This document shows positions 1 to 64,000 of a stretch of 64,000 nt of DNA, piece by piece; position 1 is the first letter of the stretch, and every line of letters begins with the position of its first letter. The DNA is taken from positions 124,001 to 188,000 of the forward strand of contig CP046180.1 in the NCBI GenBank assembly GCA_014075295.1, read 5' to 3'. The position numbers were made by a program, and so were the translations under genes. This DNA comes from Candidatus Mycalebacterium zealandia (GTDB taxonomy: Bacteria; Desulfobacterota_D; UBA1144; Nemesobacterales; Mycalebacteriaceae). The notes under the pieces were generated by a model, which had not been told where the DNA came from, did no database searches, and saw only the letters and a list, made by a program, of their open reading frames with translations.

Positions 1-92
1 GAATCTATGTTTTCCTCCGTCAGGCGCGGCGTGCCTTTGACCTTGCCGAGTATGCCCGCGAATTTTTCGGAAATTCCCTCAAACATTTCCAT
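1..92 (-). CDS. ffh: Signal recognition particle GTPase Ffh (SRP54), N-terminal fragment
   Basis: The reverse strand reads MEMFEGISEKFAGILGKVKG and then TPRLTEENID before running off the left edge. This is the start of the N (four-helix) domain of Ffh, which binds 4.5S RNA-bound signal peptides at the ribosome and targets membrane proteins. Only about 30 residues are visible, so the GTPase and M domains cannot be checked. Two ATG codons (92 and 86) are possible starts; most family members begin at MFE, which favours 86. It is divergent from the methyltransferase gene that follows. Confidence 0.85.
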   Translation of the reverse strand, partial: MEMFEGISEKFAGILGKVKGTPRLTEENID

Positions 93-110
93 GATTCTAA
101 CAGAAGAGAA

Positions 111-139
111 TTGGACAATGCAGACTTTGGGCTTAAAAT
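111..139 (+). promoter_or_regulatory. Sigma-70 type promoter, possibly for a leaderless mRNA
   Basis: TTGGAC (111-116), a 17-nt spacer and TAAAAT (134-139). The ATG of the next gene at 146 is 6 nt after the -10 box, where transcription would be expected to start. No Shine-Dalgarno is present in front of that ATG. Confidence 0.45.
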
Positions 140-145
140 AAGAAA

Positions 146-730
146 ATGTCCGAAACAGTGCTCTATCTGAAAAACGCTCTTTTCCATCCTCTCAAAACCG
201 GAGCGGTGCTACCGTCTTCGGAGCGGCTGTCCAACAGAATTGTGGATGAGGCGCATGTTAGTAGCGCGGATGTAATCGTTGAGTTCGGGCCCGGAACGGG
301 AGCGCTCACGCAAACAATTATTGAAAAAATGAGCCCCGAAGCCACGCTTGTGGCGATGGAAATCAATTCCGATTTCGCCAAGCGAATAAGAAAAAGGTTT
401 CCGACCGCACGGGTGTTCAACGCCTGCGCGGGAGACACTTTGAAGTGCCTCAAAAGTGTTGGAATTACAGAGTGCGACAGCATAGTTTCCGGTCTGCCGT
501 GGTCTGTTTTCTCTGACGCTTTGCAAAAAAAATTGCTCGGTTCGGTTTATGAAGTGCTCAACCCCGGAGGAATTTTCACCTCTTTTGCCTACACGCCCAT
601 GCACATGCTTCCGGGCGGAAGAAAATTCAAAAAAAACCTTGAAGCGGTTTTCGGCAAAATTAAAAAAACCGAAACTGAATGGCGCAATGTGCCGCCCGCG
701 TTTATTTACCGCGCCGTCAAAAAAGACTGA
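146..730 (+). CDS. Class I SAM-dependent methyltransferase, phospholipid N-methyltransferase (PmtA)-like
   Basis: The 194-residue protein has the SAM-binding motif I VEFGPGTGALT (about residues 45-55), an N-terminal AVLPSSERLSNRI stretch and the SGLPW motif near residue 115. This combination is typical of the PmtA/rRNA-adenine-methylase-like group that methylates phosphatidylethanolamine, and membership of the group is what the sequence supports. The exact substrate is inference; a methylase acting on another small lipid or on RNA is possible. Length matches PmtA proteins (about 190-200 aa). No Shine-Dalgarno precedes the ATG, and a promoter lies immediately upstream. polA follows 47 bp downstream with its own promoter. 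Confidence 0.75.
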   Translation: MSETVLYLKNALFHPLKTGAVLPSSERLSNRIVDEAHVSSADVIVEFGPGTGALTQTIIEKMSPEATLVAMEINSDFAKRIRKRFPTARVFNACAGDTLKCLKSVGITECDSIVSGLPWSVFSDALQKKLLGSVYEVLNPGGIFTSFAYTPMHMLPGGRKFKKNLEAVFGKIKKTETEWRNVPPAFIYRAVKKD

Positions 731-740
731 AAACTCCCCT

Positions 741-769
741 TTGACACCCCGCGCACAAAATCCTACAAT
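741..769 (+). promoter_or_regulatory. Near-consensus sigma-70 promoter of polA
   Basis: Perfect -35 TTGACA (741-746), 17-nt spacer, -10 TACAAT (764-769). The polA ATG at 778 follows after only 8 nt, so the transcript probably starts at or one to two bases before the start codon. Confidence 0.65.
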
Positions 770-777
770 TTCAGAGT

Positions 778-3420
778 ATGCCCCCTCTCTATCTTATAGA
801 CGGCAGTTCCTACGTTTTCAGAGCCTACTACGCAGTTGACCGTAGTTTCTCAACCTCTTCGGGTTTTCCTACAAACGCAGTTTTCGGTTTTTCCAACATT
901 CTGCGCAAGTTTATTAAAGACTTTGAGCCGCAGTTTATGGGGGTGGTTTTTGACTCAAAGGGAGAAACTTTCAGAAAGAAAATCTATTCCGAATACAAAG
1001 CCAACAGGGACGCGCCGCCGGAGGATTTGAGCCCGCAGATTGAAAAAATCATGGAACTCACCGAAGCGATGGGCGCACGCATGGTTCAAAAGGAGGGCTT
1101 TGAGGCGGATGACCTTATGGCCACAATCGCGGTGGCGGCGGAAAAACGGGGCGAGGAAGTGGTTCTGGTTACCGGAGACAAGGATTTCTGCCAGTTGGTT
1201 TCTGAAAAAATCACGATTTACGACCCGATGAAGGAGTCTAAAACCGGTGTTGCAGGCGTGGAGGAAAAATACGGTCTGCCTCCCGGAAAATTCGTTGATT
1301 TTCTCGCCCTTGTGGGCGACTCTTCGGACAACATCCCCGGAGTTGAGGGCGTGGGTCCAAAGGGCGCGGAAAAACTGCTCGCCGAATACGGTTCATTGGA
1401 AAACCTTTATGAAAACACCTCCGCGCTTAAGGGAAAGCAGAAAGAGAGAATTGAGCGCGACAAGGAAAAGGCGTTCCTGAGCCAAAAACTCGCGACCCTG
1501 AAAATTGATGTGGAAACGGAAATAAAACGTGAGAAATTCGCGTATAACGGCGCAAACACTGAAAGGTTGAATCTTCTCTACAAGGAACTTGAATTCGGTG
1601 GAAACGCGACCGAAGAGAAAAACGCCAACACCGCGCAATACGAACTTTTAACGGAAAGTGAAAAAATTGACTCGCTGTTTGCCGAAATCAAAAAAACCGG
1701 CGTTGTGTCTATCGATCTTGAAACCACTTCAAAAAATCCGACCGAAGCGGAAATTGTCGGCATCGCGCTGTCAACCACTCAGGGCTCGCACGGTTATATT
1801 CCGGTCGCCCATTCGTCGGGAAACGCCGATGCCGATACGGTTTTTGAAAAAATAAAACAAATCGCCGAAAATCCGGAAATTAAAAAAATAGGACAAAACC
1901 TGAAATACGAACACATCGTTCTGGCGGGGCGCGGAATTGAGTTGAAAGGCATTTTCTTTGACACAATGACCGCCGCGCATTTTCTGGACTCGTCGGGCTT
2001 GAGTTACGGGCTCGGCGAACTCGCGCGCAAACATCTGGGGCGTAAAATGACCACTTATGCTGAGGTTACTACCGAAGAAAAAAAACGCATTCCATTTGCC
2101 GATGTGCCTCTTGAAAAAGCCAAAGACTACGCCTGCGGAGATTCGGACGCGGCGATGGAGATTTACAAAAAACTGAGCGCGGAGATTTCCGGCGCGGGCG
2201 TTGAGGAAAATTATCGCGAATGGGTTCTGGAAATGACACGGGTTTTGTCCGCAATGGAGCGAAAAGGCATTTGTGTTGACACGAAGATGCTTGGGGAAAT
2301 TTCAGTTGATTTCGGTGAAAAAATAAACGCCATATCATCGCAAATATATTCCGCGGCGGGTTTTGAACTGAACATAAATTCCACCGCGCAACTCAAAGAC
2401 CTGCTTTTCGGAAAACTGGGGCTTGAGCCGGTCAAACGCACCGCGAAGGGTGAGCCGTCAACCGATTCCGAAGTGCTGAAAACCCTTGCGCCTCTCCACC
2501 CGATTCCGAAAATGATTCTTGAATACAGGGAAATTTCCAAACTCAAGTCCACCTACGTTGACGCTCTTCCGAAACTGGTCAATCCCGCGACCGGAAAAAT
2601 TCACACCTCATACGGGCCCACCGGAACCTCAACGGGGCGGCTCAGTTCGAGCAATCCGAACCTTCAAAACATTCCGATAAAAAGCGAGGACGGAAGAAAA
2701 ATACGGCACGCCTTTGTGCCGGCGGACGGATTTATTTTTCTGTCCGCGGACTATTCTCAGATAGAACTGCGCCTCCTCGCCCATTTTTCGGGAGACGAAA
2801 AACTGCTTGCGGCTTTTGAAAACGGCGAAGATATTCACTCCTCAACCGCGTCCGAAATACTCGGAGTGCGTGAAGCAGAGGTAACATCCGATATGAGGCG
2901 TCTGGCGAAAAATATAAATTTTGGAATTATTTACGGCATCAGCCCGTTCGGGCTGTCAAAGCAATTGGGCTCAAGCATGAAGCAGGCGCGCGATTACATG
3001 GAGACATATTTCAGCCGCTATCCCAAGGTCAGAACATATATGCACGAATACGCGGACAAAGCCAAAAACGCAGGATTTGCCGAAACAATTATCGGGCGCA
3101 GGCGTTTTATTCCCGAACTCGCGTCAAAAAACAAACTGAAAATCAAAAACGGCGAAAGAGCCGCCATCAACACGCCCATTCAGGGCTCGGCGGCGGACAT
3201 AATAAATGTCGCGATGATAAAAATTCACGGAAATCTTGAAGAAATGAAGTCGTCTATGATTCTTCAAGTGCATGACGAGTTGATTTTTGAGACCGCTCTT
3301 GATGAAAGGGAAAAAGTCGCGGAGATAGCCCGCAATGAAATGGAAAACACCTCGTTTGATTTAAAAACGCGAATGAAGGTTGAAATAACCGAAGGAAAAA
3401 ACTGGGGCGAACTAGCGTGA
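778..3420 (+). CDS. polA: DNA polymerase I
   Basis: At 880 residues this is a full-length Pol I with three domains. The 5'-3' exonuclease/flap nuclease occupies about 1-265 (LIDGSSYVFRAYYA start, GDSSDNIPGVEGVGPKG helix-hairpin-helix near 180-195). The 3'-5' exonuclease (about 285-470) keeps D313 and E315 of SIDLETT and the YACGDSDAA segment, so proofreading is probably active. The polymerase domain has motif A DYSQIELR (D658), motif B RRLAKNINFGIIYG and motif C QVHDE (D833). It fills gaps in excision repair and removes Okazaki primers. The start at 778 is set by the N-terminal motif and lacks a Shine-Dalgarno. The last 9 bp overlap the convergent arsenate reductase remnant. Confidence 0.97.
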   Translation: MPPLYLIDGSSYVFRAYYAVDRSFSTSSGFPTNAVFGFSNILRKFIKDFEPQFMGVVFDSKGETFRKKIYSEYKANRDAPPEDLSPQIEKIMELTEAMGARMVQKEGFEADDLMATIAVAAEKRGEEVVLVTGDKDFCQLVSEKITIYDPMKESKTGVAGVEEKYGLPPGKFVDFLALVGDSSDNIPGVEGVGPKGAEKLLAEYGSLENLYENTSALKGKQKERIERDKEKAFLSQKLATLKIDVETEIKREKFAYNGANTERLNLLYKELEFGGNATEEKNANTAQYELLTESEKIDSLFAEIKKTGVVSIDLETTSKNPTEAEIVGIALSTTQGSHGYIPVAHSSGNADADTVFEKIKQIAENPEIKKIGQNLKYEHIVLAGRGIELKGIFFDTMTAAHFLDSSGLSYGLGELARKHLGRKMTTYAEVTTEEKKRIPFADVPLEKAKDYACGDSDAAMEIYKKLSAEISGAGVEENYREWVLEMTRVLSAMERKGICVDTKMLGEISVDFGEKINAISSQIYSAAGFELNINSTAQLKDLLFGKLGLEPVKRTAKGEPSTDSEVLKTLAPLHPIPKMILEYREISKLKSTYVDALPKLVNPATGKIHTSYGPTGTSTGRLSSSNPNLQNIPIKSEDGRKIRHAFVPADGFIFLSADYSQIELRLLAHFSGDEKLLAAFENGEDIHSSTASEILGVREAEVTSDMRRLAKNINFGIIYGISPFGLSKQLGSSMKQARDYMETYFSRYPKVRTYMHEYADKAKNAGFAETIIGRRRFIPELASKNKLKIKNGERAAINTPIQGSAADIINVAMIKIHGNLEEMKSSMILQVHDELIFETALDEREKVAEIARNEMENTSFDLKTRMKVEITEGKNWGELA

Positions 3421-3825
3421 GAACAAAATCTCTTCAATCGCGGTTTTGACCTTTTCCCTTATAAAGTCCCTGACTTCCCGCGCCCGCTCTTTATCCATCG
3501 CTTTGGGGTCGGGAATTTGCCAGTCTTCGGTTCTTTTTGAGCGCACATGCGGACACGAATCCCCGCAACCCATCGTTACCACAAGGTCGTATTCAACATC
3601 GGAAATTTCATAAATGGACTTGGGACGGGCGTCTTTCATAGAAATTCCCAACTCCTCCATCGCGGCAACCGTGCCCGAGCCTACAGAGTCCGCCGGTTTT
3701 GAACCCGCGCTGAAACTTTTTATTTTTCCGCCGCAGAAATCATTCGCAAATCATTCCGCCATCCGGTTGCGGTTGGCATTTTCAACAACAAAAAAGAACA
3801 AACACTTCTCAACCTCTCCCTTTCC
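3412..3825 (-). pseudogene. Broken arsenate reductase / low-molecular-weight phosphatase-family gene
   Basis: From 3660 down an open frame of 82 residues (MEELGISMKDARPKS..., CGDSCPHVRSKRTEDW, IPDP) matches the C-terminal two thirds of thioredoxin-type ArsC/LMW-phosphatase proteins. Reading upstream in the same frame gives more of the family: GGKIKSFSAGSKPAD, and before it VVENANRNRMAE followed by a TGA stop (3751-3753) and FAND. Functional relatives have CVENSNRSQMAEAFA here, so both the catalytic Cys (now Val) and an uninterrupted frame are lost. No start codon with a ribosome site lies between the pepA stop and the frame. I read it as a decayed gene that once followed pepA. Confidence 0.8.
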
Positions 3826-5283
3826 TTATTTTCGCAGGATGTAGTCAACCAGCAGCCTGACGCCAAAACCGGTCGCCCCTTTGGGATACCAGTCATTGCC
3901 CCTTTCCAGATAGGCGGGCCCAGCGATGTCCAAATGCGCCCACGGAACGCCGGAGACAAAATGCTCAAGGAAAAGAGCGGCGGTTATGGCTCCACCCCAG
4001 CGGTTTCCGGTGTTCTTTATGTCGGCAAAGTCGCTTTCTATGTCTTTACGCATATCGTCCGCAAGCGGAAGTTCCCATACCTTTTCGCCCGCCGACAGCG
4101 AAGAGCGTTTCATGTCTCGCGCGATTTTTTCGCTGTTACTCATAAGCCCCGCCGTGTGAACTCCGAGAGCCACAACGCACGCGCCCGTGAGAGTGGCGAG
4201 GTCTATAATCTCTTTTGAGCCTATCTCCACCGCGTAACTGAGCGCGTCCGCAAGAACAACACGCCCTTCGGCGTCCGTATTTACAATCTCTATGGTCTTG
4301 CCGTTCATCGCGGTTACGATGTCGTCAGGTTTGTAGGCGGACGGTCCGGTCATGTTTTCCGCCGCCGCCACTATTCCGTGAACGGTAACGCCGGGCTTCG
4401 CCACGGCGATTGCCTTCATCGCTCCCACCACGGCGGCCGCGCCGGACATATCCATCTTCATTGTTTTCATTGCCTCGGCGGGTTTGAGACTCAAACCGCC
4501 GGAATCAAATGTTATACCCTTGCCGACAATTGAGACGGAACGTGACCGGGCGGCTTTGGGAGAGTAGGTCATATGGATAAGACGCGGAGGGTTTGAACTG
4601 CCCGCACTGACCGCGAGCATTCCGCCCATTCCCCTCTCTTTCATCTCGTCCGGCATAATGACGGAACAGCTAAGCCCCTCTTCCAAACATATGCTTTGAG
4701 CGTAATCCGCGAGAACCGAAGGCGTGAGATGCGCAGGCGGCTCATTAACCATATCCCTGCAAAGACGCACCGCGCTTGCGACACTCTGCGATGCTCGCGC
4801 GGCTTTTTCGAAAGAGGTTTCGGACAATGTGGAATAAACCGCAACAGAGGAAACCGCACCCTCTTTTTTTGAACCGCTTTTGTATTTTGAGAAAACATAG
4901 GGACCGCAAAGAGCACCTTCCATAAGCGCACGCAACGCGTCCGCGCCGGATGCGGGAAAATCCATAACGATTTTTTTCACATGAGAGCCCGCGTTCTTCG
5001 CGGCCACCGAAGCGGCTTTGAAAAAATCAGATGGCGCGGAGAAAGATTTTTTATCTCCAAGCCCGACGATCATAATTTCAGAAGCGGGTAGTTTCCCCAT
5101 TGTGTCCACCGTAAAAAAACTGCCGAGACGCAAGCCGCTCGCTCGCTTGCTTGCCCGTGAAATCGCACCGCCCAGTTTTTTGTCAATCGCGGAAAACCGC
5201 CGTTTTTCCCCTTCGTACGCTCCTATGGCGAGCAAATCCGCCTTTGTGCGATGAGGGTTGTTTACGCGAATAAAATCTGTCAT
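3826..5283 (-). CDS. pepA: Leucyl aminopeptidase (M17 cytosol aminopeptidase)
   Basis: The 485-residue protein carries the M17 catalytic core: K255 and D260 in GKGITFDSGG, K267, D278 in MDMSGAA, and D337, E339, R341 in the signature NTDAEGR. By comparison with E. coli PepA these are the two-metal ligands and catalytic Lys/Arg, all present. It forms a cytoplasmic hexamer that removes N-terminal residues during peptide turnover; PepA in E. coli also binds DNA, which cannot be judged here. The start has a good Shine-Dalgarno (AAAGGGAG). It lies 22 bp downstream of rsmA on the same strand and is probably cotranscribed with ftsB-rsmA. Confidence 0.95.
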   Translation of the reverse strand: MTDFIRVNNPHRTKADLLAIGAYEGEKRRFSAIDKKLGGAISRASKRASGLRLGSFFTVDTMGKLPASEIMIVGLGDKKSFSAPSDFFKAASVAAKNAGSHVKKIVMDFPASGADALRALMEGALCGPYVFSKYKSGSKKEGAVSSVAVYSTLSETSFEKAARASQSVASAVRLCRDMVNEPPAHLTPSVLADYAQSICLEEGLSCSVIMPDEMKERGMGGMLAVSAGSSNPPRLIHMTYSPKAARSRSVSIVGKGITFDSGGLSLKPAEAMKTMKMDMSGAAAVVGAMKAIAVAKPGVTVHGIVAAAENMTGPSAYKPDDIVTAMNGKTIEIVNTDAEGRVVLADALSYAVEIGSKEIIDLATLTGACVVALGVHTAGLMSNSEKIARDMKRSSLSAGEKVWELPLADDMRKDIESDFADIKNTGNRWGGAITAALFLEHFVSGVPWAHLDIAGPAYLERGNDWYPKGATGFGVRLLVDYILRK

Positions 5284-5305
5284 TGAAAACTCCCTTTAGT
5301 CGTTT

Positions 5306-6109
5306 TTATCCAAGTAACTCAAACAATCTATCCGAAATTGCGCGGAATTCTTCAAGACTGAGCGTTTCAGCCCTGCGCGAACCGTCAACTCCCGTATCTT
5401 CAAGCGCGCGCGCGACATCGCGGGACGGAAACGCTGAAAACAGCGAATTTTTTACCATTTTTCTGCGCTCCGAGAAAGCGGCACGGACGGTTTTACGGTA
5501 AAACTTCTCGCTTTTGAGAGGCAACCGGGTTCCTTTGAAAGGAACAAGGCGCACAACCGAAGAAGTAACAGCGGGGCGGGGATTGAAAAGCACCGGGGAA
5601 ACGTCAAAAAGTTTTTCCGCCTCAAACACCATCTGAATAACCGAGGACAGCGCGCCGTAGGATTTTCCGCCCGGAGGGGCAACAAGGCGCATGGCGACTT
5701 CCTTCTGGAGCATAATCACCGCGAGTGAAAAAAGGTCGCGGTTTTCCGTGAGTATTCGTAAAACTCCGGAAGATATTCCATAGGGCAGATTGCTTACCAT
5801 TTTCAGAGAGCGCCCACGGGAAAAATGTTCAAACCCGATTTTCATCGCGTCTCCGTGGGTGAGCTCAAAGTTTGGGTCGGAAACAATGTCTGCGGGGAAT
5901 GCTTCAACAAGCCGCCGGTCTTTTTCAATGGCACGGACTTTTGCGCCGGCCGCAAGAATGAAACGGGTCAAATCTCCACGCCCCGGACCGATTTCAACAA
6001 CCTCGTCCGAGCTGTCAAGACGCGCGGCGGCGCAGATTTTTTCAAGAGTTCCCTTATCACGAAGGAAATTCTGTCCGAGTTTTTTGTTCGGCTTGAAGTC
6101 CGGCTGCAT
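5306..6109 (-). CDS. rsmA: 16S rRNA (adenine1518/1519-N6)-dimethyltransferase (KsgA)
   Basis: The 267-residue protein begins with the family signature KKLGQNFLRD and has motif I EIGPGRGDLT (residues 39-48) and the catalytic motif IV NLPY (107-110). KsgA/RsmA dimethylates two adjacent adenines in helix 45 of 16S rRNA late in 30S assembly. Length is normal. Its ATG lies one base away from the ftsB stop codon, so translation is probably coupled to ftsB. The PmtA-like protein at the window start shares the same methylase fold but lacks the NLPY motif. Confidence 0.96.
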   Translation of the reverse strand: MQPDFKPNKKLGQNFLRDKGTLEKICAAARLDSSDEVVEIGPGRGDLTRFILAAGAKVRAIEKDRRLVEAFPADIVSDPNFELTHGDAMKIGFEHFSRGRSLKMVSNLPYGISSGVLRILTENRDLFSLAVIMLQKEVAMRLVAPPGGKSYGALSSVIQMVFEAEKLFDVSPVLFNPRPAVTSSVVRLVPFKGTRLPLKSEKFYRKTVRAAFSERRKMVKNSLFSAFPSRDVARALEDTGVDGSRRAETLSLEEFRAISDRLFELLG

Positions 6110-6110
6110 G

Positions 6111-6392
6111 TTACTGACGACGGAAGATAAAAATCTTTTCGCCCCTCTTTATAAGACCCAGTTTTTCCCTTATGAGTTGTTCGGCATGCTTTTCGTCCGC
6201 CTCGCCTGTCCGCACGGAGTTTGAAAACGCGTTCAGGCGATCGCGGCGTGCGGCGAGACGCTCTATTCTTTTCTCCACTTCGGTTCTTTCGTGCTTCAAA
6301 TCAAGAAACTGTTTGAATTCAAGGGCGAAAAAAAGTGCGGAAACCACAATGGCTGAAAGAGCAAAAACTATAAAAATGCGGCGGTTTTTCAT
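6111..6392 (-). CDS. ftsB: FtsB/DivIC-type septum formation initiator
   Basis: Starting at the ATG at 6392 (MKNRRIFIVFALSA) gives 93 residues: a short cytoplasmic tail, one membrane helix (about 5-22), an extracytoplasmic coiled coil (about 27-60, rich in Glu/Arg/Leu) and the LIREKLGLIKRGEKIFIF segment that resembles the conserved end of FtsB/DivIC. These proteins bridge FtsL and FtsQ in the divisome. A frame extension to 6473 adds 27 residues without family character and was not used. The stop codon abuts the rsmA start. Family assignment rests on architecture and the C-terminal motif. Confidence 0.8.
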   Translation of the reverse strand: MKNRRIFIVFALSAIVVSALFFALEFKQFLDLKHERTEVEKRIERLAARRDRLNAFSNSVRTGEADEKHAEQLIREKLGLIKRGEKIFIFRRQ

Positions 6393-6466
6393 GGCGTAAA
6401 CCGATTTTTTCTTATGATACTTGTTCGGAGTTTGAAAACCAAAGATACGGGGGCGCGTCGCTCTGA

Positions 6467-6495
6467 TTGTCAAACAAAACCGCCTGTTGTATTAT
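6467..6495 (+). promoter_or_regulatory. Sigma-70 type promoter of gmd
   Basis: TTGTCA (6467-6472), 17-nt spacer, TATTAT (6490-6495), giving a leader of about 43 nt before the gmd ATG at 6545, which has an AAGGTG ribosome site. Confidence 0.55.
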
Positions 6496-6544
6496 GGACT
6501 CGTATTCAGCGTCCGCACGGAAAATCTCGTAAGGTGTTGCCAAA

Positions 6545-7558
6545 ATGAAAAAAACCGCACTTGTAACAGGAATAGCCGGACAGGACGGAGCCTATCTGGC
6601 GAAACTTCTGTTGGAAAAAGGCTACCGCGTTATCGGCGGAGACCGTAGAAACTCACGCGGCTCTTTGTGGAGACTGGAAGAAATCGGCATTCTGGACGAT
6701 GTTGAAATCGTCTACCTTGAGATGGCGGAGCTTACAAACATCTATAGAACAATTGAGAAGTTTGAACTGTCTGAAATATACAACCTCGCCGCGCAATCTT
6801 TTGTCTCCGCGTCATTTGAACTGCCGCTTTTAACCAGCGAAGTAAGCGGTACGTCGGTTTTACGCATGCTGGAAGCCGTAAGACAAATCAACCCCGAAAT
6901 AAAGTTTTATCAGGCGTCGACTTCCGAAATGTTCGGCAAAGTGGAACATTCTCCGCAGACGGAAAAAACCCGCTTTTATCCACGCAGTCCTTACGGAGTG
7001 GCAAAACTTTTCGGACACTGGATGACGGTAAACTACCGCGAGTCATACGGAATGTTTGCGGTATCAGGAATACTTTTCAACCACGAATCTCCCATGAGAA
7101 GCAAAGAGTTTGTAAGCCGCAAAATCACCTCGGGCATGGCGGAAATGAAGAACGGCGGGAAGACTCTTGAGCTGGGAAATCTCAACACAAAAAGAGACTG
7201 GGGTTTTGCCGGAGACTACGTTGAAGGAATGTGGCTTATGCTTCAGCAGCAAACGCCGGACGACTATGTGCTTGCCACCGGCAAAAACTATTCGGTGAGA
7301 GATTTTGTGAACATCGCCGCGCCATATTTCGGGTTTGATATTGAATGGGAAGGCGAAAACACCGAAGAAAAAGCGATTGACAAAAAAACCGGTCGGGAAA
7401 TCGTCAGAATAAATCCGGAATTTTTCCGTCCCGCCGAAGTCTTTGAACTTCTGGGTGATTCGAGCAAAGCAAAATTGGAACTGGGATGGGAACCGAAAGT
7501 TTCTTTTGAAAAACTGGTGGAAATTATGTGCGTCAGTGAACTACGGAGAAATTCCTAG
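6545..7558 (+). CDS. gmd: GDP-mannose 4,6-dehydratase
   Basis: The 337-residue short-chain dehydrogenase has the nucleotide-binding TGIAGQDGAYL motif at the N terminus and the catalytic set T126, E128 (STSEMFG) and Y150/K154 (YGVAK), plus the family-specific NHESPMR and SRKIT segments. It converts GDP-mannose to GDP-4-keto-6-deoxymannose, the first step to GDP-fucose, GDP-rhamnose or GDP-perosamine for surface glycans. No second-step enzyme (reductase or aminotransferase) is next to it, so the end product is unknown. Single gene with its own promoter; the downstream gene is convergent. Confidence 0.93.
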   Translation: MKKTALVTGIAGQDGAYLAKLLLEKGYRVIGGDRRNSRGSLWRLEEIGILDDVEIVYLEMAELTNIYRTIEKFELSEIYNLAAQSFVSASFELPLLTSEVSGTSVLRMLEAVRQINPEIKFYQASTSEMFGKVEHSPQTEKTRFYPRSPYGVAKLFGHWMTVNYRESYGMFAVSGILFNHESPMRSKEFVSRKITSGMAEMKNGGKTLELGNLNTKRDWGFAGDYVEGMWLMLQQQTPDDYVLATGKNYSVRDFVNIAAPYFGFDIEWEGENTEEKAIDKKTGREIVRINPEFFRPAEVFELLGDSSKAKLELGWEPKVSFEKLVEIMCVSELRRNS

Positions 7559-7584
7559 GAAATTACGGCGAACCACCGGAGACA

Positions 7585-8217
7585 CTAATAAAAACTCAAA
7601 AACGGGTTTGATTCCCTTTCAATGCCGATTGTCGTTTCGGGACCGTGTCCGGAAAGCACTCTGTATGAATCCGGATAGACGAGCAATTTTTCATTTATTG
7701 AGCCCACAAGCTCCTCCATTGTCGTTCCGCCGGTCAGGTCAACCCTTCCTACACTTCCCGCGAAAAGCGTGTCGCCCGAAATAATCACATCCTCCACAAC
7801 AAAGCAGATGCTTCCCCATGTGTGCCCCGGCACAAGAAGCACATCGGCTTGAAGTCCGCCTATGGCGATTTTCCGCCCCTCCTCAACATACTCCTCAACT
7901 TCGGGTGTCTCAACATCGCCGAATGCGGGATATCTCCGGCACGCCTCGGGAAGAATGTCCAGAACGGGCTGCTCTTTTTCGTGAATGCTGAAAGGAACGC
8001 CGAGAATGTTCTTCGCGGTCTGCACTCCGGCAACATGGTCTATGTGCGTATGCGTGTTGATTATGCGTTTTATTTTAAGGCCGGTCCTCTCAATTTCCGC
8101 CATTATTTCAACTATCTGCTCGCCGGGGTCTATTAAAATACCCTCGCCCGAATCCTCATCGCCAAGTATGTAACAGTTTGTGAGAAACATACCCCCTGGT
8201 ACGCATTTGATTATCAT
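7585..8217 (-). CDS. MBL-fold metallo-hydrolase, glyoxalase II-like
   Basis: The 210-residue protein has the metal-binding THTHIDH motif, then VPGHTW, SGDTLF and LSGHGPET, which supply the two-metal ligands of the hydroxyacylglutathione hydrolase-like branch of the metallo-beta-lactamase fold. The start at 8217 is supported by CGGAGCGG about 8 nt upstream; an in-frame extension to 8268 has no family match. Members of this compact group hydrolyse thioesters, but glutathione specificity cannot be assumed, because the C-terminal glyoxalase II substrate domain is missing. Confidence 0.85.
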   Translation of the reverse strand: MIIKCVPGGMFLTNCYILGDEDSGEGILIDPGEQIVEIMAEIERTGLKIKRIINTHTHIDHVAGVQTAKNILGVPFSIHEKEQPVLDILPEACRRYPAFGDVETPEVEEYVEEGRKIAIGGLQADVLLVPGHTWGSICFVVEDVIISGDTLFAGSVGRVDLTGGTTMEELVGSINEKLLVYPDSYRVLSGHGPETTIGIERESNPFLSFY

Positions 8218-8282
8218 ATGACCGCTCCGTTTGGGGTCTAGACTACACTTGCGGCAGGGGCGCGTCAAAACTACGGGGGTCG

Positions 8283-9791
8283 TCAGGGCGAAATCTCAAA
8301 AAGAGCCCACTTGCCGTTGCGGACCACACTGTGGAACGGCCCCAGAGAGCTAAAACGGCTTATCCTCTCCCCTCTTGTGAGCAGGTACCTGTAACAGCAT
8401 TTGTAATCCGCCGGGTTGTTTGAGCGGAGAACCGCAAGCATTTTCCGTGTTCGCTCCGAGTCGTTGTAGTGGATTGGGAACGCCGGCAAATTGTCTATGA
8501 AATACGGGAACACGCCGCCGCCAATAAGGAAGTGGTAGTATTCGGGAACATGATTGTGGAACTGATAGAAATAGACGGGGTCAAGGTGGGCGCTTTTCCC
8601 GTCCTCAACAACGGGTAACACGGCGGAGTTTTTTTCCATGCGCGAAATAACCGGGTGGGCTTCGGCTATTTCGTTTGACAGCTTGTAGTGTAACGCCCCC
8701 TGCCACAAAGCCGTCGAGACAATCAACACGGCGAAAACCCTCCCCGCGAAACGGCACATCGGCAGGCTTGAAAGAACAACCGCGCCGAGAAAATAAACAA
8801 CTGCGACCAAGCGGATGTTGAAATACGTGTAAGGAGCGCCGGGGCTAAACGGAAGCGCAAGAAATCCCGCCGAAACAATTAGAAAAAGCGTGAGGTCGCG
8901 CCGAGAAAAACGTGTTTTTGAACCCGCACGCGCTAAGGCGTAAGCAAGAAAAACCCCCACGGCACCCCACAAGACAACAGAAATCCAGTCGGGTCCGTCC
9001 GTGATTTTCATCCCGGTGAACATGAGAAGGAAAAATTTTATGGTTGCGGAAAAAGACCACCAGTGCGGCTCAAACTCAAAGCCGCTGCGCGAACTTGAAA
9101 ACAGATACCAGAGCGCGAAAAACAGCGCGAAGCCGCCCGTGAGAAAAACAGCGCGCAAAAACTCCCACCCGCGCTTGAACAGGCAGACCGCTCCCGCAAG
9201 AACAATGTAAATTGCGCAAGCAAACGGATGACAGAAGAAAATAACCGCCTGAAAAAACAGATGGCGCGAAAGGTTGCGCGGAGTAAGCCGCTTTTCCGTC
9301 ACGGAATCAAAATGCCGCAAAGCGAGCATAAGAACCGGAACGGAAATGAAATATCCCATCAGCCCGATTATGTACAACTGGTTGAAGGAGAGCGGAAAAA
9401 GCGCGAGCAGAACCCACGGAACATTCTCCCGTGCGCGGGATTGTGACAGCACAAACGCCGTGACCAGACACACGTAGAGCGAGAGAAACAACCGTCCCGC
9501 CGCCTCTATACCGACATACGGCTCAAAAGCGCGGAGAAACCAGAAAGTGAAAGAGTATGGGCCGTAGCTGTTACGGAGTTCAAAAAAATCAGCCCAGTTG
9601 TAAGCCGGATTTTCAAAGGTTGAAGCGGCAAAACCAACCAGCATCCTCATCGGGTAGTCCTGAAGCGCCGGAAACTCCGGCAACCAAACAAGCGCAAGAT
9701 AAAATGCCAGAAGAGCAAAAACAAAAACGCGGAAATCTTTCAGGCCTTCGCGGGTGGGCGCGAACGCGTATTTGAAAGCCGAATCAGGCAA
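8283..9791 (-). CDS. Polytopic membrane protein of unknown function (GT-C-like architecture)
   Basis: The 502-residue protein has about ten hydrophobic segments spread through residues 20-380 and a hydrophilic C-terminal domain of about 110 residues ending near LTRGERISRFSSLGPFHSV. The first extracytoplasmic loop holds PALQDYPMR with an Asp, a placement seen in GT-C lipid-sugar glycosyltransferases. That is only an architectural hint and I do not recognise the family. Translation starts at a TTG if this frame is complete. It lies just downstream of msrA. Confidence 0.65.
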   Translation of the reverse strand: MPDSAFKYAFAPTREGLKDFRVFVFALLAFYLALVWLPEFPALQDYPMRMLVGFAASTFENPAYNWADFFELRNSYGPYSFTFWFLRAFEPYVGIEAAGRLFLSLYVCLVTAFVLSQSRARENVPWVLLALFPLSFNQLYIIGLMGYFISVPVLMLALRHFDSVTEKRLTPRNLSRHLFFQAVIFFCHPFACAIYIVLAGAVCLFKRGWEFLRAVFLTGGFALFFALWYLFSSSRSGFEFEPHWWSFSATIKFFLLMFTGMKITDGPDWISVVLWGAVGVFLAYALARAGSKTRFSRRDLTLFLIVSAGFLALPFSPGAPYTYFNIRLVAVVYFLGAVVLSSLPMCRFAGRVFAVLIVSTALWQGALHYKLSNEIAEAHPVISRMEKNSAVLPVVEDGKSAHLDPVYFYQFHNHVPEYYHFLIGGGVFPYFIDNLPAFPIHYNDSERTRKMLAVLRSNNPADYKCCYRYLLTRGERISRFSSLGPFHSVVRNGKWALFEISP

Positions 9792-9794
9792 CTT

Positions 9795-10451
9795 CTAATT
9801 GCCCCATGTTTTTTTCAAATAGTCTTCCCTGCCCGACCCTTTCTTATATCTCCCGTAATGAACAGGGTTTTTCTTGTAGTAATCCTGATGATATTCTTCG
9901 GCGCGCCAGAAAAGGGTCGCGGGAACAATTTGAGTTACCACGGGCCGCGAAAACTTGCCCGAATCGGCAAGTTCCTGTTTTGATTTTTCCGCAAGGCGTT
10001 TCTGCTCATTGTCGTGATAAAAAATCGCCGTTCTGTATTGCTTTCCCTTGTCGGCAAACTGCCCGGTCGGGTCAGTGGGGTCTATGTTAATCCAGAAAAT
10101 CTGAAGCAACTCCTCATATGAAATCTTTTCCGGGTCGTAGAAAACTTCAACCGCTTCGGCGTGTTCCGTGAGCCCGTATGAAACCTGTTCGTACGTGGGA
10201 TTTTCCTCCTCGCCTCCCTGATAGCCGGCATGGACGTAAACCACTCCGTCGGCACGTTCAAAAGGCGGCTCCATGCACCAGAAACACCCGCCCGCAAAAG
10301 ACGCACGGGAATAATTTTCAGAAAGTGAGACTAATTCACTCCGGGTTTTTTCCTCTCCCATTTTTTGTTTCTCTTCGCGGTCCGCGCCACAGGAAATAAA
10401 AAGCAGAAAAACCGGGGCAACGAGAAACACACTGAGAAAGGAGTTTCTCAA
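9795..10451 (-). CDS. msrA: Exported (lipoprotein) peptide-methionine (S)-S-oxide reductase
   Basis: A lipoprotein signal peptide (hydrophobic 4-19, lipobox LFISC with Cys21) precedes a complete MsrA domain starting near residue 48. The catalytic motif is GGCFWC with nucleophile C56, followed by VYVHAGYQGGE, HAEAVEVFYDP and a C-terminal AEEYHQDYY segment. The enzyme reduces methionine-S-sulfoxide; the leader places it in the periplasm or on a membrane, so it needs an exported reductant. It starts at a TTG with a GGGGGGA ribosome site. It follows the peroxiredoxin gene by 8 bp, forming an oxidative-damage pair. Confidence 0.92.
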   Translation of the reverse strand: MRNSFLSVFLVAPVFLLFISCGADREEKQKMGEEKTRSELVSLSENYSRASFAGGCFWCMEPPFERADGVVYVHAGYQGGEEENPTYEQVSYGLTEHAEAVEVFYDPEKISYEELLQIFWINIDPTDPTGQFADKGKQYRTAIFYHDNEQKRLAEKSKQELADSGKFSRPVVTQIVPATLFWRAEEYHQDYYKKNPVHYGRYKKGSGREDYLKKTWGN

Positions 10452-10459
10452 AATCCCCC

Positions 10460-11092
10460 CTAGTCGGGCTGCTGGGTGTAGCGCAGATACGGCTTTTTCG
10501 CGTCCCAGCCGTTTGGAAACAGTTTTTCCGCCTCTTCGTCCGAAACTGCCGGAATTATGATGACATCGTCCCCCTGTTTCCAGTTTGCCGGAGTCGCCAC
10601 CTTGTTTTTGTCGGTCATCTGCATGCTGTCAAGAACGCGCAAAATCTCATCAAAGTTTCTTCCGGTGCTTGCCGGGTAAGTCAAAGTCAAACGGATTTTC
10701 TTGTTCGGGTCTATGATGAAAACGCTACGCACGGTCATCGTGTCATTGGCGGACGGATGGATCATTCCGTAAAGGTCGGCAACCTGCCTGTCCGCATCCG
10801 CAAGCATCGGGAAATTAACCGCCGCCCCTTGAGTTTCTTCAATGTCTGACTGCCAGTTTTTATGATCTTCAACACTGTCCACGGAAAGTCCGATAACCTT
10901 GACCCCCCTACGCTCAAACTCCTGTTTGATGCGGGCGACCTGACCAAGCTCGGTCGTGCAGACCGGAGTGAAGTCTTTGGGGTGTGAAAATAAAACCCCC
11001 CAACTGTCTCCAAGCCATTCGTGAAAATTGATTGTTCCTTCGGTTGATTCCTGAGTAAAATCAGGCGCTATATCTCCAAGCTGTAGTGACAT
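10460..11092 (-). CDS. 1-Cys peroxiredoxin (Prx6/AhpC-TSA family)
   Basis: From the ATG at 11092 the protein has 210 residues with HPKDFTPVCTTE carrying peroxidatic C45 and its T42 partner, and the long C-terminal Prx6 extension (PANWKQGDDVIIIPAVSDEEA, PYLRYT). This class reduces peroxides with a single catalytic Cys. The start at 11092 is preceded by GAGGGGGG at the right distance, whereas the longer frame to 11113 has none. Probably cotranscribed with msrA downstream. Confidence 0.93.
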   Translation of the reverse strand: MSLQLGDIAPDFTQESTEGTINFHEWLGDSWGVLFSHPKDFTPVCTTELGQVARIKQEFERRGVKVIGLSVDSVEDHKNWQSDIEETQGAAVNFPMLADADRQVADLYGMIHPSANDTMTVRSVFIIDPNKKIRLTLTYPASTGRNFDEILRVLDSMQMTDKNKVATPANWKQGDDVIIIPAVSDEEAEKLFPNGWDAKKPYLRYTQQPD

Positions 11093-11123
11093 GCCACACC
11101 CCCCTCTATTCAATCTGAAAATG

Positions 11124-12182
11124 TTAAGCGACTGTTACACTTTTTTCAAGGTAAACGTCCTGAACCGCGTGAAGCAGGGCAACGCCCTCTTTCATCGGTT
11201 TTTGAAACGCTTTTCTGCCGGTTATAAGCCCCATTCCGCCCGCTCTTTTGTTTATAACGGCGGTTCTGACCGCCTGTTGCAAATCGCCCCCGCCCGATGA
11301 CGCGCCACCCGAATTTATGAGCCCTATCCTGCCCATGTAGCAGTTCATAACCTGATAGCGGGTAAGGTCTATGGGGTTTTCCGAAGTGAGCCGCGAATAC
11401 ACTTTGGAACTTGTTTTGCCAAATTTCAAAGCCGTGAAGCCGCCGTTGTTTTCGGGTTGCTTCTGCTTAACAATGTCGGCCTGTATGGTGGCGGCGAGGT
11501 GGTTTGCCTGCCCCGTAAGGTCGGCGGCAAGATGGTAGTCGGTTTTGTCTTTTTTGAACGCGGAGTTTCTCAAATACGCCCACAAAACCGTAACAAGCCC
11601 AAGTTCGTGAGCGCGCGCAAACGCGCCGGAAATCTCTTCAATCTGCCGTGCGCTCTCGTCTGAGCCGTAATAAATTGTCGCGCCAACCGCGACCGCTCCC
11701 ATATCAAAAGCCTGCTCAACGCTTCCGAAAAGCGTTTGGTCGTATTTTTCGGGATAGGTAAGAAGTTCGTTGTGGTTGATTTTGACTATAAAGGGGATCT
11801 TATGCGCGTATGTTCTTGCCACAGTGCCCAGAACGCCGAGAGTTGAAGCGACCGCGTTACAACCGCCCTCAATAGCGAGGCGTACGATGTTTTCAGGGTC
11901 AAAATAGTCCGGCGCGGGCGCGAAAGACGCTCCGGCGGAGTGCTCAACCCCTTGGTCAACGGGCAGGATTGACACATAGCCCGTGCCGCCGAGCCGTCCG
12001 GAACCGAGAATCTGCGATAAGTTCCTCATAACGGCGGGCGAGCGGTCCGTACGCGAGAAAATCCTGTCAATGTAATCGGGACCGGGCAGATGCAGACCGG
12101 ATTGCGGAACCTTGCATTCGTGATTGAGAAGCGCGTCCGCTTCGGAGCCGAGAAGTTCTGTTATGCGGTCTATTTGCGACAT
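11124..12182 (-). CDS. fbaB: Fructose-bisphosphate aldolase class I, FbaB/DhnA type
   Basis: The 352-residue protein is close to E. coli FbaB along its length ([60 protein letters not shown]). The Schiff-base lysine is K239 in ADIVKQK. It cleaves or forms fructose 1,6-bisphosphate without a metal. Start 12182 matches the family N terminus ([11 protein letters not shown]); an in-frame ATG at 12236 inside the end of pgk would add 18 unrelated residues. It is the last gene of a gap-pgk-fbaB operon, so its role is central glycolysis or gluconeogenesis. Confidence 0.95.
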
Positions 12183-12225
12183 AGGGATAGGGTCGGAAAC
12201 TGAACAGAGGTTACCACAATCACCC

Positions 12226-13422
12226 TTACTTTTCATCCAGAATGGAGATACCCGGCAGGCTGTCGCCGCCGAGGAAGGTTAGAGACGCTCCGCCGCCGGT
12301 GGATACGTGGCTGAGTTCGCTGCCGAGAACCTCGGCTTTGCGTATTGCGGCTATGCTTTCGCCGCCGCCCGCAACGGTTGTCGCTCCGCGCCATGTTGCC
12401 AGCGCCATTGCACGCGCCACCTGAGTTGTGCCGTTTGAAAATCCGTCAAACTCAAAAACTCCCATGGGTCCGTTCCAGAATATGGTTTTTTTACCCTTTA
12501 TATGCGAAATGAACTGGACAATTGCCTTGGGGCCAATGTCAAAACCTTTGAGGTGGTCCGGAATATCGCCCTCAATAAGAACGGGGTTTTTTGAAATCTC
12601 TGTGTCCTCGACGGCGACATGGTCGCACGGAAGAGCTATCTTGTTGCCAAAATCCTTTATGGCGCTCCGCGCCCAGTCAACCATTTCATCCTCAACAATT
12701 GACTGCCCGATGCTGATTCCCTGAGCCTTGAGAAATGTGTAGGCGACTCCGCCGCCGATAATAATCTGGTCGGCTTTCTCAAGCAGGTTTTCAAGAGCTC
12801 TTATCTTGTCTTTGATTTTCGCCCCGCCCACAATAACCAGATAGGGTCTTTCGGGATTCTCAATCAATGTGTTGAAAAAATCCACTTCTTTGTCCACGAC
12901 AAAACCGGCGAGCTTTTTCTCGAAATATTCGGCAACGCCGTAGGTTGAAGCGTGTCTGCGGTGAGAAGTGCCGAATGCGTCATTGACATAGATGTCGGCA
13001 AGCCCGGAAAGTTTGCGACAAAACTCCTGATCACACTGTTTCTCTTCGGGGTGAAACCTCAGGTTTTCAAGAAAAAGAACCTCGCCCTCTTCCAGAGACG
13101 CAACCTGCTTTTCCACTTCGCCATTGACAACCTTGCCCGGAAACTTTACGGGCTTGCCAAGCAACTCACCAAGCAATTCCGCCACCGGAACAAGCGAGAG
13201 GGATTGCGAAAATCTGCCCGCCGGACGCCCCAGATGAGACGCGAGAATAACTTTCGCACCGCGTTCAATTAGGTAGTCAATGGTCGGCAGAGAGCGCCGG
13301 ATTCTGTAATCTTCGCTGATTTTTCCGCCTTTGATGGGAACATTGAAATCAACTCTGACGAAAAATCTCTTTCCCCGTATTTCTGAATCGGACAGGTCGG
13401 AAACGACCATTTTTGACTTCAA
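12226..13422 (-). CDS. pgk: Phosphoglycerate kinase
   Basis: The 398-residue protein has the N-domain signature [16 protein letters not shown], the hinge and nucleotide region ([17 protein letters not shown]) and the C-terminal [11 protein letters not shown]. The usual GGGD of the nucleotide loop reads GGGES here, a conservative change. It transfers the phosphate of 1,3-bisphosphoglycerate to ADP. Its ATG overlaps the gap stop codon by 4 bp (ATGA), a translational coupling that ties the two steps together. Confidence 0.97.
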
Positions 13423-14429
13423 TTTCCGCGCTCCGCAATAAGTGCGACAAGGTCGTTTACTCTTGAAGAATAGCCATACTCATTGTCATACCACGCAATA
13501 ACCTTGACCAGATTTCCGTCCGTAACGGATGTGAGGTATGGGTCAAAAGCCGCAGACTCAGTGCTCCCGACCAAATCCGTTGAAACAAGTTCGCTCTCAA
13601 GATAGCCGACAAATCCCGCGAGTTCGTTCTCAGATGCTTTTTTGAACGCGCCGTTCACTTCCTCTGCGGTGGTCGGGTTTTTTACTTCGCATGAAAAATC
13701 CACAAGTGAAACGTTGGGAGTTGGAACCCTTATCGCCATCGCGGACAGTTTGCCTTTTAGTTCGGGAAAAACCACCTGAATCACTTCCGCCGCTCCCGTT
13801 GAGGTGGGAATGATTGACTGCGCGGCGGCACGCGCGCGGCGCAAATCGGAGTGCGGGGCATCATGTATGCGCTGGTCGCTTGTGTATGAATGGACGGTCG
13901 TCATCTCCCCTTTTTTGACGGTGAAATTTTTGTGAAGAACTTTCACGAGCATGCTGAAGCAATTTGTCGTGCATGAGGCGTTTGAGATAATGTGGTGTTT
14001 TTCGGGGTCGTAACTGTCGCCGTTGACTCCGAGCACGGTTGTGAGGTCAACCTCGCCCTTTGCCGGAGCAGTTATAACAACTTTGCCAACGGTTTCGCCG
14101 AGGTGGGCGGCGGCTTCGGAGCGGCTTCGGAATATACCCGTTGATTCAACCACGATGTTCGCTTCGCACTCGCTCCAATCTATGTCGGACGGGTTTCTTT
14201 CCGAAAAAATCCTTATGAATTTTCCGTCCACTTCCATTCCGCCGTCCCGCGCCGTCACTTCGCCGGGATACGTGCCGAAAACCGAATCGTATTTGAAAAG
14301 ATGAGCCAGCGTTTCCGGCGGGGCAATGTCGTTGACGGCGACAAAATCAAGATTTTTGTTGTGCAGACCCGCTTTCAGAACGCTACGACCTATTCTGCCG
14401 AATCCGTTTATTCCCACCTTGGTTTTCAT
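13419..14429 (-). CDS. gap: Glyceraldehyde-3-phosphate dehydrogenase, type I
   Basis: The 336-residue protein has the Rossmann motif INGFGRIGR, catalytic C153 in SNASCTTNC, the His of HSYTSDQ, and the phosphate-site stretch DAPHSDLRRARAAA. Asp34 in VNDIA favours NAD over NADP. It is the first gene of gap-pgk-fbaB and is divergent from argC across a 115-bp gap that must hold both promoters. Confidence 0.97.
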   Translation of the reverse strand: MKTKVGINGFGRIGRSVLKAGLHNKNLDFVAVNDIAPPETLAHLFKYDSVFGTYPGEVTARDGGMEVDGKFIRIFSERNPSDIDWSECEANIVVESTGIFRSRSEAAAHLGETVGKVVITAPAKGEVDLTTVLGVNGDSYDPEKHHIISNASCTTNCFSMLVKVLHKNFTVKKGEMTTVHSYTSDQRIHDAPHSDLRRARAAAQSIIPTSTGAAEVIQVVFPELKGKLSAMAIRVPTPNVSLVDFSCEVKNPTTAEEVNGAFKKASENELAGFVGYLESELVSTDLVGSTESAAFDPYLTSVTDGNLVKVIAWYDNEYGYSSRVNDLVALIAERGN

Positions 14430-14507
14430 TGAAAGTATTCCGACCCGTGAAGAGTTCCAATATTATCACCCGCCACGCAAACTCTCAAATAATGGGAGCG
14501 CTTAGGA

Positions 14508-14536
14508 TTTTCACTTCGGGCTTCCTCATGTAGTAT
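14508..14536 (+). promoter_or_regulatory. Possible promoter of argC with leaderless geometry
   Basis: TTTTCA (14508-14513), 17-nt spacer, TAGTAT (14531-14536). The argC ATG at 14545 is 8 nt downstream and has no ribosome binding site. The -35 is weak. Confidence 0.35.
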
Positions 14537-14544
14537 CTGCTTTT

Positions 14545-15579
14545 ATGAAAACAGTAAAAACAGCGGTTTTTGGAGCGAGCGGATACACGGGCGGCGAACT
14601 GTTGCGCCTGCTCGCCGGACACGCAAGCGCGAAAACCGTGTGGGCGACGGCGGATAAAAACGCGGGCAAGCGCGTCTCGGAGATATTTCCGTCTCTTGCG
14701 GGCGCGGCTGACCTCAAACTGCGCCCTTCGGACCCGAAACTTCTGCCAGACGGAATTGATGTGATTTTCACCGCGCTTCCGCACGGAAATTCATCGCGGA
14801 TAATGAAGCGGCTTTTGAAAACCGGCGCCAAGGTTGTTGACCTCGGCGCGGATTTCAGGATTTCGCCCACGAACTACAAAAAATGGTACGGCTCGCACCC
14901 ATGCCCCGAACTCATAAAAACCGCGTGCTACGGAATGGCGGAGCTCAACGGAGAAAAAATCGCGCGCGCGTGCCTTGTGGCAAATCCGGGCTGCTACCCG
15001 ACAGGCGCGACTCTGGCTCTTGCGCCGTTTGTGAAAATGATGGCTGAAGACCGCGTAACCATAGACTCAAAATCCGGAGTGAGCGGAGCGGGCAGAACTT
15101 CTCAGCCTGAACTTATGTTTGGAGAGGTGAACGAATCCGTAACACCCTACAAAGTGAACTTCCACAGGCATATGCCCGAAATTGAGGAAACCCTTGCGTC
15201 CTTGCGTGGAAAGAAAACGGTTGTGGACTTCACTCCGCATCTTATCCCTATGGACAGGGGAATTCTTACAACCGCGTATATCCGGCTCAAAAACAAAACC
15301 ACCGCGAACGCGCTTGCGGCGGCGGCGGAAAAGTTTTACAAAAACAGCCGTTTTGTGCGAATCTGTCTGGCGGGCAAATACCCTTCAACCGCCGCTGTGC
15401 GGGCGTCAAACTACTGCGACATAGGAGTCGCGGTATCGCGCGATGGCAAAACCGCGACCGTAATCTCCGCCATAGATAACCTCACCAAAGGCGCGGCGGG
15501 ACAGGCAATTCAGAATATGAACCTGATGTTCGGTTTAGACGAAAACGAAGGGCTCAAAGGCGTACCGGTTTTTCCGTAA
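14545..15579 (+). CDS. argC: N-acetyl-gamma-glutamyl-phosphate reductase
   Basis: The 344-residue protein begins with the NADP-binding GASGYTGGELLRLL and has the catalytic Cys150 in VANPGCYPTGA, then SGVSGAGR and the NFHRHMPEIE segment with the active-site His. It reduces N-acetylglutamyl phosphate to the semialdehyde in arginine synthesis. Length is normal for the type 1 enzyme. No other arg gene is adjacent. It converges with the cysteine desulfurase gene 4 bp away. Confidence 0.96.
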   Translation: MKTVKTAVFGASGYTGGELLRLLAGHASAKTVWATADKNAGKRVSEIFPSLAGAADLKLRPSDPKLLPDGIDVIFTALPHGNSSRIMKRLLKTGAKVVDLGADFRISPTNYKKWYGSHPCPELIKTACYGMAELNGEKIARACLVANPGCYPTGATLALAPFVKMMAEDRVTIDSKSGVSGAGRTSQPELMFGEVNESVTPYKVNFHRHMPEIEETLASLRGKKTVVDFTPHLIPMDRGILTTAYIRLKNKTTANALAAAAEKFYKNSRFVRICLAGKYPSTAAVRASNYCDIGVAVSRDGKTATVISAIDNLTKGAAGQAIQNMNLMFGLDENEGLKGVPVFP

Positions 15580-15583
15580 GAAT

Positions 15584-16723
15584 TCAGCGTCTTTCCATTC
15601 TCGCAAGACACTTTTCAAGCGCATTTTTGAGTTTTTCAATATCGGCGTTTTTCGTAAATCTGCCCATGCTGACGCGCAGGCACGAAGCGGCTTTTTCCTC
15701 TCCGAGCCCCATCGCGAGCAAAACCTTGGACGGATCAACGTTGCCCTCGGAGCACGCCGAGCCATTTGAAACCGAAATGCCCTCAATATCAAGAGCGATA
15801 ACAAGCGCCTCGCCGTCAATTCCGTCAATTCCAAAATTTGAAGTGTTGGCGACCCGCTCCACCGACTTTCCGTTTATCCAACTCCCTTCAATCCGGGAGA
15901 GAACAAAACTCTCAAAATCATCTCTCATCTCCGCGACTCTTTTCATATCCGCCGTGCTTTCACCGTGCGCTATCTCGCAAGCCTTGCCAAAACCCGCGAT
16001 TGCCGCCACATTTTCCGTGCCGCTGCGCCTGCCCCTTTCCTGCCCGCCGCCGTGAATGAGCGGCTCCGGCACGACGCCCTTCCTCACAAAAACCACGCCC
16101 GCACCCTTGGGACCGTAAAGTTTGTGGGAAGACACCGAGGCTAAATCAACAGACAGGGTCGCCAAATCAACCGGTATTTTCCCGGCCGCCTGAGTGATAT
16201 CGGCATGAAAAAAAGCGCCGCATTCTTTCGCGATTTCCGCAGCGCTTTCAATCGGCATAACCACACCGGTTTCGTTGTTCACATACATACATGAAACAAG
16301 CGCGGTCTGTTCGCTGACACAATTTTTTAGCACGTCCATATCGGCAACGCCATCCGAATCAACCGGAACAACAGTCACTCCAAACCCGCGCGCGCGCAGA
16401 AACTCAAACGCTTCGCGGCAGGACGAATGCTCAACCGCGGTGGTTACTATATGCCGCCGTTCTTCGCGCGCCAAAGCCGCGCCTTTTACGGCAAAATTAT
16501 TGCTCTCGCTACCGCCGCTTGTGAACACGAAATCTGACGGTGCGCCGCCGAGAAAATCCGCCACTCTTTCCCGTGCGGCGTCAAGAGCGGCTCTCGCCTC
16601 GCGCCCGTGCGAGTGAACGCTTGACGGATTGCCAAAAGATTGCGCGAAAAAAAATTCCATCTCCTTCCGCACGCGCGGTTCAAGCGGAGTGGTCGCATTG
16701 TAATCAAGATATACAGAACCCAT
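15584..16723 (-). CDS. Cysteine desulfurase (NifS/IscS family), copy 1
   Basis: The 379-residue class V aminotransferase-fold enzyme has YLDYNATTPLEP at the N terminus, the PLP lysine K201 in SSHKLYGPKG, GGGQERGRRSGTEN, and the persulfide Cys C324 in NGSACSEG. It supplies sulfur for Fe-S clusters and thio-modified tRNA. No IscU, IscA or SufB-type gene is close. The downstream end of cofE abuts its start, so the two are probably cotranscribed. A second desulfurase of identical length lies 1.3 kb away on the other strand; the two differ clearly in sequence. Confidence 0.92.
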   Translation of the reverse strand: MGSVYLDYNATTPLEPRVRKEMEFFFAQSFGNPSSVHSHGREARAALDAARERVADFLGGAPSDFVFTSGGSESNNFAVKGAALAREERRHIVTTAVEHSSCREAFEFLRARGFGVTVVPVDSDGVADMDVLKNCVSEQTALVSCMYVNNETGVVMPIESAAEIAKECGAFFHADITQAAGKIPVDLATLSVDLASVSSHKLYGPKGAGVVFVRKGVVPEPLIHGGGQERGRRSGTENVAAIAGFGKACEIAHGESTADMKRVAEMRDDFESFVLSRIEGSWINGKSVERVANTSNFGIDGIDGEALVIALDIEGISVSNGSACSEGNVDPSKVLLAMGLGEEKAASCLRVSMGRFTKNADIEKLKNALEKCLARMERR

Positions 16724-17536
16724 TTATCTGAACAGGTCTTCGGACGGCTTCCTCAAAAGCTCGCCCGCGCCGATGCCTTCCGGATTGAATTCAAGTCCTC
16801 TCACAACAACGACAGGAAGTCCCGAATCCTTTTCCATCAGGATGCCCGCCGCCGCCGCAATTTGGTCTGCGACAGCCATTTCCGTCGCCACGAGGGTCGC
16901 GCCGCGCATATCGCTTTTGCCCCTGTAATCCTCAAGCGCTTTGATTCCCGAACATCCTATTGCTATGTCAACAAGACCTTCCCTCCACGGCCGTCCGGCG
17001 GTATCGGAGATGATTACCGCGGAGCGAACCCCGGTGGCTTCGCGCAGTTTTGATGAGATGGAGTCCGCCGAAGCGTCCGAATCAACCGGCAGAAGAGTGG
17101 CTATGTCATCACCGCCGGTGTTTGAAAGGTCCACGCCCGAATTTGCCATAATCATTCCCGAAGCGGTTTCAGTTATAAGCCTGCCCTTGCCCGGCTCCCT
17201 GCCCCCGTCGCGCACAACACCTTTACGCACAACCCTTCGCGCCTCACTAAGTATGACTTCCACAAGGCGCGGGTCTTTGTCAACCTCACGCGCGAGTTCT
17301 TCGGCGGCGGCAGACGGCGTGACTTCGCGCAGATTGACCGCGCGCGCCTCGGATTTTGAAACTATTTTCTGGGCAATGACGAAAACATCGCCGTTTTGGA
17401 CTCTCTCGCCCGACTGTTCAAGAGATTGTGTTATTAAACCCACGACACAATCGCCGGATTTGACCTCAGGTATGCCCTCAAGGGCGAACAAAGCAACTTT
17501 TTCAGAAGACAATTGCGGGAACCGGCGGCGCGCCAA
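16724..17536 (-). CDS. cofE: Coenzyme F420-0:L-glutamate ligase (CofE)-like
   Basis: The 270-residue protein follows the CofE pattern: GIPEVKSGDCVVGLI, VFVIAQKIVSKSEARAVNL, EVDKDPRLVEVIL, GMIMANSGVDLSN, LLPVDSDASADSI, VIISDTAGRPWREG, IAIGCSGIKALEDYRG and TEMAVADQIAAAA. CofE adds glutamates to F420-0 with GTP. No FbiB-type nitroreductase domain is fused. Two luciferase-like oxidoreductases of the F420-using superfamily lie at 36.2-38.4 kb, which fits an F420-making cell; cofC, cofD and fbiC are not in the window. Translation seems to start at TTG (17536) with no strong ribosome site. Confidence 0.88.
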   Translation of the reverse strand: MARRRFPQLSSEKVALFALEGIPEVKSGDCVVGLITQSLEQSGERVQNGDVFVIAQKIVSKSEARAVNLREVTPSAAAEELAREVDKDPRLVEVILSEARRVVRKGVVRDGGREPGKGRLITETASGMIMANSGVDLSNTGGDDIATLLPVDSDASADSISSKLREATGVRSAVIISDTAGRPWREGLVDIAIGCSGIKALEDYRGKSDMRGATLVATEMAVADQIAAAAGILMEKDSGLPVVVVRGLEFNPEGIGAGELLRKPSEDLFR

Positions 17537-17540
17537 AAGC

Positions 17541-17948
17541 TCAGTAGTAGTATCTGTACGTCTTGACTACTGTCTCTCTGTCGCCTTTTTTCTTACCCCA
17601 TATCACAACCTTGCGTGAGCCACCTTCGTCTTGGGGCTTGGAACTGATAGCCCGGACGGTGAACGCGTTGCCGGTTTTTTTGTTTGTCCAGTTTGCTTCG
17701 CCTCCTCTTTCCAGACTGATTATCTTTTTTCTGAGATACGAAGTGTCGTCCGAATCCATAAGGAGTTTCACAACGTCAGCGCGCACATCTTTTGTGGTTG
17801 ACAGCCCCGAAGAAGACAGTGGAACCAGACCTTCAAGTCCGGGGGGGCTTTCCTTTCCTAGAAAAGGAATTTTAGCGGAACAGGAAGCAACAAAAACAAC
17901 GGCAATCAACAGAGCCGCCATTCTGAAGAAAGCAAAAAACCCGTTCAT
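17541..17948 (-). CDS. Small lipoprotein with a surface-antigen-like C terminus
   Basis: From the ATG at 17948, preceded by a strong AGGAGG, the protein has 135 residues. A hydrophobic signal (residues 3-20) ends in the lipobox VASC, so it is a membrane-anchored lipoprotein. The C-terminal 60 residues (LERGGEANWTNKKTGNAFTV) resemble the W-N-x-x-TG-N-x-x-TV pattern of the 17-kDa surface antigen group; this is a weak similarity seen by eye. A longer frame to 18122 has no support. Divergent from the second desulfurase, 68 bp apart. Confidence 0.75.
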   Translation of the reverse strand: MNGFFAFFRMAALLIAVVFVASCSAKIPFLGKESPPGLEGLVPLSSSGLSTTKDVRADVVKLLMDSDDTSYLRKKIISLERGGEANWTNKKTGNAFTVRAISSKPQDEGGSRKVVIWGKKKGDRETVVKTYRYYY

Positions 17949-18016
17949 CTGAAAACCTCCTGAGAAAAATCTTTTGTAATAGTAGCATTTTAACGGAAAA
18001 ATACAAAAGGTTACCG

Positions 18017-19156
18017 ATGGAAAACGGCTATATATACCTTGACAACAATGCGTCTTCCCGCGCTTTGCCTGAAGTCGTGGAAAAAACGGTTGAGGTTTTG
18101 AAGCTTGCCGGAAACCCTTCAAGCCCCCATTCCTGCGGAAGAAACATCAGAAAAACCATCGAAGACGCCCGCCGCAGTTTCGCGGCGTTTGTGGGCGCGG
18201 AGACCGAATCCGTTGTGTTCACAAGCTCCGGCACCGAAGCAAACAACATGGCCCTAATCGCGCGGGCGAAAAAACCCGCGGGCGGAAAAACAAGAATTGT
18301 AACAACGCCGGTTGAGCATTCATCGGTGAAGAAAATGTGCGCAAGTCTCGAAATTGGAGGCGCGGAAATTGCGCGGACGCGGGTGGACAGCGGCGGGCTT
18401 GTTGATATACGGGAACTTGAAAAACTGATAAAAGACGGCGCAGAGATGGTTTCGGTTCAGTGGGTCAACAACGAAACCGGGGTTATTCAGGACATTGAAA
18501 GCATCTCCGCGCTGTGCGAAGAAAACGGTGTTCTTTTCCATACGGATGCGGCGCAGGCGGCGGGCAAAATGGCGGTTGACGTGAGTGCTCTCGGCGTTGA
18601 TTTTGCCACTTTTACCGGACACAAATTCAACGCTCCGCTGGGTTGCGGCGCGATTTTCGCCAAAGACATGCTCAAACTCAACCAGATGCTGTTTGGAGGG
18701 TTTCAGGAGAGTGGTTTCAGACCCGGAACGGAGAACATGGCGGGAATAGCCGGAATTGGCGCGGCGGCGGAAATAAGAAGTCGCTCTCTTGCCGCAGACA
18801 TAAAAAGGCTCGCGGAAATGAGGGATTTTTTTGAAAACGAAATCCTGTCCGCTATTGCGGACACCACAGTCAACGGAGACACGGAAAGGCGGGTTTGCAA
18901 CACCTCAAACATAATGTTCGGCGGAGTGGACGGCGCGCAATTGACCGCCGTTCTTGACTCAACAGGCGTCAAATGCTCTCAAAGTTCCGCGTGCACCACT
19001 TCAGACCCTTCCCCGTCTTATGTGCTTACGGAGATGGGGTTTTCTCAGGAGCGGGCAAATTCAAGCATCCGGTTCAGTTTCGGCGTGGACAACTCAATGG
19101 ATGAAACGCGGCGTGCGGTGGAAATAGTGATTCAAGCCTGCGGCAAATGCGCGTGA
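18017..19156 (+). CDS. Cysteine desulfurase (NifS/IscS family), copy 2
   Basis: The 379-residue protein has YLDNNASSRALPEV, the PLP lysine K203 in GHKFNAPLGCG, GGFQESGFRPGTEN and the catalytic Cys C326 in QSSACTTSDPSPSYVL. The more conserved family start is YLDNNATT, so ASS is a small deviation. Residues around the catalytic Cys differ from copy 1, which suggests different partners rather than a recent duplication. It stands alone on the plus strand with an AAAGGTT ribosome site; the efflux gene that follows is convergent. Confidence 0.92.
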   Translation: MENGYIYLDNNASSRALPEVVEKTVEVLKLAGNPSSPHSCGRNIRKTIEDARRSFAAFVGAETESVVFTSSGTEANNMALIARAKKPAGGKTRIVTTPVEHSSVKKMCASLEIGGAEIARTRVDSGGLVDIRELEKLIKDGAEMVSVQWVNNETGVIQDIESISALCEENGVLFHTDAAQAAGKMAVDVSALGVDFATFTGHKFNAPLGCGAIFAKDMLKLNQMLFGGFQESGFRPGTENMAGIAGIGAAAEIRSRSLAADIKRLAEMRDFFENEILSAIADTTVNGDTERRVCNTSNIMFGGVDGAQLTAVLDSTGVKCSQSSACTTSDPSPSYVLTEMGFSQERANSSIRFSFGVDNSMDETRRAVEIVIQACGKCA

Positions 19157-19160
19157 GTTT

Positions 19161-22100
19161 TTACCGCCCCGCGAAACGGCGCGCGGCGCGAAGCGCGGAG
19201 CTTGCCGAAACGCGTGTAACGATGAAGCTTTTCGCGTCATCAAGAAGAATGTAAAGCACCGGCACAATGAACAGCAGAATGACCGTGCCAAAAAGCAGTC
19301 CGAAGCCGAGCGCAATTGCCATCGGGGCCAGAAAAGAGGTTTCCCCCCGCGTCTGATACATGAGTGAAGAGAGACCGCCGAAGGTGGTCAGCGAGGTTAT
19401 AATGATGGGCCTGAAACGGTATTTCGCCGCCACGGCGACCGCGAAAATCCTTTTCATATTGCGGCGGCGGCGGTTTATAAAATCCATTAGAACAAGACTG
19501 TCATTGACAACGACGCCCATAAGCGCAATCGTTCCTATTATCGCCGGAAGCGTGAACGGCTCTGCTCTGAGCAACACTCCGAATAAAACACCGATGAGCG
19601 CAAAAGGCATAACGCTCATGATTATGAACGGCTGGGAATACGAGTTTAGAATGGAGGCGAGGACGATGTATATGAGCATAAAAGCGATGATGGAAGCGCG
19701 GACAATGTCTTGCAGAGCGGCGGCGAAATCCTCTTCCTCCCCGCCGAATTCAAACGAGTATCCCGGATAGTCACCCAACAAGCCTGAAAGAAATTTTCCG
19801 GCTTCGGAGTTGGCTCTGTTTGAAGTTGTAATCGCCTGATCCACTTCGGCGGTAACGGTTGCGGTTCGTCTGTAGTTCACCCTTCTTATGTCAAGAAGAG
19901 CGGGTTGAACCTCAATGTCCGCAACGCTACCGAGGGTTATTCTCCCTCCCTGCGCGGTTTTTATCTGATGGGTGTTCAGCAGAGACACAACATCCGCCGG
20001 CGGACTTCTGTATTTAAGACGGATACTCGCCTCCTCCTTTCCCACGCGTGTGAGGGCGGCGTCAACACCGTCTCCAAGCGCCCTGACCTCTCTCGCTATT
20101 TTCGTCGTGTTGAGTCCCAGTTCGGAAGCTTTCTTCTCATCCACGTTGAGGTTGACCTCGCTCTTGCCCCAAATAAGGTCGCTACTGATACCGTAAACGC
20201 CCGGAACGTCCGCGAGAAACCTCTCCAGCCGCATGGAGATTTCTTCCAGAACCCGTGAATCCCCGCCCATTATCCGCACGTTAACGGGCTTGCCCACCGG
20301 CGGACCGACTTCCGCCACAAAGTCCGCAACCTCCGGCGCGGCAACCGAGTGCGCCACCCGGCCTCTGACCTTGTTCATAATCTCCTTGCCATTTTCGGAG
20401 CGTTTCTCAAAATCCTCGTATTCAACAAAAATAGTCGCCACGTGGTCGCCCGTAGTTGTTACGTCATCTCCTCCGCCCGAATCCACCCCCACAACGGACA
20501 AAATGTTTTTGAGAACATGCGGCGGCGTTTCACTTCTTGTGATTTCTTCAATGTGCTTCACCGAACTTTCGGTGTAGTCAAGGTTTGACTGCGCGGGCAT
20601 CCTGACACGCACAATGTATTCCATCGTGTCGCGCAGATAGAAAATGACAACCGGCATCCTCGCCGCCACCGCGAGAGATACAAACAGCACAGCGAACATC
20701 ACGGTCATTGCCGCATAGCGTTTTCTGAGAACGAAAACCAGCGCTTTCATATAGGTGGCGCGAAGCGCTATAACCCATTTCCGCGATTGGTTTTTCGTAA
20801 CCGGCTTGAGAAACTCCGCGCAGTGCGAAGGCATTATCACAAACGCCTCTATCAGTGAAACCAGAAGAGCCAGAATCGCCACTTGCGGAATTATGGAGAG
20901 AAACTTGCCTATGAGCCCACCGGCTATAAGAAGCGGCAGAAACGCCGCGAGGTTGGTCAGCACGGTTGCCATAACCGGAACCGCGACTTCGCGGGTTCCA
21001 ATGAGCGCGGCTTTGCTCGCTTTCATGCCGGAGGTTACGTATCTCTGCACGTTTTCGACCACCACGACCGCATCGTCAACCACTATTCCGATGACAAGAA
21101 CCATGCCGAACATCGAGATTAGGTTGAGCGTTATGCCGAACATTTTCATAAGCACCAAAGCACCGAAAAATGAAATCGGTATGCCGGCGGCGGTGATGGC
21201 GGCGGCACGCGGATTGAGAAAAAGCGCGAGCACCACAAGCACAAGGACGAGCCCTATGGAACCGCTCTTGAGCATCGTGGAAAACCGTTTCTGCGCGACC
21301 ACCGACTTGTCGTTTGTGATGAAAACCTCAATACCTTCGGGAAACTCGCCACGGGCGGCGTCTATTTCTTTGTGAATCCGTTTGACGGTCTCAACGGCAT
21401 GGGCGTTTTTCTGCTTGTTGATAAGAAAAGAGACCGCCGGTCTGCCGTTGATGCGCGAGCGCGTAACCTCTTTTTCCGTCCCAATCCTCACCGTGGCTAT
21501 ACTGCTCACGGGCACTTGCCCGTTTCCGGTCGGGAGTGGAATGGATAGAATTTCGTTCTCCGAGCGCAATTTCCCCTTTGTCCTTATCAGATACTCAAAC
21601 TCACCCTGACGCATTTTGCCGGCGGGCAGGTCTATGTTTCTTCCCTCTATCGCCTCTTTTACCTCTCCTATTGAAAGGTTGTGCTGGCGCAGTTTCAGAG
21701 GATCTATTTCAACCCAGAACACGGGGTCGCTCATGCCCGAAGTGGTTAGAGAGCCGACTCCCTTGACGAGACGGATTTTGTCCCTGAGTTTCAGCGCTTC
21801 CGCACGCAGAATAAGAGGGTCAACCGTGCCACCTATTGAGACGTTGATAAGCGGGAAGTTCGGTTCAAACTCTTTAACAATCGGCTCCTCAATGCCTTCG
21901 GGAAGCCGCGAGCGCACTTGGGAAACGCGGGATTCAACATCCTGCGCGATCTTCACAGGGTCTTCGCCGGGACGCAGTTCAATCACGATTACCGACGAAC
22001 CCTCCGAAGAAACCGAGCGCACCTTGTCTATCGCGGACAGATCGCTTATCTCCTCCTCAATGGGAATGGTTACAAGACGTTCAACATCCTCGGCGGTCGC

Positions 22101-22259
22101 GCCTTGGTAGGAAGTGCGAACTGTAACGATTTCAAGCCCCACCGAGGGAAAGGTTTCAAGCGGAAGAGAGAGGTAGATGAGAAATCCCGAAATAATCACT
22201 CCGACCATTAACAGGTTGGAGAAGACCGGATTCCTAATTGAAAATCCTATCAAGTTCAT
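19161..22259 (-). CDS. RND-family efflux permease (AcrB/HAE1-like)
   Basis: The 1032-residue inner-membrane protein has the RND layout: an N-terminal membrane helix (SNLLMVGVIISGFLIYLSL), a large periplasmic loop, a block of helices with the proton-relay pair DD in GIVVDDAVVVVENVQ, and a repeat of this arrangement in the second half. The TGMSDPVFWVEIDPLKLRQ porter-domain segment is typical. It exports hydrophobic or amphipathic compounds using the proton gradient. It is paired with the membrane-fusion protein gene that ends 2 bp before its start. No outer-membrane factor (TolC) gene is adjacent, so a distant one must serve. Confidence 0.94.
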   Translation of the reverse strand: MNLIGFSIRNPVFSNLLMVGVIISGFLIYLSLPLETFPSVGLEIVTVRTSYQGATAEDVERLVTIPIEEEISDLSAIDKVRSVSSEGSSVIVIELRPGEDPVKIAQDVESRVSQVRSRLPEGIEEPIVKEFEPNFPLINVSIGGTVDPLILRAEALKLRDKIRLVKGVGSLTTSGMSDPVFWVEIDPLKLRQHNLSIGEVKEAIEGRNIDLPAGKMRQGEFEYLIRTKGKLRSENEILSIPLPTGNGQVPVSSIATVRIGTEKEVTRSRINGRPAVSFLINKQKNAHAVETVKRIHKEIDAARGEFPEGIEVFITNDKSVVAQKRFSTMLKSGSIGLVLVLVVLALFLNPRAAAITAAGIPISFFGALVLMKMFGITLNLISMFGMVLVIGIVVDDAVVVVENVQRYVTSGMKASKAALIGTREVAVPVMATVLTNLAAFLPLLIAGGLIGKFLSIIPQVAILALLVSLIEAFVIMPSHCAEFLKPVTKNQSRKWVIALRATYMKALVFVLRKRYAAMTVMFAVLFVSLAVAARMPVVIFYLRDTMEYIVRVRMPAQSNLDYTESSVKHIEEITRSETPPHVLKNILSVVGVDSGGGDDVTTTGDHVATIFVEYEDFEKRSENGKEIMNKVRGRVAHSVAAPEVADFVAEVGPPVGKPVNVRIMGGDSRVLEEISMRLERFLADVPGVYGISSDLIWGKSEVNLNVDEKKASELGLNTTKIAREVRALGDGVDAALTRVGKEEASIRLKYRSPPADVVSLLNTHQIKTAQGGRITLGSVADIEVQPALLDIRRVNYRRTATVTAEVDQAITTSNRANSEAGKFLSGLLGDYPGYSFEFGGEEEDFAAALQDIVRASIIAFMLIYIVLASILNSYSQPFIIMSVMPFALIGVLFGVLLRAEPFTLPAIIGTIALMGVVVNDSLVLMDFINRRRRNMKRIFAVAVAAKYRFRPIIITSLTTFGGLSSLMYQTRGETSFLAPMAIALGFGLLFGTVILLFIVPVLYILLDDAKSFIVTRVSASSALRAARRFAGR

Positions 22260-22260
22260 G

Positions 22261-23397
22261 CTAACGGTCTTTCAGGATTTGAACGGCGCGACCTTCTTCA
22301 AGGCGCGAGCCGCCCTCTATTATTATCTGCGAGCCGCCGGAAAACAGCGAAACCGGAATGGCAACTGTGCCCGAATCCACCCGAACCGGCTCGGACTTGA
22401 GAAAAACTTCCAGAGCTTTGCCTCCCCGCGCGACGAAAATTAACGGCACCCTGTCTTTATAAAGCACGGCAGTTATAGGTATGCGGACAACATCGGCAAG
22501 CAAGCCCGCCTCTATCTTCAAATTCACGAACTCCCCAGACCATAACTCTGTCCATACGTCCTTATCGTCCACGGAAATCTCAAGTGAGTAGGTGGTTGAA
22601 TATGCGTCGGTTTCCTTGCTGACACCCGCAACCGTTCCGGCGGCGGAGCGCGTTTCGCCCGGGGTTTTGTATTCAATAACAACCTTCGCGCCGCGTCTTG
22701 TTCTTTTCGCAATTGAAGAATCAACGCCCGCGATCACGCTGTTTTTGCGGTTGCCCGCAACTCTGGCAACCGTTTCGCCCTGCATAACCTCCTGTCCGGT
22801 GTCCGGCGGAATTTCGGTAATCGTTCCGGAAATCGGCGAGCGGATTTTGAGCCTGTCGTAATACCATTTCGCCTTTTTGTATGAAGCCTCAAACGCTTCC
22901 AACTGCGCCTGCGCTCTGTTCACCGCGCTGAGCGCTGAGTCAAGTTCATCCCGCGAAACTACGCCTTTGTCAAAAAGTTTTTTGTATTGAGAGTGTTTTC
23001 TGCGCGCCTCGTCAAAATCCGCGCGCGCCAGAGCGTGCCGCCCCGTCGCTTCCCTGAGTTCGTAAAGCCGCCCGCTGTCTTCAAGAACCATAATCACTTC
23101 GCCCTCTTTCACGCTGTCTCCGCGCGACTTTCCGATGTCAACAACAAAGCCCGCAACTCCCGAAAGAACCTTGACGCTCTGTTCCCCCTCAATCCTGCCT
23201 ATAACCGTGTCATACAGTTTGATCCGTTCGGCGCGGATGGGGACAACTCTTACCGGCACAGGGATTTCGGCAATTCCTTCCACCTGCCGCGAAGAGGTGA
23301 ATCTGAAATAAAGCAACAACACAAGAGCGAGAAAAATCCCAACTATCCAGAAAAATCTTTTCCACTGAAGGCTGAAATCTCTGCTCTTTCCACTCAT
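22261..23397 (-). CDS. RND efflux membrane-fusion (periplasmic adaptor) protein
   Basis: Starting at 23397 (MSGKSRDFSLQWK) gives 378 residues with one N-terminal membrane anchor (about 14-32), an alpha-helical hairpin rich in Ala/Glu/Arg (about 95-170, ADFDEARRKHSQYKKLFDKG), and the lipoyl/barrel halves split around it (VKVLSGVAGFVVDIGKSRGDSVKEGE and RSPISGTITEIPPDTGQEV). It links the RND permease to an outer-membrane channel. A longer frame to 23451 adds 18 residues and was not preferred. It precedes the permease in one operon, divergent from HU. Confidence 0.9.
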   Translation of the reverse strand: MSGKSRDFSLQWKRFFWIVGIFLALVLLLYFRFTSSRQVEGIAEIPVPVRVVPIRAERIKLYDTVIGRIEGEQSVKVLSGVAGFVVDIGKSRGDSVKEGEVIMVLEDSGRLYELREATGRHALARADFDEARRKHSQYKKLFDKGVVSRDELDSALSAVNRAQAQLEAFEASYKKAKWYYDRLKIRSPISGTITEIPPDTGQEVMQGETVARVAGNRKNSVIAGVDSSIAKRTRRGAKVVIEYKTPGETRSAAGTVAGVSKETDAYSTTYSLEISVDDKDVWTELWSGEFVNLKIEAGLLADVVRIPITAVLYKDRVPLIFVARGGKALEVFLKSEPVRVDSGTVAIPVSLFSGGSQIIIEGGSRLEEGRAVQILKDR

Positions 23398-23494
23398 AAG
23401 AAACCTTTGGCGCGGGTGGAGACTCACCGGAAAAACCTTCGAACACCGCAAAACCGCTCCGGAGATTTTATTAGTCTACACCTATAAAGCAGGG

Positions 23495-23523
23495 TTGAAA
23501 TAAAGATTTGTTTTTAATACAAT
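23495..23523 (+). promoter_or_regulatory. Promoter of the HU gene
   Basis: TTGAAA (23495-23500), 17-nt spacer, TACAAT (23518-23523), followed by a leader of about 30 nt containing AGGAGG in front of the ATG at 23559. Confidence 0.6.
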
Positions 23524-23558
23524 CGCCGAAAATCACCGTAGTTAACAGGAGGTTTACT

Positions 23559-23834
23559 ATGACAAAGTCTGATATAGCGTCTCACATCGCAATGAAGTGT
23601 GACATTTCCAAGAAGGCGGCCGGTGAGGTCCTTGATGAGATCGCATCCGTTGTTTACAAAGGAACGAAGAAATCCAAGGAGTTCACTCTGCCCGGACTTG
23701 GAAAATTTGTTGTGAGCAAACGCGCCGCACGCATGGGGCGCAACCCCGCGACGGGCGCAACAATTAAAATCCCCGCCAAGAACGTTGTGAAGTTTAAGGT
23801 GGCGAAAGCCTGTAAAGATGCTGTCGTCGGCTAA
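23559..23834 (+). CDS. HU-family DNA-binding protein
   Basis: The 91-residue protein (MTKSDIASHIAMKCDISKKA) has the HU/IHF fold with the conserved GLGKFVV strand and the DNA-contacting arm signature GRNPATGATIKIPAKNVVKFKVAK. HU bends and compacts DNA as a dimer. Ala-Arg-Met before GRNP resembles a divergent HU branch in which the protein N terminus may add DNA contacts. The start is fixed by AGGAGG 8 nt upstream; the upstream frame is rejected. A strong terminator follows. Confidence 0.93.
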   Translation: MTKSDIASHIAMKCDISKKAAGEVLDEIASVVYKGTKKSKEFTLPGLGKFVVSKRAARMGRNPATGATIKIPAKNVVKFKVAKACKDAVVG

Positions 23835-23860
23835 CAGTCGTTTCAGCATCAAACAAGACT

Positions 23861-23896
23861 AAAAAAACCGGAGCCTTCAAATGCTCCGGTTTTTTT
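23861..23896. terminator. Bidirectional rho-independent terminator
   Basis: AAAAAAACCGGAGC (23861-23874) pairs with GCTCCGGTTTTTTT (23883-23896) around an 8-nt loop. Runs of A and T on both sides let it serve HU from the left and the DUF3891 gene from the right. Confidence 0.9.
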
Positions 23897-24650
23897 AGGC
23901 GTTTTCAGGAGACAGGCAAAAAACCATCTTCTCTCCGGTGCGCCCCTCTGCCTGTTTGAGCAGTTGCGCGTTTGAGTCAAACTTATCCCCACGCACCCGG
24001 GTAAAACCGATTTCAAAACTCAAATCCTCACCCCGCGAAAAGGGCCACGGGCTTGCCGAATAAATGTTTTCATCCGTCATTGTAAGGCGGACCGTTTCCT
24101 CTCCGCCGTTTTCAAGCGGCACGCCACTCATCTCAAAACTTTCCCATCCGTGGCACAAAACAAGCGAAAGCGCGTCTCCGGTTTGAAGCAGTCTCAAATC
24201 CCTCTCCACACGGGCGGGAATGTCTTCCACGCTCTCCACGCAGAGTGAACGGGCAACAAACTCATCTATCTCTCTCCTCAGGGCGAGAGACCACTTGTTC
24301 TCTCCGCGCGACAGCACTCTGTCATTGAATTTTTTGAAGTGAAGCGCGATAAGAGCGCACGCTTCGGGGCGCGCTGTGCTGTGAGCGTTGAAAGACCGCC
24401 TCCATATATCGCACTGTTTTTGTGGCGGAACTTCAGTAAAGGATTCGGGCACGCCGTCCGGATTGAGAACGGGCGAGGAATCCGCTTCCTTCCATCCGCA
24501 GTCATGCTCGGAAATGGCGAAAAGCAAATCATCGGACGGAGAGGTAAAGAAAAAACCGCCACCCCATAAACTCATTATTTCGGCGGAAAGCCGCGCGTGG
24601 TCGTCCTGCGCAAACAAAAGCCAGCCACCGCCGGTTTTTCTGCGAATCAT
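23895..24650 (-). CDS. DUF3891 family protein
   Basis: The 251-residue protein starts MIRRKTGGGWLLFAQDDHA and contains AISEHDCGWKEADSSPVL and LIALHFKKF, a His/Asp-rich pattern of the DUF3891 family. These motifs look like metal ligands of an HD-like alpha-helical fold, but no activity is known to me. The start at 24650 matches the family N terminus; the frame continues to 24710 without match. It is divergent from the Sua5 gene. Confidence 0.75.
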   Translation of the reverse strand: MIRRKTGGGWLLFAQDDHARLSAEIMSLWGGGFFFTSPSDDLLFAISEHDCGWKEADSSPVLNPDGVPESFTEVPPQKQCDIWRRSFNAHSTARPEACALIALHFKKFNDRVLSRGENKWSLALRREIDEFVARSLCVESVEDIPARVERDLRLLQTGDALSLVLCHGWESFEMSGVPLENGGEETVRLTMTDENIYSASPWPFSRGEDLSFEIGFTRVRGDKFDSNAQLLKQAEGRTGEKMVFCLSPENA

Positions 24651-24764
24651 AATCCGCAAAGGATAACACAACACCTGTTTCCCAAGGCAGTCAGAAACAG
24701 GCTTCTGCAAACGGCGTGCCTAAATAAATCAAGTCAGCACAAAACGGGCATAATAAAAACTGTT

Positions 24765-25406
24765 GTGGAGCGTGTTGAGACCAAAATTGTGAAGGCGTCC
24801 GACCCCGATGCGGCGCGAAAAGCCGCCGAAGTCGTTCTTTCGGGCGGAATAATCGTCTATCCGACTGAAACCCTTTACGGGATTGGCGGGCTCGCTCTCA
24901 GGTGCGGCGCGGCGCAAAGGGTGTCGGAAATCAAGCAAAGACAAGAGGGCAAGCCCTTTTCCGTTCTTGTGGGCGACATGGAAATGCTTCACCGCCATTT
25001 TTTCATTTCGGAAAAACAGGCGGACGCCTACGGGAAAATGCTGCCCCTGCCCCTGACCCTCGTGCTTCGCGGGAAAACTTCTGGCGCGTTCCCTCCCGAA
25101 GTTTCAAAAGACGGGCAAACCGCCGTGAGAATATCGGGCGGAGAATTCGTGCAGCGGCTTTTTGAAGTTCTCAAAGAGCCGTTGATATCGTCCAGCGCGA
25201 ACATAAGCGGCTCTGAAAACTTACTCTCCGGCTCCGAAGCGGCGCGGATTTTCAGCGGCAAAGTTGAACTAATAGTCGATTCCGGTAATCTACCGTCGTC
25301 TCAAGGTTCCGCGATAGTAAGTCTCGCAGGAAAAACACCGGAAATTCTGCGCGATGGCGACCTTGAACCCGAACAACTGAAAGATTTTCTGCAATGGCTG
25401 TCGTAA
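24765..25406 (+). CDS. L-threonylcarbamoyladenylate synthase (Sua5/TsaC/YrdC family)
   Basis: The YrdC domain is complete: VYPTETLYGIGGLA at the N terminus, IKQRQEGKPFSVLVGD, PLPLTLVLRGK, TAVRIS and SSANISGSENL. It makes threonylcarbamoyl-AMP from Thr, bicarbonate and ATP for t6A37 tRNA modification. Length from the GTG at 24765 is 213 residues, right for the short TsaC form without a Sua5 C-terminal domain. No ATG is available upstream near the conserved start, so GTG is inferred; exact start uncertain. The 3' end overlaps the DUF1015 gene by 13 bp. Confidence 0.88.
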   Translation: MERVETKIVKASDPDAARKAAEVVLSGGIIVYPTETLYGIGGLALRCGAAQRVSEIKQRQEGKPFSVLVGDMEMLHRHFFISEKQADAYGKMLPLPLTLVLRGKTSGAFPPEVSKDGQTAVRISGGEFVQRLFEVLKEPLISSSANISGSENLLSGSEAARIFSGKVELIVDSGNLPSSQGSAIVSLAGKTPEILRDGDLEPEQLKDFLQWLS

Positions 25407-26602
25407 AAGGTTTCCACGCGATTCTCTACAATTCTGAAAAAACGGGCGACTTGTCCAATATTGTCGCTCCACCTTACGATGTTATTGACTCTGCGGGACA
25501 GGAATCTCTTTATGAAAAACATCCGCTCAATTTTGTGAGGTTGATTCTTTCAAAAGAGCCCGGCGAAAAACGCTATATCTCGGCTGCCGAAACCTTGAAA
25601 AAATGGCTTGACGAAAAAATTCTTCAAAGAGAGGAAAAGCCAGCGATTTTTCAGTATTTTCAAGACTTCGAATTTGAAGGAAACCGCTTTACGAGAAAAG
25701 GTTTCATAGCGGCGGTAAAAATAGAGGGTTTTAAAAACGGGGTTGTTCTCCCGCACGAAAAAACCTTTAAAAAACACAAAGACGACCGCCTTAAACTAAC
25801 CGAGGCGTGCGAAGCGAACCTGAGTCAGGTTTTTTCAATTTATTCCGATCCCGAAGGTCTAGTTGAAAAAACAATTGAAAATTCGGCGCGGGAGCCGTTC
25901 GCGGAAATAGATTTTGAGGGAATAAAAAATACCGTTTGGAAAGTAAACGATGAAGAAACGCTCGCCCGGGTTTCAGATTTAATGAGCGACAAAAAACTTC
26001 TCATCGCGGATGGTCACCACCGCTATGAAACGGCGATTAACTACAGAAATAAACGCGGGGGGAACGGTCTCCATGAATATGTGATGATGTTTCTGTGCCG
26101 CGCCGAAGGAAACAGCCTCGTTGTGGGACCAACTCACCGAGCGGTGAAAAACTTTAATGGAATATCGGGCGCGGAACTCGCCGTGAATTTGAAAAAAGAG
26201 TTCGAATGCGCGGAAATATCAGCGATGAGCGAAGAGAAACTGCGCCGTGACCAAATTATTTTTGTCTATGATAAATGCGAAAAATCCCTTGTTTTTTCCC
26301 CGGAAAACAAAGAGAAAACCTATAAAACAATGGGAGTGATAACCTTACAAAACACTATCATTGAAAAAATTATTGAAGGAAAAATGAGTGCTCCCGCGCC
26401 GGAAATTATTTTTATAAAATCACGCGCGGAAATCCTTAAACTCATCAAAACCGGAGAATGTGAAGCGGGCTTTATAATGCCGGACCCGCTGATAAAAGAC
26501 GTGATGGACGCGGCGGAACAAGGAGTCAGAATGCCGCAAAAAACCACCTATTTTTATCCGAAAATCCTTTCCGGAATTGCGATAAACCCCCTGTGGAACT
26601 AA
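25394..26602 (+). CDS. DUF1015 family protein
   Basis: The 402-residue protein has the DUF1015 hallmarks: APPYDVID near residue 25, [23 protein letters not shown] (about 117-132) and [18 protein letters not shown] (about 200). In the literature the family is linked only loosely to phosphotransfer or SpoIIE-like roles; function is unknown. Start is within the end of the Sua5 gene, so translation is likely coupled. It precedes lepA by 19 bp. Confidence 0.88.
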
Positions 26603-26621
26603 TAAAACACCGGTCGGAGAA

Positions 26622-28415
26622 ATGAATCCGCGAAACATACGCAACTTCTCAATAATAGCGCATGTGGACCACGGCAAGTCCACGCTTGCCGACCGCATAC
26701 TTGAATTTACGGGAACTTTGAGCGAGCGCGAAAAAAAAGACCAGTTTCTTGACCAGATGGAGCTTGAGCGTGAGCGCGGAATTACGATCAAAGCCCAGGC
26801 GGTCAAAATCAATTACACCGCCGATGACGGCGAAACCTATGAATTAAATCTGATAGACACGCCCGGACACGTTGATTTCAGTTACGAGGTTTCCAGAAGC
26901 CTAATGGCGTGCGAGGGGGCGCTTCTTGTTGTTGACGCTTCGCAGGGGGTTGAAGCGCAGACGTTGGCGCACACATATCTCGCCGCGGATTCGGGGCTTG
27001 AAATTCTTCCGGTGATAAACAAAATTGACCTTCCTTCCGCCGAGCCCGAAAGAGTGAAGGCGGAAATAGAAGAAATTCTGGGAATTGACACAAGCGACGC
27101 GATTCGGGCAAGCGCGAAAGACGGAACGGGCGTAAAAGAAATTCTTGAAATGGTCATAAAAAAAATACCCCATCCGTCGGGAAAAAGTAGCAATCCCCTT
27201 AAAGCGCTGATTTTTGACAGTTGGTTCAGTTCGTACGAGGGCGTGGCGATGCTCGTAAGGGTGTTTGAGGGAAAACTCCGAATTGGCGGACGAATAAGAC
27301 TTATGTCAACCGGCAAACAGTATTTTGTGAAAAAACTCGGCGTATTCAGTCCGAATCTAATTGAAACTGAAGAACTGGAAACCGGCGAAGTCGGTTTTGT
27401 AACAGCCGCGGTGAGGGAAATTAACGAAGCCCATGTCGGGGACACCATAACGGACACGGAAAATCCGTCTTCGGAGCCGTTTGAAGGTTTTAAGGTGATG
27501 AAACCGATGGTTTTCAGCGGCCTGTATCCCACAAACACGGGAGAGTATGAAAAACTGCGCGAGGCGCTTGAAAAACTGATACTCAACGACTCCTCCTTTG
27601 TTTACGAGCCTGAAACCTCCGCCGCGCTCGGTTTTGGATTTCGTTGCGGATTTCTCGGACTGCTTCACATGGAAATAATAAAAGAGCGTCTTGAAAGAGA
27701 GTTTGATCTTGAATTAATTACGACCGCGCCGACTGTAATTTACAAAACCGTTCATGTTTCGGGGGAAGAAAAATTCATAGACAATCCCGCCGATTTTCCG
27801 ATGGGCGACAAAAGGATGTCGGTTGAAGAGCCGTTTGTTCTGGTTTCAATACACATGCCCTCGAACTCTCTGGGGCAGGTTATCGATCTGTGCGAAAAAA
27901 GGCGGGGGGTTCAGAAAAATATGAGATATGTAACGCCCGAGCGGCTTATTCTTGAATACAGTTTGCCGCTTTCGGAAATAGTTTTTGATTTTTACGACCG
28001 CTTGAAATCAGTTTCACGCGGCTACGCCTCAATGGACTACGAACCCGCCGGATACGCGCAGTCAAACCTCACGCGGCTTGACATTCTCGTCAACGGCGAT
28101 CCGGTTGACGCCCTTTCACTGATTGTCCACAAAGACAAAGCGTATGAGCGCGGACGGGATTTAATTGAAAAATTAAAGGAATTAATTCCGCGCCAATTAT
28201 ACGAAGTCGCAATACAGGCGGCGATTGGAAGCCGCGTAATCGCAAGGGAAACCGTCCGCGCGATGAGAAAAGACGTAACCTCAAAATGTTATGGCGGCGA
28301 TGTTACAAGAAAAAGAAAACTGCTTGAAAAACAAAAAGAGGGGAAAAAACGCATGAAGCAGGTCGGCAGCGTGGAAATACCTCAGGAAGCGTTTCTCGCG
28401 GTTTTGAAAACTTGA
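26622..28415 (+). CDS. lepA: Elongation factor 4 (LepA), ribosome GTPase
   Basis: The 597-residue protein has the GTPase motifs [12 protein letters not shown] (G1), RGITIKAQ (G2), DTPGHVDF (G3) and NKIDLP (G4), followed by domain II, EF-G-like III and V domains and the LepA-specific C-terminal domain ([22 protein letters not shown]). EF4 acts on translating or assembling ribosomes. The ATG at 26622 has a GGAGA ribosome site. It ends 6 bp from the convergent TPP enzyme; GAAGG/CCTTC in this gap may form a weak terminator. Confidence 0.97.
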
Positions 28416-28421
28416 AGGTTT

Positions 28422-30113
28422 TTAACCCTTCATCTTCTCCCGCATCGGTTCGGTAATAAAATAAGTTGCGGGGCTTATCGCGTCCGGATCGGTGCGGACG
28501 TTAACAACATAAGGTTTTTTTGAATTAAGGGCGCGCTTAATCGCGGGTTCAAGTTCCAGCAATTCCGAAACAAACTCACCCCCGCCCCCCATTGCTTCGG
28601 CGATTTGATGAAAACCCACCTCTCCGAGCATAACGCCGTCAAGCGGGGCTTTTTCGCCGTATGTAATGCGGATTTGATTTCTCGTCATTCCCCACGAAGA
28701 GTCGTTGCAAACCACAATCGCTATGGGCAAATTGTGTTTTACCGCGGTTTCAAACTCCATAAAATTCATCCCGAACGCGCCGTCTCCGGTTATTAACACA
28801 ACGGGATTTCCCGGACGCGCCGCCTTCACTCCAAGCGCGAACGGAAGCCCCACTCCCATGCAACCGAGCGGGCCGCCCTTCACATATCCGCCCGGAATTT
28901 CCACACGGCACGAAGCGTCAGTCCATGCCTGACAGTCTCCGCCGTCCGGCACAAAAATTGTTCGGGTCGGAGCAATTTTATTAACCGCCTCAACAACTGA
29001 AACCGGATGAATCGCGCCTTTTTTTGAAGAGACGTTTTTCTCCGAGAAAAAAGCGCGGGATTTTTTATCGGAAATCTTTTTTAATTGCGCGGTCCATTTG
29101 TCAAAAACCGGAGAGGATTTTTTCAGTTCGCGATTTAATTTTTTCAAAACAGCCGAAACATCCGCCGCGACTGGAATGTCAACGTTTCTGTTTCTGCCTA
29201 TCTCGGTTGGCTCTATGTCAATCTGCGCTATTTTCGCTTTTTTATTAAATGTTTTTCCAAAGCCCATAAAAACGCCCATGCGGACTCCCGCAAGCAAAAT
29301 AAAATCCGCCTTCTCAGTCGCGTCTGAAAAACCGAAAGGTGAAGACGGGCCCGCAGGACCGAAACAGAATTGCGAGGAGTCCGGAATTATCCCCCTGCCC
29401 AGATGAAGAGTAAAAAACGGAGCGCGGACAGTTTTTGAAAGTTTCGCAATTTCATCTCGCGCGCCGGAATAATACGCCCCGCTTCCGGCTATAAACAACG
29501 GTTTTTTTGCCCGGCGAATATTTTCCGCGATTTCTTTTATCGCCTCATCGGAGGCTTCGGGATTTTCAATTTTCGAAAAATCCGCCTTTTCTATTTCGCT
29601 TTCCGCGCAAAACGGATAAAGAACCTCATACGACATTCCGAGATAAACGGGTCCCGGTCTTCCCGTTTTCGCCGCACGCCACGCATCCGTTACGTAATGC
29701 GGAATCCTTGAAGCTTCATAAACCGTTCTCACCCATTTCGCCACCGGGCGCGCGATGGCTTCCTGATCAATTTCCTGCAATGAAAGCCGGTCATTCTCCT
29801 CAATTCCGGACCTGCCGGAAATAATAACCAGCGGCGAATTTGCCAGAAAAGAAACCGCCATTGCCGTCAAAGTGTTTGTGAATCCGGGCCCTGCTGTTAC
29901 AAGACACACCGCCGGCACTCCGGTTGAACGCGCGTAAGCGTCCGCCGCCATTGCCGCGCCCTGCTCGTTGTGAGTGTCAAGAAGCCGTATTCCAAGTTCT
30001 GAACACGCCTTGTAAACCGGATTTATATGCCCGCCGCCGAGCGTGAAAACATCCTTTACACCCAGTTTTTTCAGGGTTTGAGCAAGTAAAAAACCGCCCT
30101 GTTTCTTTTCCAT
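28422..30113 (-). CDS. Thiamine-pyrophosphate-dependent enzyme, acetolactate synthase-like
   Basis: The 563-residue protein has the three-domain layout of the decarboxylase/AHAS superfamily: N-terminal PYR domain with the catalytic Glu of DTHNEQGAAMAADAYAR (about residue 44), a central domain, and the TPP domain GDGAFGMNFMEFETAV ending CNDSSWGM. No small regulatory subunit (ilvN) is next to it. Neighbours give no pathway, so acetolactate synthase, a 2-hydroxyacyl-CoA lyase/oxalyl-CoA decarboxylase or a benzoylformate-type decarboxylase remain open. Its codons look more AT-rich than most neighbours, as in DUF1015 and lepA. Confidence 0.8.
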   Translation of the reverse strand: MEKKQGGFLLAQTLKKLGVKDVFTLGGGHINPVYKACSELGIRLLDTHNEQGAAMAADAYARSTGVPAVCLVTAGPGFTNTLTAMAVSFLANSPLVIISGRSGIEENDRLSLQEIDQEAIARPVAKWVRTVYEASRIPHYVTDAWRAAKTGRPGPVYLGMSYEVLYPFCAESEIEKADFSKIENPEASDEAIKEIAENIRRAKKPLFIAGSGAYYSGARDEIAKLSKTVRAPFFTLHLGRGIIPDSSQFCFGPAGPSSPFGFSDATEKADFILLAGVRMGVFMGFGKTFNKKAKIAQIDIEPTEIGRNRNVDIPVAADVSAVLKKLNRELKKSSPVFDKWTAQLKKISDKKSRAFFSEKNVSSKKGAIHPVSVVEAVNKIAPTRTIFVPDGGDCQAWTDASCRVEIPGGYVKGGPLGCMGVGLPFALGVKAARPGNPVVLITGDGAFGMNFMEFETAVKHNLPIAIVVCNDSSWGMTRNQIRITYGEKAPLDGVMLGEVGFHQIAEAMGGGGEFVSELLELEPAIKRALNSKKPYVVNVRTDPDAISPATYFITEPMREKMKG

Positions 30114-30177
30114 GCCGATTATTGTACTGGCAACGCGCGTTTATGGGCAATTTTTCAAAAAAAAACGCGAAAACCTC

Positions 30178-30205
30178 TTGAACGGCGGAATACCGTTTTT
30201 ATATT
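30178..30205 (+). promoter_or_regulatory. hsp20 promoter with an inverted repeat in the spacer
   Basis: TTGAAC (30178-30183) and TATATT (30200-30205) are 16 nt apart. Together with the preceding C, CTTGAA matches the heat-shock sigma-32 -35 element, though the -10 region is not a clear sigma-32 box. AACGG and CCGTT (30181-30185 and 30193-30197) form a short inverted repeat across the spacer that could be a repressor site. Confidence 0.45.
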
Positions 30206-30240
30206 GAGAACGCCAAAAACAAAAAAGGAGGTAAGTGGCA

Positions 30241-30675
30241 ATGAACACATTAAGACTTTGGGAACCGTTCGGAATGCTAAGAGAGTTTGACGACGTGTTT
30301 AGAAACTTCGGCGCGTTCGGCTCCGCGACAAGAGACGGGAAGGATTTGCTCGCAAAAACCGATATAGCGGAAACGGACAAATCGTACGAAATCGCACTGG
30401 AAGTTTCGGGAATTGAAGCGAAAGACCTGACCCTTGAAGTAAAGGACGACGTTCTTTCCATCAAAGGCGAAAGGAAGTTTGAGGAAAAAGCAGAAGACGG
30501 GAAAAAATACATAACCGTTGAAAGACGCTACGGAAAGTTTTCCCGCAGTTTCGGTCTTCCGGAAAAAACGGACAAAAAAGGGATAAAAGCCGACTGCAAA
30601 AACGGCATCCTGACCGTAACGGTTCCGAAAACCGAAGTTGAAGAGAAAAAACCTCTGAAGATTGAGGTGAGTTAG
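30241..30675 (+). CDS. Small heat-shock protein, Hsp20/alpha-crystallin family
   Basis: The 144-residue protein has a short N-terminal arm (MNTLRLWEPFGMLREFDDVF), an alpha-crystallin domain (about 45-135; EVSGIEAKDLTLEVKDDVLS, ERRYGKFSRSFGLPE, ADCKNGILTVTVPK) and a final IEV that fits the I-x-V anchoring motif. It is an ATP-independent holdase. AGGAGG at 30226-30231 is 9 nt from the ATG at 30241 and only 3 nt from an upstream GTG at 30235, which decides for 30241. It has its own promoter and terminator, so it is a single-gene unit. Confidence 0.94.
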   Translation: MNTLRLWEPFGMLREFDDVFRNFGAFGSATRDGKDLLAKTDIAETDKSYEIALEVSGIEAKDLTLEVKDDVLSIKGERKFEEKAEDGKKYITVERRYGKFSRSFGLPEKTDKKGIKADCKNGILTVTVPKTEVEEKKPLKIEVS

Positions 30676-30695
30676 GCGCCTGAAAAGAGGCGAAC

Positions 30696-30738
30696 AAAAG
30701 CGTGGCATCCCAAGAATAAGTGGGCGCCGCGCTTTTTT
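30696..30738 (+). terminator. Rho-independent terminator of hsp20
   Basis: AAAAGCGTGGC (30696-30706) pairs with GCCGCGCTTTT (30726-30736, one G-T pair); inside it CCCA/TGGG extends the stem. A run of six T follows. Confidence 0.8.
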
Positions 30739-30842
30739 ATTCCCCGCTCAAGCGGCTCAATCTTCAGATTCGGCGGCTTGGAATCAAAACACCTGACATT
30801 AACGCTGGCTCTTACGCGCCGTCCGGCACCAGCCCGGAAACT

Positions 30843-31724
30843 TCACGGCTCTATGCCAAGATCCCTTCTCATTCGCGCGTCCGGAGGGCTGTTTTTGTTC
30901 CAGTAGTCTGAAAAGATTGTCTTCTTCCGCCGCGCCACAGTTTCAATCCGTTTCGCGCCCTTGCCCCATCCACTTCTGTAATTTTCGCGCCACGAGACAA
31001 TTTTATGCGGAAAATCAGTTTCAAAATCCATTTCAAAAACCCTGTCCGTTTTCGGGAAAAACAGCGAGTACCGTGTAATGCCCGGTGCCGGACTTGAGAT
31101 TTTTGCGTCCGCCCGCTCAACTCCGGTCGGTGTGTGGAGAAGCCTTGTTATCAGAAGCCCCGGAACAATTGAGATTCTTCCGGTGGGAAGAGATTGCGGG
31201 GCAATCCGCGCCCGTGTCCAGATTTCATCTTCAAGAAAAACACTCTCCACCTTGAAACTTTCGTCTCCCTCGCTCTCAAAGTATGAAAAAGTTTTTCCCT
31301 CGTAATACCGTCCCCTGAGATTGAATTGAGAGAAAACATGCCCGCACCACTCCTGAGACGAAAGCGTAACTTTTAGGGGGCGCAGGTCCGCTCCTGAAAC
31401 CGGTGCAAACACTGATGACATTGTTGAATACCTGTAGATTCCGGTGTTGAATTTCTTTACAAGGTTCAGTTTGAGAACCTTCACAGCATCCCGTCCGGCG
31501 AGGGAGGGGTTGTCAAGTTTCACGTGTTTTGAGCGCGAAAAATCTTCGGTAACAAAAATCAAAACTGCGTATCCGGGGTGTTTCGCGCCGTAGCGCGCCT
31601 GACTCAGTTCGTAACTCGTAATCTCCGCCCTGCCCGAATACCAGTAGTCGTCAAACTGCGCGGCGAAAGCGTGTGAAACCGCCGCGACGCAGACAAAAAC
31701 AAGCCCTAAAAACAGTGCGCGCAT
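30843..31724 (-). CDS. Conserved exported protein of unknown function
   Basis: The 293-residue protein has a cleavable signal peptide (hydrophobic 4-20, AFA-AQ cleavage site). Conserved-looking segments are QARYGAKHPGYAVLIFVTED, YRYSTMSSVFAPV, TLSSQEWCGHVFSQ and DEIWTRARI. I recall relatives of this pattern, often mislabelled septum formation inhibitor Maf although they lack any Maf pyrophosphatase motif; that label should not be used. Likely a periplasmic or lumenal beta-rich protein. It stands alone between hsp20 and rpmG. Confidence 0.75.
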   Translation of the reverse strand: MRALFLGLVFVCVAAVSHAFAAQFDDYWYSGRAEITSYELSQARYGAKHPGYAVLIFVTEDFSRSKHVKLDNPSLAGRDAVKVLKLNLVKKFNTGIYRYSTMSSVFAPVSGADLRPLKVTLSSQEWCGHVFSQFNLRGRYYEGKTFSYFESEGDESFKVESVFLEDEIWTRARIAPQSLPTGRISIVPGLLITRLLHTPTGVERADAKISSPAPGITRYSLFFPKTDRVFEMDFETDFPHKIVSWRENYRSGWGKGAKRIETVARRKKTIFSDYWNKNSPPDARMRRDLGIEP

Positions 31725-31751
31725 ACGGATTTATGATAACCGATTGATTTC

Positions 31752-31780
31752 TTGAAGTTTCACCGCTTTGCTGTTATATT
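31752..31780 (+). promoter_or_regulatory. Promoter of rpmG-rpmB
   Basis: TTGAAG (31752-31757), 17-nt spacer, TATATT (31775-31780); the ATG at 31813 follows after about 32 nt with GAGGAAGG as ribosome site. Confidence 0.6.
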
Positions 31781-31812
31781 GCCGTTCCCGCTACAAGAGG
31801 AAGGGTTAAATA

Positions 31813-31974
31813 ATGGGAAAACAGGGAAATCGGCTTATGGTCAAAATCAAAAGCACTGAGAGCCACCACATCTACTACACCGAGAAAAACAAGGTGAATA
31901 CTGAAGACCGCCTTGAACTCAAAAAGTTTGATCCCGTTGTGAGAAAACATGTTCTCTACAAGGAGACCAAGTAA
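31813..31974 (+). CDS. rpmG: 50S ribosomal protein L33
   Basis: A 53-residue protein: [27 protein letters not shown] and [20 protein letters not shown]. It matches the L33 family, in the zinc-free form without CxxC pairs. The TAA stop overlaps the rpmB ATG (TAATG), so the two ribosomal genes are coupled. Confidence 0.95.
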
Positions 31975-32216
31975 TGGCGCGCAAATGCTCAATCACGGGC
32001 AAAAAGCCTCTGGCCGGAAACCATGTTTCGCACGCGAACAACAAAACCAGACGGCGCCAGTTGCCTAATCTTCAAACCAAAAGGATTTTTATTCCCGAAC
32101 TCGGCAAGTTTGTGAAAATCAAATTGTCCACCCGCGCTCTGCGCACGATTGACAAAAAAGGGCTTGTTCCGTTCCTCAAAAGCGAAGGCCTTTCGCTCAA
32201 AGATGTCATCAGGTAG
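31974..32216 (+). CDS. rpmB: 50S ribosomal protein L28
   Basis: The 80-residue protein starts [20 protein letters not shown], with NNKTRRRQLPNLQTKR in the middle and LSTRALRTIDKKGL near the end, all typical of L28. It carries a single Cys near the start instead of the zinc-binding pairs of some L28 proteins. The order rpmG-rpmB differs from the E. coli rpmB-rpmG order. Confidence 0.96.
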   Translation: MARKCSITGKKPLAGNHVSHANNKTRRRQLPNLQTKRIFIPELGKFVKIKLSTRALRTIDKKGLVPFLKSEGLSLKDVIR

Positions 32217-32228
32217 CCGGACGCTTCC

Positions 32229-33137
32229 TCACACCATATACGAAATCATAGTCGGCAGAACCAGAAACGACACCGCCGTGCTGACAGCGGTTACCGAGGC
32301 AACTTTTTCCGGCTCGGCGCCGTACTTTTCGGCAAGCACAAGGCAGGTAACGGCCGTTGGCATCGCGGACTGGAGAATCATCACCTTTGAGGTGAGTTCA
32401 GAAACGTTGAAAAACGGAATCAGCACGATAGCGGCGAAAAATCCGAGCGCAATCCGCGAGCATCCGAAAATGGACGAAACCCAGAAACTTGAAATGGAAA
32501 TCTCCGAAAGCCGGTATCCCAGAATAAACATCATTCCCGGAACCGCGATGTCGGCGAAAAGCGAAATCGTCCTGTCCAGAAAAAGCGGCGTTTCATATCC
32601 GCCGAAGTTCACCCACATTCCGCCAAGCGCGGAGTAGATGAGCGGCAGTTTGAAAATTTCAGAAATTGAACCACGCGAGTTCACAAGCGCGACACCGAGC
32701 GTGTAGTGAAGAAGTGCCATTGCCACCATGCACACAACGGCAATCTGAAACCCCTGCTCGCCAAACGCGAACAGGATAAGCGGCAGCCCCATGTTACCGT
32801 TGTTGGCAAATATCATTGTTGGCAAATAGGCGGGGCGCGAAACCTTGAAGATTTTTGTGAGAATCAAGCCCGCGACAAGGCACAGCGCGGACACCAAGGC
32901 AAAAAATCCGAAAATCCGCGCCACAAAATAAAAGTCCATCGGCGGGGCGGAAAAAGACGAAAAAATCAGGCAGGGCGCGGCAATATAAAGAACAAGGTCG
33001 TTGATGGGAGAAATATCAACGCGCTTGATTTTTCCAAACAGAAAACCGACCGCGATAATAAGGAAAACAGGCAGAACAATATGCGCGATTCCCGAGTCCG
33101 CCATTTCAATTCTGAGCGGGAAATGAAAGTCGGGCAT
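32229..33137 (-). CDS. AEC (auxin efflux carrier) family transporter
   Basis: Starting at 33137 gives 302 residues with about ten membrane helices and the family motif FANNGNMGLPLILFAFGE (about 115-132). AEC/BART proteins are secondary carriers for organic anions such as malate. Its ATG overlaps the fabH stop (TAATG), so it is translated with fabH; a longer frame to 33164 is less likely. The link with fabH is positional only. Confidence 0.85.
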   Translation of the reverse strand: MPDFHFPLRIEMADSGIAHIVLPVFLIIAVGFLFGKIKRVDISPINDLVLYIAAPCLIFSSFSAPPMDFYFVARIFGFFALVSALCLVAGLILTKIFKVSRPAYLPTMIFANNGNMGLPLILFAFGEQGFQIAVVCMVAMALLHYTLGVALVNSRGSISEIFKLPLIYSALGGMWVNFGGYETPLFLDRTISLFADIAVPGMMFILGYRLSEISISSFWVSSIFGCSRIALGFFAAIVLIPFFNVSELTSKVMILQSAMPTAVTCLVLAEKYGAEPEKVASVTAVSTAVSFLVLPTMISYMV

Positions 33138-34114
33138 TACAGCCTCACTACGCAGGAGCCCCATGTGAAACCGGCTCCGAAAGCGGCGAGAAGCACCGTG
33201 CTTCCCTCACAAATCCGGCCTTCCTTGAGCGCTTCGTGCAGGGCAATTGGTATGGAAGCCGAAGAAGTGTTTCCATATTTATCCAAGTTCACCACAACCT
33301 TTTCTTCGGGAAAATTCATCCTTTTTCTGGTGGCTTCAATAATCCTGGAATTCGCCTGATGCGGAATGAAAAGGTCTATGTTTTCGGGCTCAAGCCCGGC
33401 GAGTTTAACCGCTTGCTCCGAAGCCGTCTCCATCGCCTTGACCGCCTCCTTGAAAACTTCGTTGCCTTCCATTTTCAGAAAATGACTCCTGTCTTTAACG
33501 CTTTGCTCGGTCGCGGGAATTCTTGAACCGCCGCCCGGCATGTAAAGAAGATTCCAGTTGTCGCCATCGGAACCCAGTTGGGAGGAAAGCACTCCGGGGG
33601 TTTCAGATTTCTGTAAAACCGCCGCGCCCGCCCCGTCTCCGAAAAGAATGCAGGTTGAACGGTCCTGATAATCAACCACCTTTGACAAGGTTTCCACCCC
33701 CACGGCGAGCACCGTTTTGCAACGCCCCGAGTCTATCATGTCACGCGCTATGTGAATTGCGTACAGAAATCCCGAACAGCCCGCGAGAATGTCAAAAGCC
33801 GTGGCTTTTTTCGCTTTAAGTTTGCTTTGCAGGATGCACGCGGTTGATGGAAAAAGGTAATCGGGCGTAACGGTGGCGACAATGATGGCGTCAATGTCTT
33901 CGGGCGAAACATTTGCCTCTTTTACCGCCTGTTGTGCGGCGACAATCCCCATATCCGACGATGCTTCGGCGTCCGTCGCAATTCTTCTCTCTTTGATGCC
34001 CGTTCTTGTAACTATCCACTCATCGGAGGTATCAACAATTTTTTCAATGTCTTGATTGGAAAGAACTTTCTCGGGAGAGTATGAGCCGATTCCCGTAATC
34101 CTGACGAAACTCAT
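33137..34114 (-). CDS. fabH: 3-oxoacyl-[acyl-carrier-protein] synthase III
   Basis: From the ATG at 34114 the protein has 325 residues, starting MSFVRITGIGSYSPEKVLSN as in the family. The Cys-His-Asn triad is present: Cys in LAGCSGFLYA (about residue 113), His in IPHQANSRII and Asn in YGNTSSASIP. It condenses acyl-CoA with malonyl-ACP to start fatty acid synthesis. Three ATG codons (34129, 34123, 34114) are in frame; the promoter predicts a transcript that starts at or just before 34114, which favours that one. Confidence 0.95.
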   Translation of the reverse strand: MSFVRITGIGSYSPEKVLSNQDIEKIVDTSDEWIVTRTGIKERRIATDAEASSDMGIVAAQQAVKEANVSPEDIDAIIVATVTPDYLFPSTACILQSKLKAKKATAFDILAGCSGFLYAIHIARDMIDSGRCKTVLAVGVETLSKVVDYQDRSTCILFGDGAGAAVLQKSETPGVLSSQLGSDGDNWNLLYMPGGGSRIPATEQSVKDRSHFLKMEGNEVFKEAVKAMETASEQAVKLAGLEPENIDLFIPHQANSRIIEATRKRMNFPEEKVVVNLDKYGNTSSASIPIALHEALKEGRICEGSTVLLAAFGAGFTWGSCVVRL

Positions 34115-34121
34115 TTGTGCC

Positions 34122-34150
34122 ATTATCATTTCAAAAAATAGCGATGTCAA
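34122..34150 (-). promoter_or_regulatory. fabH promoter with leaderless geometry
   Basis: On the minus strand a perfect TTGACA (34150-34145), a 17-nt spacer and GATAAT (34127-34122) end 7 nt before the fabH ATG at 34114. There is no ribosome binding site. Confidence 0.6.
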
Positions 34151-34235
34151 ACCCCTTTATTTTTCGGGACAGTTGTGTCATTACAGATTGAAGAAAAATC
34201 CGCGTAGTCACGCAGATTACTCGAAGGGGGAAAAC

Positions 34236-34634
34236 ATGAACTTGGCAAATGGAAAATTTTTCCAAACATTTACCGCATGCCTGCTGGTTGCGGCTTTTGC
34301 CTTCCATGTTCAGGCAAGTTACTGGTCACACCTGTTCGCGGGCGGAAACTGCGGGGACTACAACTGCACTCAAAAGTACAACGGCAAGTTCTCTTTTGAC
34401 ACCGAAGTCAGAACCGATTTGCGTGAGGGCGGAACCTTGGCAATTGGAGCAATCAACATATTTGACGCCTACCCCGACAGGATGGACGGAGCAATTGGTG
34501 GCAATGCGCGGCTTATAAACAGAGGATTTTTTACGGCTGGGAAGCCCGTGGAGCGCATCCAATTGAAGACGGTTTTACTACGCGCGGCTGACGACCGATT
34601 TGCAAGCGCTTTCAATCCGCGCCGTTTCGTTTGA
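34236..34634 (+). pseudogene. Remnant of a TonB-dependent outer-membrane receptor
   Basis: From the ATG at 34236 (AAGGGGGA ribosome site) there is a signal peptide (TFTACLLVAAFAFHVQA) and then, after some 25 residues, YNGKFSFDTEVRTD, TLAIGAINIFDAYPDRMDG and RLINRGFF. The middle stretch is the typical last beta-strands of a TonB-dependent receptor. The plug and most of the barrel (600 or more residues) are missing. The final 19 residues are simply antisense to the neighbouring minus-strand gene, so the true barrel end is lost too. It looks like an internal deletion that kept signal and near-C-terminal pieces. Whether the 132-residue product is made is unknown. Confidence 0.65.
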
Positions 34635-35030
34635 GTCAAAACCCGCGCTCACGCCCGCGCTCACGTTTCCGTCGCGGTCCGTGAACCAGATTTCCGCGCG
34701 CCGCTCATGCTCAAGAAGTGCGAGGTTCTCCATATCCTTTTCTGATTCCAGAGAGAAAAAATATTCGTAACTGAATTTGCCTCCGCCTGTTTCAATAAAC
34801 ACAAACGCGCAAACGGCGGGAAACTCCTCCTTATCAACAAATTCAAACTGAAAATTCACGGACGGCTCAAAATCATTTTCAAACAAAAAAGCGAGCGCCA
34901 AATCCTTGACGGCGAAAACAACGCCGTTCAAACCCGAAAACGCAATGCAACCCGCATCCACAATGGAAAGAGCCATCGCGGTTTCGGAATCAATCTCCGG
35001 GGAGCGTGTGATTTTTTTGCTTTCCGCCAT
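34578..35030 (-). CDS. Hypothetical protein
   Basis: The 150-residue protein (MAESKKITRSPEIDSETAMA) has no signal peptide, a hydrophobic patch around residues 20-50 (AFSGLNGVVFAVKDLALAFLF) and an acidic C-terminal half with WFTDRDGNVSAGVSAGFDS. I do not recognise it. It directly follows the DUF547 gene on the same strand (the DUF547 stop is 3 bp before its ATG), which suggests cotranscription. Its 3' end overlaps the receptor remnant on the other strand. Confidence 0.55.
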   Translation of the reverse strand: MAESKKITRSPEIDSETAMALSIVDAGCIAFSGLNGVVFAVKDLALAFLFENDFEPSVNFQFEFVDKEEFPAVCAFVFIETGGGKFSYEYFFSLESEKDMENLALLEHERRAEIWFTDRDGNVSAGVSAGFDSNETARIESACKSVVSRA

Positions 35031-35032
35031 TA

Positions 35033-35848
35033 CTATTTCTCGTTGAGCGACCAATCGTAACCGCCCTCAACCAGTCCGGATGTCCTTTTCACGGTCGCCG
35101 CAAGTTTCGGAGCGGCGTATTTTGCTATGTGCTCACGCACGCCGCCGAAGTCTTCGGCGAACCAGAAATATATGGAAGAAATAACAAGTTTTCCGTCCTT
35201 GACCTTTACACCGCGAGGGTGGTTCGCAAAATCTCGCGCGCCGTTTTCAAGAAGTTGTTCGGTGTTTTCAGCCGTGTAGGCGACGGGCGCAAGGTCGGGA
35301 CAACCTATGGAAGCACAGTTCACCGCGTAATGAATTCGCGCGTCTTTCCACACGGGGCGCAAAATCCCATGCTCAATGTCGTCAAGTGAAAGCAGCACGC
35401 CTTCAACGGAAACAATCTTTTTGCCCCACGGCCCGTCCGTGCCCGGGGGCGAGGTGTCAATATCAAGAATGCTTGAAACCGGATAGGCGTTCAAAATCGT
35501 TTGCACGGTCAGCGCGTTGTAGAGATTTATCCAAAATGCCTTTTGCTCCGCACGGTTTAAGCCGGACACCTTCACGCGCCTCAGAGTGGAAATGTAATCG
35601 TCAAGCGCGCGGGCGTCCGCATTCGTTACGCCGCGGTAATTAACCAGATTCGCTCCGCGCCGCACGTGGACGTAAACGCGCAGAAAATCGTTCCACGCCT
35701 TGTGGGAAACGGTCCCGGAACTGCGGGGATTGTGCGTGCGGCGCAAATCCTTAATACCGCTCCGGGCGTCCGCCGTGAACGGAAAAAAAAACAGGCAGAG
35801 GAAAAACAACACCGCAAGCAGTTTCAGGTTGGCTCTCACATCTTTCAT
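35033..35848 (-). CDS. DUF547 domain-containing exported protein
   Basis: From 35848 the protein has 271 residues with a signal peptide (LKLLAVLFFLCLFFFPFTADA) followed by a DUF547 domain: WNDFLRVYVHVRRGANLVNY, AEQKAFWINLYNALTVQTIL and HYAVNCASIGCPDLAPVAY. Function is unknown; the domain looks papain-like or transferase-like in other reports. The ATG at 35848 overlaps a possible -10 box; a GTG at 35839 would fit a leaderless transcript. The frame runs open to 36241 but that part lacks any family match. Confidence 0.82.
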   Translation of the reverse strand: MKDVRANLKLLAVLFFLCLFFFPFTADARSGIKDLRRTHNPRSSGTVSHKAWNDFLRVYVHVRRGANLVNYRGVTNADARALDDYISTLRRVKVSGLNRAEQKAFWINLYNALTVQTILNAYPVSSILDIDTSPPGTDGPWGKKIVSVEGVLLSLDDIEHGILRPVWKDARIHYAVNCASIGCPDLAPVAYTAENTEQLLENGARDFANHPRGVKVKDGKLVISSIYFWFAEDFGGVREHIAKYAAPKLAATVKRTSGLVEGGYDWSLNEK

Positions 35849-35902
35849 TATGCGTGATGGGCGCGCGGACTGACAAACGCGGTTTGATGAGATAATACGG
35901 GC

Positions 35903-35932
35903 TTGACTGATTTCGCAATCCCACTGTAATAT
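35903..35932 (+). promoter_or_regulatory. Promoter of the 56-aa membrane protein
   Basis: TTGACT (35903-35908), 18-nt spacer, TAATAT (35927-35932); the ATG at 35940 is 7 nt downstream, so the mRNA may be leaderless. AGGGA sits only 3 nt from the ATG, too close for a usual ribosome site. Confidence 0.5.
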
Positions 35933-35939
35933 AGGGATT

Positions 35940-36110
35940 ATGGATACAACAACTTTAGTATTGGTTCTGGTTGCAATTCTTGTCGTTGTTCTTTTCGTAG
36001 TCAAAGGCGAAAGCGGCGGAGACACTTCCTCCGGTTCGGACGCTCCGACGCCGCCCGAAGACAAAAGCACTGGCAACGAACAGGATTCTTTTCGCAGCCC
36101 GAAATCTTGA
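35940..36110 (+). CDS. Small single-pass membrane protein, 56 aa
   Basis: MDTTTLVLVLVAILVVVLFV is one membrane helix at the very N terminus, followed by VVKGESGGD and a polar tail rich in Ser, Pro, Glu and Asp. The sharp promoter and the downstream hairpin with a T run make it a believable independent gene. No family recognised. By topology it could be an inner-membrane anchor with a short soluble tail. Confidence 0.6.
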   Translation: MDTTTLVLVLVAILVVVLFVVKGESGGDTSSGSDAPTPPEDKSTGNEQDSFRSPKS

Positions 36111-36114
36111 ACTG

Positions 36115-36184
36115 AACACAGCGCAATTGTTCTGCTTTGGTAAGATGCGGCCCCGGCTTGAGGAGACCGCTTCTGTGTTTTTTT
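36115..36184 (+). terminator. Hairpin with T tract after the 56-aa gene (terminator or small structured RNA)
   Basis: AACACAG (36115-36121) pairs with CTGTGTT (36173-36179), followed by five more T. Inside the large loop GCGG (36147-36150) pairs with CCGC (36167-36170). It could be a terminator with a long arm or the 3' part of a small RNA. Confidence 0.4.
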
Positions 36185-36200
36185 GACCGCGCCGCCGGAC

Positions 36201-37226
36201 CTATTTAAAAGACGGAATAACTTCGGAGCCGAAAAGTTCAATACAGCGCGAAATCTCTTCCAGAGGCGCTTGAGGAAACACCATTCGGCAGACGATGTTC
36301 TCTATGCCGGTTTCCCGGCGGTATTTTTCAATCTCTCCGGCGCAATGCTCCGGGGTTCCTATCATAAAGCGGTTTTCAGCCATATGCTCAAGCAGAGGAT
36401 CTTCCGGTCCCTTCACCTGCTCGCCCCTTATAAAAATCTTGATGCCGAGAGTCAGGTAGAACCTGTACATGTTGATTATGTATTTCTCTCCGCCCTCAAG
36501 CGCGCCTTTTTCACCTTTGCTCACAAAGGTTTCTCTGAGAAGAACGTGCCCGGCGAGAGAGGGGTCGCGCCCGGCCTCCCGTGCCGCTTCGTTATACCAG
36601 CCGAGAGTGTCGCGTATCATGTCAAGCGTGCGACCGGGACCAACGAGAAGCGGATATCCGAGCCGCCCCGCACGTTTAACGGCAGGTTCCTCAAAAGCGC
36701 CAATGTATAACGGAATGTGCGGTTTTTGAACGGGTTTGGGCGTAACGTCAATGTTCTCGAAAGCAAACCTTTTGCCCTTGTATGAAAACTGCCCTTCGCC
36801 CCACGATTTAAGCAGAACGTCTATGCCTTCCTCAATCAGTGACGGACGGTTTTTGATTGACAGCCCGAAGCCGTCAAACTCCTCTTTTCGGTAGCCGATG
36901 GCGACTCCCAGATCAAATCTGCCTTCTGAAATGTTGTCCACAACGGCGGCGTCTTCAGCGACCCGCACGGGATTGTGAAGCGGCAAAATCATCGCGGCGG
37001 TGCCTATGCGTATTTTCTCTGTAACCGCCGCCATTGCCGCCGCAGTGGCAAGCGGCGACGGGCAGTAGCCGTCTTCAAGAAAATGATGCTCCGACAGCCA
37101 GACCGAATCAAAACCGGCCTTTTCCACGAGTTTTGTCTGTTCAAGCGCCGCGCGGTAGAGAGTTTTGTGGTCGGCGGCCACATCAGCGTGGGTCTGCATG
37201 CTGAAAAGTCCAACTCCAAAATTCAT
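36201..37226 (-). CDS. Luciferase-like monooxygenase (LLM) class flavin/F420-dependent oxidoreductase
   Basis: The 341-residue TIM-barrel protein (MNFGVGLFSMQTHADVAADH) has GFDSVWLSEHHFLEDGY, TEKIRIGTAAMILPLHNPVRVAEDAAVVDNIS and GRFDLGVAIGYRKEEFDGFG, the standard LLM pattern. This superfamily uses FMN or F420; nothing visible decides which, but cofE in the same window makes F420 plausible. The start at 37226 has GGAGGGTG upstream; an in-frame TTG at 37241 is rejected. Divergent from the second LLM gene, with 78 bp between. Confidence 0.88.
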   Translation of the reverse strand: MNFGVGLFSMQTHADVAADHKTLYRAALEQTKLVEKAGFDSVWLSEHHFLEDGYCPSPLATAAAMAAVTEKIRIGTAAMILPLHNPVRVAEDAAVVDNISEGRFDLGVAIGYRKEEFDGFGLSIKNRPSLIEEGIDVLLKSWGEGQFSYKGKRFAFENIDVTPKPVQKPHIPLYIGAFEEPAVKRAGRLGYPLLVGPGRTLDMIRDTLGWYNEAAREAGRDPSLAGHVLLRETFVSKGEKGALEGGEKYIINMYRFYLTLGIKIFIRGEQVKGPEDPLLEHMAENRFMIGTPEHCAGEIEKYRRETGIENIVCRMVFPQAPLEEISRCIELFGSEVIPSFK

Positions 37227-37304
37227 TTTGACACCCTCCAAAACTTGCTGATAGGGTTATATTAACACAGATACGGGCGGGACGCCCCGGAGGTAAAATC
37301 AAAA

Positions 37305-38363
37305 ATGGCGAAAAATATACAATTCGGGCTTTCCGCTCCCATGCCGGGAACCGACACGAACGGACTGCTTGAATTTTCAAAAAAGGCGGACAAACTCGGT
37401 TTTGACACAATATGGTATCCCGACCACACGGTTTTTGTGGCTCCGGGAGCGATTGCTCCCGAAGCGTGGACAATCGCTTCGGCTGCAGCGGGAATAACCT
37501 CAAAAATACAACTCGGAACCGTTTCCGACCCGCACAAAATCCAGCCCGCGACCTTCGCCCAGAGACTTGCCACCATTGACCATTTGTCGAAAGGAAGGGT
37601 AACAATCACTATGGGTGTGGGTGAATCAATGAACCTTGACGCGTATGGAATTCCCTGGAACAAGCCGTTCACGAGAATGAGAGAGGCGGTTGAAGTGATG
37701 CAGATGCTGTGGAAAAACGACGAGGAAACTCCGGTGAATTACGATGGCGAGTTTTTCAAACTGAAAGACGCTTTTCTGCAAATCCGCCCGTTTGAGCGCG
37801 ACAGAATTCCGGTCTATTTCGCGACTCACACGCCAAAGGGTCTCGCGCTGACCGGAGAAATGGGAGACGGCTGGCTGCCGATTGATTTGAATCCGTCTCT
37901 TTATGAAAAATATCTGGGCGACATCCATTCCGCCGCCGACAAAGCCGGAAGAAACAGAGACGAAATTGACCCCGCGCTGTGGATTTTTACCTCGCTCGGA
38001 GAGAACGAGGACGAGGCGTATAAAACTCTGGAGCCGTTCAAATACGTGCTGGTTATGCAGGAACAGCTGAAAGCGGCTGGCTACGATGTAAAAATCCCCG
38101 ATGAATACAAAGGGCTGAACTATTTCAACATAGTTCCGCAGGACACAGAAGGCAGGGCGCGTTTCCGCGAAATAGGGCAGTTTTTCCCGCGCGAAGCGAT
38201 TATGGACTTCACAATCACGGGCTCAAAAGACGACTGCATAAAGCGGATTGAAACCTTCATAGATAAAGGCGTGAGAAACTTTGTTCTGTTCTACCGATTC
38301 AGTCCCGACCCTGAAAAAGCGCTTGAAACCTACGCGAAGGAGATAATTCCGTATTTTAAATGA
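37305..38363 (+). CDS. LLM class F420-dependent oxidoreductase (F420-dependent G6PD/Mer-like branch)
   Basis: The 352-residue protein has GLSAPMPGTDTNGLLEFSKKADKLGFDTIWYPDH near the start, then IQLGTVSDPHKIQPATFAQRLATIDHLS and GRVTITMGVGESMNLDAYGI. This resembles the branch with F420-dependent glucose-6-phosphate dehydrogenase and methylene-tetrahydromethanopterin reductase, whose members bind F420. The substrate is unknown. GGAGG lies upstream of the ATG. The stop overlaps the next gene by 4 bp. Confidence 0.88.
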   Translation: MAKNIQFGLSAPMPGTDTNGLLEFSKKADKLGFDTIWYPDHTVFVAPGAIAPEAWTIASAAAGITSKIQLGTVSDPHKIQPATFAQRLATIDHLSKGRVTITMGVGESMNLDAYGIPWNKPFTRMREAVEVMQMLWKNDEETPVNYDGEFFKLKDAFLQIRPFERDRIPVYFATHTPKGLALTGEMGDGWLPIDLNPSLYEKYLGDIHSAADKAGRNRDEIDPALWIFTSLGENEDEAYKTLEPFKYVLVMQEQLKAAGYDVKIPDEYKGLNYFNIVPQDTEGRARFREIGQFFPREAIMDFTITGSKDDCIKRIETFIDKGVRNFVLFYRFSPDPEKALETYAKEIIPYFK

Positions 38364-38683
38364 GAATGTGGGGAGTAAATCCCGCGCTTTTGTGCGACAA
38401 ACACCTTCTCGGCGAGCATGTGGAGATGCATATGTTCACGGGAACCATTAAAAAAGGCATAAGCACAAAGGGCTATGAGGAAAGCGGACTTGTAAATCTG
38501 TCCAAAATCCGCGCCCGGCACGACAAAATCGCCAAAGAAATGAAACGGCGGGGAATGAACCACAAATCGCCCATAGACCCGATAGCGGACGGACTCAAAG
38601 GCGGCTGGATTGACATTAAAGCGAATTTGAAGGAGTTAAAGCGGAGATGTAAGGGGTGCGGGAAAAGGATTGAAAAATCTTGA
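38360..38683 (+). CDS. Pyrimidine-dimer DNA glycosylase, T4 endonuclease V (DenV)-like
   Basis: The 107-residue protein starts MRMWGVNPALLCDKHLLGEH and later has KIRARHDKIAKEMKRRGMNHKSPI, a pattern I know from phage and bacterial members of the endonuclease V/pyrimidine dimer glycosylase family. These cut beside UV-made pyrimidine dimers; the N-terminal amino group is the nucleophile and a Glu near residue 20 is catalytic (E19 or E22 here). The C terminus has CKGCGKRIEKS, a possible half zinc site. It overlaps the LLM gene by 4 bp, so it is probably cotranscribed; a phage origin is possible. Confidence 0.75.
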   Translation: MRMWGVNPALLCDKHLLGEHVEMHMFTGTIKKGISTKGYEESGLVNLSKIRARHDKIAKEMKRRGMNHKSPIDPIADGLKGGWIDIKANLKELKRRCKGCGKRIEKS

Positions 38684-38691
38684 TTTCCCCC

Positions 38692-39183
38692 TCATTCCCC
38701 TTCAAGCACAACCAAAACCGCGCCGCCTTCCACGGCATCGCCTTCTTTCACTTTAATTTCTTTTATTTTTCCGGCAACGGACGCTTTTAATTCACTTTCC
38801 ATTTTCATTGCTTCAACAACAACCACGCCTTCGTCCTGCGCGACCGAATCGCCTTCGTTTTTGAGTATTTTCACAACCCTGCTCGGCATGGGCGAGGAAA
38901 TCTGCAATCCACCGTCCTCTCCGCTTGCGGAAAGTTCCCTTTCGGTAACGGATTCAAACTCATAAAGAGTTCCCTCGCTGAACACCTGAACTTTTTTGCC
39001 TTTTTTGACCACTCCGGCGGTAAAAGAGCCGTGTTTGTCGCAAACAATGGAAACAAGCGCGGGGTCAAGTCTTGCAAAGTCAACGGTTGAAGAAAAATCG
39101 CCCGATTCAACAACCGCGCGCCCATTTTCGTCTTCAACGTTGACGCGAAACTTCTCATCGCCGAGTTTTAAAATGTATTTCAT
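38692..39183 (-). CDS. Biotin carboxyl carrier protein of an acyl-CoA carboxylase
   Basis: The 163-residue protein has an N-terminal beta domain and a C-terminal biotinyl domain (about 95-162; ISSPMPSRVVKILKNEGDSV) with the biotin site EAMKM, Lys127. It carries biotin between the two catalytic subunits. Its ATG overlaps the end of the biotin carboxylase gene by 1 bp, giving a separate carrier rather than one fused to the carboxylase as in PccA of many bacteria. Confidence 0.92.
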   Translation of the reverse strand: MKYILKLGDEKFRVNVEDENGRAVVESGDFSSTVDFARLDPALVSIVCDKHGSFTAGVVKKGKKVQVFSEGTLYEFESVTERELSASGEDGGLQISSPMPSRVVKILKNEGDSVAQDEGVVVVEAMKMESELKASVAGKIKEIKVKEGDAVEGGAVLVVLEGE

Positions 39184-40685
39184 CAGCTTTCGTATCCGCC
39201 TCTCACAACGCCCGTCTTGCGGGCAAAATTCTTCCAGCGGGAAACCGGCGCGGCTTTTCCGCCCTGTTCAGTCTGGGCGGAACCAAAATGCAACGCCAGC
39301 GCCGCGGCAACCGCCGCTTTGTTCCTGCCTTCCTCTCCGGGCGACAGAAGTTCAGGGTGCCTTTCTATAAATCCGGTGTCTATGTCGGCTTTCATAAACT
39401 CCTCATCGCGCATAATGCGGATGAGAAAACCGATATTGGTTTTTGTGCCGAGAACCATGTATTCACCGAGCGCGGCTTCCATCTTTTTTATCGCCTGCTC
39501 GCGCGTTTCAGCCCAAACCGCGAGTTTGGAAAGCATCGGGTCGTAGAAAGAGGTAACCTCGCAACCGCTGAAAATCGCCGAATCGTCTCTGATGCCGGGC
39601 CCATCCGGAGTTTTCACATAATCAATCGGTCCCGGCGCGGGAAGAAAATTCATCTCCGGGTCTTCGGCGTAAATCCTGCACTCAACCGCGTGCCCGTTTA
39701 TTTTGAAGTCGCTCTGCTTGAAGGGAAGTTTCTCACCGTCCGCGATGCGTATCATCCACTTCACGATGTCAAAACCGGTTATCATCTCCGTTACGGGATG
39801 CTCAACCTGTATGCGGGTGTTCATTTCAAGGAAATAAAAGTTTTGCTTGGGGTCCATTATAAACTCAACCGTGCCCGCGCCCCTGTAGGAAACCGCTTTG
39901 GCGATGTCAACCGCCACCTCGCCCATTTTTTTGCGCGTTGATTCGGAAATAAATCCGCTCGGCGCCTCTTCAATCACCTTCTGGTGCCTGCGCTGAATTG
40001 AGCATTCGCGCTCAAAAAGGTGCAGAACATTGCCGTGTCCGTCCGCGATAATTTGAATCTCAATGTGGCGCGGCTTTTCAACAAAACGCTCTATAAAAAC
40101 CGAATCATCGCCGAAAGCCGAAAGCGCTTCACTTTTAGCCATTCTGAGAGAGCTTTCAAACTCCGCGGGGTCTTGAACAAGCCGCATTCCCTTGCCGCCG
40201 CCGCCCGCGGACGCTTTTATCATAAGCGGGTAACCGATTTCCTTCGCCACTTTCTCCGCTTCAGAATCGTCCACCGCGCCTTTGGAGCCTGGAACAAGGG
40301 GAACCTTCGCTTTCATGGCGATGTTTCTGGCGGTGATTTTGTCACCCATCTGCCTGATGGTTTCCGCGGAGGGCCCTATAAAAACTATGGAGGCTTTCTC
40401 ACAAGCAGCGGCAAAGTCCTCTTTTTCCGAAAGAAATCCGAAACCCGGATGAACCGCTTCGGCGCCCGTTTTTTTACAGGCATCTATGATTTTTTCAATA
40501 TCCAGATAGCTTTCAGCCGGTTTTGAGCCGCCGATGTGAACGGCCTCGTCCGCAAGGGAAACATGCGCCGCGCTTCTGTCCGCGTCAGAGTAAACGGCAA
40601 CCGTGCCGATGCCCATTTCACGGCAAGCCCTGATTATCCTTACCGCGATTTCCCCCCTGTTTGCTATCAGTATTTTGCCGAACAT
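39183..40685 (-). CDS. Acetyl/propionyl-CoA carboxylase, biotin carboxylase subunit
   Basis: The 500-residue ATP-grasp protein has FGKILIANRGEIAVRIIRAC at the start, the Gly-rich loop KASAGGGGKGMRLV, SIQRRHQKVIEEAPS and the catalytic FLEMNTRIQVEHPVTE segment. It carboxylates biotin on the carrier protein with ATP and bicarbonate. Unlike PccA it lacks the BT and biotinyl domains, except for a C-terminal extension of about 40 residues beyond the usual 450. Middle gene of the three-gene carboxylase operon. Confidence 0.94.
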   Translation of the reverse strand: MFGKILIANRGEIAVRIIRACREMGIGTVAVYSDADRSAAHVSLADEAVHIGGSKPAESYLDIEKIIDACKKTGAEAVHPGFGFLSEKEDFAAACEKASIVFIGPSAETIRQMGDKITARNIAMKAKVPLVPGSKGAVDDSEAEKVAKEIGYPLMIKASAGGGGKGMRLVQDPAEFESSLRMAKSEALSAFGDDSVFIERFVEKPRHIEIQIIADGHGNVLHLFERECSIQRRHQKVIEEAPSGFISESTRKKMGEVAVDIAKAVSYRGAGTVEFIMDPKQNFYFLEMNTRIQVEHPVTEMITGFDIVKWMIRIADGEKLPFKQSDFKINGHAVECRIYAEDPEMNFLPAPGPIDYVKTPDGPGIRDDSAIFSGCEVTSFYDPMLSKLAVWAETREQAIKKMEAALGEYMVLGTKTNIGFLIRIMRDEEFMKADIDTGFIERHPELLSPGEEGRNKAAVAAALALHFGSAQTEQGGKAAPVSRWKNFARKTGVVRGGYES

Positions 40686-40702
40686 TTGAGAAAACCGCCC
40701 GT

Positions 40703-42262
40703 CTAAAGAGGAATGTTCCCGTGCTTTCTCGGCAGATTCACTTTCCTTTTTCCGTCAAGCGTCTTGAACGCGGAAACAATGCTTTTCCTTGTGTCTTCGG
40801 GCATGATGATGCGGTCAATAAATCCAAGTTCCGCCGCACGGTAGGGGTTTGCGAAGTTCTTTTTGTATTCCTCGGTCAGTTTGGCTCTCTCCGCGTCAGG
40901 GTCTTTGGCTTCGGCAATCTGTGAGCGCGAAATGATGTTCACCGCGCCCTCAGAACCCATAACCGCTATTTCCGCGTCAGGATAAGACAGATTTATGTCT
41001 CCCCCTATGTGCTTTGAAGACATAACGTCATACGCGCCGCCATACGCTTTGCGCGTTATGAGCGTTACTCTCGGCACGGTCGCCTCGCAGTAGGCGTAAA
41101 GCAGTTTTGCGCCGTGCCTTATGATTCCGCCCCATTCCTGATTTGTTCCCGGAAGGAAGCCCGGAACATCAACAAGTGACAAAAGCGGAATGTTGAAACA
41201 GTCGCAAAACCGGACAAACCGCGCCGCTTTTTCCGAAGCGTCCATGTCAAGACAGCCCGCAAGCATAAGCGGCTGATTGCCCACAACACCAACAACCTTG
41301 CCGTCCACACGCGCAAAGCCAACAACTATGTTCTGTCCGAAATGCTCCTGAACCTCAAAAAAGCGCGAGTCATCAACAATACGCTTTACAACCTCTTTCA
41401 TATCGTAGGGCTTGTTGGGATTTTCGGGAATCATGTCCGCGATTTCGCCGGTGGCTCTGTCAACGGGGTCGTCACACGACTGTTCGGGGGGGTCGTCCAT
41501 GTTGTTTGACGGCAGAAAAGAGAGCAGTTCCTTGATTACTTCAATGGATTCCTCGTCATTTGCCGAGGCAAAGTGCGCGACTCCGCTTTTGGAGTTGTGA
41601 ACCATCGCGCCGCCGAGCTCTTCGGAATTAACTTCCTCATGCGTTACGGCTTTTATAACATCGGGACCGGTGATGAACATATAACTCGTGTCTTTTGACA
41701 TAAGGATAAAGTCCGTCATCGCGGGCGAATAAACCGCGCCGCCGGCGCAGGGACCCATAATGGCGGAGATTTGCGGAACAACGCCTGAAGCGCGCACATT
41801 CCTGTAGAAAATCTCGCCGTATCCCGCGAGTGATTCAACGCCTTCCTGTATGCGTGCGCCGCCCGAATCATTCAGCCCGACCACGGGCGCGCCGGTTTCG
41901 ACCGCCATGTCCATAATTTTGCAAATCTTTCTGCCCTGAACCATTCCGAGCGAGCCGCCAAAAACGGTGAAATCCTGCGCGAAAACAAAAATCTTTTTGC
42001 CGTTTACCGTTCCGTAGCCCGTAACAACTCCGTCTCCGAGAAACTTTTTGTCCTCCATTCCGAAGTCTTTGCAACGGTGGACAACAAACTTGTCCATCTC
42101 CACGAAACTTCCCTTGTCCAGCAGAAGAGCGACGCGCTCTCTGGCGGTCAGTTTTCCGCTCTCATGCTGGCGGTCAATTCGCGCTTGGCCGCCGCCGAGT
42201 TCGGATTCCTGCTCCTTTCTTTTCAGTTTTTCAAAACTTTTTTTGGTGGTTTCTTCGCTCAT
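40703..42262 (-). CDS. pccB: Propionyl-CoA carboxylase beta subunit (carboxyltransferase)
   Basis: The 519-residue protein has both crotonase-fold halves with oxyanion glycines ([57 protein letters not shown]). Asp412 in [14 protein letters not shown] is the residue that in the well-studied Streptomyces PccB favours propionyl-CoA; acetyl-CoA enzymes have Ile or Cys there. So propionyl-CoA to methylmalonyl-CoA is the likely reaction. First gene of the operon with the promoter at 42299-42327. Confidence 0.92.
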
Positions 42263-42298
42263 TTATTCAGTTTCCAGCGGTGGAAATCGTGAGCGCTT

Positions 42299-42327
42299 AC
42301 TATACCGAAAGCGAAAAATCGGCGCAA
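42299..42327 (-). promoter_or_regulatory. Promoter of the acyl-CoA carboxylase operon
   Basis: On the minus strand TTGCGC (42327-42322), 17-nt spacer, TATAGT (42304-42299); the pccB ATG at 42262 follows after a leader of about 35 nt. Confidence 0.45.
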
Positions 42328-42425
42328 GCATTGAGCACGGCGCAAGCGGAAAGAGGTTTCAAGAATTGTTTGTCCTCAACAACCGCGGGCTTTGGTTTTG
42401 GAACCAATCGTAAAAGCGTTCCGCA

Positions 42426-43016
42426 TTAGAAAACAACCCTCTCCCACAAATCCTCAACCCGCGCTCTCAAATCTTTCAAATCTCCGTCATTTTCAATCAC
42501 AAAATCAAAATCGGGGTTGCGTCCTTGCTGCGATTTCAGACGCTTTTTCGCCTCGGTTTCATCAAAGCCGTCCCGTTTTGCCACTCTTTCAATCTTTTTT
42601 ACCTCGCTCGCGTTAACAAGAATCAGGTGGTCTATGATTTCGCCCAGAACGCCGCCGCGAGCGAGCAAAGCGGCTTCTATCACAACCGCCTTCGCACCGT
42701 CTGCGGACGCCTTTTCCGTGCGAGCGGCAATCTCGTCTCTGATTTCGGGGTGGGTTATGGCTTCAAGCGCCCTGCGTTTTTCAGAGTCTGAAAAAACCGC
42801 AAGACCGAGTTTTTCGCGGTCTATCTTTCCGTCCGCGCAGACAATGCCGGAACCGAATTCGCGGATTACGCGCTCAAACGCCGGTTTGCCGGGTTCGGTA
42901 ATAAAACGCGACACCTCATCGGCATCTATGACGCGCGCGCCGAGTTCTGACAAAATTCCCGCCACGGTGGATTTACCGGAGCACAAATTTCCGCAAAGTC
43001 CTATAACAACCGCCAA
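42426..43016 (-). CDS. coaE: Dephospho-CoA kinase
   Basis: The 196-residue P-loop kinase starts MAVVIGLCGNLCSGKSTVAG, with GARVIDADEVSR and the LID region RVAKRDGFDETEAKKRLKSQ. It phosphorylates dephospho-CoA in the last step of CoA synthesis. It begins at a TTG 3 bp after the gltX stop, so translation follows gltX. CoA supply next to acyl-CoA carboxylase genes is positional coincidence or a loose link. Confidence 0.93.
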   Translation of the reverse strand: MAVVIGLCGNLCSGKSTVAGILSELGARVIDADEVSRFITEPGKPAFERVIREFGSGIVCADGKIDREKLGLAVFSDSEKRRALEAITHPEIRDEIAARTEKASADGAKAVVIEAALLARGGVLGEIIDHLILVNASEVKKIERVAKRDGFDETEAKKRLKSQQGRNPDFDFVIENDGDLKDLRARVEDLWERVVF

Positions 43017-43019
43017 CTT

Positions 43020-44453
43020 TCACTCTCCCGCCTTTGCGATTTTTATCGCGTTCTCCAAGCGCGAAACTGTTTTTTCCCTTCCGAGCGCGGACACGGTTTC
43101 ATAAATTCCCGGACTTTCAGTCTTTCCCGTAAGCGCGACCCGGAGCGGCTGCGCTATCTGTTTCATTTTGAGTCCGGTTTCTTCCGTAATGCCGGAAAAA
43201 ATCCCCTTCAAGCCGTCCTCATCAAACGGAGCGCCGGGTTTTGACAGAGCGGAAAAAACCGCTTCAAGCGCGGGCAGGGTTTCAGGATTTAGAAACTTTT
43301 TCTTTGCGTCCTCATCAAACTTCACTTCTTTCGCAAACAGAAAAACGCTTTTCTCCGCCATCTCATTTATCGTTTCCGCCCTCTCTTTAAGCAGTTCCAC
43401 CGCCTTTTTCGCATCTTCGGGAGAAACATAAAAACCCATTTCTGAGAGTGTTTTCCGAAGCGGTTTCGCTACATCCGCCTTGTCCTTGCGTATGTGAACT
43501 CCGTTTACCCAGCGCATTTTTTCCTCGTCAAAATTGGATGGCGAAATCCCGAATCCGCGTATGTCAAACTTCTCAATCAGTTCGGAAATTGTGAAAATCT
43601 CCTCGTCTCCGTGCGACCAGCCGAGCCGCGCGATGTAGTTGGCAAGCCCGGACGGAAGTATTCCGGAATCGCGGAAATCGGCGACCGAAACCACGCCATG
43701 CCGTTTGCTCAGTTTTGAGCCGTCCGGCGCGAGAATGACCGGAAGATGCACAAAGGCGGGAATGTCAAGCCCCAGCGCTTTGAGGAGCAGAATCTGCTTG
43801 GGCGCGTTCACAAGATGCTCATCGCCCCTTATGACATGCGTGATTTCACAAAGCGCGTCATCTATCGCGCAGGCGAAATTGTAGGTCGGCATACCGTCCG
43901 GACGCATAATGACAAAATCTTCCACTTCGTCCGTGGAAAAACCCATATTGCCGCGAAGCAGGTCGGTAAAAATAATTTCACCCGAAGAATCCGCAAGCGG
44001 GTTGTCCTCTCTGTTCTGAACGCGCGGAACGGCAAACCGCACCGCGAACGGCGCGCCGTCTTTCTTTCCGCGCTCCGCCCACTCCCTTTTGTAGCGGAAA
44101 TGCCCGCCGGACGCTTGGGCGGATTTGCGTTCGGCTTCCAAATCTTCCGGCGTCATATAGCACTTAAATGCCGCGCCGGTCTCAAGAAGTTTCCGGACGT
44201 ATTCCCCGTAGATATCAAGACGGGCGGACTGGCTCAGCGGCTCGCCGTCCCATTCAATTCCGAGCCACCGGAGCGAATCTATTATTTCGGAAAGAAACTT
44301 TTTTTCCGAGCGTTCGGCGTCCGTGTCTTCAACGCGCAGAATAAACTCGCCGCCTTCGTGGCGGGCAAAAAGCCAATTGAAAAGAGCGGTTCGCGCTCCG
44401 CCTACGTGCAAAGAGCCGGTCGGGCTCGGGGCAAATCTGGTTTTTACGCTCAT
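43020..44453 (-). CDS. gltX: Glutamyl-tRNA synthetase
   Basis: The 477-residue class I synthetase has the HIGH-equivalent FAPSPTGSLHVGGARTAL (HVGG form), VEDTDAERS, IRGDEHLVNAPKQI and the KMSKS-equivalent GSKLSKRHG. No insertion or truncation compared with bacterial GluRS is apparent. It charges tRNA-Glu, and possibly tRNA-Gln if the cell uses the transamidation route. Its ATG overlaps the glutaredoxin stop by one base (TGATG). Confidence 0.96.
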   Translation of the reverse strand: MSVKTRFAPSPTGSLHVGGARTALFNWLFARHEGGEFILRVEDTDAERSEKKFLSEIIDSLRWLGIEWDGEPLSQSARLDIYGEYVRKLLETGAAFKCYMTPEDLEAERKSAQASGGHFRYKREWAERGKKDGAPFAVRFAVPRVQNREDNPLADSSGEIIFTDLLRGNMGFSTDEVEDFVIMRPDGMPTYNFACAIDDALCEITHVIRGDEHLVNAPKQILLLKALGLDIPAFVHLPVILAPDGSKLSKRHGVVSVADFRDSGILPSGLANYIARLGWSHGDEEIFTISELIEKFDIRGFGISPSNFDEEKMRWVNGVHIRKDKADVAKPLRKTLSEMGFYVSPEDAKKAVELLKERAETINEMAEKSVFLFAKEVKFDEDAKKKFLNPETLPALEAVFSALSKPGAPFDEDGLKGIFSGITEETGLKMKQIAQPLRVALTGKTESPGIYETVSALGREKTVSRLENAIKIAKAGE

Positions 44454-44701
44454 CAGGAGCCGTCAAGACCGCCTTGCCGGGCAAGTTCCTCTAATTCATT
44501 GAAACCGCCGATCAGTTCGCCGTTTTTGAGAATAAGCGGAACCGTTCTCCAGTTGTATTGTTCGGAAACACTGACCCTCAGTTCAGAATCCTGCGTGAGG
44601 TCTATCTCCTCATATTCAATGCCTTTGGAATCAAGCAGGGACTTTGAGGCAATGCAGTAGGGACAGGTTTTTGTTGTGTAAATCTTAAATGCGGCCGGCA
44701 T
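44453..44701 (-). CDS. Glutaredoxin (GrxC-like, CPYC)
   Basis: From the ATG at 44701 an 82-residue dithiol glutaredoxin: FKIYTTKTCPYCIASKSLL with the CPYC active site, TVPLIL (cis-Pro loop) and NGELIGGFNELEEL. It reduces disulfides with glutathione or an alternative thiol. AGAGGCGC precedes this ATG; the frame to 44728 is rejected. Last base coupled to gltX. Lone glutaredoxin in an operon with gltX-coaE. Confidence 0.9.
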   Translation of the reverse strand: MPAAFKIYTTKTCPYCIASKSLLDSKGIEYEEIDLTQDSELRVSVSEQYNWRTVPLILKNGELIGGFNELEELARQGGLDGS

Positions 44702-44761
44702 TGTTTGCGCCTCTGAAATGGATTTCAATCAATATACTTGGCTTTCGATGAGCGTGAAAGT

Positions 44762-45925
44762 ATGTTGTTGGGCAATTATCCGGGAAAACAAGGACTGAAA
44801 TTGCCTGCTACAAAGTTCAAAAAACTCTCTCCTCCCCCGCGGATATTGCTCGGACCCGGTCCGAGCAACGTGAGCAAGGCGGCTTATGACGCGCTCGCAA
44901 CGCCGATTATCGGGCATCTTGACCCGGATTTTCTTGCGATGATGGACGAAATCGGTGAGATGCTGCGCACGGTTTTTCAGACCCGCAACCGGCTCACAAT
45001 TCCGATGTCGGGCACGGGAAGTTCGGGAATGGAAACGGCTTTTGTGAACGTGATTGACCCCGGAGACACAGTCGTTATAGGTGTGAACGGGGTTTTTGGT
45101 GAAAGAATGTGCGATGTGGCGGAGCGTTGCGGAGCGAAAACCGTCAGGGTGGAGGCGCCGTGGGGAGATATCATCGAGCCAGACGGATTCATTTCCGCGC
45201 TCAAAAAAAATCCCGAAGCAAAAATCGCGGCAATAGTTCACGCCGAAACCTCAACCGGCGCGCGCCAGCCGCTTGAAGAGATTGGAAACCATCTGCGCGA
45301 CACGGACACGATTTTTCTCGTGGACGCCGTAACCTCGCTTGCCGGATGCGATTTGAAGATTGACGACTGGGGCGTGGACATTTGCTACAGCGGAACACAA
45401 AAATGTTTAAGCATTCCGCCGGGAATATCGCCCGTAACCTTCAGCGAGAAAGCTGAAAACGCCCTTTTTTCCAAAAAAAACAAGGTTCAAAGTTGGTATC
45501 TTGACCTCTCAATGATTTGCAAATACTGGGGAAGCGAGAGGGTTTATCACCATACCGCGCCGGTCTCAATGCTTTTCGCGCTGAGGGAGGGTTTGAGGAT
45601 TGTGCTTGAAGAAGGGCTTCAAAACCGGTTTGAACGACACGAAAAACTCGGGCGGATGCTTTCGGAAAAATTGTCCGCGCTAGGGTTTGAGCCTTTCGCC
45701 CGCGAGGGTTTCCAGCTACCGATGCTTGCTTCGGTGATACTGCCCGAAGGGCTTGATGACGCCGAAACAAGACGGACTTTGCTTAACGAATACAAAATTG
45801 AAGTGGGTCCCGGGCTTGGGGAAACAAAGGGCAAAATCTGGCGAATAGGGCTTATGGGCGAAAGTTGCTCGGCGGAAAATGTGGAAGCGCTCTCAAGCGC
45901 TCTCAAGAGTTTGCGGGGCGGTTGA
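44762..45925 (+). CDS. Alanine/serine-glyoxylate aminotransferase-family enzyme (class V, PLP)
   Basis: From the ATG at 44762 there are 387 residues with LLGPGPSNVS near the N terminus, MSGTGSSGMETAFVN, DAVTSLAGCDLKIDDWGVDICYSGTQK with the PLP lysine, and CLSIPPGISPVTFS following. The family makes glycine from glyoxylate using alanine or serine. The exact donor is not readable. An in-frame TTG at 44738 is the alternative start. Divergent from the glutaredoxin gene and followed by rplM with its own promoter. Confidence 0.85.
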   Translation: MLLGNYPGKQGLKLPATKFKKLSPPPRILLGPGPSNVSKAAYDALATPIIGHLDPDFLAMMDEIGEMLRTVFQTRNRLTIPMSGTGSSGMETAFVNVIDPGDTVVIGVNGVFGERMCDVAERCGAKTVRVEAPWGDIIEPDGFISALKKNPEAKIAAIVHAETSTGARQPLEEIGNHLRDTDTIFLVDAVTSLAGCDLKIDDWGVDICYSGTQKCLSIPPGISPVTFSEKAENALFSKKNKVQSWYLDLSMICKYWGSERVYHHTAPVSMLFALREGLRIVLEEGLQNRFERHEKLGRMLSEKLSALGFEPFAREGFQLPMLASVILPEGLDDAETRRTLLNEYKIEVGPGLGETKGKIWRIGLMGESCSAENVEALSSALKSLRGG

Positions 45926-45941
45926 TTAAAGCGCGCGCGGT

Positions 45942-45969
45942 TTGACTTGTTTTGTGTTTTCGTTATAAT
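45942..45969 (+). promoter_or_regulatory. Strong sigma-70 promoter of rplM-rpsI
   Basis: TTGACT (45942-45947), 16-nt spacer, perfect TATAAT (45964-45969). The rplM ATG at 45988 leaves a leader of only about 12 nt, with no room for a full Shine-Dalgarno. Confidence 0.7.
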
Positions 45970-45987
45970 CGCAACCCTGTAATCCTC

Positions 45988-46416
45988 ATGAAAACTTACG
46001 TTGAGAAATCCGCCGCGGGCGGGAGAAAATGGCGCGTTGTTGACGCTGACGGAAAAACTCTCGGGCGGCTTGCGACAAAGCTTGCCACAATTCTGCGCGG
46101 CAAGGATAAACCTGAGTTTACTCCTCACGCGGACACGGGCGATTTTGTTGTTGTGGTCAACGCGGAGAAAGTTCACCTGACGGGCAACAAACTCGCGGAC
46201 AAAATGTATTATCGCCACACGGGCTACCCGGGCGGCTTGAAGTCAACTTCGGCGCAAACCCTGTCCGAGACAAAACCCGAAGAGGTTTTGAAAAAAGCGG
46301 TTTGGGGAATGCTCCCGAAAAACAAATCACAGAAAAAACTGATTAGCAGGCTCAAGGTGTATGCCGGAGAGTCTCATCCGCACGCCGCTCAAAACCCCAG
46401 CCCGGCGGATTTGTAA
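45988..46416 (+). CDS. rplM: 50S ribosomal protein L13
   Basis: The 142-residue protein [20 protein letters not shown] has [51 protein letters not shown] and [17 protein letters not shown], the full L13 pattern. The frame upstream of 45988 lies in the promoter and is excluded. First gene of rplM-rpsI. Confidence 0.97.
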
Positions 46417-46436
46417 TTTTCAGACGGTAGGAAGCA

Positions 46437-46838
46437 ATGGCTGCAAGTGAAACAAACATCTTTAATGGAACGGGAAGAAGGAAAAACTCGGTCGCGTCCG
46501 TATGGGTAAGACCGGGTTCGGGAAAAATCACAATCAATAAAAAGGACGTTGAGCAATACTTTCCGCGCCGCACATGGCAGATAAAAGTGAATGAGCCGCT
46601 TGAGATAACAAACTCAGCGGGGCAGGTTGACGTGTCGGTTAATGTAAGAGGCGGCGGGCTGACCGGGCAGGCGGGCTCAATAAGCCACGGGCTTTCCAGA
46701 GCTCTTTTGAAATATGACGAGACTTTGAGAAAAAAATTGAAATCCGCCGGGCTTTTAAGACGTGACTCAAGAATGGTGGAAAGCAAAAAATACGGCAGAA
46801 AAAAGGCGCGGCGCGGACAGCAGTTCTCAAAGAGGTAA
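46437..46838 (+). CDS. rpsI: 30S ribosomal protein S9
   Basis: The 133-residue protein has [39 protein letters not shown] and ends [17 protein letters not shown], the S9 signature with the basic C-terminal tail that reaches the P-site tRNA. ACGGTAGGAAG lies in front of the ATG. The end carries the ribosome site of the next gene. Confidence 0.97.
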
Positions 46839-46843
46839 CATTC

Positions 46844-48187
46844 TTGCCCCCTAAAAAGACTCCCAAAAAAGGGAAAGGGAGAAAAATTTCCTCCCCTGAA
46901 GGAAAACTCGGCGTTCTTCTTCCGGGTATCAGCGGGGCGGTAAGCACAACATTCATAGTCGGAGTTGAGTCTTTCAACAAAGGCGTGGGCGAACCCATCG
47001 GCTCACTCACCCAACTGGGAACCATACGCTTGGGCAAGCGGACGGCGCGCAAAAGCCCGAAAATAAAAGATCTTTTTCCGCTCACAGATTGCAAAAATCT
47101 GGTTTTCGGCGGTTGGGACATAGCGGATGAAAGTTGCCGTGACGCAGCAATCAGATCGGGAGTTCTGGATATGCCGACCCTTGACGAAGTGAAAGATGAA
47201 ACCGGCGGCATAAGGCCGATGAAGGCTGTTTTCAACAAAAAATATGTCAAAAATCTTTCCGGCTCCCATGTGAAGAAAGGAAAAACAAAGATGGAGCTCG
47301 CCGAGCAGTTGATTGACGACATAGCGGAATTCAAGAAACAAAACGGTTTGCGGCGCGCCGTTATGGTGTGGTGCGGAAGCACTGAAACATACATAAAGCC
47401 ATCCGCCGTTCACGGTTCCGTGCAAAAGTTTGAAAAGGGACTCAAAAGCAACCATTCTGACATCGCGCCGAGCATGATTTACGCCTACGCGGCTATAAAA
47501 TCGGGTGTTCCATACGCCAACGGAGCGCCTAACCTTTCGGCAGACATTCCAGCGCTTATTGAACTCGCGAAAAAGCACAAAGTTCCAATTTGCGGAAAAG
47601 ACTTCAAAACCGGTCAAACGCTGATGAAAACCATCATCGCTCCGGGGCTGAAAGCCAGAATGTTGGGCTTGAACGGCTGGTTTTCAACAAACATTCTCGG
47701 CAACAGAGACGGCGAGGTGCTTGATGACCCCGGCTCGTTCAAAACGAAAGAAGAAAGCAAGTTGAGCGTGCTTGAACACATCCTGCAACCCGAATTCCAT
47801 CCCGAACTTTATTCGGACTACTATCACAAGGTCAGAATCAACTACTATCCGCCGCGCGGAGATGAAAAAGAGGCGTGGGACAACATAGATATCTTCGGGT
47901 GGCTGGGCTATCCGATGCAGGTAAAAATCAACTTTCTGTGCCGCGACAGCATTCTTGCCGCCCCAGTCGTGCTTGACCTTGTGATGTTTCTGGACCTCGC
48001 ACAAAGGGCGGGAATGAGCGGAATACAGGAATGGCTTTCGTTCTATTTCAAAAGCCCGATGGTTGCTCCGGGACTTTACCCGGAACATGATGTTTTCATT
48101 CAACTTACCAAACTGAAAAACACCCTCCGCCACATTGCTGGCGAAGAGCAGATTACGCATCTGGGATTGGAATACTACGAGAAGTAG
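46844..48187 (+). CDS. Myo-inositol-1-phosphate synthase
   Basis: The 447-residue protein (LGVLLPGISGAVSTTFIVGV nucleotide-binding start, SMIYAYAAIKSGVPYANGAPN, VPICGKDFKTGQTLMKTIIAP, GWFSTNILGNRDG) matches the MIPS family. It converts glucose-6-phosphate to inositol-1-phosphate with NAD. It appears to start at TTG (46844) with AGAGGT 8 nt upstream, 5 bp after rpsI, so it may be cotranscribed with ribosomal genes. No phosphatidylinositol synthase is in the window. Confidence 0.9.
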   Translation: MPPKKTPKKGKGRKISSPEGKLGVLLPGISGAVSTTFIVGVESFNKGVGEPIGSLTQLGTIRLGKRTARKSPKIKDLFPLTDCKNLVFGGWDIADESCRDAAIRSGVLDMPTLDEVKDETGGIRPMKAVFNKKYVKNLSGSHVKKGKTKMELAEQLIDDIAEFKKQNGLRRAVMVWCGSTETYIKPSAVHGSVQKFEKGLKSNHSDIAPSMIYAYAAIKSGVPYANGAPNLSADIPALIELAKKHKVPICGKDFKTGQTLMKTIIAPGLKARMLGLNGWFSTNILGNRDGEVLDDPGSFKTKEESKLSVLEHILQPEFHPELYSDYYHKVRINYYPPRGDEKEAWDNIDIFGWLGYPMQVKINFLCRDSILAAPVVLDLVMFLDLAQRAGMSGIQEWLSFYFKSPMVAPGLYPEHDVFIQLTKLKNTLRHIAGEEQITHLGLEYYEK

Positions 48188-48205
48188 GTTCGGGTTAGAA
48201 ACCAA

Positions 48206-49447
48206 TCAATTCTGCATAAAACTGTAAAGGTGGTCTCCGATTTCGGAGTTTTTGAGTTTATTGAGCGAGTGTTTTTCAATCTGTCGGATTCTTTCGCGGG
48301 TCAGGTTGAATTTCTTTCCTATCTCATCAAGGGTTGAAGTACCGTTCTGGTCTATTCCGAAGCGCAGTTTTATTATCTCTTCTTCCCTCTCGTTGAGATG
48401 CTGTTTGAGCGCCTCGCGCAATTTTTCCGCAAGTGCTTTTTTCGCGATTACAAAATCAGGAATTGAGTCCCCCTGATCGGGAACGGAATCAAGCAGTGTG
48501 GCGTTTTTGCCCTCTAAAATAGGGGTGTCAAGACTTACCGCATCGTTTGTGGAATTCAAAATCCTTTTAACAACCTCAACCGTTATGCCGGATTCAAGCG
48601 ATATTTCCTCAGGCGTGGGTTTTCTGTCCGTAGTTTTGGACAGTTTGGCGACCGTTTTGTATACGCGGTTTGCCTGTTCAAGCAGATAGACGGGCACCTT
48701 AATTGTTCTGGTCTGTCCCTGAAGCGCTCTGAGAATTGCCTGATGTATCCACCACGAGGCGTAAGTTGAAAACTTGTACCCCTTTGTGTGGTCAAACCTC
48801 TCAACGGCGCGCATAAGACCGAGGTTGCCCTCCTGAATCAAATCGGGCAGGGAAAGCCCTCTGTTTGTGTATCTCCTTGATATTGTTATGACAAGCCGCA
48901 GATTCGCCTTGACGAATTTCTGCTTCATACGCTGCGCTTTTTTCTCCTGAGAAATCCGCGCGAGTTTCCTCAACACCTCCGTGCGCCCTTCGTATTCCGA
49001 TTTTTTGCCGGAACTTCTCGCCATTGCGCTCTTTTTTTCCAACCGCTCAATTCTAGTGGGAACGGCGTATTTCTTTTCCTGATTTCTGTATTTCCGGTCC
49101 GTATCCTCGGCAACCGCCTCGTATTTTTTTATCTTGGACGATATTTCAACTTCCTGCTTTGCCGTGAACAAGTCTTCCGAAGACATATCCTTGAAATAAA
49201 CATAGAGAAGCCTCATATGTTCGTCAGGATTGAAATCACCCTTTTTCTTTTTCGCGTTGTTTGACGCCTCAATAAAATCCTGAGGCGGGGGCGGTTCGGG
49301 AAAATCAGAGTCGGTCGAAGCGGTTACGGTTTCTTCGTTAGGCTCAAGCCCCGCATCCTTTCCATTTTCGGAAACCGGAAAAGACTTTTCCCCCGCGCTA
49401 TTTTCATTGAGAGCTTCGGGTTTCTGTTTTTTTTCTTTTTTTGCCAT
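48206..49447 (-). CDS. Sigma-70 family RNA polymerase sigma factor (RpoD/RpoS-like)
   Basis: The 413-residue protein has a Lys/Glu/Pro-rich N-terminal tail (about 1-70, no region 1.1 recognised), then region 1.2 ([20 protein letters not shown]), region 2 ([55 protein letters not shown]), region 3 and region 4 ([37 protein letters not shown]). It belongs to groups 1-2. Missing region 1.1 and FKDM instead of LREIG suggest a group 2 (RpoS-like) role, but it could be the housekeeping factor. Convergent with the inositol gene. Confidence 0.9.
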
Positions 49448-49497
49448 AAACCACTCTTGAGTTAGTTAAACGGACAGAAATTAAATATGGCTAGATC

Positions 49498-50103
49498 TCA
49501 GACCGCGGAGAATCTCTTTTCCGCCTGTTTCCAGTCGACGACGTTCCACCACGCCTTGATATAGTCCGGACGTTTGTTTTGATAGTTCAAGTAGTATGCG
49601 TGCTCCCAGACATCAAGCCCCAGTATTGGGGTGAGTCCGTCTGATATGGGGTTGTCCTGATTGGGTGTTGAAGTAACAACAAGTTTGCCGGAATCCACAC
49701 AGAGCCACGCCCAGCCGCTTCCAAAACGGGTCGCTCCCGCCGCCGCGAACGCATCCTTGAAAGCGTCAAAACCTCCAAAAGCCGCATCTATGGACTCGGC
49801 GAGCTTTCCTGACGGAGCGCCGCCGCCATCAGGCGACATGCAGGTCCAGAAAAAAGTGTGATTGACGTGTCCCCCGCCGTTGTTTCTCACAGCTCCCCTG
49901 ATATCTTCGGGAACAGAGTTCAAATCCTTTACGAGGTCTTCCGCGCTTTTGTCTCCCAGTTCGGGGTGTTTTTCCATCGCGGCGTTCAGGTTTGTAATAT
50001 AGGTGTTGTGGTGCTTGGAATGATGTATTTCCATCGTCCGCGCGTCAATGTGCGGCTCCAGAGCGCCATAGCCATACGGTAGTTCAGGTAAAGTGTGCGC
50101 CAT
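49498..50103 (-). CDS. Superoxide dismutase (Mn/Fe type)
   Basis: The 201-residue protein has the four metal ligands H27, H82, D164 and H168 ([26 protein letters not shown]). The GGGHVNH stretch and Q149 in NQDNP are typical of manganese enzymes, so MnSOD or a cambialistic enzyme is more likely than FeSOD. No signal peptide: cytoplasmic. AAGGAG precedes the ATG. Confidence 0.95.
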
Positions 50104-50159
50104 TCCTATCTCCTTGGTATCAATGCGAAAAACAGGCTTCGCCTCTCACCAGGAAGCAC

Positions 50160-50165
50160 ATTATA
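50160..50165 (-). promoter_or_regulatory. -10 element of the superoxide dismutase gene
   Basis: On the minus strand a perfect TATAAT (50165-50160) about 57 nt before the sod ATG. The -35 region 17 nt further upstream is weak (TTTAAT), which could mean activation by a regulator. Confidence 0.45.
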
Positions 50166-50223
50166 ACACAAAACTTTTCAACATTAAAGCGGAATTCACG
50201 TTAGCGGAGATTTTGGAGAAAAA

Positions 50224-51630
50224 CTAACCGCCGCGACGGGTTTCAAGAAGGTCGGGAACGAGTCCATCCAGTTTGATTCTGAGGTTTTGAGCCCCTTTGA
50301 CCGCTTTGTGAGAATCGCTTATAACCACACCGCCCGCCCATATTATTTCGCCTTTGCAGGTGAATATCGGTAGTCTGGTTCTCAGAAATGAGGGGATTTT
50401 TCTTTCAGTAAAAACGGATTTGAGTTTTTTCGTGCCGCTCATTCCAAGCGGAACGGTTCTGTCTCCGGGTCTGAAATTCCTGACTTCAATGGGAAATCCA
50501 GTTTTTTCAAGAGAGAAATGGCCCACATCTCTCCTTTCCCACAGGGAGATATCGGAGGTTTTTTCAAAAAACGCACTGTTTCCGTCCGGAAGGTCTTTCG
50601 CCCCTTCGCCCTTTACCGTCAGTTTGTAGTCGTCCGCCGCGCCACACCGGAGAACAAGGCAGAAAAAACCGTAACTTTTCTCCATAGCCGCGCCACGAGG
50701 AAGACTCACCGCTCCGGACCGCGCAGGCGACATCAAGAGCGCGTCCATCTCTTCAAGGTGTGAAAACTCCAACCTCTCCAGTCCCCCCGTTGCAGTCGCG
50801 TAAGCCGTCCTTAAAAGTTCAGACCTGACCGCTCTGTGAACCGCGCGAAATTCGCTAACCGAACCGGCAAGCAAGCCTTTCGTGCCAGGGCTGGTAAACA
50901 CTTGTGGAAAAATACGGGAGGCTTGAAGTGATATGTAGGAGGACTGCCGTCCCGCCGTGTCAGCAAGGCGGTTGAGCGCTTTTTTCATCTGCGGATTGAA
51001 GGTTTCAAGTAGCGGAAGCAACTGCTTTCTCACGCGGTTTCTCGTAAAAATCGTCAAATCATTGCTGCTGTCCTCAACCCATTTTTCGCCCGCGTCCGCA
51101 AGATATTCCATAACCTCTTCGCGGGAAACATTGATGAGGGGTCTGATAAGATTGTCCGAGCGCGGCTTGATTGAGGAAATGCCGAGAGTTCCGCTTCCTC
51201 GAAGCATTCTCATCAAAACCGTCTCCGCCCTGTCGTCCGCGGTGTGAGCGGTTGCGATCCTCTCCGCGCCCGTTTTTTCGCAAACCTCGGCGAAAAACTC
51301 ATATCTGAGCTCGCGAGCGGCGCTCTCTATTGAAAGTTTTTTCTGTTTTGAAAACGCTTCGGTGTCGCACGAACTCACTTCAAACCGCAAATCCAGTTTT
51401 TCGCAAAGACGTGAAACAAATTCCTCGTCCCGTTCAGACTCCCGCCCGCGCAAACGGTGATTGAAATGGCAGACAATAATCTCCGGCGCGTTCTCTTCAA
51501 GACGCGTGAGCGCGTGGACAAGCGCGACCGAATCCGCTCCCCCGGAAACTCCCGCGACCACTTTCATCGCGGGGCGCGGAAGCATATCAAACTCTTTGAG
51601 AGCCGCCGTTAGTTTTTCTTGTAAACTCAC
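50224..51630 (-). CDS. tilS: tRNA(Ile)-lysidine synthetase
   Basis: The 468-residue protein has the PP-loop SGGADS (residues 29-34), CHFNHRLRGRESERDEEFV, ATAHTADDRAETVLMRMLRGSG and the C-terminal tRNA-binding domain (FRPGDRTVPLGMSGTKKLK). It converts C34 of the minor tRNA-Ile to lysidine, changing decoding from AUG to AUA. It starts at GTG with a 4-bp GTGA overlap with the stop codon of the DUF502 gene. Confidence 0.95.
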   Translation of the reverse strand: MSLQEKLTAALKEFDMLPRPAMKVVAGVSGGADSVALVHALTRLEENAPEIIVCHFNHRLRGRESERDEEFVSRLCEKLDLRFEVSSCDTEAFSKQKKLSIESAARELRYEFFAEVCEKTGAERIATAHTADDRAETVLMRMLRGSGTLGISSIKPRSDNLIRPLINVSREEVMEYLADAGEKWVEDSSNDLTIFTRNRVRKQLLPLLETFNPQMKKALNRLADTAGRQSSYISLQASRIFPQVFTSPGTKGLLAGSVSEFRAVHRAVRSELLRTAYATATGGLERLEFSHLEEMDALLMSPARSGAVSLPRGAAMEKSYGFFCLVLRCGAADDYKLTVKGEGAKDLPDGNSAFFEKTSDISLWERRDVGHFSLEKTGFPIEVRNFRPGDRTVPLGMSGTKKLKSVFTERKIPSFLRTRLPIFTCKGEIIWAGGVVISDSHKAVKGAQNLRIKLDGLVPDLLETRRGG

Positions 51631-52268
51631 TCTTTTGACGAAGAGGAAAGCCCGCCGGAGATAATCACGTTAAAAGCCTGCTCAACGGAAAGGGGAATTT
51701 CCCTGACTTTGGATTCGGGAACCATCAGATAGAAACCGCTTGTGGGATTGGGTGTTGTCGGCACAAAAATGTTCACAAGCGTTTCATCAAGCACATTATG
51801 CGCCTCGCCGGGCTTCATTCTGCCCATCACAAAACCGATTGAATAGATGTCTTTCTTCGGATACTCAAACATCACAACCCCTTTACCCTTCTGATGTGAA
51901 TGGCCGAGAAGTGTGTTCAAAATCTGCTTTGAGGCGTTATAGACGGTTCTAATAACCGGAATGGAAAGAATTATGGACTCTATAAAACTGACCAAGCGGT
52001 TGCCAAGTATGTTTCTAACCACATATCCGGCGACCAGAACGAAAATTACCGTGCCGGAAATACCTATTGAGAAAGAGATTAATTTCACAACCCCTGCCGG
52101 AAAATGCATGGCCGGGAACCAGTGTTGGAGAGCCATTGAGGGCACGGCGCTGACAAGCGAATAGAGCCAGCCCGAAATTACGTAGACAAAAAACAGCGCG
52201 AGCCCGAACGGAACAATCACCGCGAGTCCGGTTAAAAAAGCGTTTCTGATGGAATTGAAAAAACTCAT
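51627..52268 (-). CDS. DUF502 family membrane protein
   Basis: From the ATG at 52268 there are 213 residues with two membrane segments (about 9-36 and 60-90), then ILSIPVIRTVYNASKQILNTL and FVPTTPNPTSGFYLMVPES, the DUF502 pattern. Function unknown. A longer frame to 52358 overlaps ihfA and is rejected. It lies between ihfA and tilS, ending in the tilS start. Confidence 0.85.
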   Translation of the reverse strand: MSFFNSIRNAFLTGLAVIVPFGLALFFVYVISGWLYSLVSAVPSMALQHWFPAMHFPAGVVKLISFSIGISGTVIFVLVAGYVVRNILGNRLVSFIESIILSIPVIRTVYNASKQILNTLLGHSHQKGKGVVMFEYPKKDIYSIGFVMGRMKPGEAHNVLDETLVNIFVPTTPNPTSGFYLMVPESKVREIPLSVEQAFNVIISGGLSSSSKE

Positions 52269-52269
52269 A

Positions 52270-52560
52270 TCAATCCGTTTTTGAGTTCGCCTTATCACGC
52301 AAAATCCTGCTGGGCTTGAAAACAACGTCGTTTCTCGGAGGGATGAACACCTCTTCACCGGTCGCGGGATTTCTGCCTTTTTTGGGCTTTCTCTTTTTCA
52401 CATGCAGGGTGCCGAAACGGGGCAGTTTTACGGAATTGCCCTCTTTTAGGGCTTCTTTCACAGTTTGAAAAAAGTAGTCCACAATGTCGGCGGACTCCCT
52501 TTTTGAAAGCCCGAGGTTTGCGTGAATTGAGTCCGCCATGTTTTTTTTCGTCACGGCCAT
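52270..52560 (-). CDS. ihfA: Integration host factor alpha-like protein (HU/IHF family)
   Basis: From the ATG at 52560 the protein has 96 residues: MAVTKKNMADSIHANLGLSK, SVKLPRFGTLHVKKRKPKKG, RNPATGEEVFIPPRNDVVFK. The position directly behind pheT is the classic place of ihfA in proteobacteria, which supports IHF alpha over HU. AGGTGA lies upstream of this ATG. It is distinct from the HU at 23.6 kb. Confidence 0.88.
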   Translation of the reverse strand: MAVTKKNMADSIHANLGLSKRESADIVDYFFQTVKEALKEGNSVKLPRFGTLHVKKRKPKKGRNPATGEEVFIPPRNDVVFKPSRILRDKANSKTD

Positions 52561-52564
52561 TGCT

Positions 52565-54976
52565 TCACCTGATTTGAGCCCCGAAAAGGTCGCCCAGAGT
52601 GCGGGAGGCTTTTTCGCAAACCGAGTTCGCCTCTTCATCGGTAAGGGTTTTTTTCGCCGAGCGCAAAAGCATTGAAACACCCACGCTTTTCATATCTTTT
52701 CCGACTGATTTGTCCTCAAAAAGGTCAAAAATCCATACGCGCTCAACAAGGGGGCTAACCCCTTGTACACCCGATATTACATTTCCTATTTCCAAATCCT
52801 TTTTCACAAGAAACGCCAAATCGCGCCTGAGCGAAGGGAACTTGGGTAAAGGTGAAAAAACCACCTCGCCGCCACCGTTGCAAGAATAAAGTTTTTCAAG
52901 ACTCAGTTCAAGCGCGACCGCGCCCGCAATCTCAAATGCGCGGGCGGTGTCGGGATGAATCTCGCCAATGTCTCCAATTTCCGTGCCGCCTGCGAAAATC
53001 CGTGCGCTTTTGCCCGGATGAAAATGCTTTTTGTTAGAACCCGGCTTGAACTCCACCGAAAAGAGAAAATCCTCATCGCCGCCCGCGAAAAGCTTCAGGA
53101 TTTTTTCAAACAGCCCCTTCATATCAAAGAAATCAAAGCCCCCGCTTTTCCATAAATCCGGCTCGCCCTCTCCCGCCGCAACCGCGGCAAAAACCCTTTC
53201 CTCTTCAGGCAATTCTCCGTTGCTTTTCGGGAAAAACACCCTGCCTTCCTCAAAAAGCCGCGCGTCCGCACACTGCCTTGAAAGGTTGAATTTGAGATTT
53301 CTCATGAGCCCCGTGAGCAGAGTTGTTCTCATTGCCGACATCTCGTTTGAGATGGGATTGTTAATTCCAAGCGCGGCCTGAGAACCAAAAATCCGTAAAA
53401 GTTCGGGGTTGTCAAAACCGTAGTTCACCGCTTCGCAAAAGCCGGATAGAAGAAAAGCGTTTTTTATCGCGTTTTCCCGTACGGCGCGTCCGCTCACCTT
53501 TTGCGCCGTTACGGTTATGTTGGGCTCGGTCTGCGGGATGGCGTTGTATCCGATAAGGCGTGCCATTTCCTCAAAAATATCGGCTGCGCGCGAAACATCG
53601 GGCCTGAAAGAGGGAATCTTCACGCTAATACCTTCCGAGCCGGACTTTGAAACCTCAAAACCCAAAGAGGTAAGAAGCCGCTCCGTTTCGTCTGAGGGTA
53701 AAGAGGTTCCGAGAGTTTTCCACATTTTTTCAAGAGAGACTTCCACCTCGCGCGGCTCTTCCTTGATTGAATAAACATCGGAAAATCCGCATGGTTCGGA
53801 GCCGCCCGCAACCTGATTTATTATCTCCGCGACCCGTTTGAGCGCGGCCGGAGCGGCGGTTGGGTCAACCCCTCTTTCAAACCTGTAAGACGCCTCGGAT
53901 GACAGTTTAAGCCGTTTGGAAGTCCGCCTGATTTGCGAGGAATTGAAGCACGCGGCTTCAATCAGTATGTTTTTTGTCGATTCGTTCACGCCGGAATCCT
54001 CTCCGCCCATCACTCCCGCGATTGCCACCGGTCCGTTCGCATCCGCTATGACAAGGTCTTCAGCGTCAAGATCATATTTTTCCGAATCAAGCGCCTTTAT
54101 TGATTCGCCCGCGACCGCTCGCCTCACGGTTAGCCCGTTCTTTATGAGGTCCGCGTCAAACGCGTGAAGGGGCTGTCCGAATTCAAGAAGAACAAGATTT
54201 GTAGCGTCAACAAGGTTGTTTACAGGCCTGATTCCGCAGGCGGAAAGGCGGGCTCTCAGCCACAGCGGAGAGGACTCAATGCGGACACCGTCCATGCGGA
54301 CACAGCAGTAGCGCGGACAACCGTCTTTGTTTTCAACATTCACCTTGGCGCCGCCCGTTTTGCCTATTCCGTCCGCGCCGTTTGCAAGAGAGGGCGGAAT
54401 TTTCAAAGCCCCGCCGGTCGCAACCGCTATTTCGCGCGCGATGCCTATGATGCTCAGGCAGTCGGGACGGTTCGGCGTAACGGCAATTTCAAGCACGGTG
54501 TCCTCAACACCCTCAATATCAGCGAGCCGTGTTCCCGGGACGACTGAATCCCGCAGTATCATAATCCCGTCCGATTTGACCGGAGAAAGCCCAATCTCGT
54601 TTTCACTGCAGAGCATTCCGCCCGATTCGCTCCCGCGGATTTTCGCGCGTCTGATTGTCATTCCTTCCGGATTTGAGGCAGTTTGAGGCATCTCCGCTCC
54701 CGGAAGCGCGAGAACGACCATGTCGCCCGCTTTCATGTTTGACGCTCCGCAGACAATTTCGTGAGAGGTTGCGCCGTCCGTAACGGAGCACAGAGACAGA
54801 CGGTCTGCATTGGGATGCGGACGGACTTTCTCCACCCGCGCGGAGACGATTTTATCGTGGGCAAGCGGAGTAATTGAATCCACTTCAAGACCCGCCATCG
54901 TGAGAATCTCCCCGAGTTCAAAGGGGAAAAGGTCAAAATCAACGTATTCTTTAAGCCATTTTACAGTCGTTTTCAT
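52565..54976 (-). CDS. pheT: Phenylalanyl-tRNA synthetase beta subunit
   Basis: The 803-residue protein has the EMAP-II-like tRNA-binding domain (VEKVRPHPNADRLSLCSVTD), B3/B4 editing domain, B5 domain, the inactive core and the C-terminal FDX-ACB anticodon-binding domain (LPKFPSLRRDLAFLVKKD, GVSMLLRSAKKTLTDEEA). It forms a heterotetramer with PheS. pheS is not upstream: the neighbour is MidA on the other strand, 75 bp away. pheT is thus the first gene of pheT-ihfA-DUF502-tilS. Confidence 0.96.
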   Translation of the reverse strand: MKTTVKWLKEYVDFDLFPFELGEILTMAGLEVDSITPLAHDKIVSARVEKVRPHPNADRLSLCSVTDGATSHEIVCGASNMKAGDMVVLALPGAEMPQTASNPEGMTIRRAKIRGSESGGMLCSENEIGLSPVKSDGIMILRDSVVPGTRLADIEGVEDTVLEIAVTPNRPDCLSIIGIAREIAVATGGALKIPPSLANGADGIGKTGGAKVNVENKDGCPRYCCVRMDGVRIESSPLWLRARLSACGIRPVNNLVDATNLVLLEFGQPLHAFDADLIKNGLTVRRAVAGESIKALDSEKYDLDAEDLVIADANGPVAIAGVMGGEDSGVNESTKNILIEAACFNSSQIRRTSKRLKLSSEASYRFERGVDPTAAPAALKRVAEIINQVAGGSEPCGFSDVYSIKEEPREVEVSLEKMWKTLGTSLPSDETERLLTSLGFEVSKSGSEGISVKIPSFRPDVSRAADIFEEMARLIGYNAIPQTEPNITVTAQKVSGRAVRENAIKNAFLLSGFCEAVNYGFDNPELLRIFGSQAALGINNPISNEMSAMRTTLLTGLMRNLKFNLSRQCADARLFEEGRVFFPKSNGELPEEERVFAAVAAGEGEPDLWKSGGFDFFDMKGLFEKILKLFAGGDEDFLFSVEFKPGSNKKHFHPGKSARIFAGGTEIGDIGEIHPDTARAFEIAGAVALELSLEKLYSCNGGGEVVFSPLPKFPSLRRDLAFLVKKDLEIGNVISGVQGVSPLVERVWIFDLFEDKSVGKDMKSVGVSMLLRSAKKTLTDEEANSVCEKASRTLGDLFGAQIR

Positions 54977-55051
54977 TAAAAACCGTCCGCTAAAACCGGT
55001 ATTATTGTAAAATCAGTTGAGATATAAATCAAACCGTCGCCCCCGCCGCTT

Positions 55052-56191
55052 ATGAAAAAAACATCTTCTCGGAACCGCATAGCGCACCGCATAGAGGAAG
55101 AGATAAAAAAACACGGTCCAATTACCTTTGAGAAATTTACCGGGCACGCCCTCTATGATGAGGATGACGGATACTACCGGTGCGGAAAGGCGGAAATAGG
55201 AAAAAAGGGGGATTTTTACACAAACCCGGCGGCGCATCGGGCTTTCGGGGAGACGCTTGCGCGGGTTATCAGCGATTTGAGAAACAAAATCGCGCCCGGC
55301 GCTGATGAAAAAATAACTGTTCTGGAAGTCGGCGGCGCGAACAGTGTTCTCGCGTCTGATATTCTGGACTCCCTTGCAAGAACTGACCCCGAAACTTACG
55401 GCGCGGTTCAATACTCTCTACTTGACCTTTGCGAGCCGCGAAAATGCGCCGCCTCGGGTGTTCATCCAAATTTCCGCAGAATAAAAAGTCTTGCCGATGC
55501 GGGTCATACAACGGGAATTATCCTTTCAAATGAGTTGTTTGACGCGATTCCGTTTCATCGGCTCGTGTTCAGAGGCGGAAAAATACGGGAGATTTTCGTC
55601 TCGCTCGGGGAAGACGGATTTACTGAAACCGAGAGCGTTCCTTCAAGCGCGGATTTACTGAAATACTTTGACCGGTTCGGCGGTGCTGAGGAAATGGGGT
55701 TTTTAGAAGGACAACAGTTTGAAATACGCCCCGCGGCGGCAAAAATGCTGAAACAGATGGCTGATACGCTCGTCAAAGGCGTGATTTTGACCATAGACTA
55801 CGGCTTCCGGGCGCGTGAACTGTTCAGTCCGGACAGGGTGGGTGGAACATTCAAGTGCGTTTCTGAGCATAAAATCAACGAATCCCCATACGAAAACATC
55901 GGAAATCAGGATATAACGGCGCATGTTGACTTTGAAAACCTTGAGAAAGCTGGAGAGGTGTCAGGTCTTGCAACGCTTAAATACACAACACAGGGACAAT
56001 TTCTTGTTGACTGGGGAATAATAGATGTCGCCGGGCAAAATCCGGACGAAATACTCGCCATCAAAAACCTTTTCATGCCCACAATGATGGGAGACTCTTT
56101 CAGGGTTCTTATGCAGTCAAAGAACGCGCCGGAACTCGCGCAGGGGTTTTATCCCGAAAGCCCCCTCAGGATTTCATTCGGCGTGGATTGA
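55052..56191 (+). CDS. MidA/NDUFAF7-family SAM-dependent methyltransferase
   Basis: The 379-residue protein starts with an NRIAHRIEEEIKKHGPITFE stretch and has LYDEDDGYYRCGKAEIGKKGDFYTNPAAH, LEVGGANSVLASDIL and LSNELFDAIPFHRLV, the COG1565 pattern. The SAM loop reads VGGANSVLA where most relatives have GAGNG, a small deviation. The mitochondrial relative methylates an arginine of NADH dehydrogenase; the bacterial substrate is unknown. Divergent from pheT. Confidence 0.85.
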   Translation: MKKTSSRNRIAHRIEEEIKKHGPITFEKFTGHALYDEDDGYYRCGKAEIGKKGDFYTNPAAHRAFGETLARVISDLRNKIAPGADEKITVLEVGGANSVLASDILDSLARTDPETYGAVQYSLLDLCEPRKCAASGVHPNFRRIKSLADAGHTTGIILSNELFDAIPFHRLVFRGGKIREIFVSLGEDGFTETESVPSSADLLKYFDRFGGAEEMGFLEGQQFEIRPAAAKMLKQMADTLVKGVILTIDYGFRARELFSPDRVGGTFKCVSEHKINESPYENIGNQDITAHVDFENLEKAGEVSGLATLKYTTQGQFLVDWGIIDVAGQNPDEILAIKNLFMPTMMGDSFRVLMQSKNAPELAQGFYPESPLRISFGVD

Positions 56192-56197
56192 GATTGC

Positions 56198-56225
56198 TTG
56201 ACACTCTCGCTTCTGTCGTTAGAGT
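56198..56225 (+). promoter_or_regulatory. Promoter of the tandem CMD gene
   Basis: Perfect TTGACA (56198-56203), 16-nt spacer, TAGAGT (56220-56225). It leaves a leader of about 27 nt with GTGAGG before the ATG at 56259. Confidence 0.5.
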
Positions 56226-56258
56226 AAAGCCCATCTTCAAAGTGTGAGGTTCAGACAA

Positions 56259-56942
56259 ATGAGCGACTCAATCTACAAAAACAACATCGGGCCCGAGATG
56301 GGCAAATTCAAAGAAGCAAACCCGGAAATGCTTGATGCGTGGATGGCATACCACGACAGCGTTTTTACCGACGGCGCGCTTTCAACGAAGGAAAAACAGC
56401 TTGTTGCGCTCGCGGTCGCGCATATCACGTCCTGCCCTTACTGCATAAGGTCGCGCACAACCGCTTCTCTCAAAGCCGGAGCGACTGACAAAGAGATTGT
56501 TGAGGTGATTTACGTGGCGATGCGGCTCGCGATGGGCGCTCCCTACGCCTTCTCAAGCATAGCATTTGAGGCCTGGGACCACATGGAACAGAAGGTTAAT
56601 CTCGCCGAAGGGCATTTTTTCAAAAAAAACATCGCACACGAAATCACCACCTTCAAAGAGCAGAGCGGAGACATTAAGGAGCCGTTTGAAGCGTTTCATG
56701 AAAAAACCTTTGAAGACGGCGCGCTCACGAAGAAATTCAAGCGCGGAATAGTCGCTCTCGCCTGCGCTCTGGTAACAAAATGCCCTTACTGCATAAGGTC
56801 ATGCGTCAGAGACGGAAAAGCCGAAGGCGTGAACCCTCAGGAAATAGCAGAAACCGTTAACGTTTCAATGGTTATGGCCGCAGGCGCGTGCTGGGCGCAT
56901 TCGTCCATAGCGATGGAAACAATCGCGAAAGCGGAAAAATAG
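56259..56942 (+). CDS. Tandem carboxymuconolactone decarboxylase (AhpD-like) protein
   Basis: The 227-residue protein contains two CMD domains in a row. Each has a CxxC: C59/C62 in ITSCPYCIRSRT and C175/C178 in VTKCPYCIRSCVRDG, with similar flanks (FxDGALSxKxKxLVALA in both). Single-domain AhpD-like proteins act as peroxidase reductants or peroxidases, working as trimers or hexamers; a fused pair could form a pseudo-hexamer from three chains. The CPYCIRS motif resembles the AhpD-like alkylhydroperoxidase group. It precedes mnmE by 18 bp. Confidence 0.88.
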   Translation: MSDSIYKNNIGPEMGKFKEANPEMLDAWMAYHDSVFTDGALSTKEKQLVALAVAHITSCPYCIRSRTTASLKAGATDKEIVEVIYVAMRLAMGAPYAFSSIAFEAWDHMEQKVNLAEGHFFKKNIAHEITTFKEQSGDIKEPFEAFHEKTFEDGALTKKFKRGIVALACALVTKCPYCIRSCVRDGKAEGVNPQEIAETVNVSMVMAAGACWAHSSIAMETIAKAEK

Positions 56943-56960
56943 CCGCCTCTTCAACGCTTT

Positions 56961-58358
56961 TTGACACGATCCTGCAAAACAGCAACGGTAGCGGAAGACA
57001 CCATATCCGCAATCTCCACACCGCCCGGCAAAGGCGGAATATGTGTTATCCGAATAAGCGGCGAACGCTCACTCGCGGTAATCCGCGAGATTTTTATGTT
57101 TCACGGGAAACATAGGAACTTTGAGCCGCGCATAATGTATGCCGGAAACATCGTTGACCCCTCGGATAAAACCCTTGTTGACAGCGCGATGTGCGTTTTT
57201 ATGAAGGCTCCCAATTCGTACACGGGAGAGGATTCGGCGGAAATTCACTGCCATGGCGGAACCGCATGTTCGGAGAAGGTAATGGAACTCACTCTGAAAC
57301 ACGGATGCGCTCCCGCCGGACCCGGAGAATTCACACAGAGGGCGTTTCTTAACGGCAAAATGGACCTTGCGCAGGCTCAGGCAGTCGCAGACATCATAAA
57401 CGCGCAGACTGAACTGGGGCTCCGACAGGCGGGGCTACAACTCGCCGGAGGGTTGTCTGAGCGGATAAACAGGACTAAAACACGTCTTCTTGAGCTGCTT
57501 GCGGAAATTGAAGCCCGAATAGATTTTCCTGAGGAGGAAACGGGTGAAGCGGTGGCGGAAAGTCTAAAAAAAGTGGCTGAAAGCGTCCGTGAAAATCTCC
57601 ACTCCCTGCTGTCCACATACGCTGCGGGCAGTCTTATACGTGAAGGCGCCGGAGTTACCATAGTTGGTAGGCCCAATGTAGGCAAATCCAGTCTTATGAA
57701 CGCCTTGCTTGGCAGAGAGCGCGCAATAACAAGCCCTGAACCGGGAACAACAAGGGACTACATTGAAGAGCAAATCTCTATCAAAGGCATAACAGTAAGA
57801 CTCACGGACACTGCGGGAATGAGAAACGCCCAAAGCTCGGCGGAAAAAGCCGGAATTGAAATGGCTCAAGACAAAGCGCTTGGCGCGGATTTGCAGATTC
57901 TTGTGTTAGACGGAAGCAAACCACCCTCCGGTGAAGATGTGAAAATGGTTGAAAAAGCGCCCGAAAACACCGTTGTCTCAATCAATAAAGCGGATCTGCC
58001 GCAGGATGACGGTTTCAAAACGGACAGGTTCGGTGAGAAAAAGACCGTTCACACATCGGCAAAAACGGGTCAAGGTGTTGAAGAACTAAAAGAAGCAGTA
58101 AGAAAAACGCTTATGGAAAACACCGGAACCGTTGAGAGCAATGAAGCGGCTCTGACGGGCATACGCCAGAAACAGGCGGTAGAAACCGCGCTTGAAGCCG
58201 TAAACGTTTTTTTTGCGCTTGTTGAACAGAAAGAATCGCTGGAAATACTGTCAATAAAGGTCAAAGAGGCGATGGATTCACTCGGCGAGATAACCGGCGA
58301 AACTACGACCGAAGAGATGCTCGGAGTTATTTTCGGGAAGTTTTGCATAGGGAAGTAA
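56961..58358 (+). CDS. mnmE: tRNA modification GTPase MnmE (TrmE)
   Basis: The 465-residue protein has the N-terminal formyl-THF-binding domain (DTISAISTPPGKGGICVIRI), the helical domain, the GTPase motifs VGRPNVGKSSLMNAL (G1), TTRD (G2), LTDTAGMR (G3), NKAD (G4) and the catalytic C-terminal CIGK. With MnmG it modifies U34 of several tRNAs. Its start appears to be TTG (56961), as no ATG fits the conserved N terminus; uncertain. A parS-like site lies inside its coding sequence (57097-57112), reading MFHGKH. Confidence 0.96.
   Translation: MTRSCKTATVAEDTISAISTPPGKGGICVIRISGERSLAVIREIFMFHGKHRNFEPRIMYAGNIVDPSDKTLVDSAMCVFMKAPNSYTGEDSAEIHCHGGTACSEKVMELTLKHGCAPAGPGEFTQRAFLNGKMDLAQAQAVADIINAQTELGLRQAGLQLAGGLSERINRTKTRLLELLAEIEARIDFPEEETGEAVAESLKKVAESVRENLHSLLSTYAAGSLIREGAGVTIVGRPNVGKSSLMNALLGRERAITSPEPGTTRDYIEEQISIKGITVRLTDTAGMRNAQSSAEKAGIEMAQDKALGADLQILVLDGSKPPSGEDVKMVEKAPENTVVSINKADLPQDDGFKTDRFGEKKTVHTSAKTGQGVEELKEAVRKTLMENTGTVESNEAALTGIRQKQAVETALEAVNVFFALVEQKESLEILSIKVKEAMDSLGEITGETTTEEMLGVIFGKFCIGK
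57097..57112 (+). promoter_or_regulatory. parS-like partition site 1 (inside mnmE)
   Basis: TGTTTCACGGGAAACA matches the bacterial parS consensus (TGTTNCACGTGAAACA) at 15 of 16 positions. One extra base pair on each side (A and T) extends the palindrome to 18 bp. Identical to the second site at 58763. Confidence 0.6.
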
Positions 58359-58757
58359 CGGGGAAATTGCAATGCTTTTGATACTTTTTTGATTTCAATT
58401 GTGGTTGCGCAGGGAAGTTTTCTTTGGGTGGCGAATTCTTATTCCATAAACCACTATCGCCGCGCCGCATGGAAACTCCGAGTTTGGGTTTTATTTGCGC
58501 TTGGGCTTACATTGAGGGGGTGCCTCTAATGACTGAACGCCACATTTATTTTTCAAGTACACGGAAAAATCATTTCCGCCCAATCGAGCGGACGACACGA
58601 ACTTGGAGCGCGCCCCGAAAACGGCGGAATACGGACGCTCCGGGACATGGCGGAGATGGAAAAATATACACATGGCTTGCGGCGGCAAACGCGACCGTCA
58701 ATGCCAACAAGCACCTGCGCTTAAATGTGGATGAACTGTTGAACCCTTAAGTCTGAA
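58359..58757. other. 399-bp stretch without a clear gene
   Basis: Between the mnmE stop and the second parS-like site I recognise no protein. A possible 73-aa frame (58529-58750, MTERHIYFSSTRKNHF...) has a GAGGGGGTG ribosome-like site but no family resemblance. One near-DnaA box (TGTGGATGA, 58726-58734) lies at its end. The region could be the flank of an origin or partition locus, or relic sequence. Confidence 0.5.
58529..58750 (+). CDS. Possible small protein, 73 aa
   Basis: ATG at 58529 is about 8 nt behind GAGGGGGTG. The protein is basic in its first half (HFRPIERTTRTWSAPRKRR) and ends NANKHLRLNVDELLNP. No family recognised and no conserved neighbour; it may be a chance frame in a non-coding region. 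Confidence 0.25.
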   Translation: MTERHIYFSSTRKNHFRPIERTTRTWSAPRKRRNTDAPGHGGDGKIYTWLAAANATVNANKHLRLNVDELLNP

Positions 58758-58783
58758 GCGAATGTTTCACGGGAAACATTCGC
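58758..58783 (+). promoter_or_regulatory. parS-like site 2, core of a 26-bp palindrome
   Basis: The 16-mer TGTTTCACGGGAAACA (58763-58778) is identical to site 1. Here the arms extend to 11 bp each (GCGAATGTTTC / GAAACATTCGC) around the 4-bp centre ACGG, an almost perfect palindrome. It is followed by an AT-rich run (58784-58804, 18 of 21 A/T). Confidence 0.65.
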
Positions 58784-58809
58784 ATTTCTTCAAAAAAATT
58801 ATCAGGAGG

Positions 58810-58818
58810 TGTGGAAAA
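58810..58818 (-). promoter_or_regulatory. DnaA-box-like 9-mer 1
   Basis: TTTTCCACA on the minus strand, consistent with the TTWTNCACA consensus. First 9 bases of repeat copy A. Confidence 0.5.
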
Positions 58819-58836
58819 GCTAAGGGTCAGGTCTTG
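58810..58836 (+). repeat. 27-nt direct repeat, copy A
   Basis: Starts TGTGGAAAAGCTAAGGG and ends TCAGGTCTTG. Copy B at 58901-58927 is identical except for one C/T change at position 11. The ends GGGTCAGGTCTTG resemble short dispersed repeats known from other bacterial genomes; this is from memory only. Confidence 0.85.
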
Positions 58837-58840
58837 CTTG

Positions 58841-59680
58841 TTACCATTGAAACGCCTTCAACAAAAGGGCTGTCAGTTGTTTGTACGAGTTATCCACAGA
58901 TGTGGAAAAGTTAAGGGTCAGGTCTTGAAGACTAATTTTTTCCACAGGAGTTATTCCCGAAACGGAATTTGTGGCAAAAACAAAGCCCGCCTGAGCCAAA
59001 TCCCCGGGATTCAGACGGGATTCAGATACAGAAAAGCCGTTACGGGCTGCTATATCCATCAGAACGCCTCTTGTGATACCGGGAAGTATCCCGCAGTCGG
59101 TGGAAGGGGTGAAAAGTTCGTTTTTTTCTCCCCAAAAGATGTTACGGCATGTTGTTTCGGAAACACAGCCGTCCGCCGAGGAAAAAAGGGCATCATCAAA
59201 ACCGCTTTCCCGCGCCTCTCTCATTGCCACAACGTTTCCAAGATAGTTCAGAGATTTTATTCCTGCAACAGGGGAACTGCTTCTTGAATATCCGTTAAAA
59301 ACTATTTTCAGGGAAATATCCGCCGGGTTGTCCGTTATTTCGCTTATGGAAATCACGGTTTGAAAATCATCCGGTACGGAAAAAAAAGGCGCGAAAGAAC
59401 CTCCGGAAACAAGACAGACTTTAACGGCACAATCGGAAAAACCGCTTTTTTCAACGCATTCGTTAATTTCTTCAACAATTTTTTTACCGTCCGGGGCGGG
59501 CATTTTTAGAATAAGCGCGCCGTGAGTAATTCTTTCAATATGTTTTTGCAGAAAAACGGGAGATGATTTTTTCCACCTCATTGTTTCAAAAACTCCGTCT
59601 CCGTAAAAAAACCCTCTGGGGAAAATTCCGTTAATATCGGGAACCTGTTTTTTTTCAATGTAAATTCGCTGATTTTTCAT
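58841..59680 (-). CDS. Class IV aminotransferase, probable aminodeoxychorismate lyase (PabC-like)
   Basis: The 279-residue PLP enzyme has GFFYGDGVFETMRW, the PLP lysine in GIKSLNYLGNVVAMREA and SETTCRNIFW, then FATNSVSGITPV. Position next to pabB makes 4-amino-4-deoxychorismate lyase (p-aminobenzoate for folate) the best guess; branched-chain or D-amino-acid aminotransferase share the fold. The last 30 codons lie over the DnaA-box cluster, and the SLQDLTLNFS part is written in repeat copy B. Confidence 0.82.
   Translation of the reverse strand: MKNQRIYIEKKQVPDINGIFPRGFFYGDGVFETMRWKKSSPVFLQKHIERITHGALILKMPAPDGKKIVEEINECVEKSGFSDCAVKVCLVSGGSFAPFFSVPDDFQTVISISEITDNPADISLKIVFNGYSRSSSPVAGIKSLNYLGNVVAMREARESGFDDALFSSADGCVSETTCRNIFWGEKNELFTPSTDCGILPGITRGVLMDIAARNGFSVSESRLNPGDLAQAGFVFATNSVSGITPVEKISLQDLTLNFSTSVDNSYKQLTALLLKAFQW
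58890..58898 (+). promoter_or_regulatory. Perfect DnaA box
   Basis: TTATCCACA, the exact consensus. It is followed after 2 nt by an inverted TTTTCCACA box, forming an inverted pair. This is the only exact TTATCCACA I found in the window. Confidence 0.65.
58901..58909 (-). promoter_or_regulatory. DnaA-box-like 9-mer 3
   Basis: TTTTCCACA on the minus strand, first 9 bases of repeat copy B, inverted to the perfect box. Confidence 0.5.
58901..58927 (+). repeat. 27-nt direct repeat, copy B
   Basis: Starts TGTGGAAAAGTTAAGGG and ends TCAGGTCTTG; one mismatch to copy A, 91 bp away. It lies within the 3' end of the pabC-like gene. Confidence 0.85.
58938..58946 (+). promoter_or_regulatory. DnaA-box-like 9-mer 4
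   Basis: TTTTCCACA on the plus strand, outside the direct repeat and preceded by a T run. Confidence 0.45.
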
Positions 59681-59688
59681 AAAACTTT

Positions 59689-60933
59689 TTAAATATTCAT
59701 CGCCGAAGCATTTTTTAACGCTTTGAGTTTTAATGCCGTTTCCTCAAACTCTTTTTCGGGATTTGAATCCCATACAATTCCCGCTCCGCTCCAACAAACC
59801 GCCTTCTGCGGAAAAAATTGCAGGCACCTTATTGAAACACTCAGGCGAAAATCACCGTTTGGATAAAAAATTCCCGCCGCGCCGCAATAAGGCCCGCGTG
59901 AATGCTCTTCAAGGGAATCAATAATTTCAAGCGCTTTTGTTTTCGGCGCGCCCGTTACCGAGCCGGGCGGAAAAGTTTTTTTAATTATTTCCGACGCGGA
60001 AATATTTTTTCTAAGCATTCCCTCTATTTCAGATTCCATGTGAAAAAGGGTTTTATACGGTTTTATATTAAAAATTTCCCGGGTTCTAACGGTTGACGGA
60101 ACGCATACTCTGCTTAAATCGTTTCTCATAAGATCCGTTATCATCAAGATTTCCGCTTTTTCCTTTTCGTCAACCGTAAGCGCCCGGCGTAAACGGCGGT
60201 CCTCTTCGGCATTTTTTCCTCTTTTTATTGTCCCCTTTATGGGACGCGAAACAATTTTGTCATCGGTTTTTTCAAGAAACAATTCCATTGAACCGCTCAA
60301 AAATTGAAAACATCCGAAATCCAGATAAATCGCAAACGGAACCGGCTGAGAATCAAAAAGACTCATAAAAAGTTTCAGGGGATTTTCCTTCGGGGAAAAA
60401 TCCCACGCCTCTGATATGTTTACCTGATACACATCGCCTTTTTTTATGTGTGATTTTATTTTATTCACGTTTTCAATAAAACGCCTTTCACGCAAATTTA
60501 AATTAGAGGGAAAACCGCTCGGGGGTGGGGCACCGCCGTTAATAAAAGGCGCCTTTGCGGCAGAAATCTTATCTGTGTGTGTGATTGCTTCGGGGCGGTA
60601 AAAATGAAAACTCAAAAGCGGCGCGTCAAGACCGCCGGATTTTTCGCTCATTTTTCCAGCAAGGCGGCGTCCATCATCGGTTTTTTCCAAATATTCATAC
60701 GAAAAAAAACCGACAGCCAAATATCCTTCAGCGGTTTTTTTTTCTATTTCACAAATGGGGTCGCCTTTTATTTGACAACTTGTTTTTCCGTCTGAAACAA
60801 CGGCACCGGAAACGCCCGATGAAAGAGTGAAGTCCGGCTTTGAAAAAGTCATGCTTCCGCCCGAAGTGTCTCCGAGCCAGCCGCCTCCGGAGTCAAGAAG
60901 CAGGGCGGACGGAAATTCATCTCCGGTCGGCAT
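59689..60933 (-). CDS. pabB: Aminodeoxychorismate synthase component I
   Basis: The 414-residue chorismate-binding protein has KGDVYQVNISEAWDF, the PabB-type RPIKGTIKRG with the catalytic Lys, ILMITDLMRNDLSRVC, TVRTREIFNIKPYKTLFHME and TFPPGSVTGAPKTKALEII. PIKGT rather than PIAGT separates it from TrpE. It makes 4-amino-4-deoxychorismate from chorismate with a PabA glutaminase that is not in the window. The coding sequence is visibly more AT-rich than neighbouring genes. pabC follows after 8 bp. Confidence 0.93.
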   Translation of the reverse strand: MPTGDEFPSALLLDSGGGWLGDTSGGSMTFSKPDFTLSSGVSGAVVSDGKTSCQIKGDPICEIEKKTAEGYLAVGFFSYEYLEKTDDGRRLAGKMSEKSGGLDAPLLSFHFYRPEAITHTDKISAAKAPFINGGAPPPSGFPSNLNLRERRFIENVNKIKSHIKKGDVYQVNISEAWDFSPKENPLKLFMSLFDSQPVPFAIYLDFGCFQFLSGSMELFLEKTDDKIVSRPIKGTIKRGKNAEEDRRLRRALTVDEKEKAEILMITDLMRNDLSRVCVPSTVRTREIFNIKPYKTLFHMESEIEGMLRKNISASEIIKKTFPPGSVTGAPKTKALEIIDSLEEHSRGPYCGAAGIFYPNGDFRLSVSIRCLQFFPQKAVCWSGAGIVWDSNPEKEFEETALKLKALKNASAMNI

Positions 60934-60947
60934 GGGTTGAAAACCGC

Positions 60948-62948
60948 CTAATCGGTCTTGTTCACGGAATCCCTGAGAATTTCGGCGACGTCTTTCACTT
61001 TAATGTCTTCGGATTTGCCTTTGAATTTTGCCGCGTCCTCAAACATGGTGTTGCAGAAATAACAGGCTGTCGCCAGAGTGTCGGGGTTCATTTCTTCAGC
61101 TTCTTCAAACCTGTTCCAGTTAACCCTCGGCGCCTCTTCTTCCGCCCAAACCTTTCCTCCGCCCGCACCGCAGCAGAAACTGTTGCGTTTTGAGCGTTTC
61201 ATCTCAACGAGGTCAATGCCGGATATGGATTTCAAAATCTCCCTTGGAGAGTCGTAAATCTTGTTGTATCTACCTATGTAGCAGGAGTCGTGGTATGTGA
61301 TTTTCTCTGAAATCTCTCCCTGAGGGGTGATTTTCCCCTGCTTTACAAGATCAAGCAGAAAATCGGTGTGGTGAACCACCTCGTATTCGCCGCCGAACTG
61401 CGGATATTCGTTCTTTATGGTGTTGAAGCAGTGCGGGCAGTTGGTAAGTATTTTCTTCACCTTCAAATCGTTCATCGTCTCAATATTTTGACCGGCAAGC
61501 TCCTGATAGAGAGCCTCCTCGCCGAGCCGTCTGGCAGGGTCGCCGCTACATGTTTCCGAAGGTCCCATAACGGCGAAATCCACGCCCGCCTTCAAGAGAA
61601 GATCCACAACGGCTTGAGAAACCTGCTGTCCACGCGGGTCAAACGCGCCGAAACAGCCCATCCAGTAAACAACATCAACTGGTTCGGCGCTTTCAAGGTC
61701 TTTTCCGAGAACACGCACGCCATCCATTTCGGAAATCCATGACGCCCTGTCCGCTCCGTCAAAACCCCACGGATTGCCGTGAGTTTGAAGTTTTTGCAAA
61801 GTTCGGGTCGCCGGGCCCGTCAGCCGTCCCTCAAGAGTCAAAAATCTGCGCATTTCAACAATTTTGCCCATCTGGTCTATGAACAGCGGACACTGCTCAA
61901 CGCAGGCGTTACAGGTTGTGCAAGCCCATAGTTCATCGGGAGTTATCCATTCCGTGGACGCTAGTTCCGCTCCTTCTCCGGCGGCGATTTTTCCGTCCGC
62001 GATGTCTTTGCCTTCGCTTGAAACGTAGTGCCTCAACTTCACGACAATATCGCGCGGGGAAAGAACCTTTTCCGTGTTCCAAGCCGGGCAGTTGTCCGTG
62101 CATCTGCCGCATTCAGTACAGGTGTAGGAATCCATCAAGTCTTTCCAACTGAAATCCTCAATTTTGCCCGCTCCAAAGTGGTCAATGTCTTCGGGAATGT
62201 CCTCAAAATCTATCTTGGGAAGCGCGCCGCGCGGGTTGAGATTCTGAAAGAAAACATTGAGCGCGGCCGTGAAAACATGGCTGTGCTTTGAGTAGGGCAG
62301 GTAGTTGAGAAAACCGAGAAGTATCAGAACGTGGAACCACCAGAAAAACTCGCGCCAGAACACCTGGCCGGTTGCGGACATCGTAGAGAAAAGCCCCGCG
62401 AAAAGCGACGAAACAGGCAAAAACTCCGCGGGCGCTCCGCCAAGAGCGATTCGCGCTCCGGTGTAGAGGAACGCCGTCATCACAAGCCCGAAAATAAGTC
62501 CCAGAACAACAACCGCGTCCGGTCCGTTCACCTCCCTTCTTTTACCAAAAGTGAGGCGGTTCGTAACTCCCATGCACAGCGCCAGAATCACAAGCGCCTG
62601 AGTTATGTCCAGAGCATATTCGTAGTAGTCATGCCCGATTCCGGGAATGAGTTTGAATCCGCTTTCGGGAAAGAAAAGCCCGCTCACGAAAATCTCAAAA
62701 GTGCCAATGGAGATAATGATAAATCCCCAGAAAATCATAAAATGCTCAATTCCCGCAAAGGTGTAGTTCTGCCACAGCCGCCGCTGTCCGAAAACATAGA
62801 TAAAAACGCGTTTTAGCCGCTCGCCGATTTGGTCAAACCGGTTGTCTTCTTTTTTTCCAAGCCGTAAAAGGCGGGTCAGGTTGTAGATGTTGTAAAAGAA
62901 AAAGCCGAAAGAGGCAACAAGAACGACTGTCATTATAAGCGGTTTCAT
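60948..62948 (-). CDS. FadF/HdrD-like membrane iron-sulfur oxidoreductase
   Basis: The 666-residue protein starts with an NarI-like membrane part of about six helices (1-230), then two [4Fe-4S] motifs (CTECGRCTDNCP and CTTCNACVEQCP, about 275-360) and two CCG domains with cysteine clusters (MGCFGAFDPR, CSGDPARRLG, TNCPHC; HDSCYIGRYN, NSFCCGAGGG, CYFC). This fused form is used as an ETF:menaquinone-type oxidoreductase in fatty acid oxidation (FadF) or as a heterodisulfide-reductase relative. Electron transfer from flavoprotein to quinone is the likely role; etfAB is not in the window. Confidence 0.88.
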   Translation of the reverse strand: MKPLIMTVVLVASFGFFFYNIYNLTRLLRLGKKEDNRFDQIGERLKRVFIYVFGQRRLWQNYTFAGIEHFMIFWGFIIISIGTFEIFVSGLFFPESGFKLIPGIGHDYYEYALDITQALVILALCMGVTNRLTFGKRREVNGPDAVVVLGLIFGLVMTAFLYTGARIALGGAPAEFLPVSSLFAGLFSTMSATGQVFWREFFWWFHVLILLGFLNYLPYSKHSHVFTAALNVFFQNLNPRGALPKIDFEDIPEDIDHFGAGKIEDFSWKDLMDSYTCTECGRCTDNCPAWNTEKVLSPRDIVVKLRHYVSSEGKDIADGKIAAGEGAELASTEWITPDELWACTTCNACVEQCPLFIDQMGKIVEMRRFLTLEGRLTGPATRTLQKLQTHGNPWGFDGADRASWISEMDGVRVLGKDLESAEPVDVVYWMGCFGAFDPRGQQVSQAVVDLLLKAGVDFAVMGPSETCSGDPARRLGEEALYQELAGQNIETMNDLKVKKILTNCPHCFNTIKNEYPQFGGEYEVVHHTDFLLDLVKQGKITPQGEISEKITYHDSCYIGRYNKIYDSPREILKSISGIDLVEMKRSKRNSFCCGAGGGKVWAEEEAPRVNWNRFEEAEEMNPDTLATACYFCNTMFEDAAKFKGKSEDIKVKDVAEILRDSVNKTD

Positions 62949-62987
62949 AACTCACTCTGCATGCGGACTCGCCGCGAACTGCCAGAC

Positions 62988-63016
62988 TATATTAAAGAGG
63001 CGGCGTGAAAGGTCAA
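62988..63016 (-). promoter_or_regulatory. Promoter of the FadF-like gene
   Basis: On the minus strand TTGACC (63016-63011), 17-nt spacer, AATATA (62993-62988), with a GAGTGAG ribosome site before the ATG at 62948. Confidence 0.45.
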
Positions 63017-63093
63017 GAAACAGAAACAAGTTGAACCGCTCGGGCGGTTTGTCTTATGCAGGAAGCAAAAGTCCGCTACAACGAACAGAAAAA

Positions 63094-64000
63094 CTAAATC
63101 CCGTCTTTGACCCTTTCCTCTTTCCGGCTTCTGCGCCACCTGAGACGGTTAAGCGCGTTCACAAACGCCTTTGAGCTCGCGACTATTATGTCCGTGTCCG
63201 AGCCCCTGCCGCGTGAAAAAACGCCCGCATCCTCATCGGCGATGCGAACTGTAACCTCTCCCTGCGCGTCCGTGCCGCCCGTTATGGCGGAAATTCTGTA
63301 ACTTTCCAGTTTCGGAAACTCCCCGGTCGCCTCTTTTATCGCCTTGTAAGCCGCGTCAACCGGACCGCCGCCCGTGTTGGTGCCGGAAATCTCTTTTCCG
63401 TCCGCGAGAAGTTTCACGGTCGCCCCCGCGGTCGCGCTTGAACCACCCGTGAACTCCACATCAATAAACTCGTAGTAATCGGATTGCCCCATAAACTCCT
63501 CGCTTATGAGTGCTTCAATGTCTTCGTCAAACACGTATTTCTTTTTGTCGGCGAGGTTTTTGAACTTTAGAAACGCCTTTTCAAACTGATTGTCATCAAG
63601 ATCGTATCCGAACTCATCAAGACGGTCTCTGAATGCGTGCCGTCCCGAATGTTTTCCCAGAACAATGGAGTTTGAGGATATGCCCACGTCTTCAGGCTTC
63701 ATAATCTCATAAGTGATTCTGTCGCTCAAAACGCCCGCCTGATGTATGCCCGCCTCGTGAGCGAAAGCGTTTGCGCCCACAACAGCCTTGTTCGGCTGAA
63801 CCGCCACACCTGTAACCTGCGAAACAACCTTGCTTGACGGGTATATCTGCTCGGTTGAAATACCAGTTTTGTAAGGATTTTTGTCGCCTCTGACCCTGAT
63901 TGCCATAACGATTTCTTCAAGCGAGGCGTTTCCGGCTCTTTCTCCGAGCCCGTTTATTGTGCATTCCACCTGACGAGCTCCGGTGGCGACCGCGGCAAGC
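63094..64000 (-). CDS. leuA: 2-isopropylmalate synthase, C-terminal part (5' end outside the window)
   Basis: The frame runs past 63969 to the right edge (LAAVATGARQVECTINGLGE), so only the C-terminal two thirds (about 302 residues) is visible. ECTINGLGERAGNASLEE and HEAGIHQAGVL are LeuA metal-site and catalytic segments; the rest includes a C-terminal leucine-binding regulatory domain (from about 175 residues before the end). It condenses acetyl-CoA and 2-oxoisovalerate in leucine synthesis. HQAG instead of the common HQDG is a small deviation; citramalate synthase is a less likely alternative. Confidence 0.9.
   Translation of the reverse strand, partial: LAAVATGARQVECTINGLGERAGNASLEEIVMAIRVRGDKNPYKTGISTEQIYPSSKVVSQVTGVAVQPNKAVVGANAFAHEAGIHQAGVLSDRITYEIMKPEDVGISSNSIVLGKHSGRHAFRDRLDEFGYDLDDNQFEKAFLKFKNLADKKKYVFDEDIEALISEEFMGQSDYYEFIDVEFTGGSSATAGATVKLLADGKEISGTNTGGGPVDAAYKAIKEATGEFPKLESYRISAITGGTDAQGEVTVRIADEDAGVFSRGRGSDTDIIVASSKAFVNALNRLRWRRSRKEERVKDGI

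Follow-up and report, generated by a model that had tools for sequence, protein, structure and literature searches.

The cluster of DnaA boxes and the parS-like palindrome that lie between mnmE and a pabC-like gene in the chromosome of Candidatus Mycalebacterium zealandia very probably do not form oriC, which we place in the dnaA-dnaN gap 17 kb away. Judging from its sequence, we think it fairly likely that the element is an origin-proximal parS centromere region combined with predicted DnaA-binding sites. By analogy with the parS region of Caulobacter, it is about equally probable that replication initiation and segregation are coupled or tuned at this element. The window analyzed here is a stretch of 64,000 nucleotides (bases 124,001-188,000) of a single-contig chromosome of 1,162,547 bp with 49.9% GC. 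The genome is designated G000 and belongs to family f1, and its relatives are designated G001-G057 and fall in families f1-f8. The features of the element are as follows, with positions given in the window:

56961-58358, plus strand: mnmE (tRNA modification GTPase; Pfam MnmE_helical and TrmE_N), the left flank, pointing toward the element; its ortholog adjoins parS in order-level relatives.
57097-57112, plus strand: parS-like site 1, TGTTTCACGGGAAACA, in the 5' part of mnmE; one of two sites genome-wide with at most one mismatch to parS.
58726-58734, minus strand: weak one-mismatch box TCATCCACA, probably a chance match; such boxes are common in the window, and the stretch is absent from G001.
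58758-58783, no strand assigned: 26-bp palindrome with parS site 2 (core TGTTTCACGGGAAACA at 58763-58778); parS keeps this position with respect to mnmE and pabC across the order.
58784-58804, no strand assigned: AT-rich run from parS to the first box, with no DnaA-trio.
58799-58836, plus strand: copy 1 of a 38-bp repeat, noncoding; 86.8% identical to copy 2 by self-BLAST.
58810-58818, minus strand: DnaA box TTTTCCACA in the noncoding gap; a box type shared with the dnaA-dnaN origin.
58841-59680, minus strand: pabC-like gene (aminotransferase class IV; Pfam Aminotran_4), the right flank, with three boxes in its 3' tail; the tail is homologous in G001 and other relatives.
58890-58927, plus strand: copy 2 of the 38-bp repeat (self-BLAST), within the pabC tail.
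58890-58898, plus strand: perfect DnaA box TTATCCACA.
58901-58909, minus strand: DnaA box TTTTCCACA, inverted relative to the box at 58890.
58938-58946, plus strand: DnaA box TTTTCCACA.

An earlier note on this DNA had proposed the cluster as a candidate chromosome origin. The boxes it listed at 58890, 58810, 58901, 58938 and 58726 were all found and their strands read, the AT-rich run at 58784-58804 and the 26-bp palindrome are present, the perfect box at 58890 (plus) and the box at 58901 (minus) do form the inverted pair that it described, and mnmE (plus) and pabC (minus) point at the cluster from either side, as it had said. Among the single TTTTCCACA sites that it reported elsewhere in the window, those at 37708 and 50903 were recovered as given, and the third, placed at 53717, is actually at 53716. 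Three features lie beyond its description, namely the second parS at 57097-57112, the pabC tail that extends over three boxes, and the 38-bp repeat.

The 26-bp palindrome pairs at 24 of its 26 positions, and its core, TGTTTCACGGGAAACA, matches the consensus parS, TGTTTCACGTGAAACA, at 15 of 16 positions. The only sites in the genome with one mismatch or fewer to parS are two identical copies that are 1.67 kb apart, both at the mnmE locus. Since the pabC coding sequence runs to 58841, the box at 58810 is the sole box in the noncoding gap; those at 58890, 58901 and 58938 are within a genus-specific stretch of the pabC protein tail. The boxes at 58810 and 58901 are each contained in one copy of the 38-bp repeat, of which self-BLAST found no further copy in the genome, and both copies have recognizable counterparts in G001, a member of the same genus. 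A candidate mobile-element remnant, the AAGGGTCAGGTCTTG repeat, was rejected; it has two exact copies genome-wide, both at the element. The 404-bp spacer that separates mnmE from parS (58359-58762 in the window) is single-copy in the genome and is missing from G001, in which parS comes almost immediately after mnmE. A Pfam search with the ORF at 58424-58750 in this spacer returned no match.

Exact TT[A/T]TCCACA sites occur 78 times in the genome, and more than one falls within 300 bp at just three places: one at mnmE-pabC (four sites, 182.81-182.95 kb), one at dnaA-dnaN (five sites, 200.01-200.17 kb) and one in comEC (seven sites, 287.99-288.28 kb). When boxes were placed at random, no more than 3 fell within 300 bp in 2000 trials. 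Degenerate boxes are a different matter, as the whole window holds 47 matches with up to one mismatch against approximately 28 expected by chance, and the one-mismatch box at 58726 therefore carries no weight. The dnaA-dnaN gap contains four TTTTCCACA boxes and one TTATCCACA box, which makes it plausible that TTTTCCACA serves as a box type in this organism. Domain IV of DnaA has diverged in the genus (FKRDHSTV or NGRDHSTV in G000 and G001 versus GGKDHSTV), alongside the shift of the box from TTATCCACA to TTTTCCACA. The largest cluster, with its seven exact boxes per 300 bp in one orientation, lies in the 3' part of the comEC-like gene next to dnaE (C1:287987-288286, outside the window). Three of these boxes are at corresponding places in G001, where the protein is 58% identical, and it is possible that the cluster is a coding-embedded DnaA titration site.

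The first question to settle is whether the element could itself be oriC. DnaA boxes beside an AT-rich run, together with inverted box pairs that flank an AT-rich center in the relatives, speak for this reading, as does the minimum of the GC skew at 188.9 kb, within 6 kb of the element. The earlier note had offered the skew minimum as a check, and the result upholds an origin-proximal position for the cluster but cannot separate it from the dnaA site. The TA-skew minimum, at 191.7 kb, likewise falls between the two candidate sites, and the plain GC, TA and GC3 skews change too little around the origin to tell 182.8 kb from 200.1 kb. Skewed octamers turn in polarity at 184 kb, close to the element, but this turn is not to be trusted because gene strand was uncorrected and the interval between the sites is nearly balanced (60 versus 47). 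The most strand-biased octamer genome-wide is GGGCAGGG (63 on the leading strand versus 8), which matches the FtsK-orienting KOPS of E. coli (GGGNAGGG). The octamer polarity reverses near 680 kb, which is likely the terminus.

The features that do distinguish the two sites are found at dnaA. The dnaA-dnaN gap (C1:199980-200187, outside the window), with its five exact boxes, also carries DnaA-trios, the 3'-GAT-5' repeats that adjoin boxes at origins (PMC6669920). Box, GC step and trios there form a module (TTATCCACAaATCCACAccccCTACTACTACGACTACTA in G000) that 31 of 32 related loci share, G039 with its shortened dnaA ORF being the exception; 4-6 of 6 triplets are matched at 30 of the 32 dnaA loci, and G001 scores 3 of 6. 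In contrast, no comparable trio run with a GC step was found in the 24 aligned mnmE blocks, where trio scores are low, and the element of G000 scores 1 of 6. At each of three ORF cut-offs, the cumulative coding-strand curve reaches its lowest value at 201,567 (201.6 kb), the upstream end of dnaA. A model of leading- and lagging-strand synonymous-codon usage, trained away from the origin and built, like the strand statistics, on mechanical ORF calls, assigned the interval 182.85-200.15 kb to the left replichore (LLR -49.6) and the interval after dnaA to the right replichore (+13.9); right-replichore test segments were all positive (mean +69, sd 19). When the excluded zone was widened, the model favored a boundary at 200-207 kb over one at 182.8 kb. 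An independent test came from G003 of family f3, since the codon table had been trained on another species. In this genome mnmE-parS is on contig C3 and dnaA on contig C5, and the codon model gave a V-shaped curve whose lowest point is C5:210,002, exactly where dnaN meets dnaA, and a slope that is monotone across mnmE-parS, with no turn. The minima of TA and GC3 skew on C3 had suggested an origin at the mnmE-parS locus of G003, but that candidate was overturned by the strand-corrected codon model. Because the trio module, the coding-strand switch and the codon-usage switch are all at dnaA, the mnmE-parS locus is likely not oriC, and we regard an origin at the element as very improbable. Of the proposal in the earlier note, origin proximity thus survives and identity with oriC does not.

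The element extends well beyond a single genome. MnmE identity is 44-72% in the order-level relatives, and approximately 32-45% in the best named-genome matches (mostly deltaproteobacterial MAGs, approximately 40%). In 38 of 41 order-level genomes, all parS sites (one or two per genome, at most one mismatch) are within about 2 kb of mnmE, and the element usually holds the sole parS of the genome. The mnmE association in the earlier note is upheld, and so is conservation in relatives, which it had named as a check. Families f2, f3 and f5 share a layout in which the mnmE stop is followed by parS, DnaA boxes, an AT-rich center, a TTATCCACAATTCTTCCAC-like box pair and pabC. The same boxes are present in f4 (G004), and in G002 parS is upstream of mnmE. 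A parS followed by a TGTGGAT box within a span of 30-32 bp occurs in 20 of 44 order genomes, representing 11 of 17 genera and families f3, f4 and f5, and does so at most once per genome. The reversed control pattern had zero matches in the 44 order genomes, and the parS-box pattern was absent from all 14 sampled genomes of the sister-class family f8. Over the 190 bp that follow parS, the 24 aligned blocks hold 62 boxes with one mismatch or fewer, versus 2.0 expected and a maximum of 6 in dinucleotide shuffles. The block alignment also has a conserved AATTACAGGnAGTTA-like motif midway between mnmE and pabC, and a similar CAGGGAGTTG past the second box pair.

Conservation of the element is uneven. 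It is present in five of the seven sampled families of the order, or in six when the weakly matching G020 and G030 are included. These two genomes belong to family f6, where they retain a weakly similar block and where the main genus keeps parS without boxes; boxes are therefore not needed for partition in general. At several f6 loci (L098, L100, L101, L105, L110 and L114), parS is downstream of mnmE inside a longer inverted repeat, for example CCCCTGAA-parS-TTCAGGGG, which resembles a bidirectional terminator. Box positions turn over between genera, and the boxes of the pabC tail are degenerate in G001. The G000 copy has most of its boxes within coding sequence and may therefore represent a form of the order-wide element that is degenerating or has been rearranged.

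Do the boxes belong to the origin or to the centromere? In G003, dnaA is approximately 141 kb or more from either end of its contig and parS is on another contig, 10 kb from its end, which places parS more than 150 kb from oriC, and DnaA boxes are still found at parS. The boxes thus track the centromere and not the origin, an argument from distance that comes from one assembly. The partners that a centromere would require are encoded in G000, where an intact parA-parB operon is found at C1:518421-520110. Although parAB lies beside oriC and parS in many bacteria, this operon is 319 kb from oriC and parS; parB (519 kb) scores above the cut-off for ParB_N, and the adjacent ORF, parA, has a KGGVGKTT motif. 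The recognition helix of ParB is GKSRAAITNS or GKSRSAITNH in the genus versus mostly GK[D/E/N]RSTITNQ in the rest of the order, and the parS core is CACGGG in the genus versus CACGTG elsewhere in the order. That both the helix and the site have changed in the same genus is consistent with a site that is used, and it is possible, from these sequences, that the pair is a case of ParB-parS co-evolution with one Noc-like half-site. ParB residues R173 and G201, which have been published as absolutely conserved (PMC7383237), appear to be kept in the alignment of these ParBs.

How might such an element function? If partition proceeds as in the ParABS-SMC family, ParB would nucleate on the two parS sites and then spread, ParA would move the ParB-parS complex, and SMC would be loaded there. 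DnaA may bind the adjacent boxes as it does in Caulobacter, and its level or nucleotide state could then be read at the centromere, such that segregation would be licensed or timed with initiation; local titration of DnaA may supply part of the effect. Control of a promoter by DnaA at the element is unlikely because mnmE and pabC converge on the boxes. Counting against coupling at the centromere are the location of three of the four G000 boxes in the pabC coding tail, the degeneracy of the tail boxes in G001, the lack of boxes in the main genus of f6, their turnover between genera and the absence of the pattern from f8. A bolder proposal, which we advance tentatively and would not yet back, is that several families of a little-studied bacterial phylum have retained a single-parS centromere with fixed-spacing DnaA boxes, even where more than 150 kb came to separate parS from oriC. 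In that case DnaA would act on segregation directly and in a conserved manner, apart from its function at oriC.

Sequestration of DnaA, or a change in its nucleotide state, at a titration or regulatory site similar to datA or to the Bacillus clusters, with parS a neighbor by chance, is the main rival explanation, although it may act together with centromere coupling. The cluster is outside oriC at an early-replicated position, a third cluster is present in comEC, and B. subtilis initiates early when six such clusters are removed (PMC5295017). Plain titration, however, needs neither the short, fixed parS-box spacing of 20 genomes nor the boxes of G003 at a parS far from oriC, and we consider this explanation rather unlikely. 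The loss of the boxes from most of f6, their turnover in genus g1 and a pabC tail that overruns the right half of the block in G000 could suggest a relic of an older origin whose boxes are decaying, and the mnmE/mnmG neighborhood is a common origin site. Decay predicts neither the strong enrichment of the boxes nor the spacing that is kept across families f2-f5, which makes a relic distinctly improbable. The palindrome does score as a terminator-like hairpin, and in most f6 genomes it is inside a longer inverted repeat, but that it is a mere transcription terminator of mnmE with incidental boxes is scarcely credible: f3 and f5 conserve the 16-bp parS core alone, without an extended stem, the palindrome is found nowhere else in the genomes, and a second copy is within the mnmE coding sequence.

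We thus return to the reading of the element as a parS centromere region with predicted DnaA-binding sites. The coordination of initiation with segregation in bacteria is an open question, for which Caulobacter is the example given in the reviews consulted on DnaA acting at a centromere, and our literature search found no paper that joins parS, mnmE, DnaA boxes and oriC. Because the parS-DnaA-box element is order-wide and can be separated from oriC in certain lineages, it provides a natural setting in which to test for direct DnaA action on segregation. The element is also a warning that DnaA-box clusters near parS and a GC-skew minimum can pass for oriC.

Several known systems share features with the element. 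Like an oriC of the B. subtilis type (incC, dnaA-dnaN), it has AT-rich DNA and DnaA boxes clustered above chance, but it has neither trios nor a GC step, and no replichore switch occurs there; the true counterpart is the dnaA-dnaN gap at 199.98-200.19 kb. E. coli datA and the B. subtilis clusters resemble it as DnaA-box clusters outside oriC, whereas their descriptions contain no parS feature. The activity of datA depends on IHF and stimulates hydrolysis of DnaA-ATP. In Vibrio cholerae chromosome II, rctA/parS2 is bound by RctB and regulates initiation rather than segregation. It too is a centromere that binds a replication initiator (at our element, a predicted property), but the initiator is RctB and not DnaA, and the replicon is a plasmid-like secondary chromosome. 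The 16-bp palindrome, the presence of parA and parB, and the origin-proximal, conserved position all agree with a ParABS parS centromere, and boxes adjacent to parS are the arrangement of Caulobacter crescentus. In that bacterium, segregation is promoted by DnaA bound at parS (Mera et al. 2014 PNAS, reviewed in PMC6399470; also PMC6667618), and at low DnaA levels the centromere moves without replication (review PMC6399470). The phyla are different, parS of G000 lies between mnmE and pabC, many of the relatives have a fixed parS-box span, and in G003 (f3) over 150 kb separate the element from oriC; DnaA binding and a role in segregation are demonstrated only in Caulobacter. In both organisms, however, one or two parS sites are accompanied by DnaA boxes that are near oriC but apart from it, at 8 kb in Caulobacter and 17 kb in G000.
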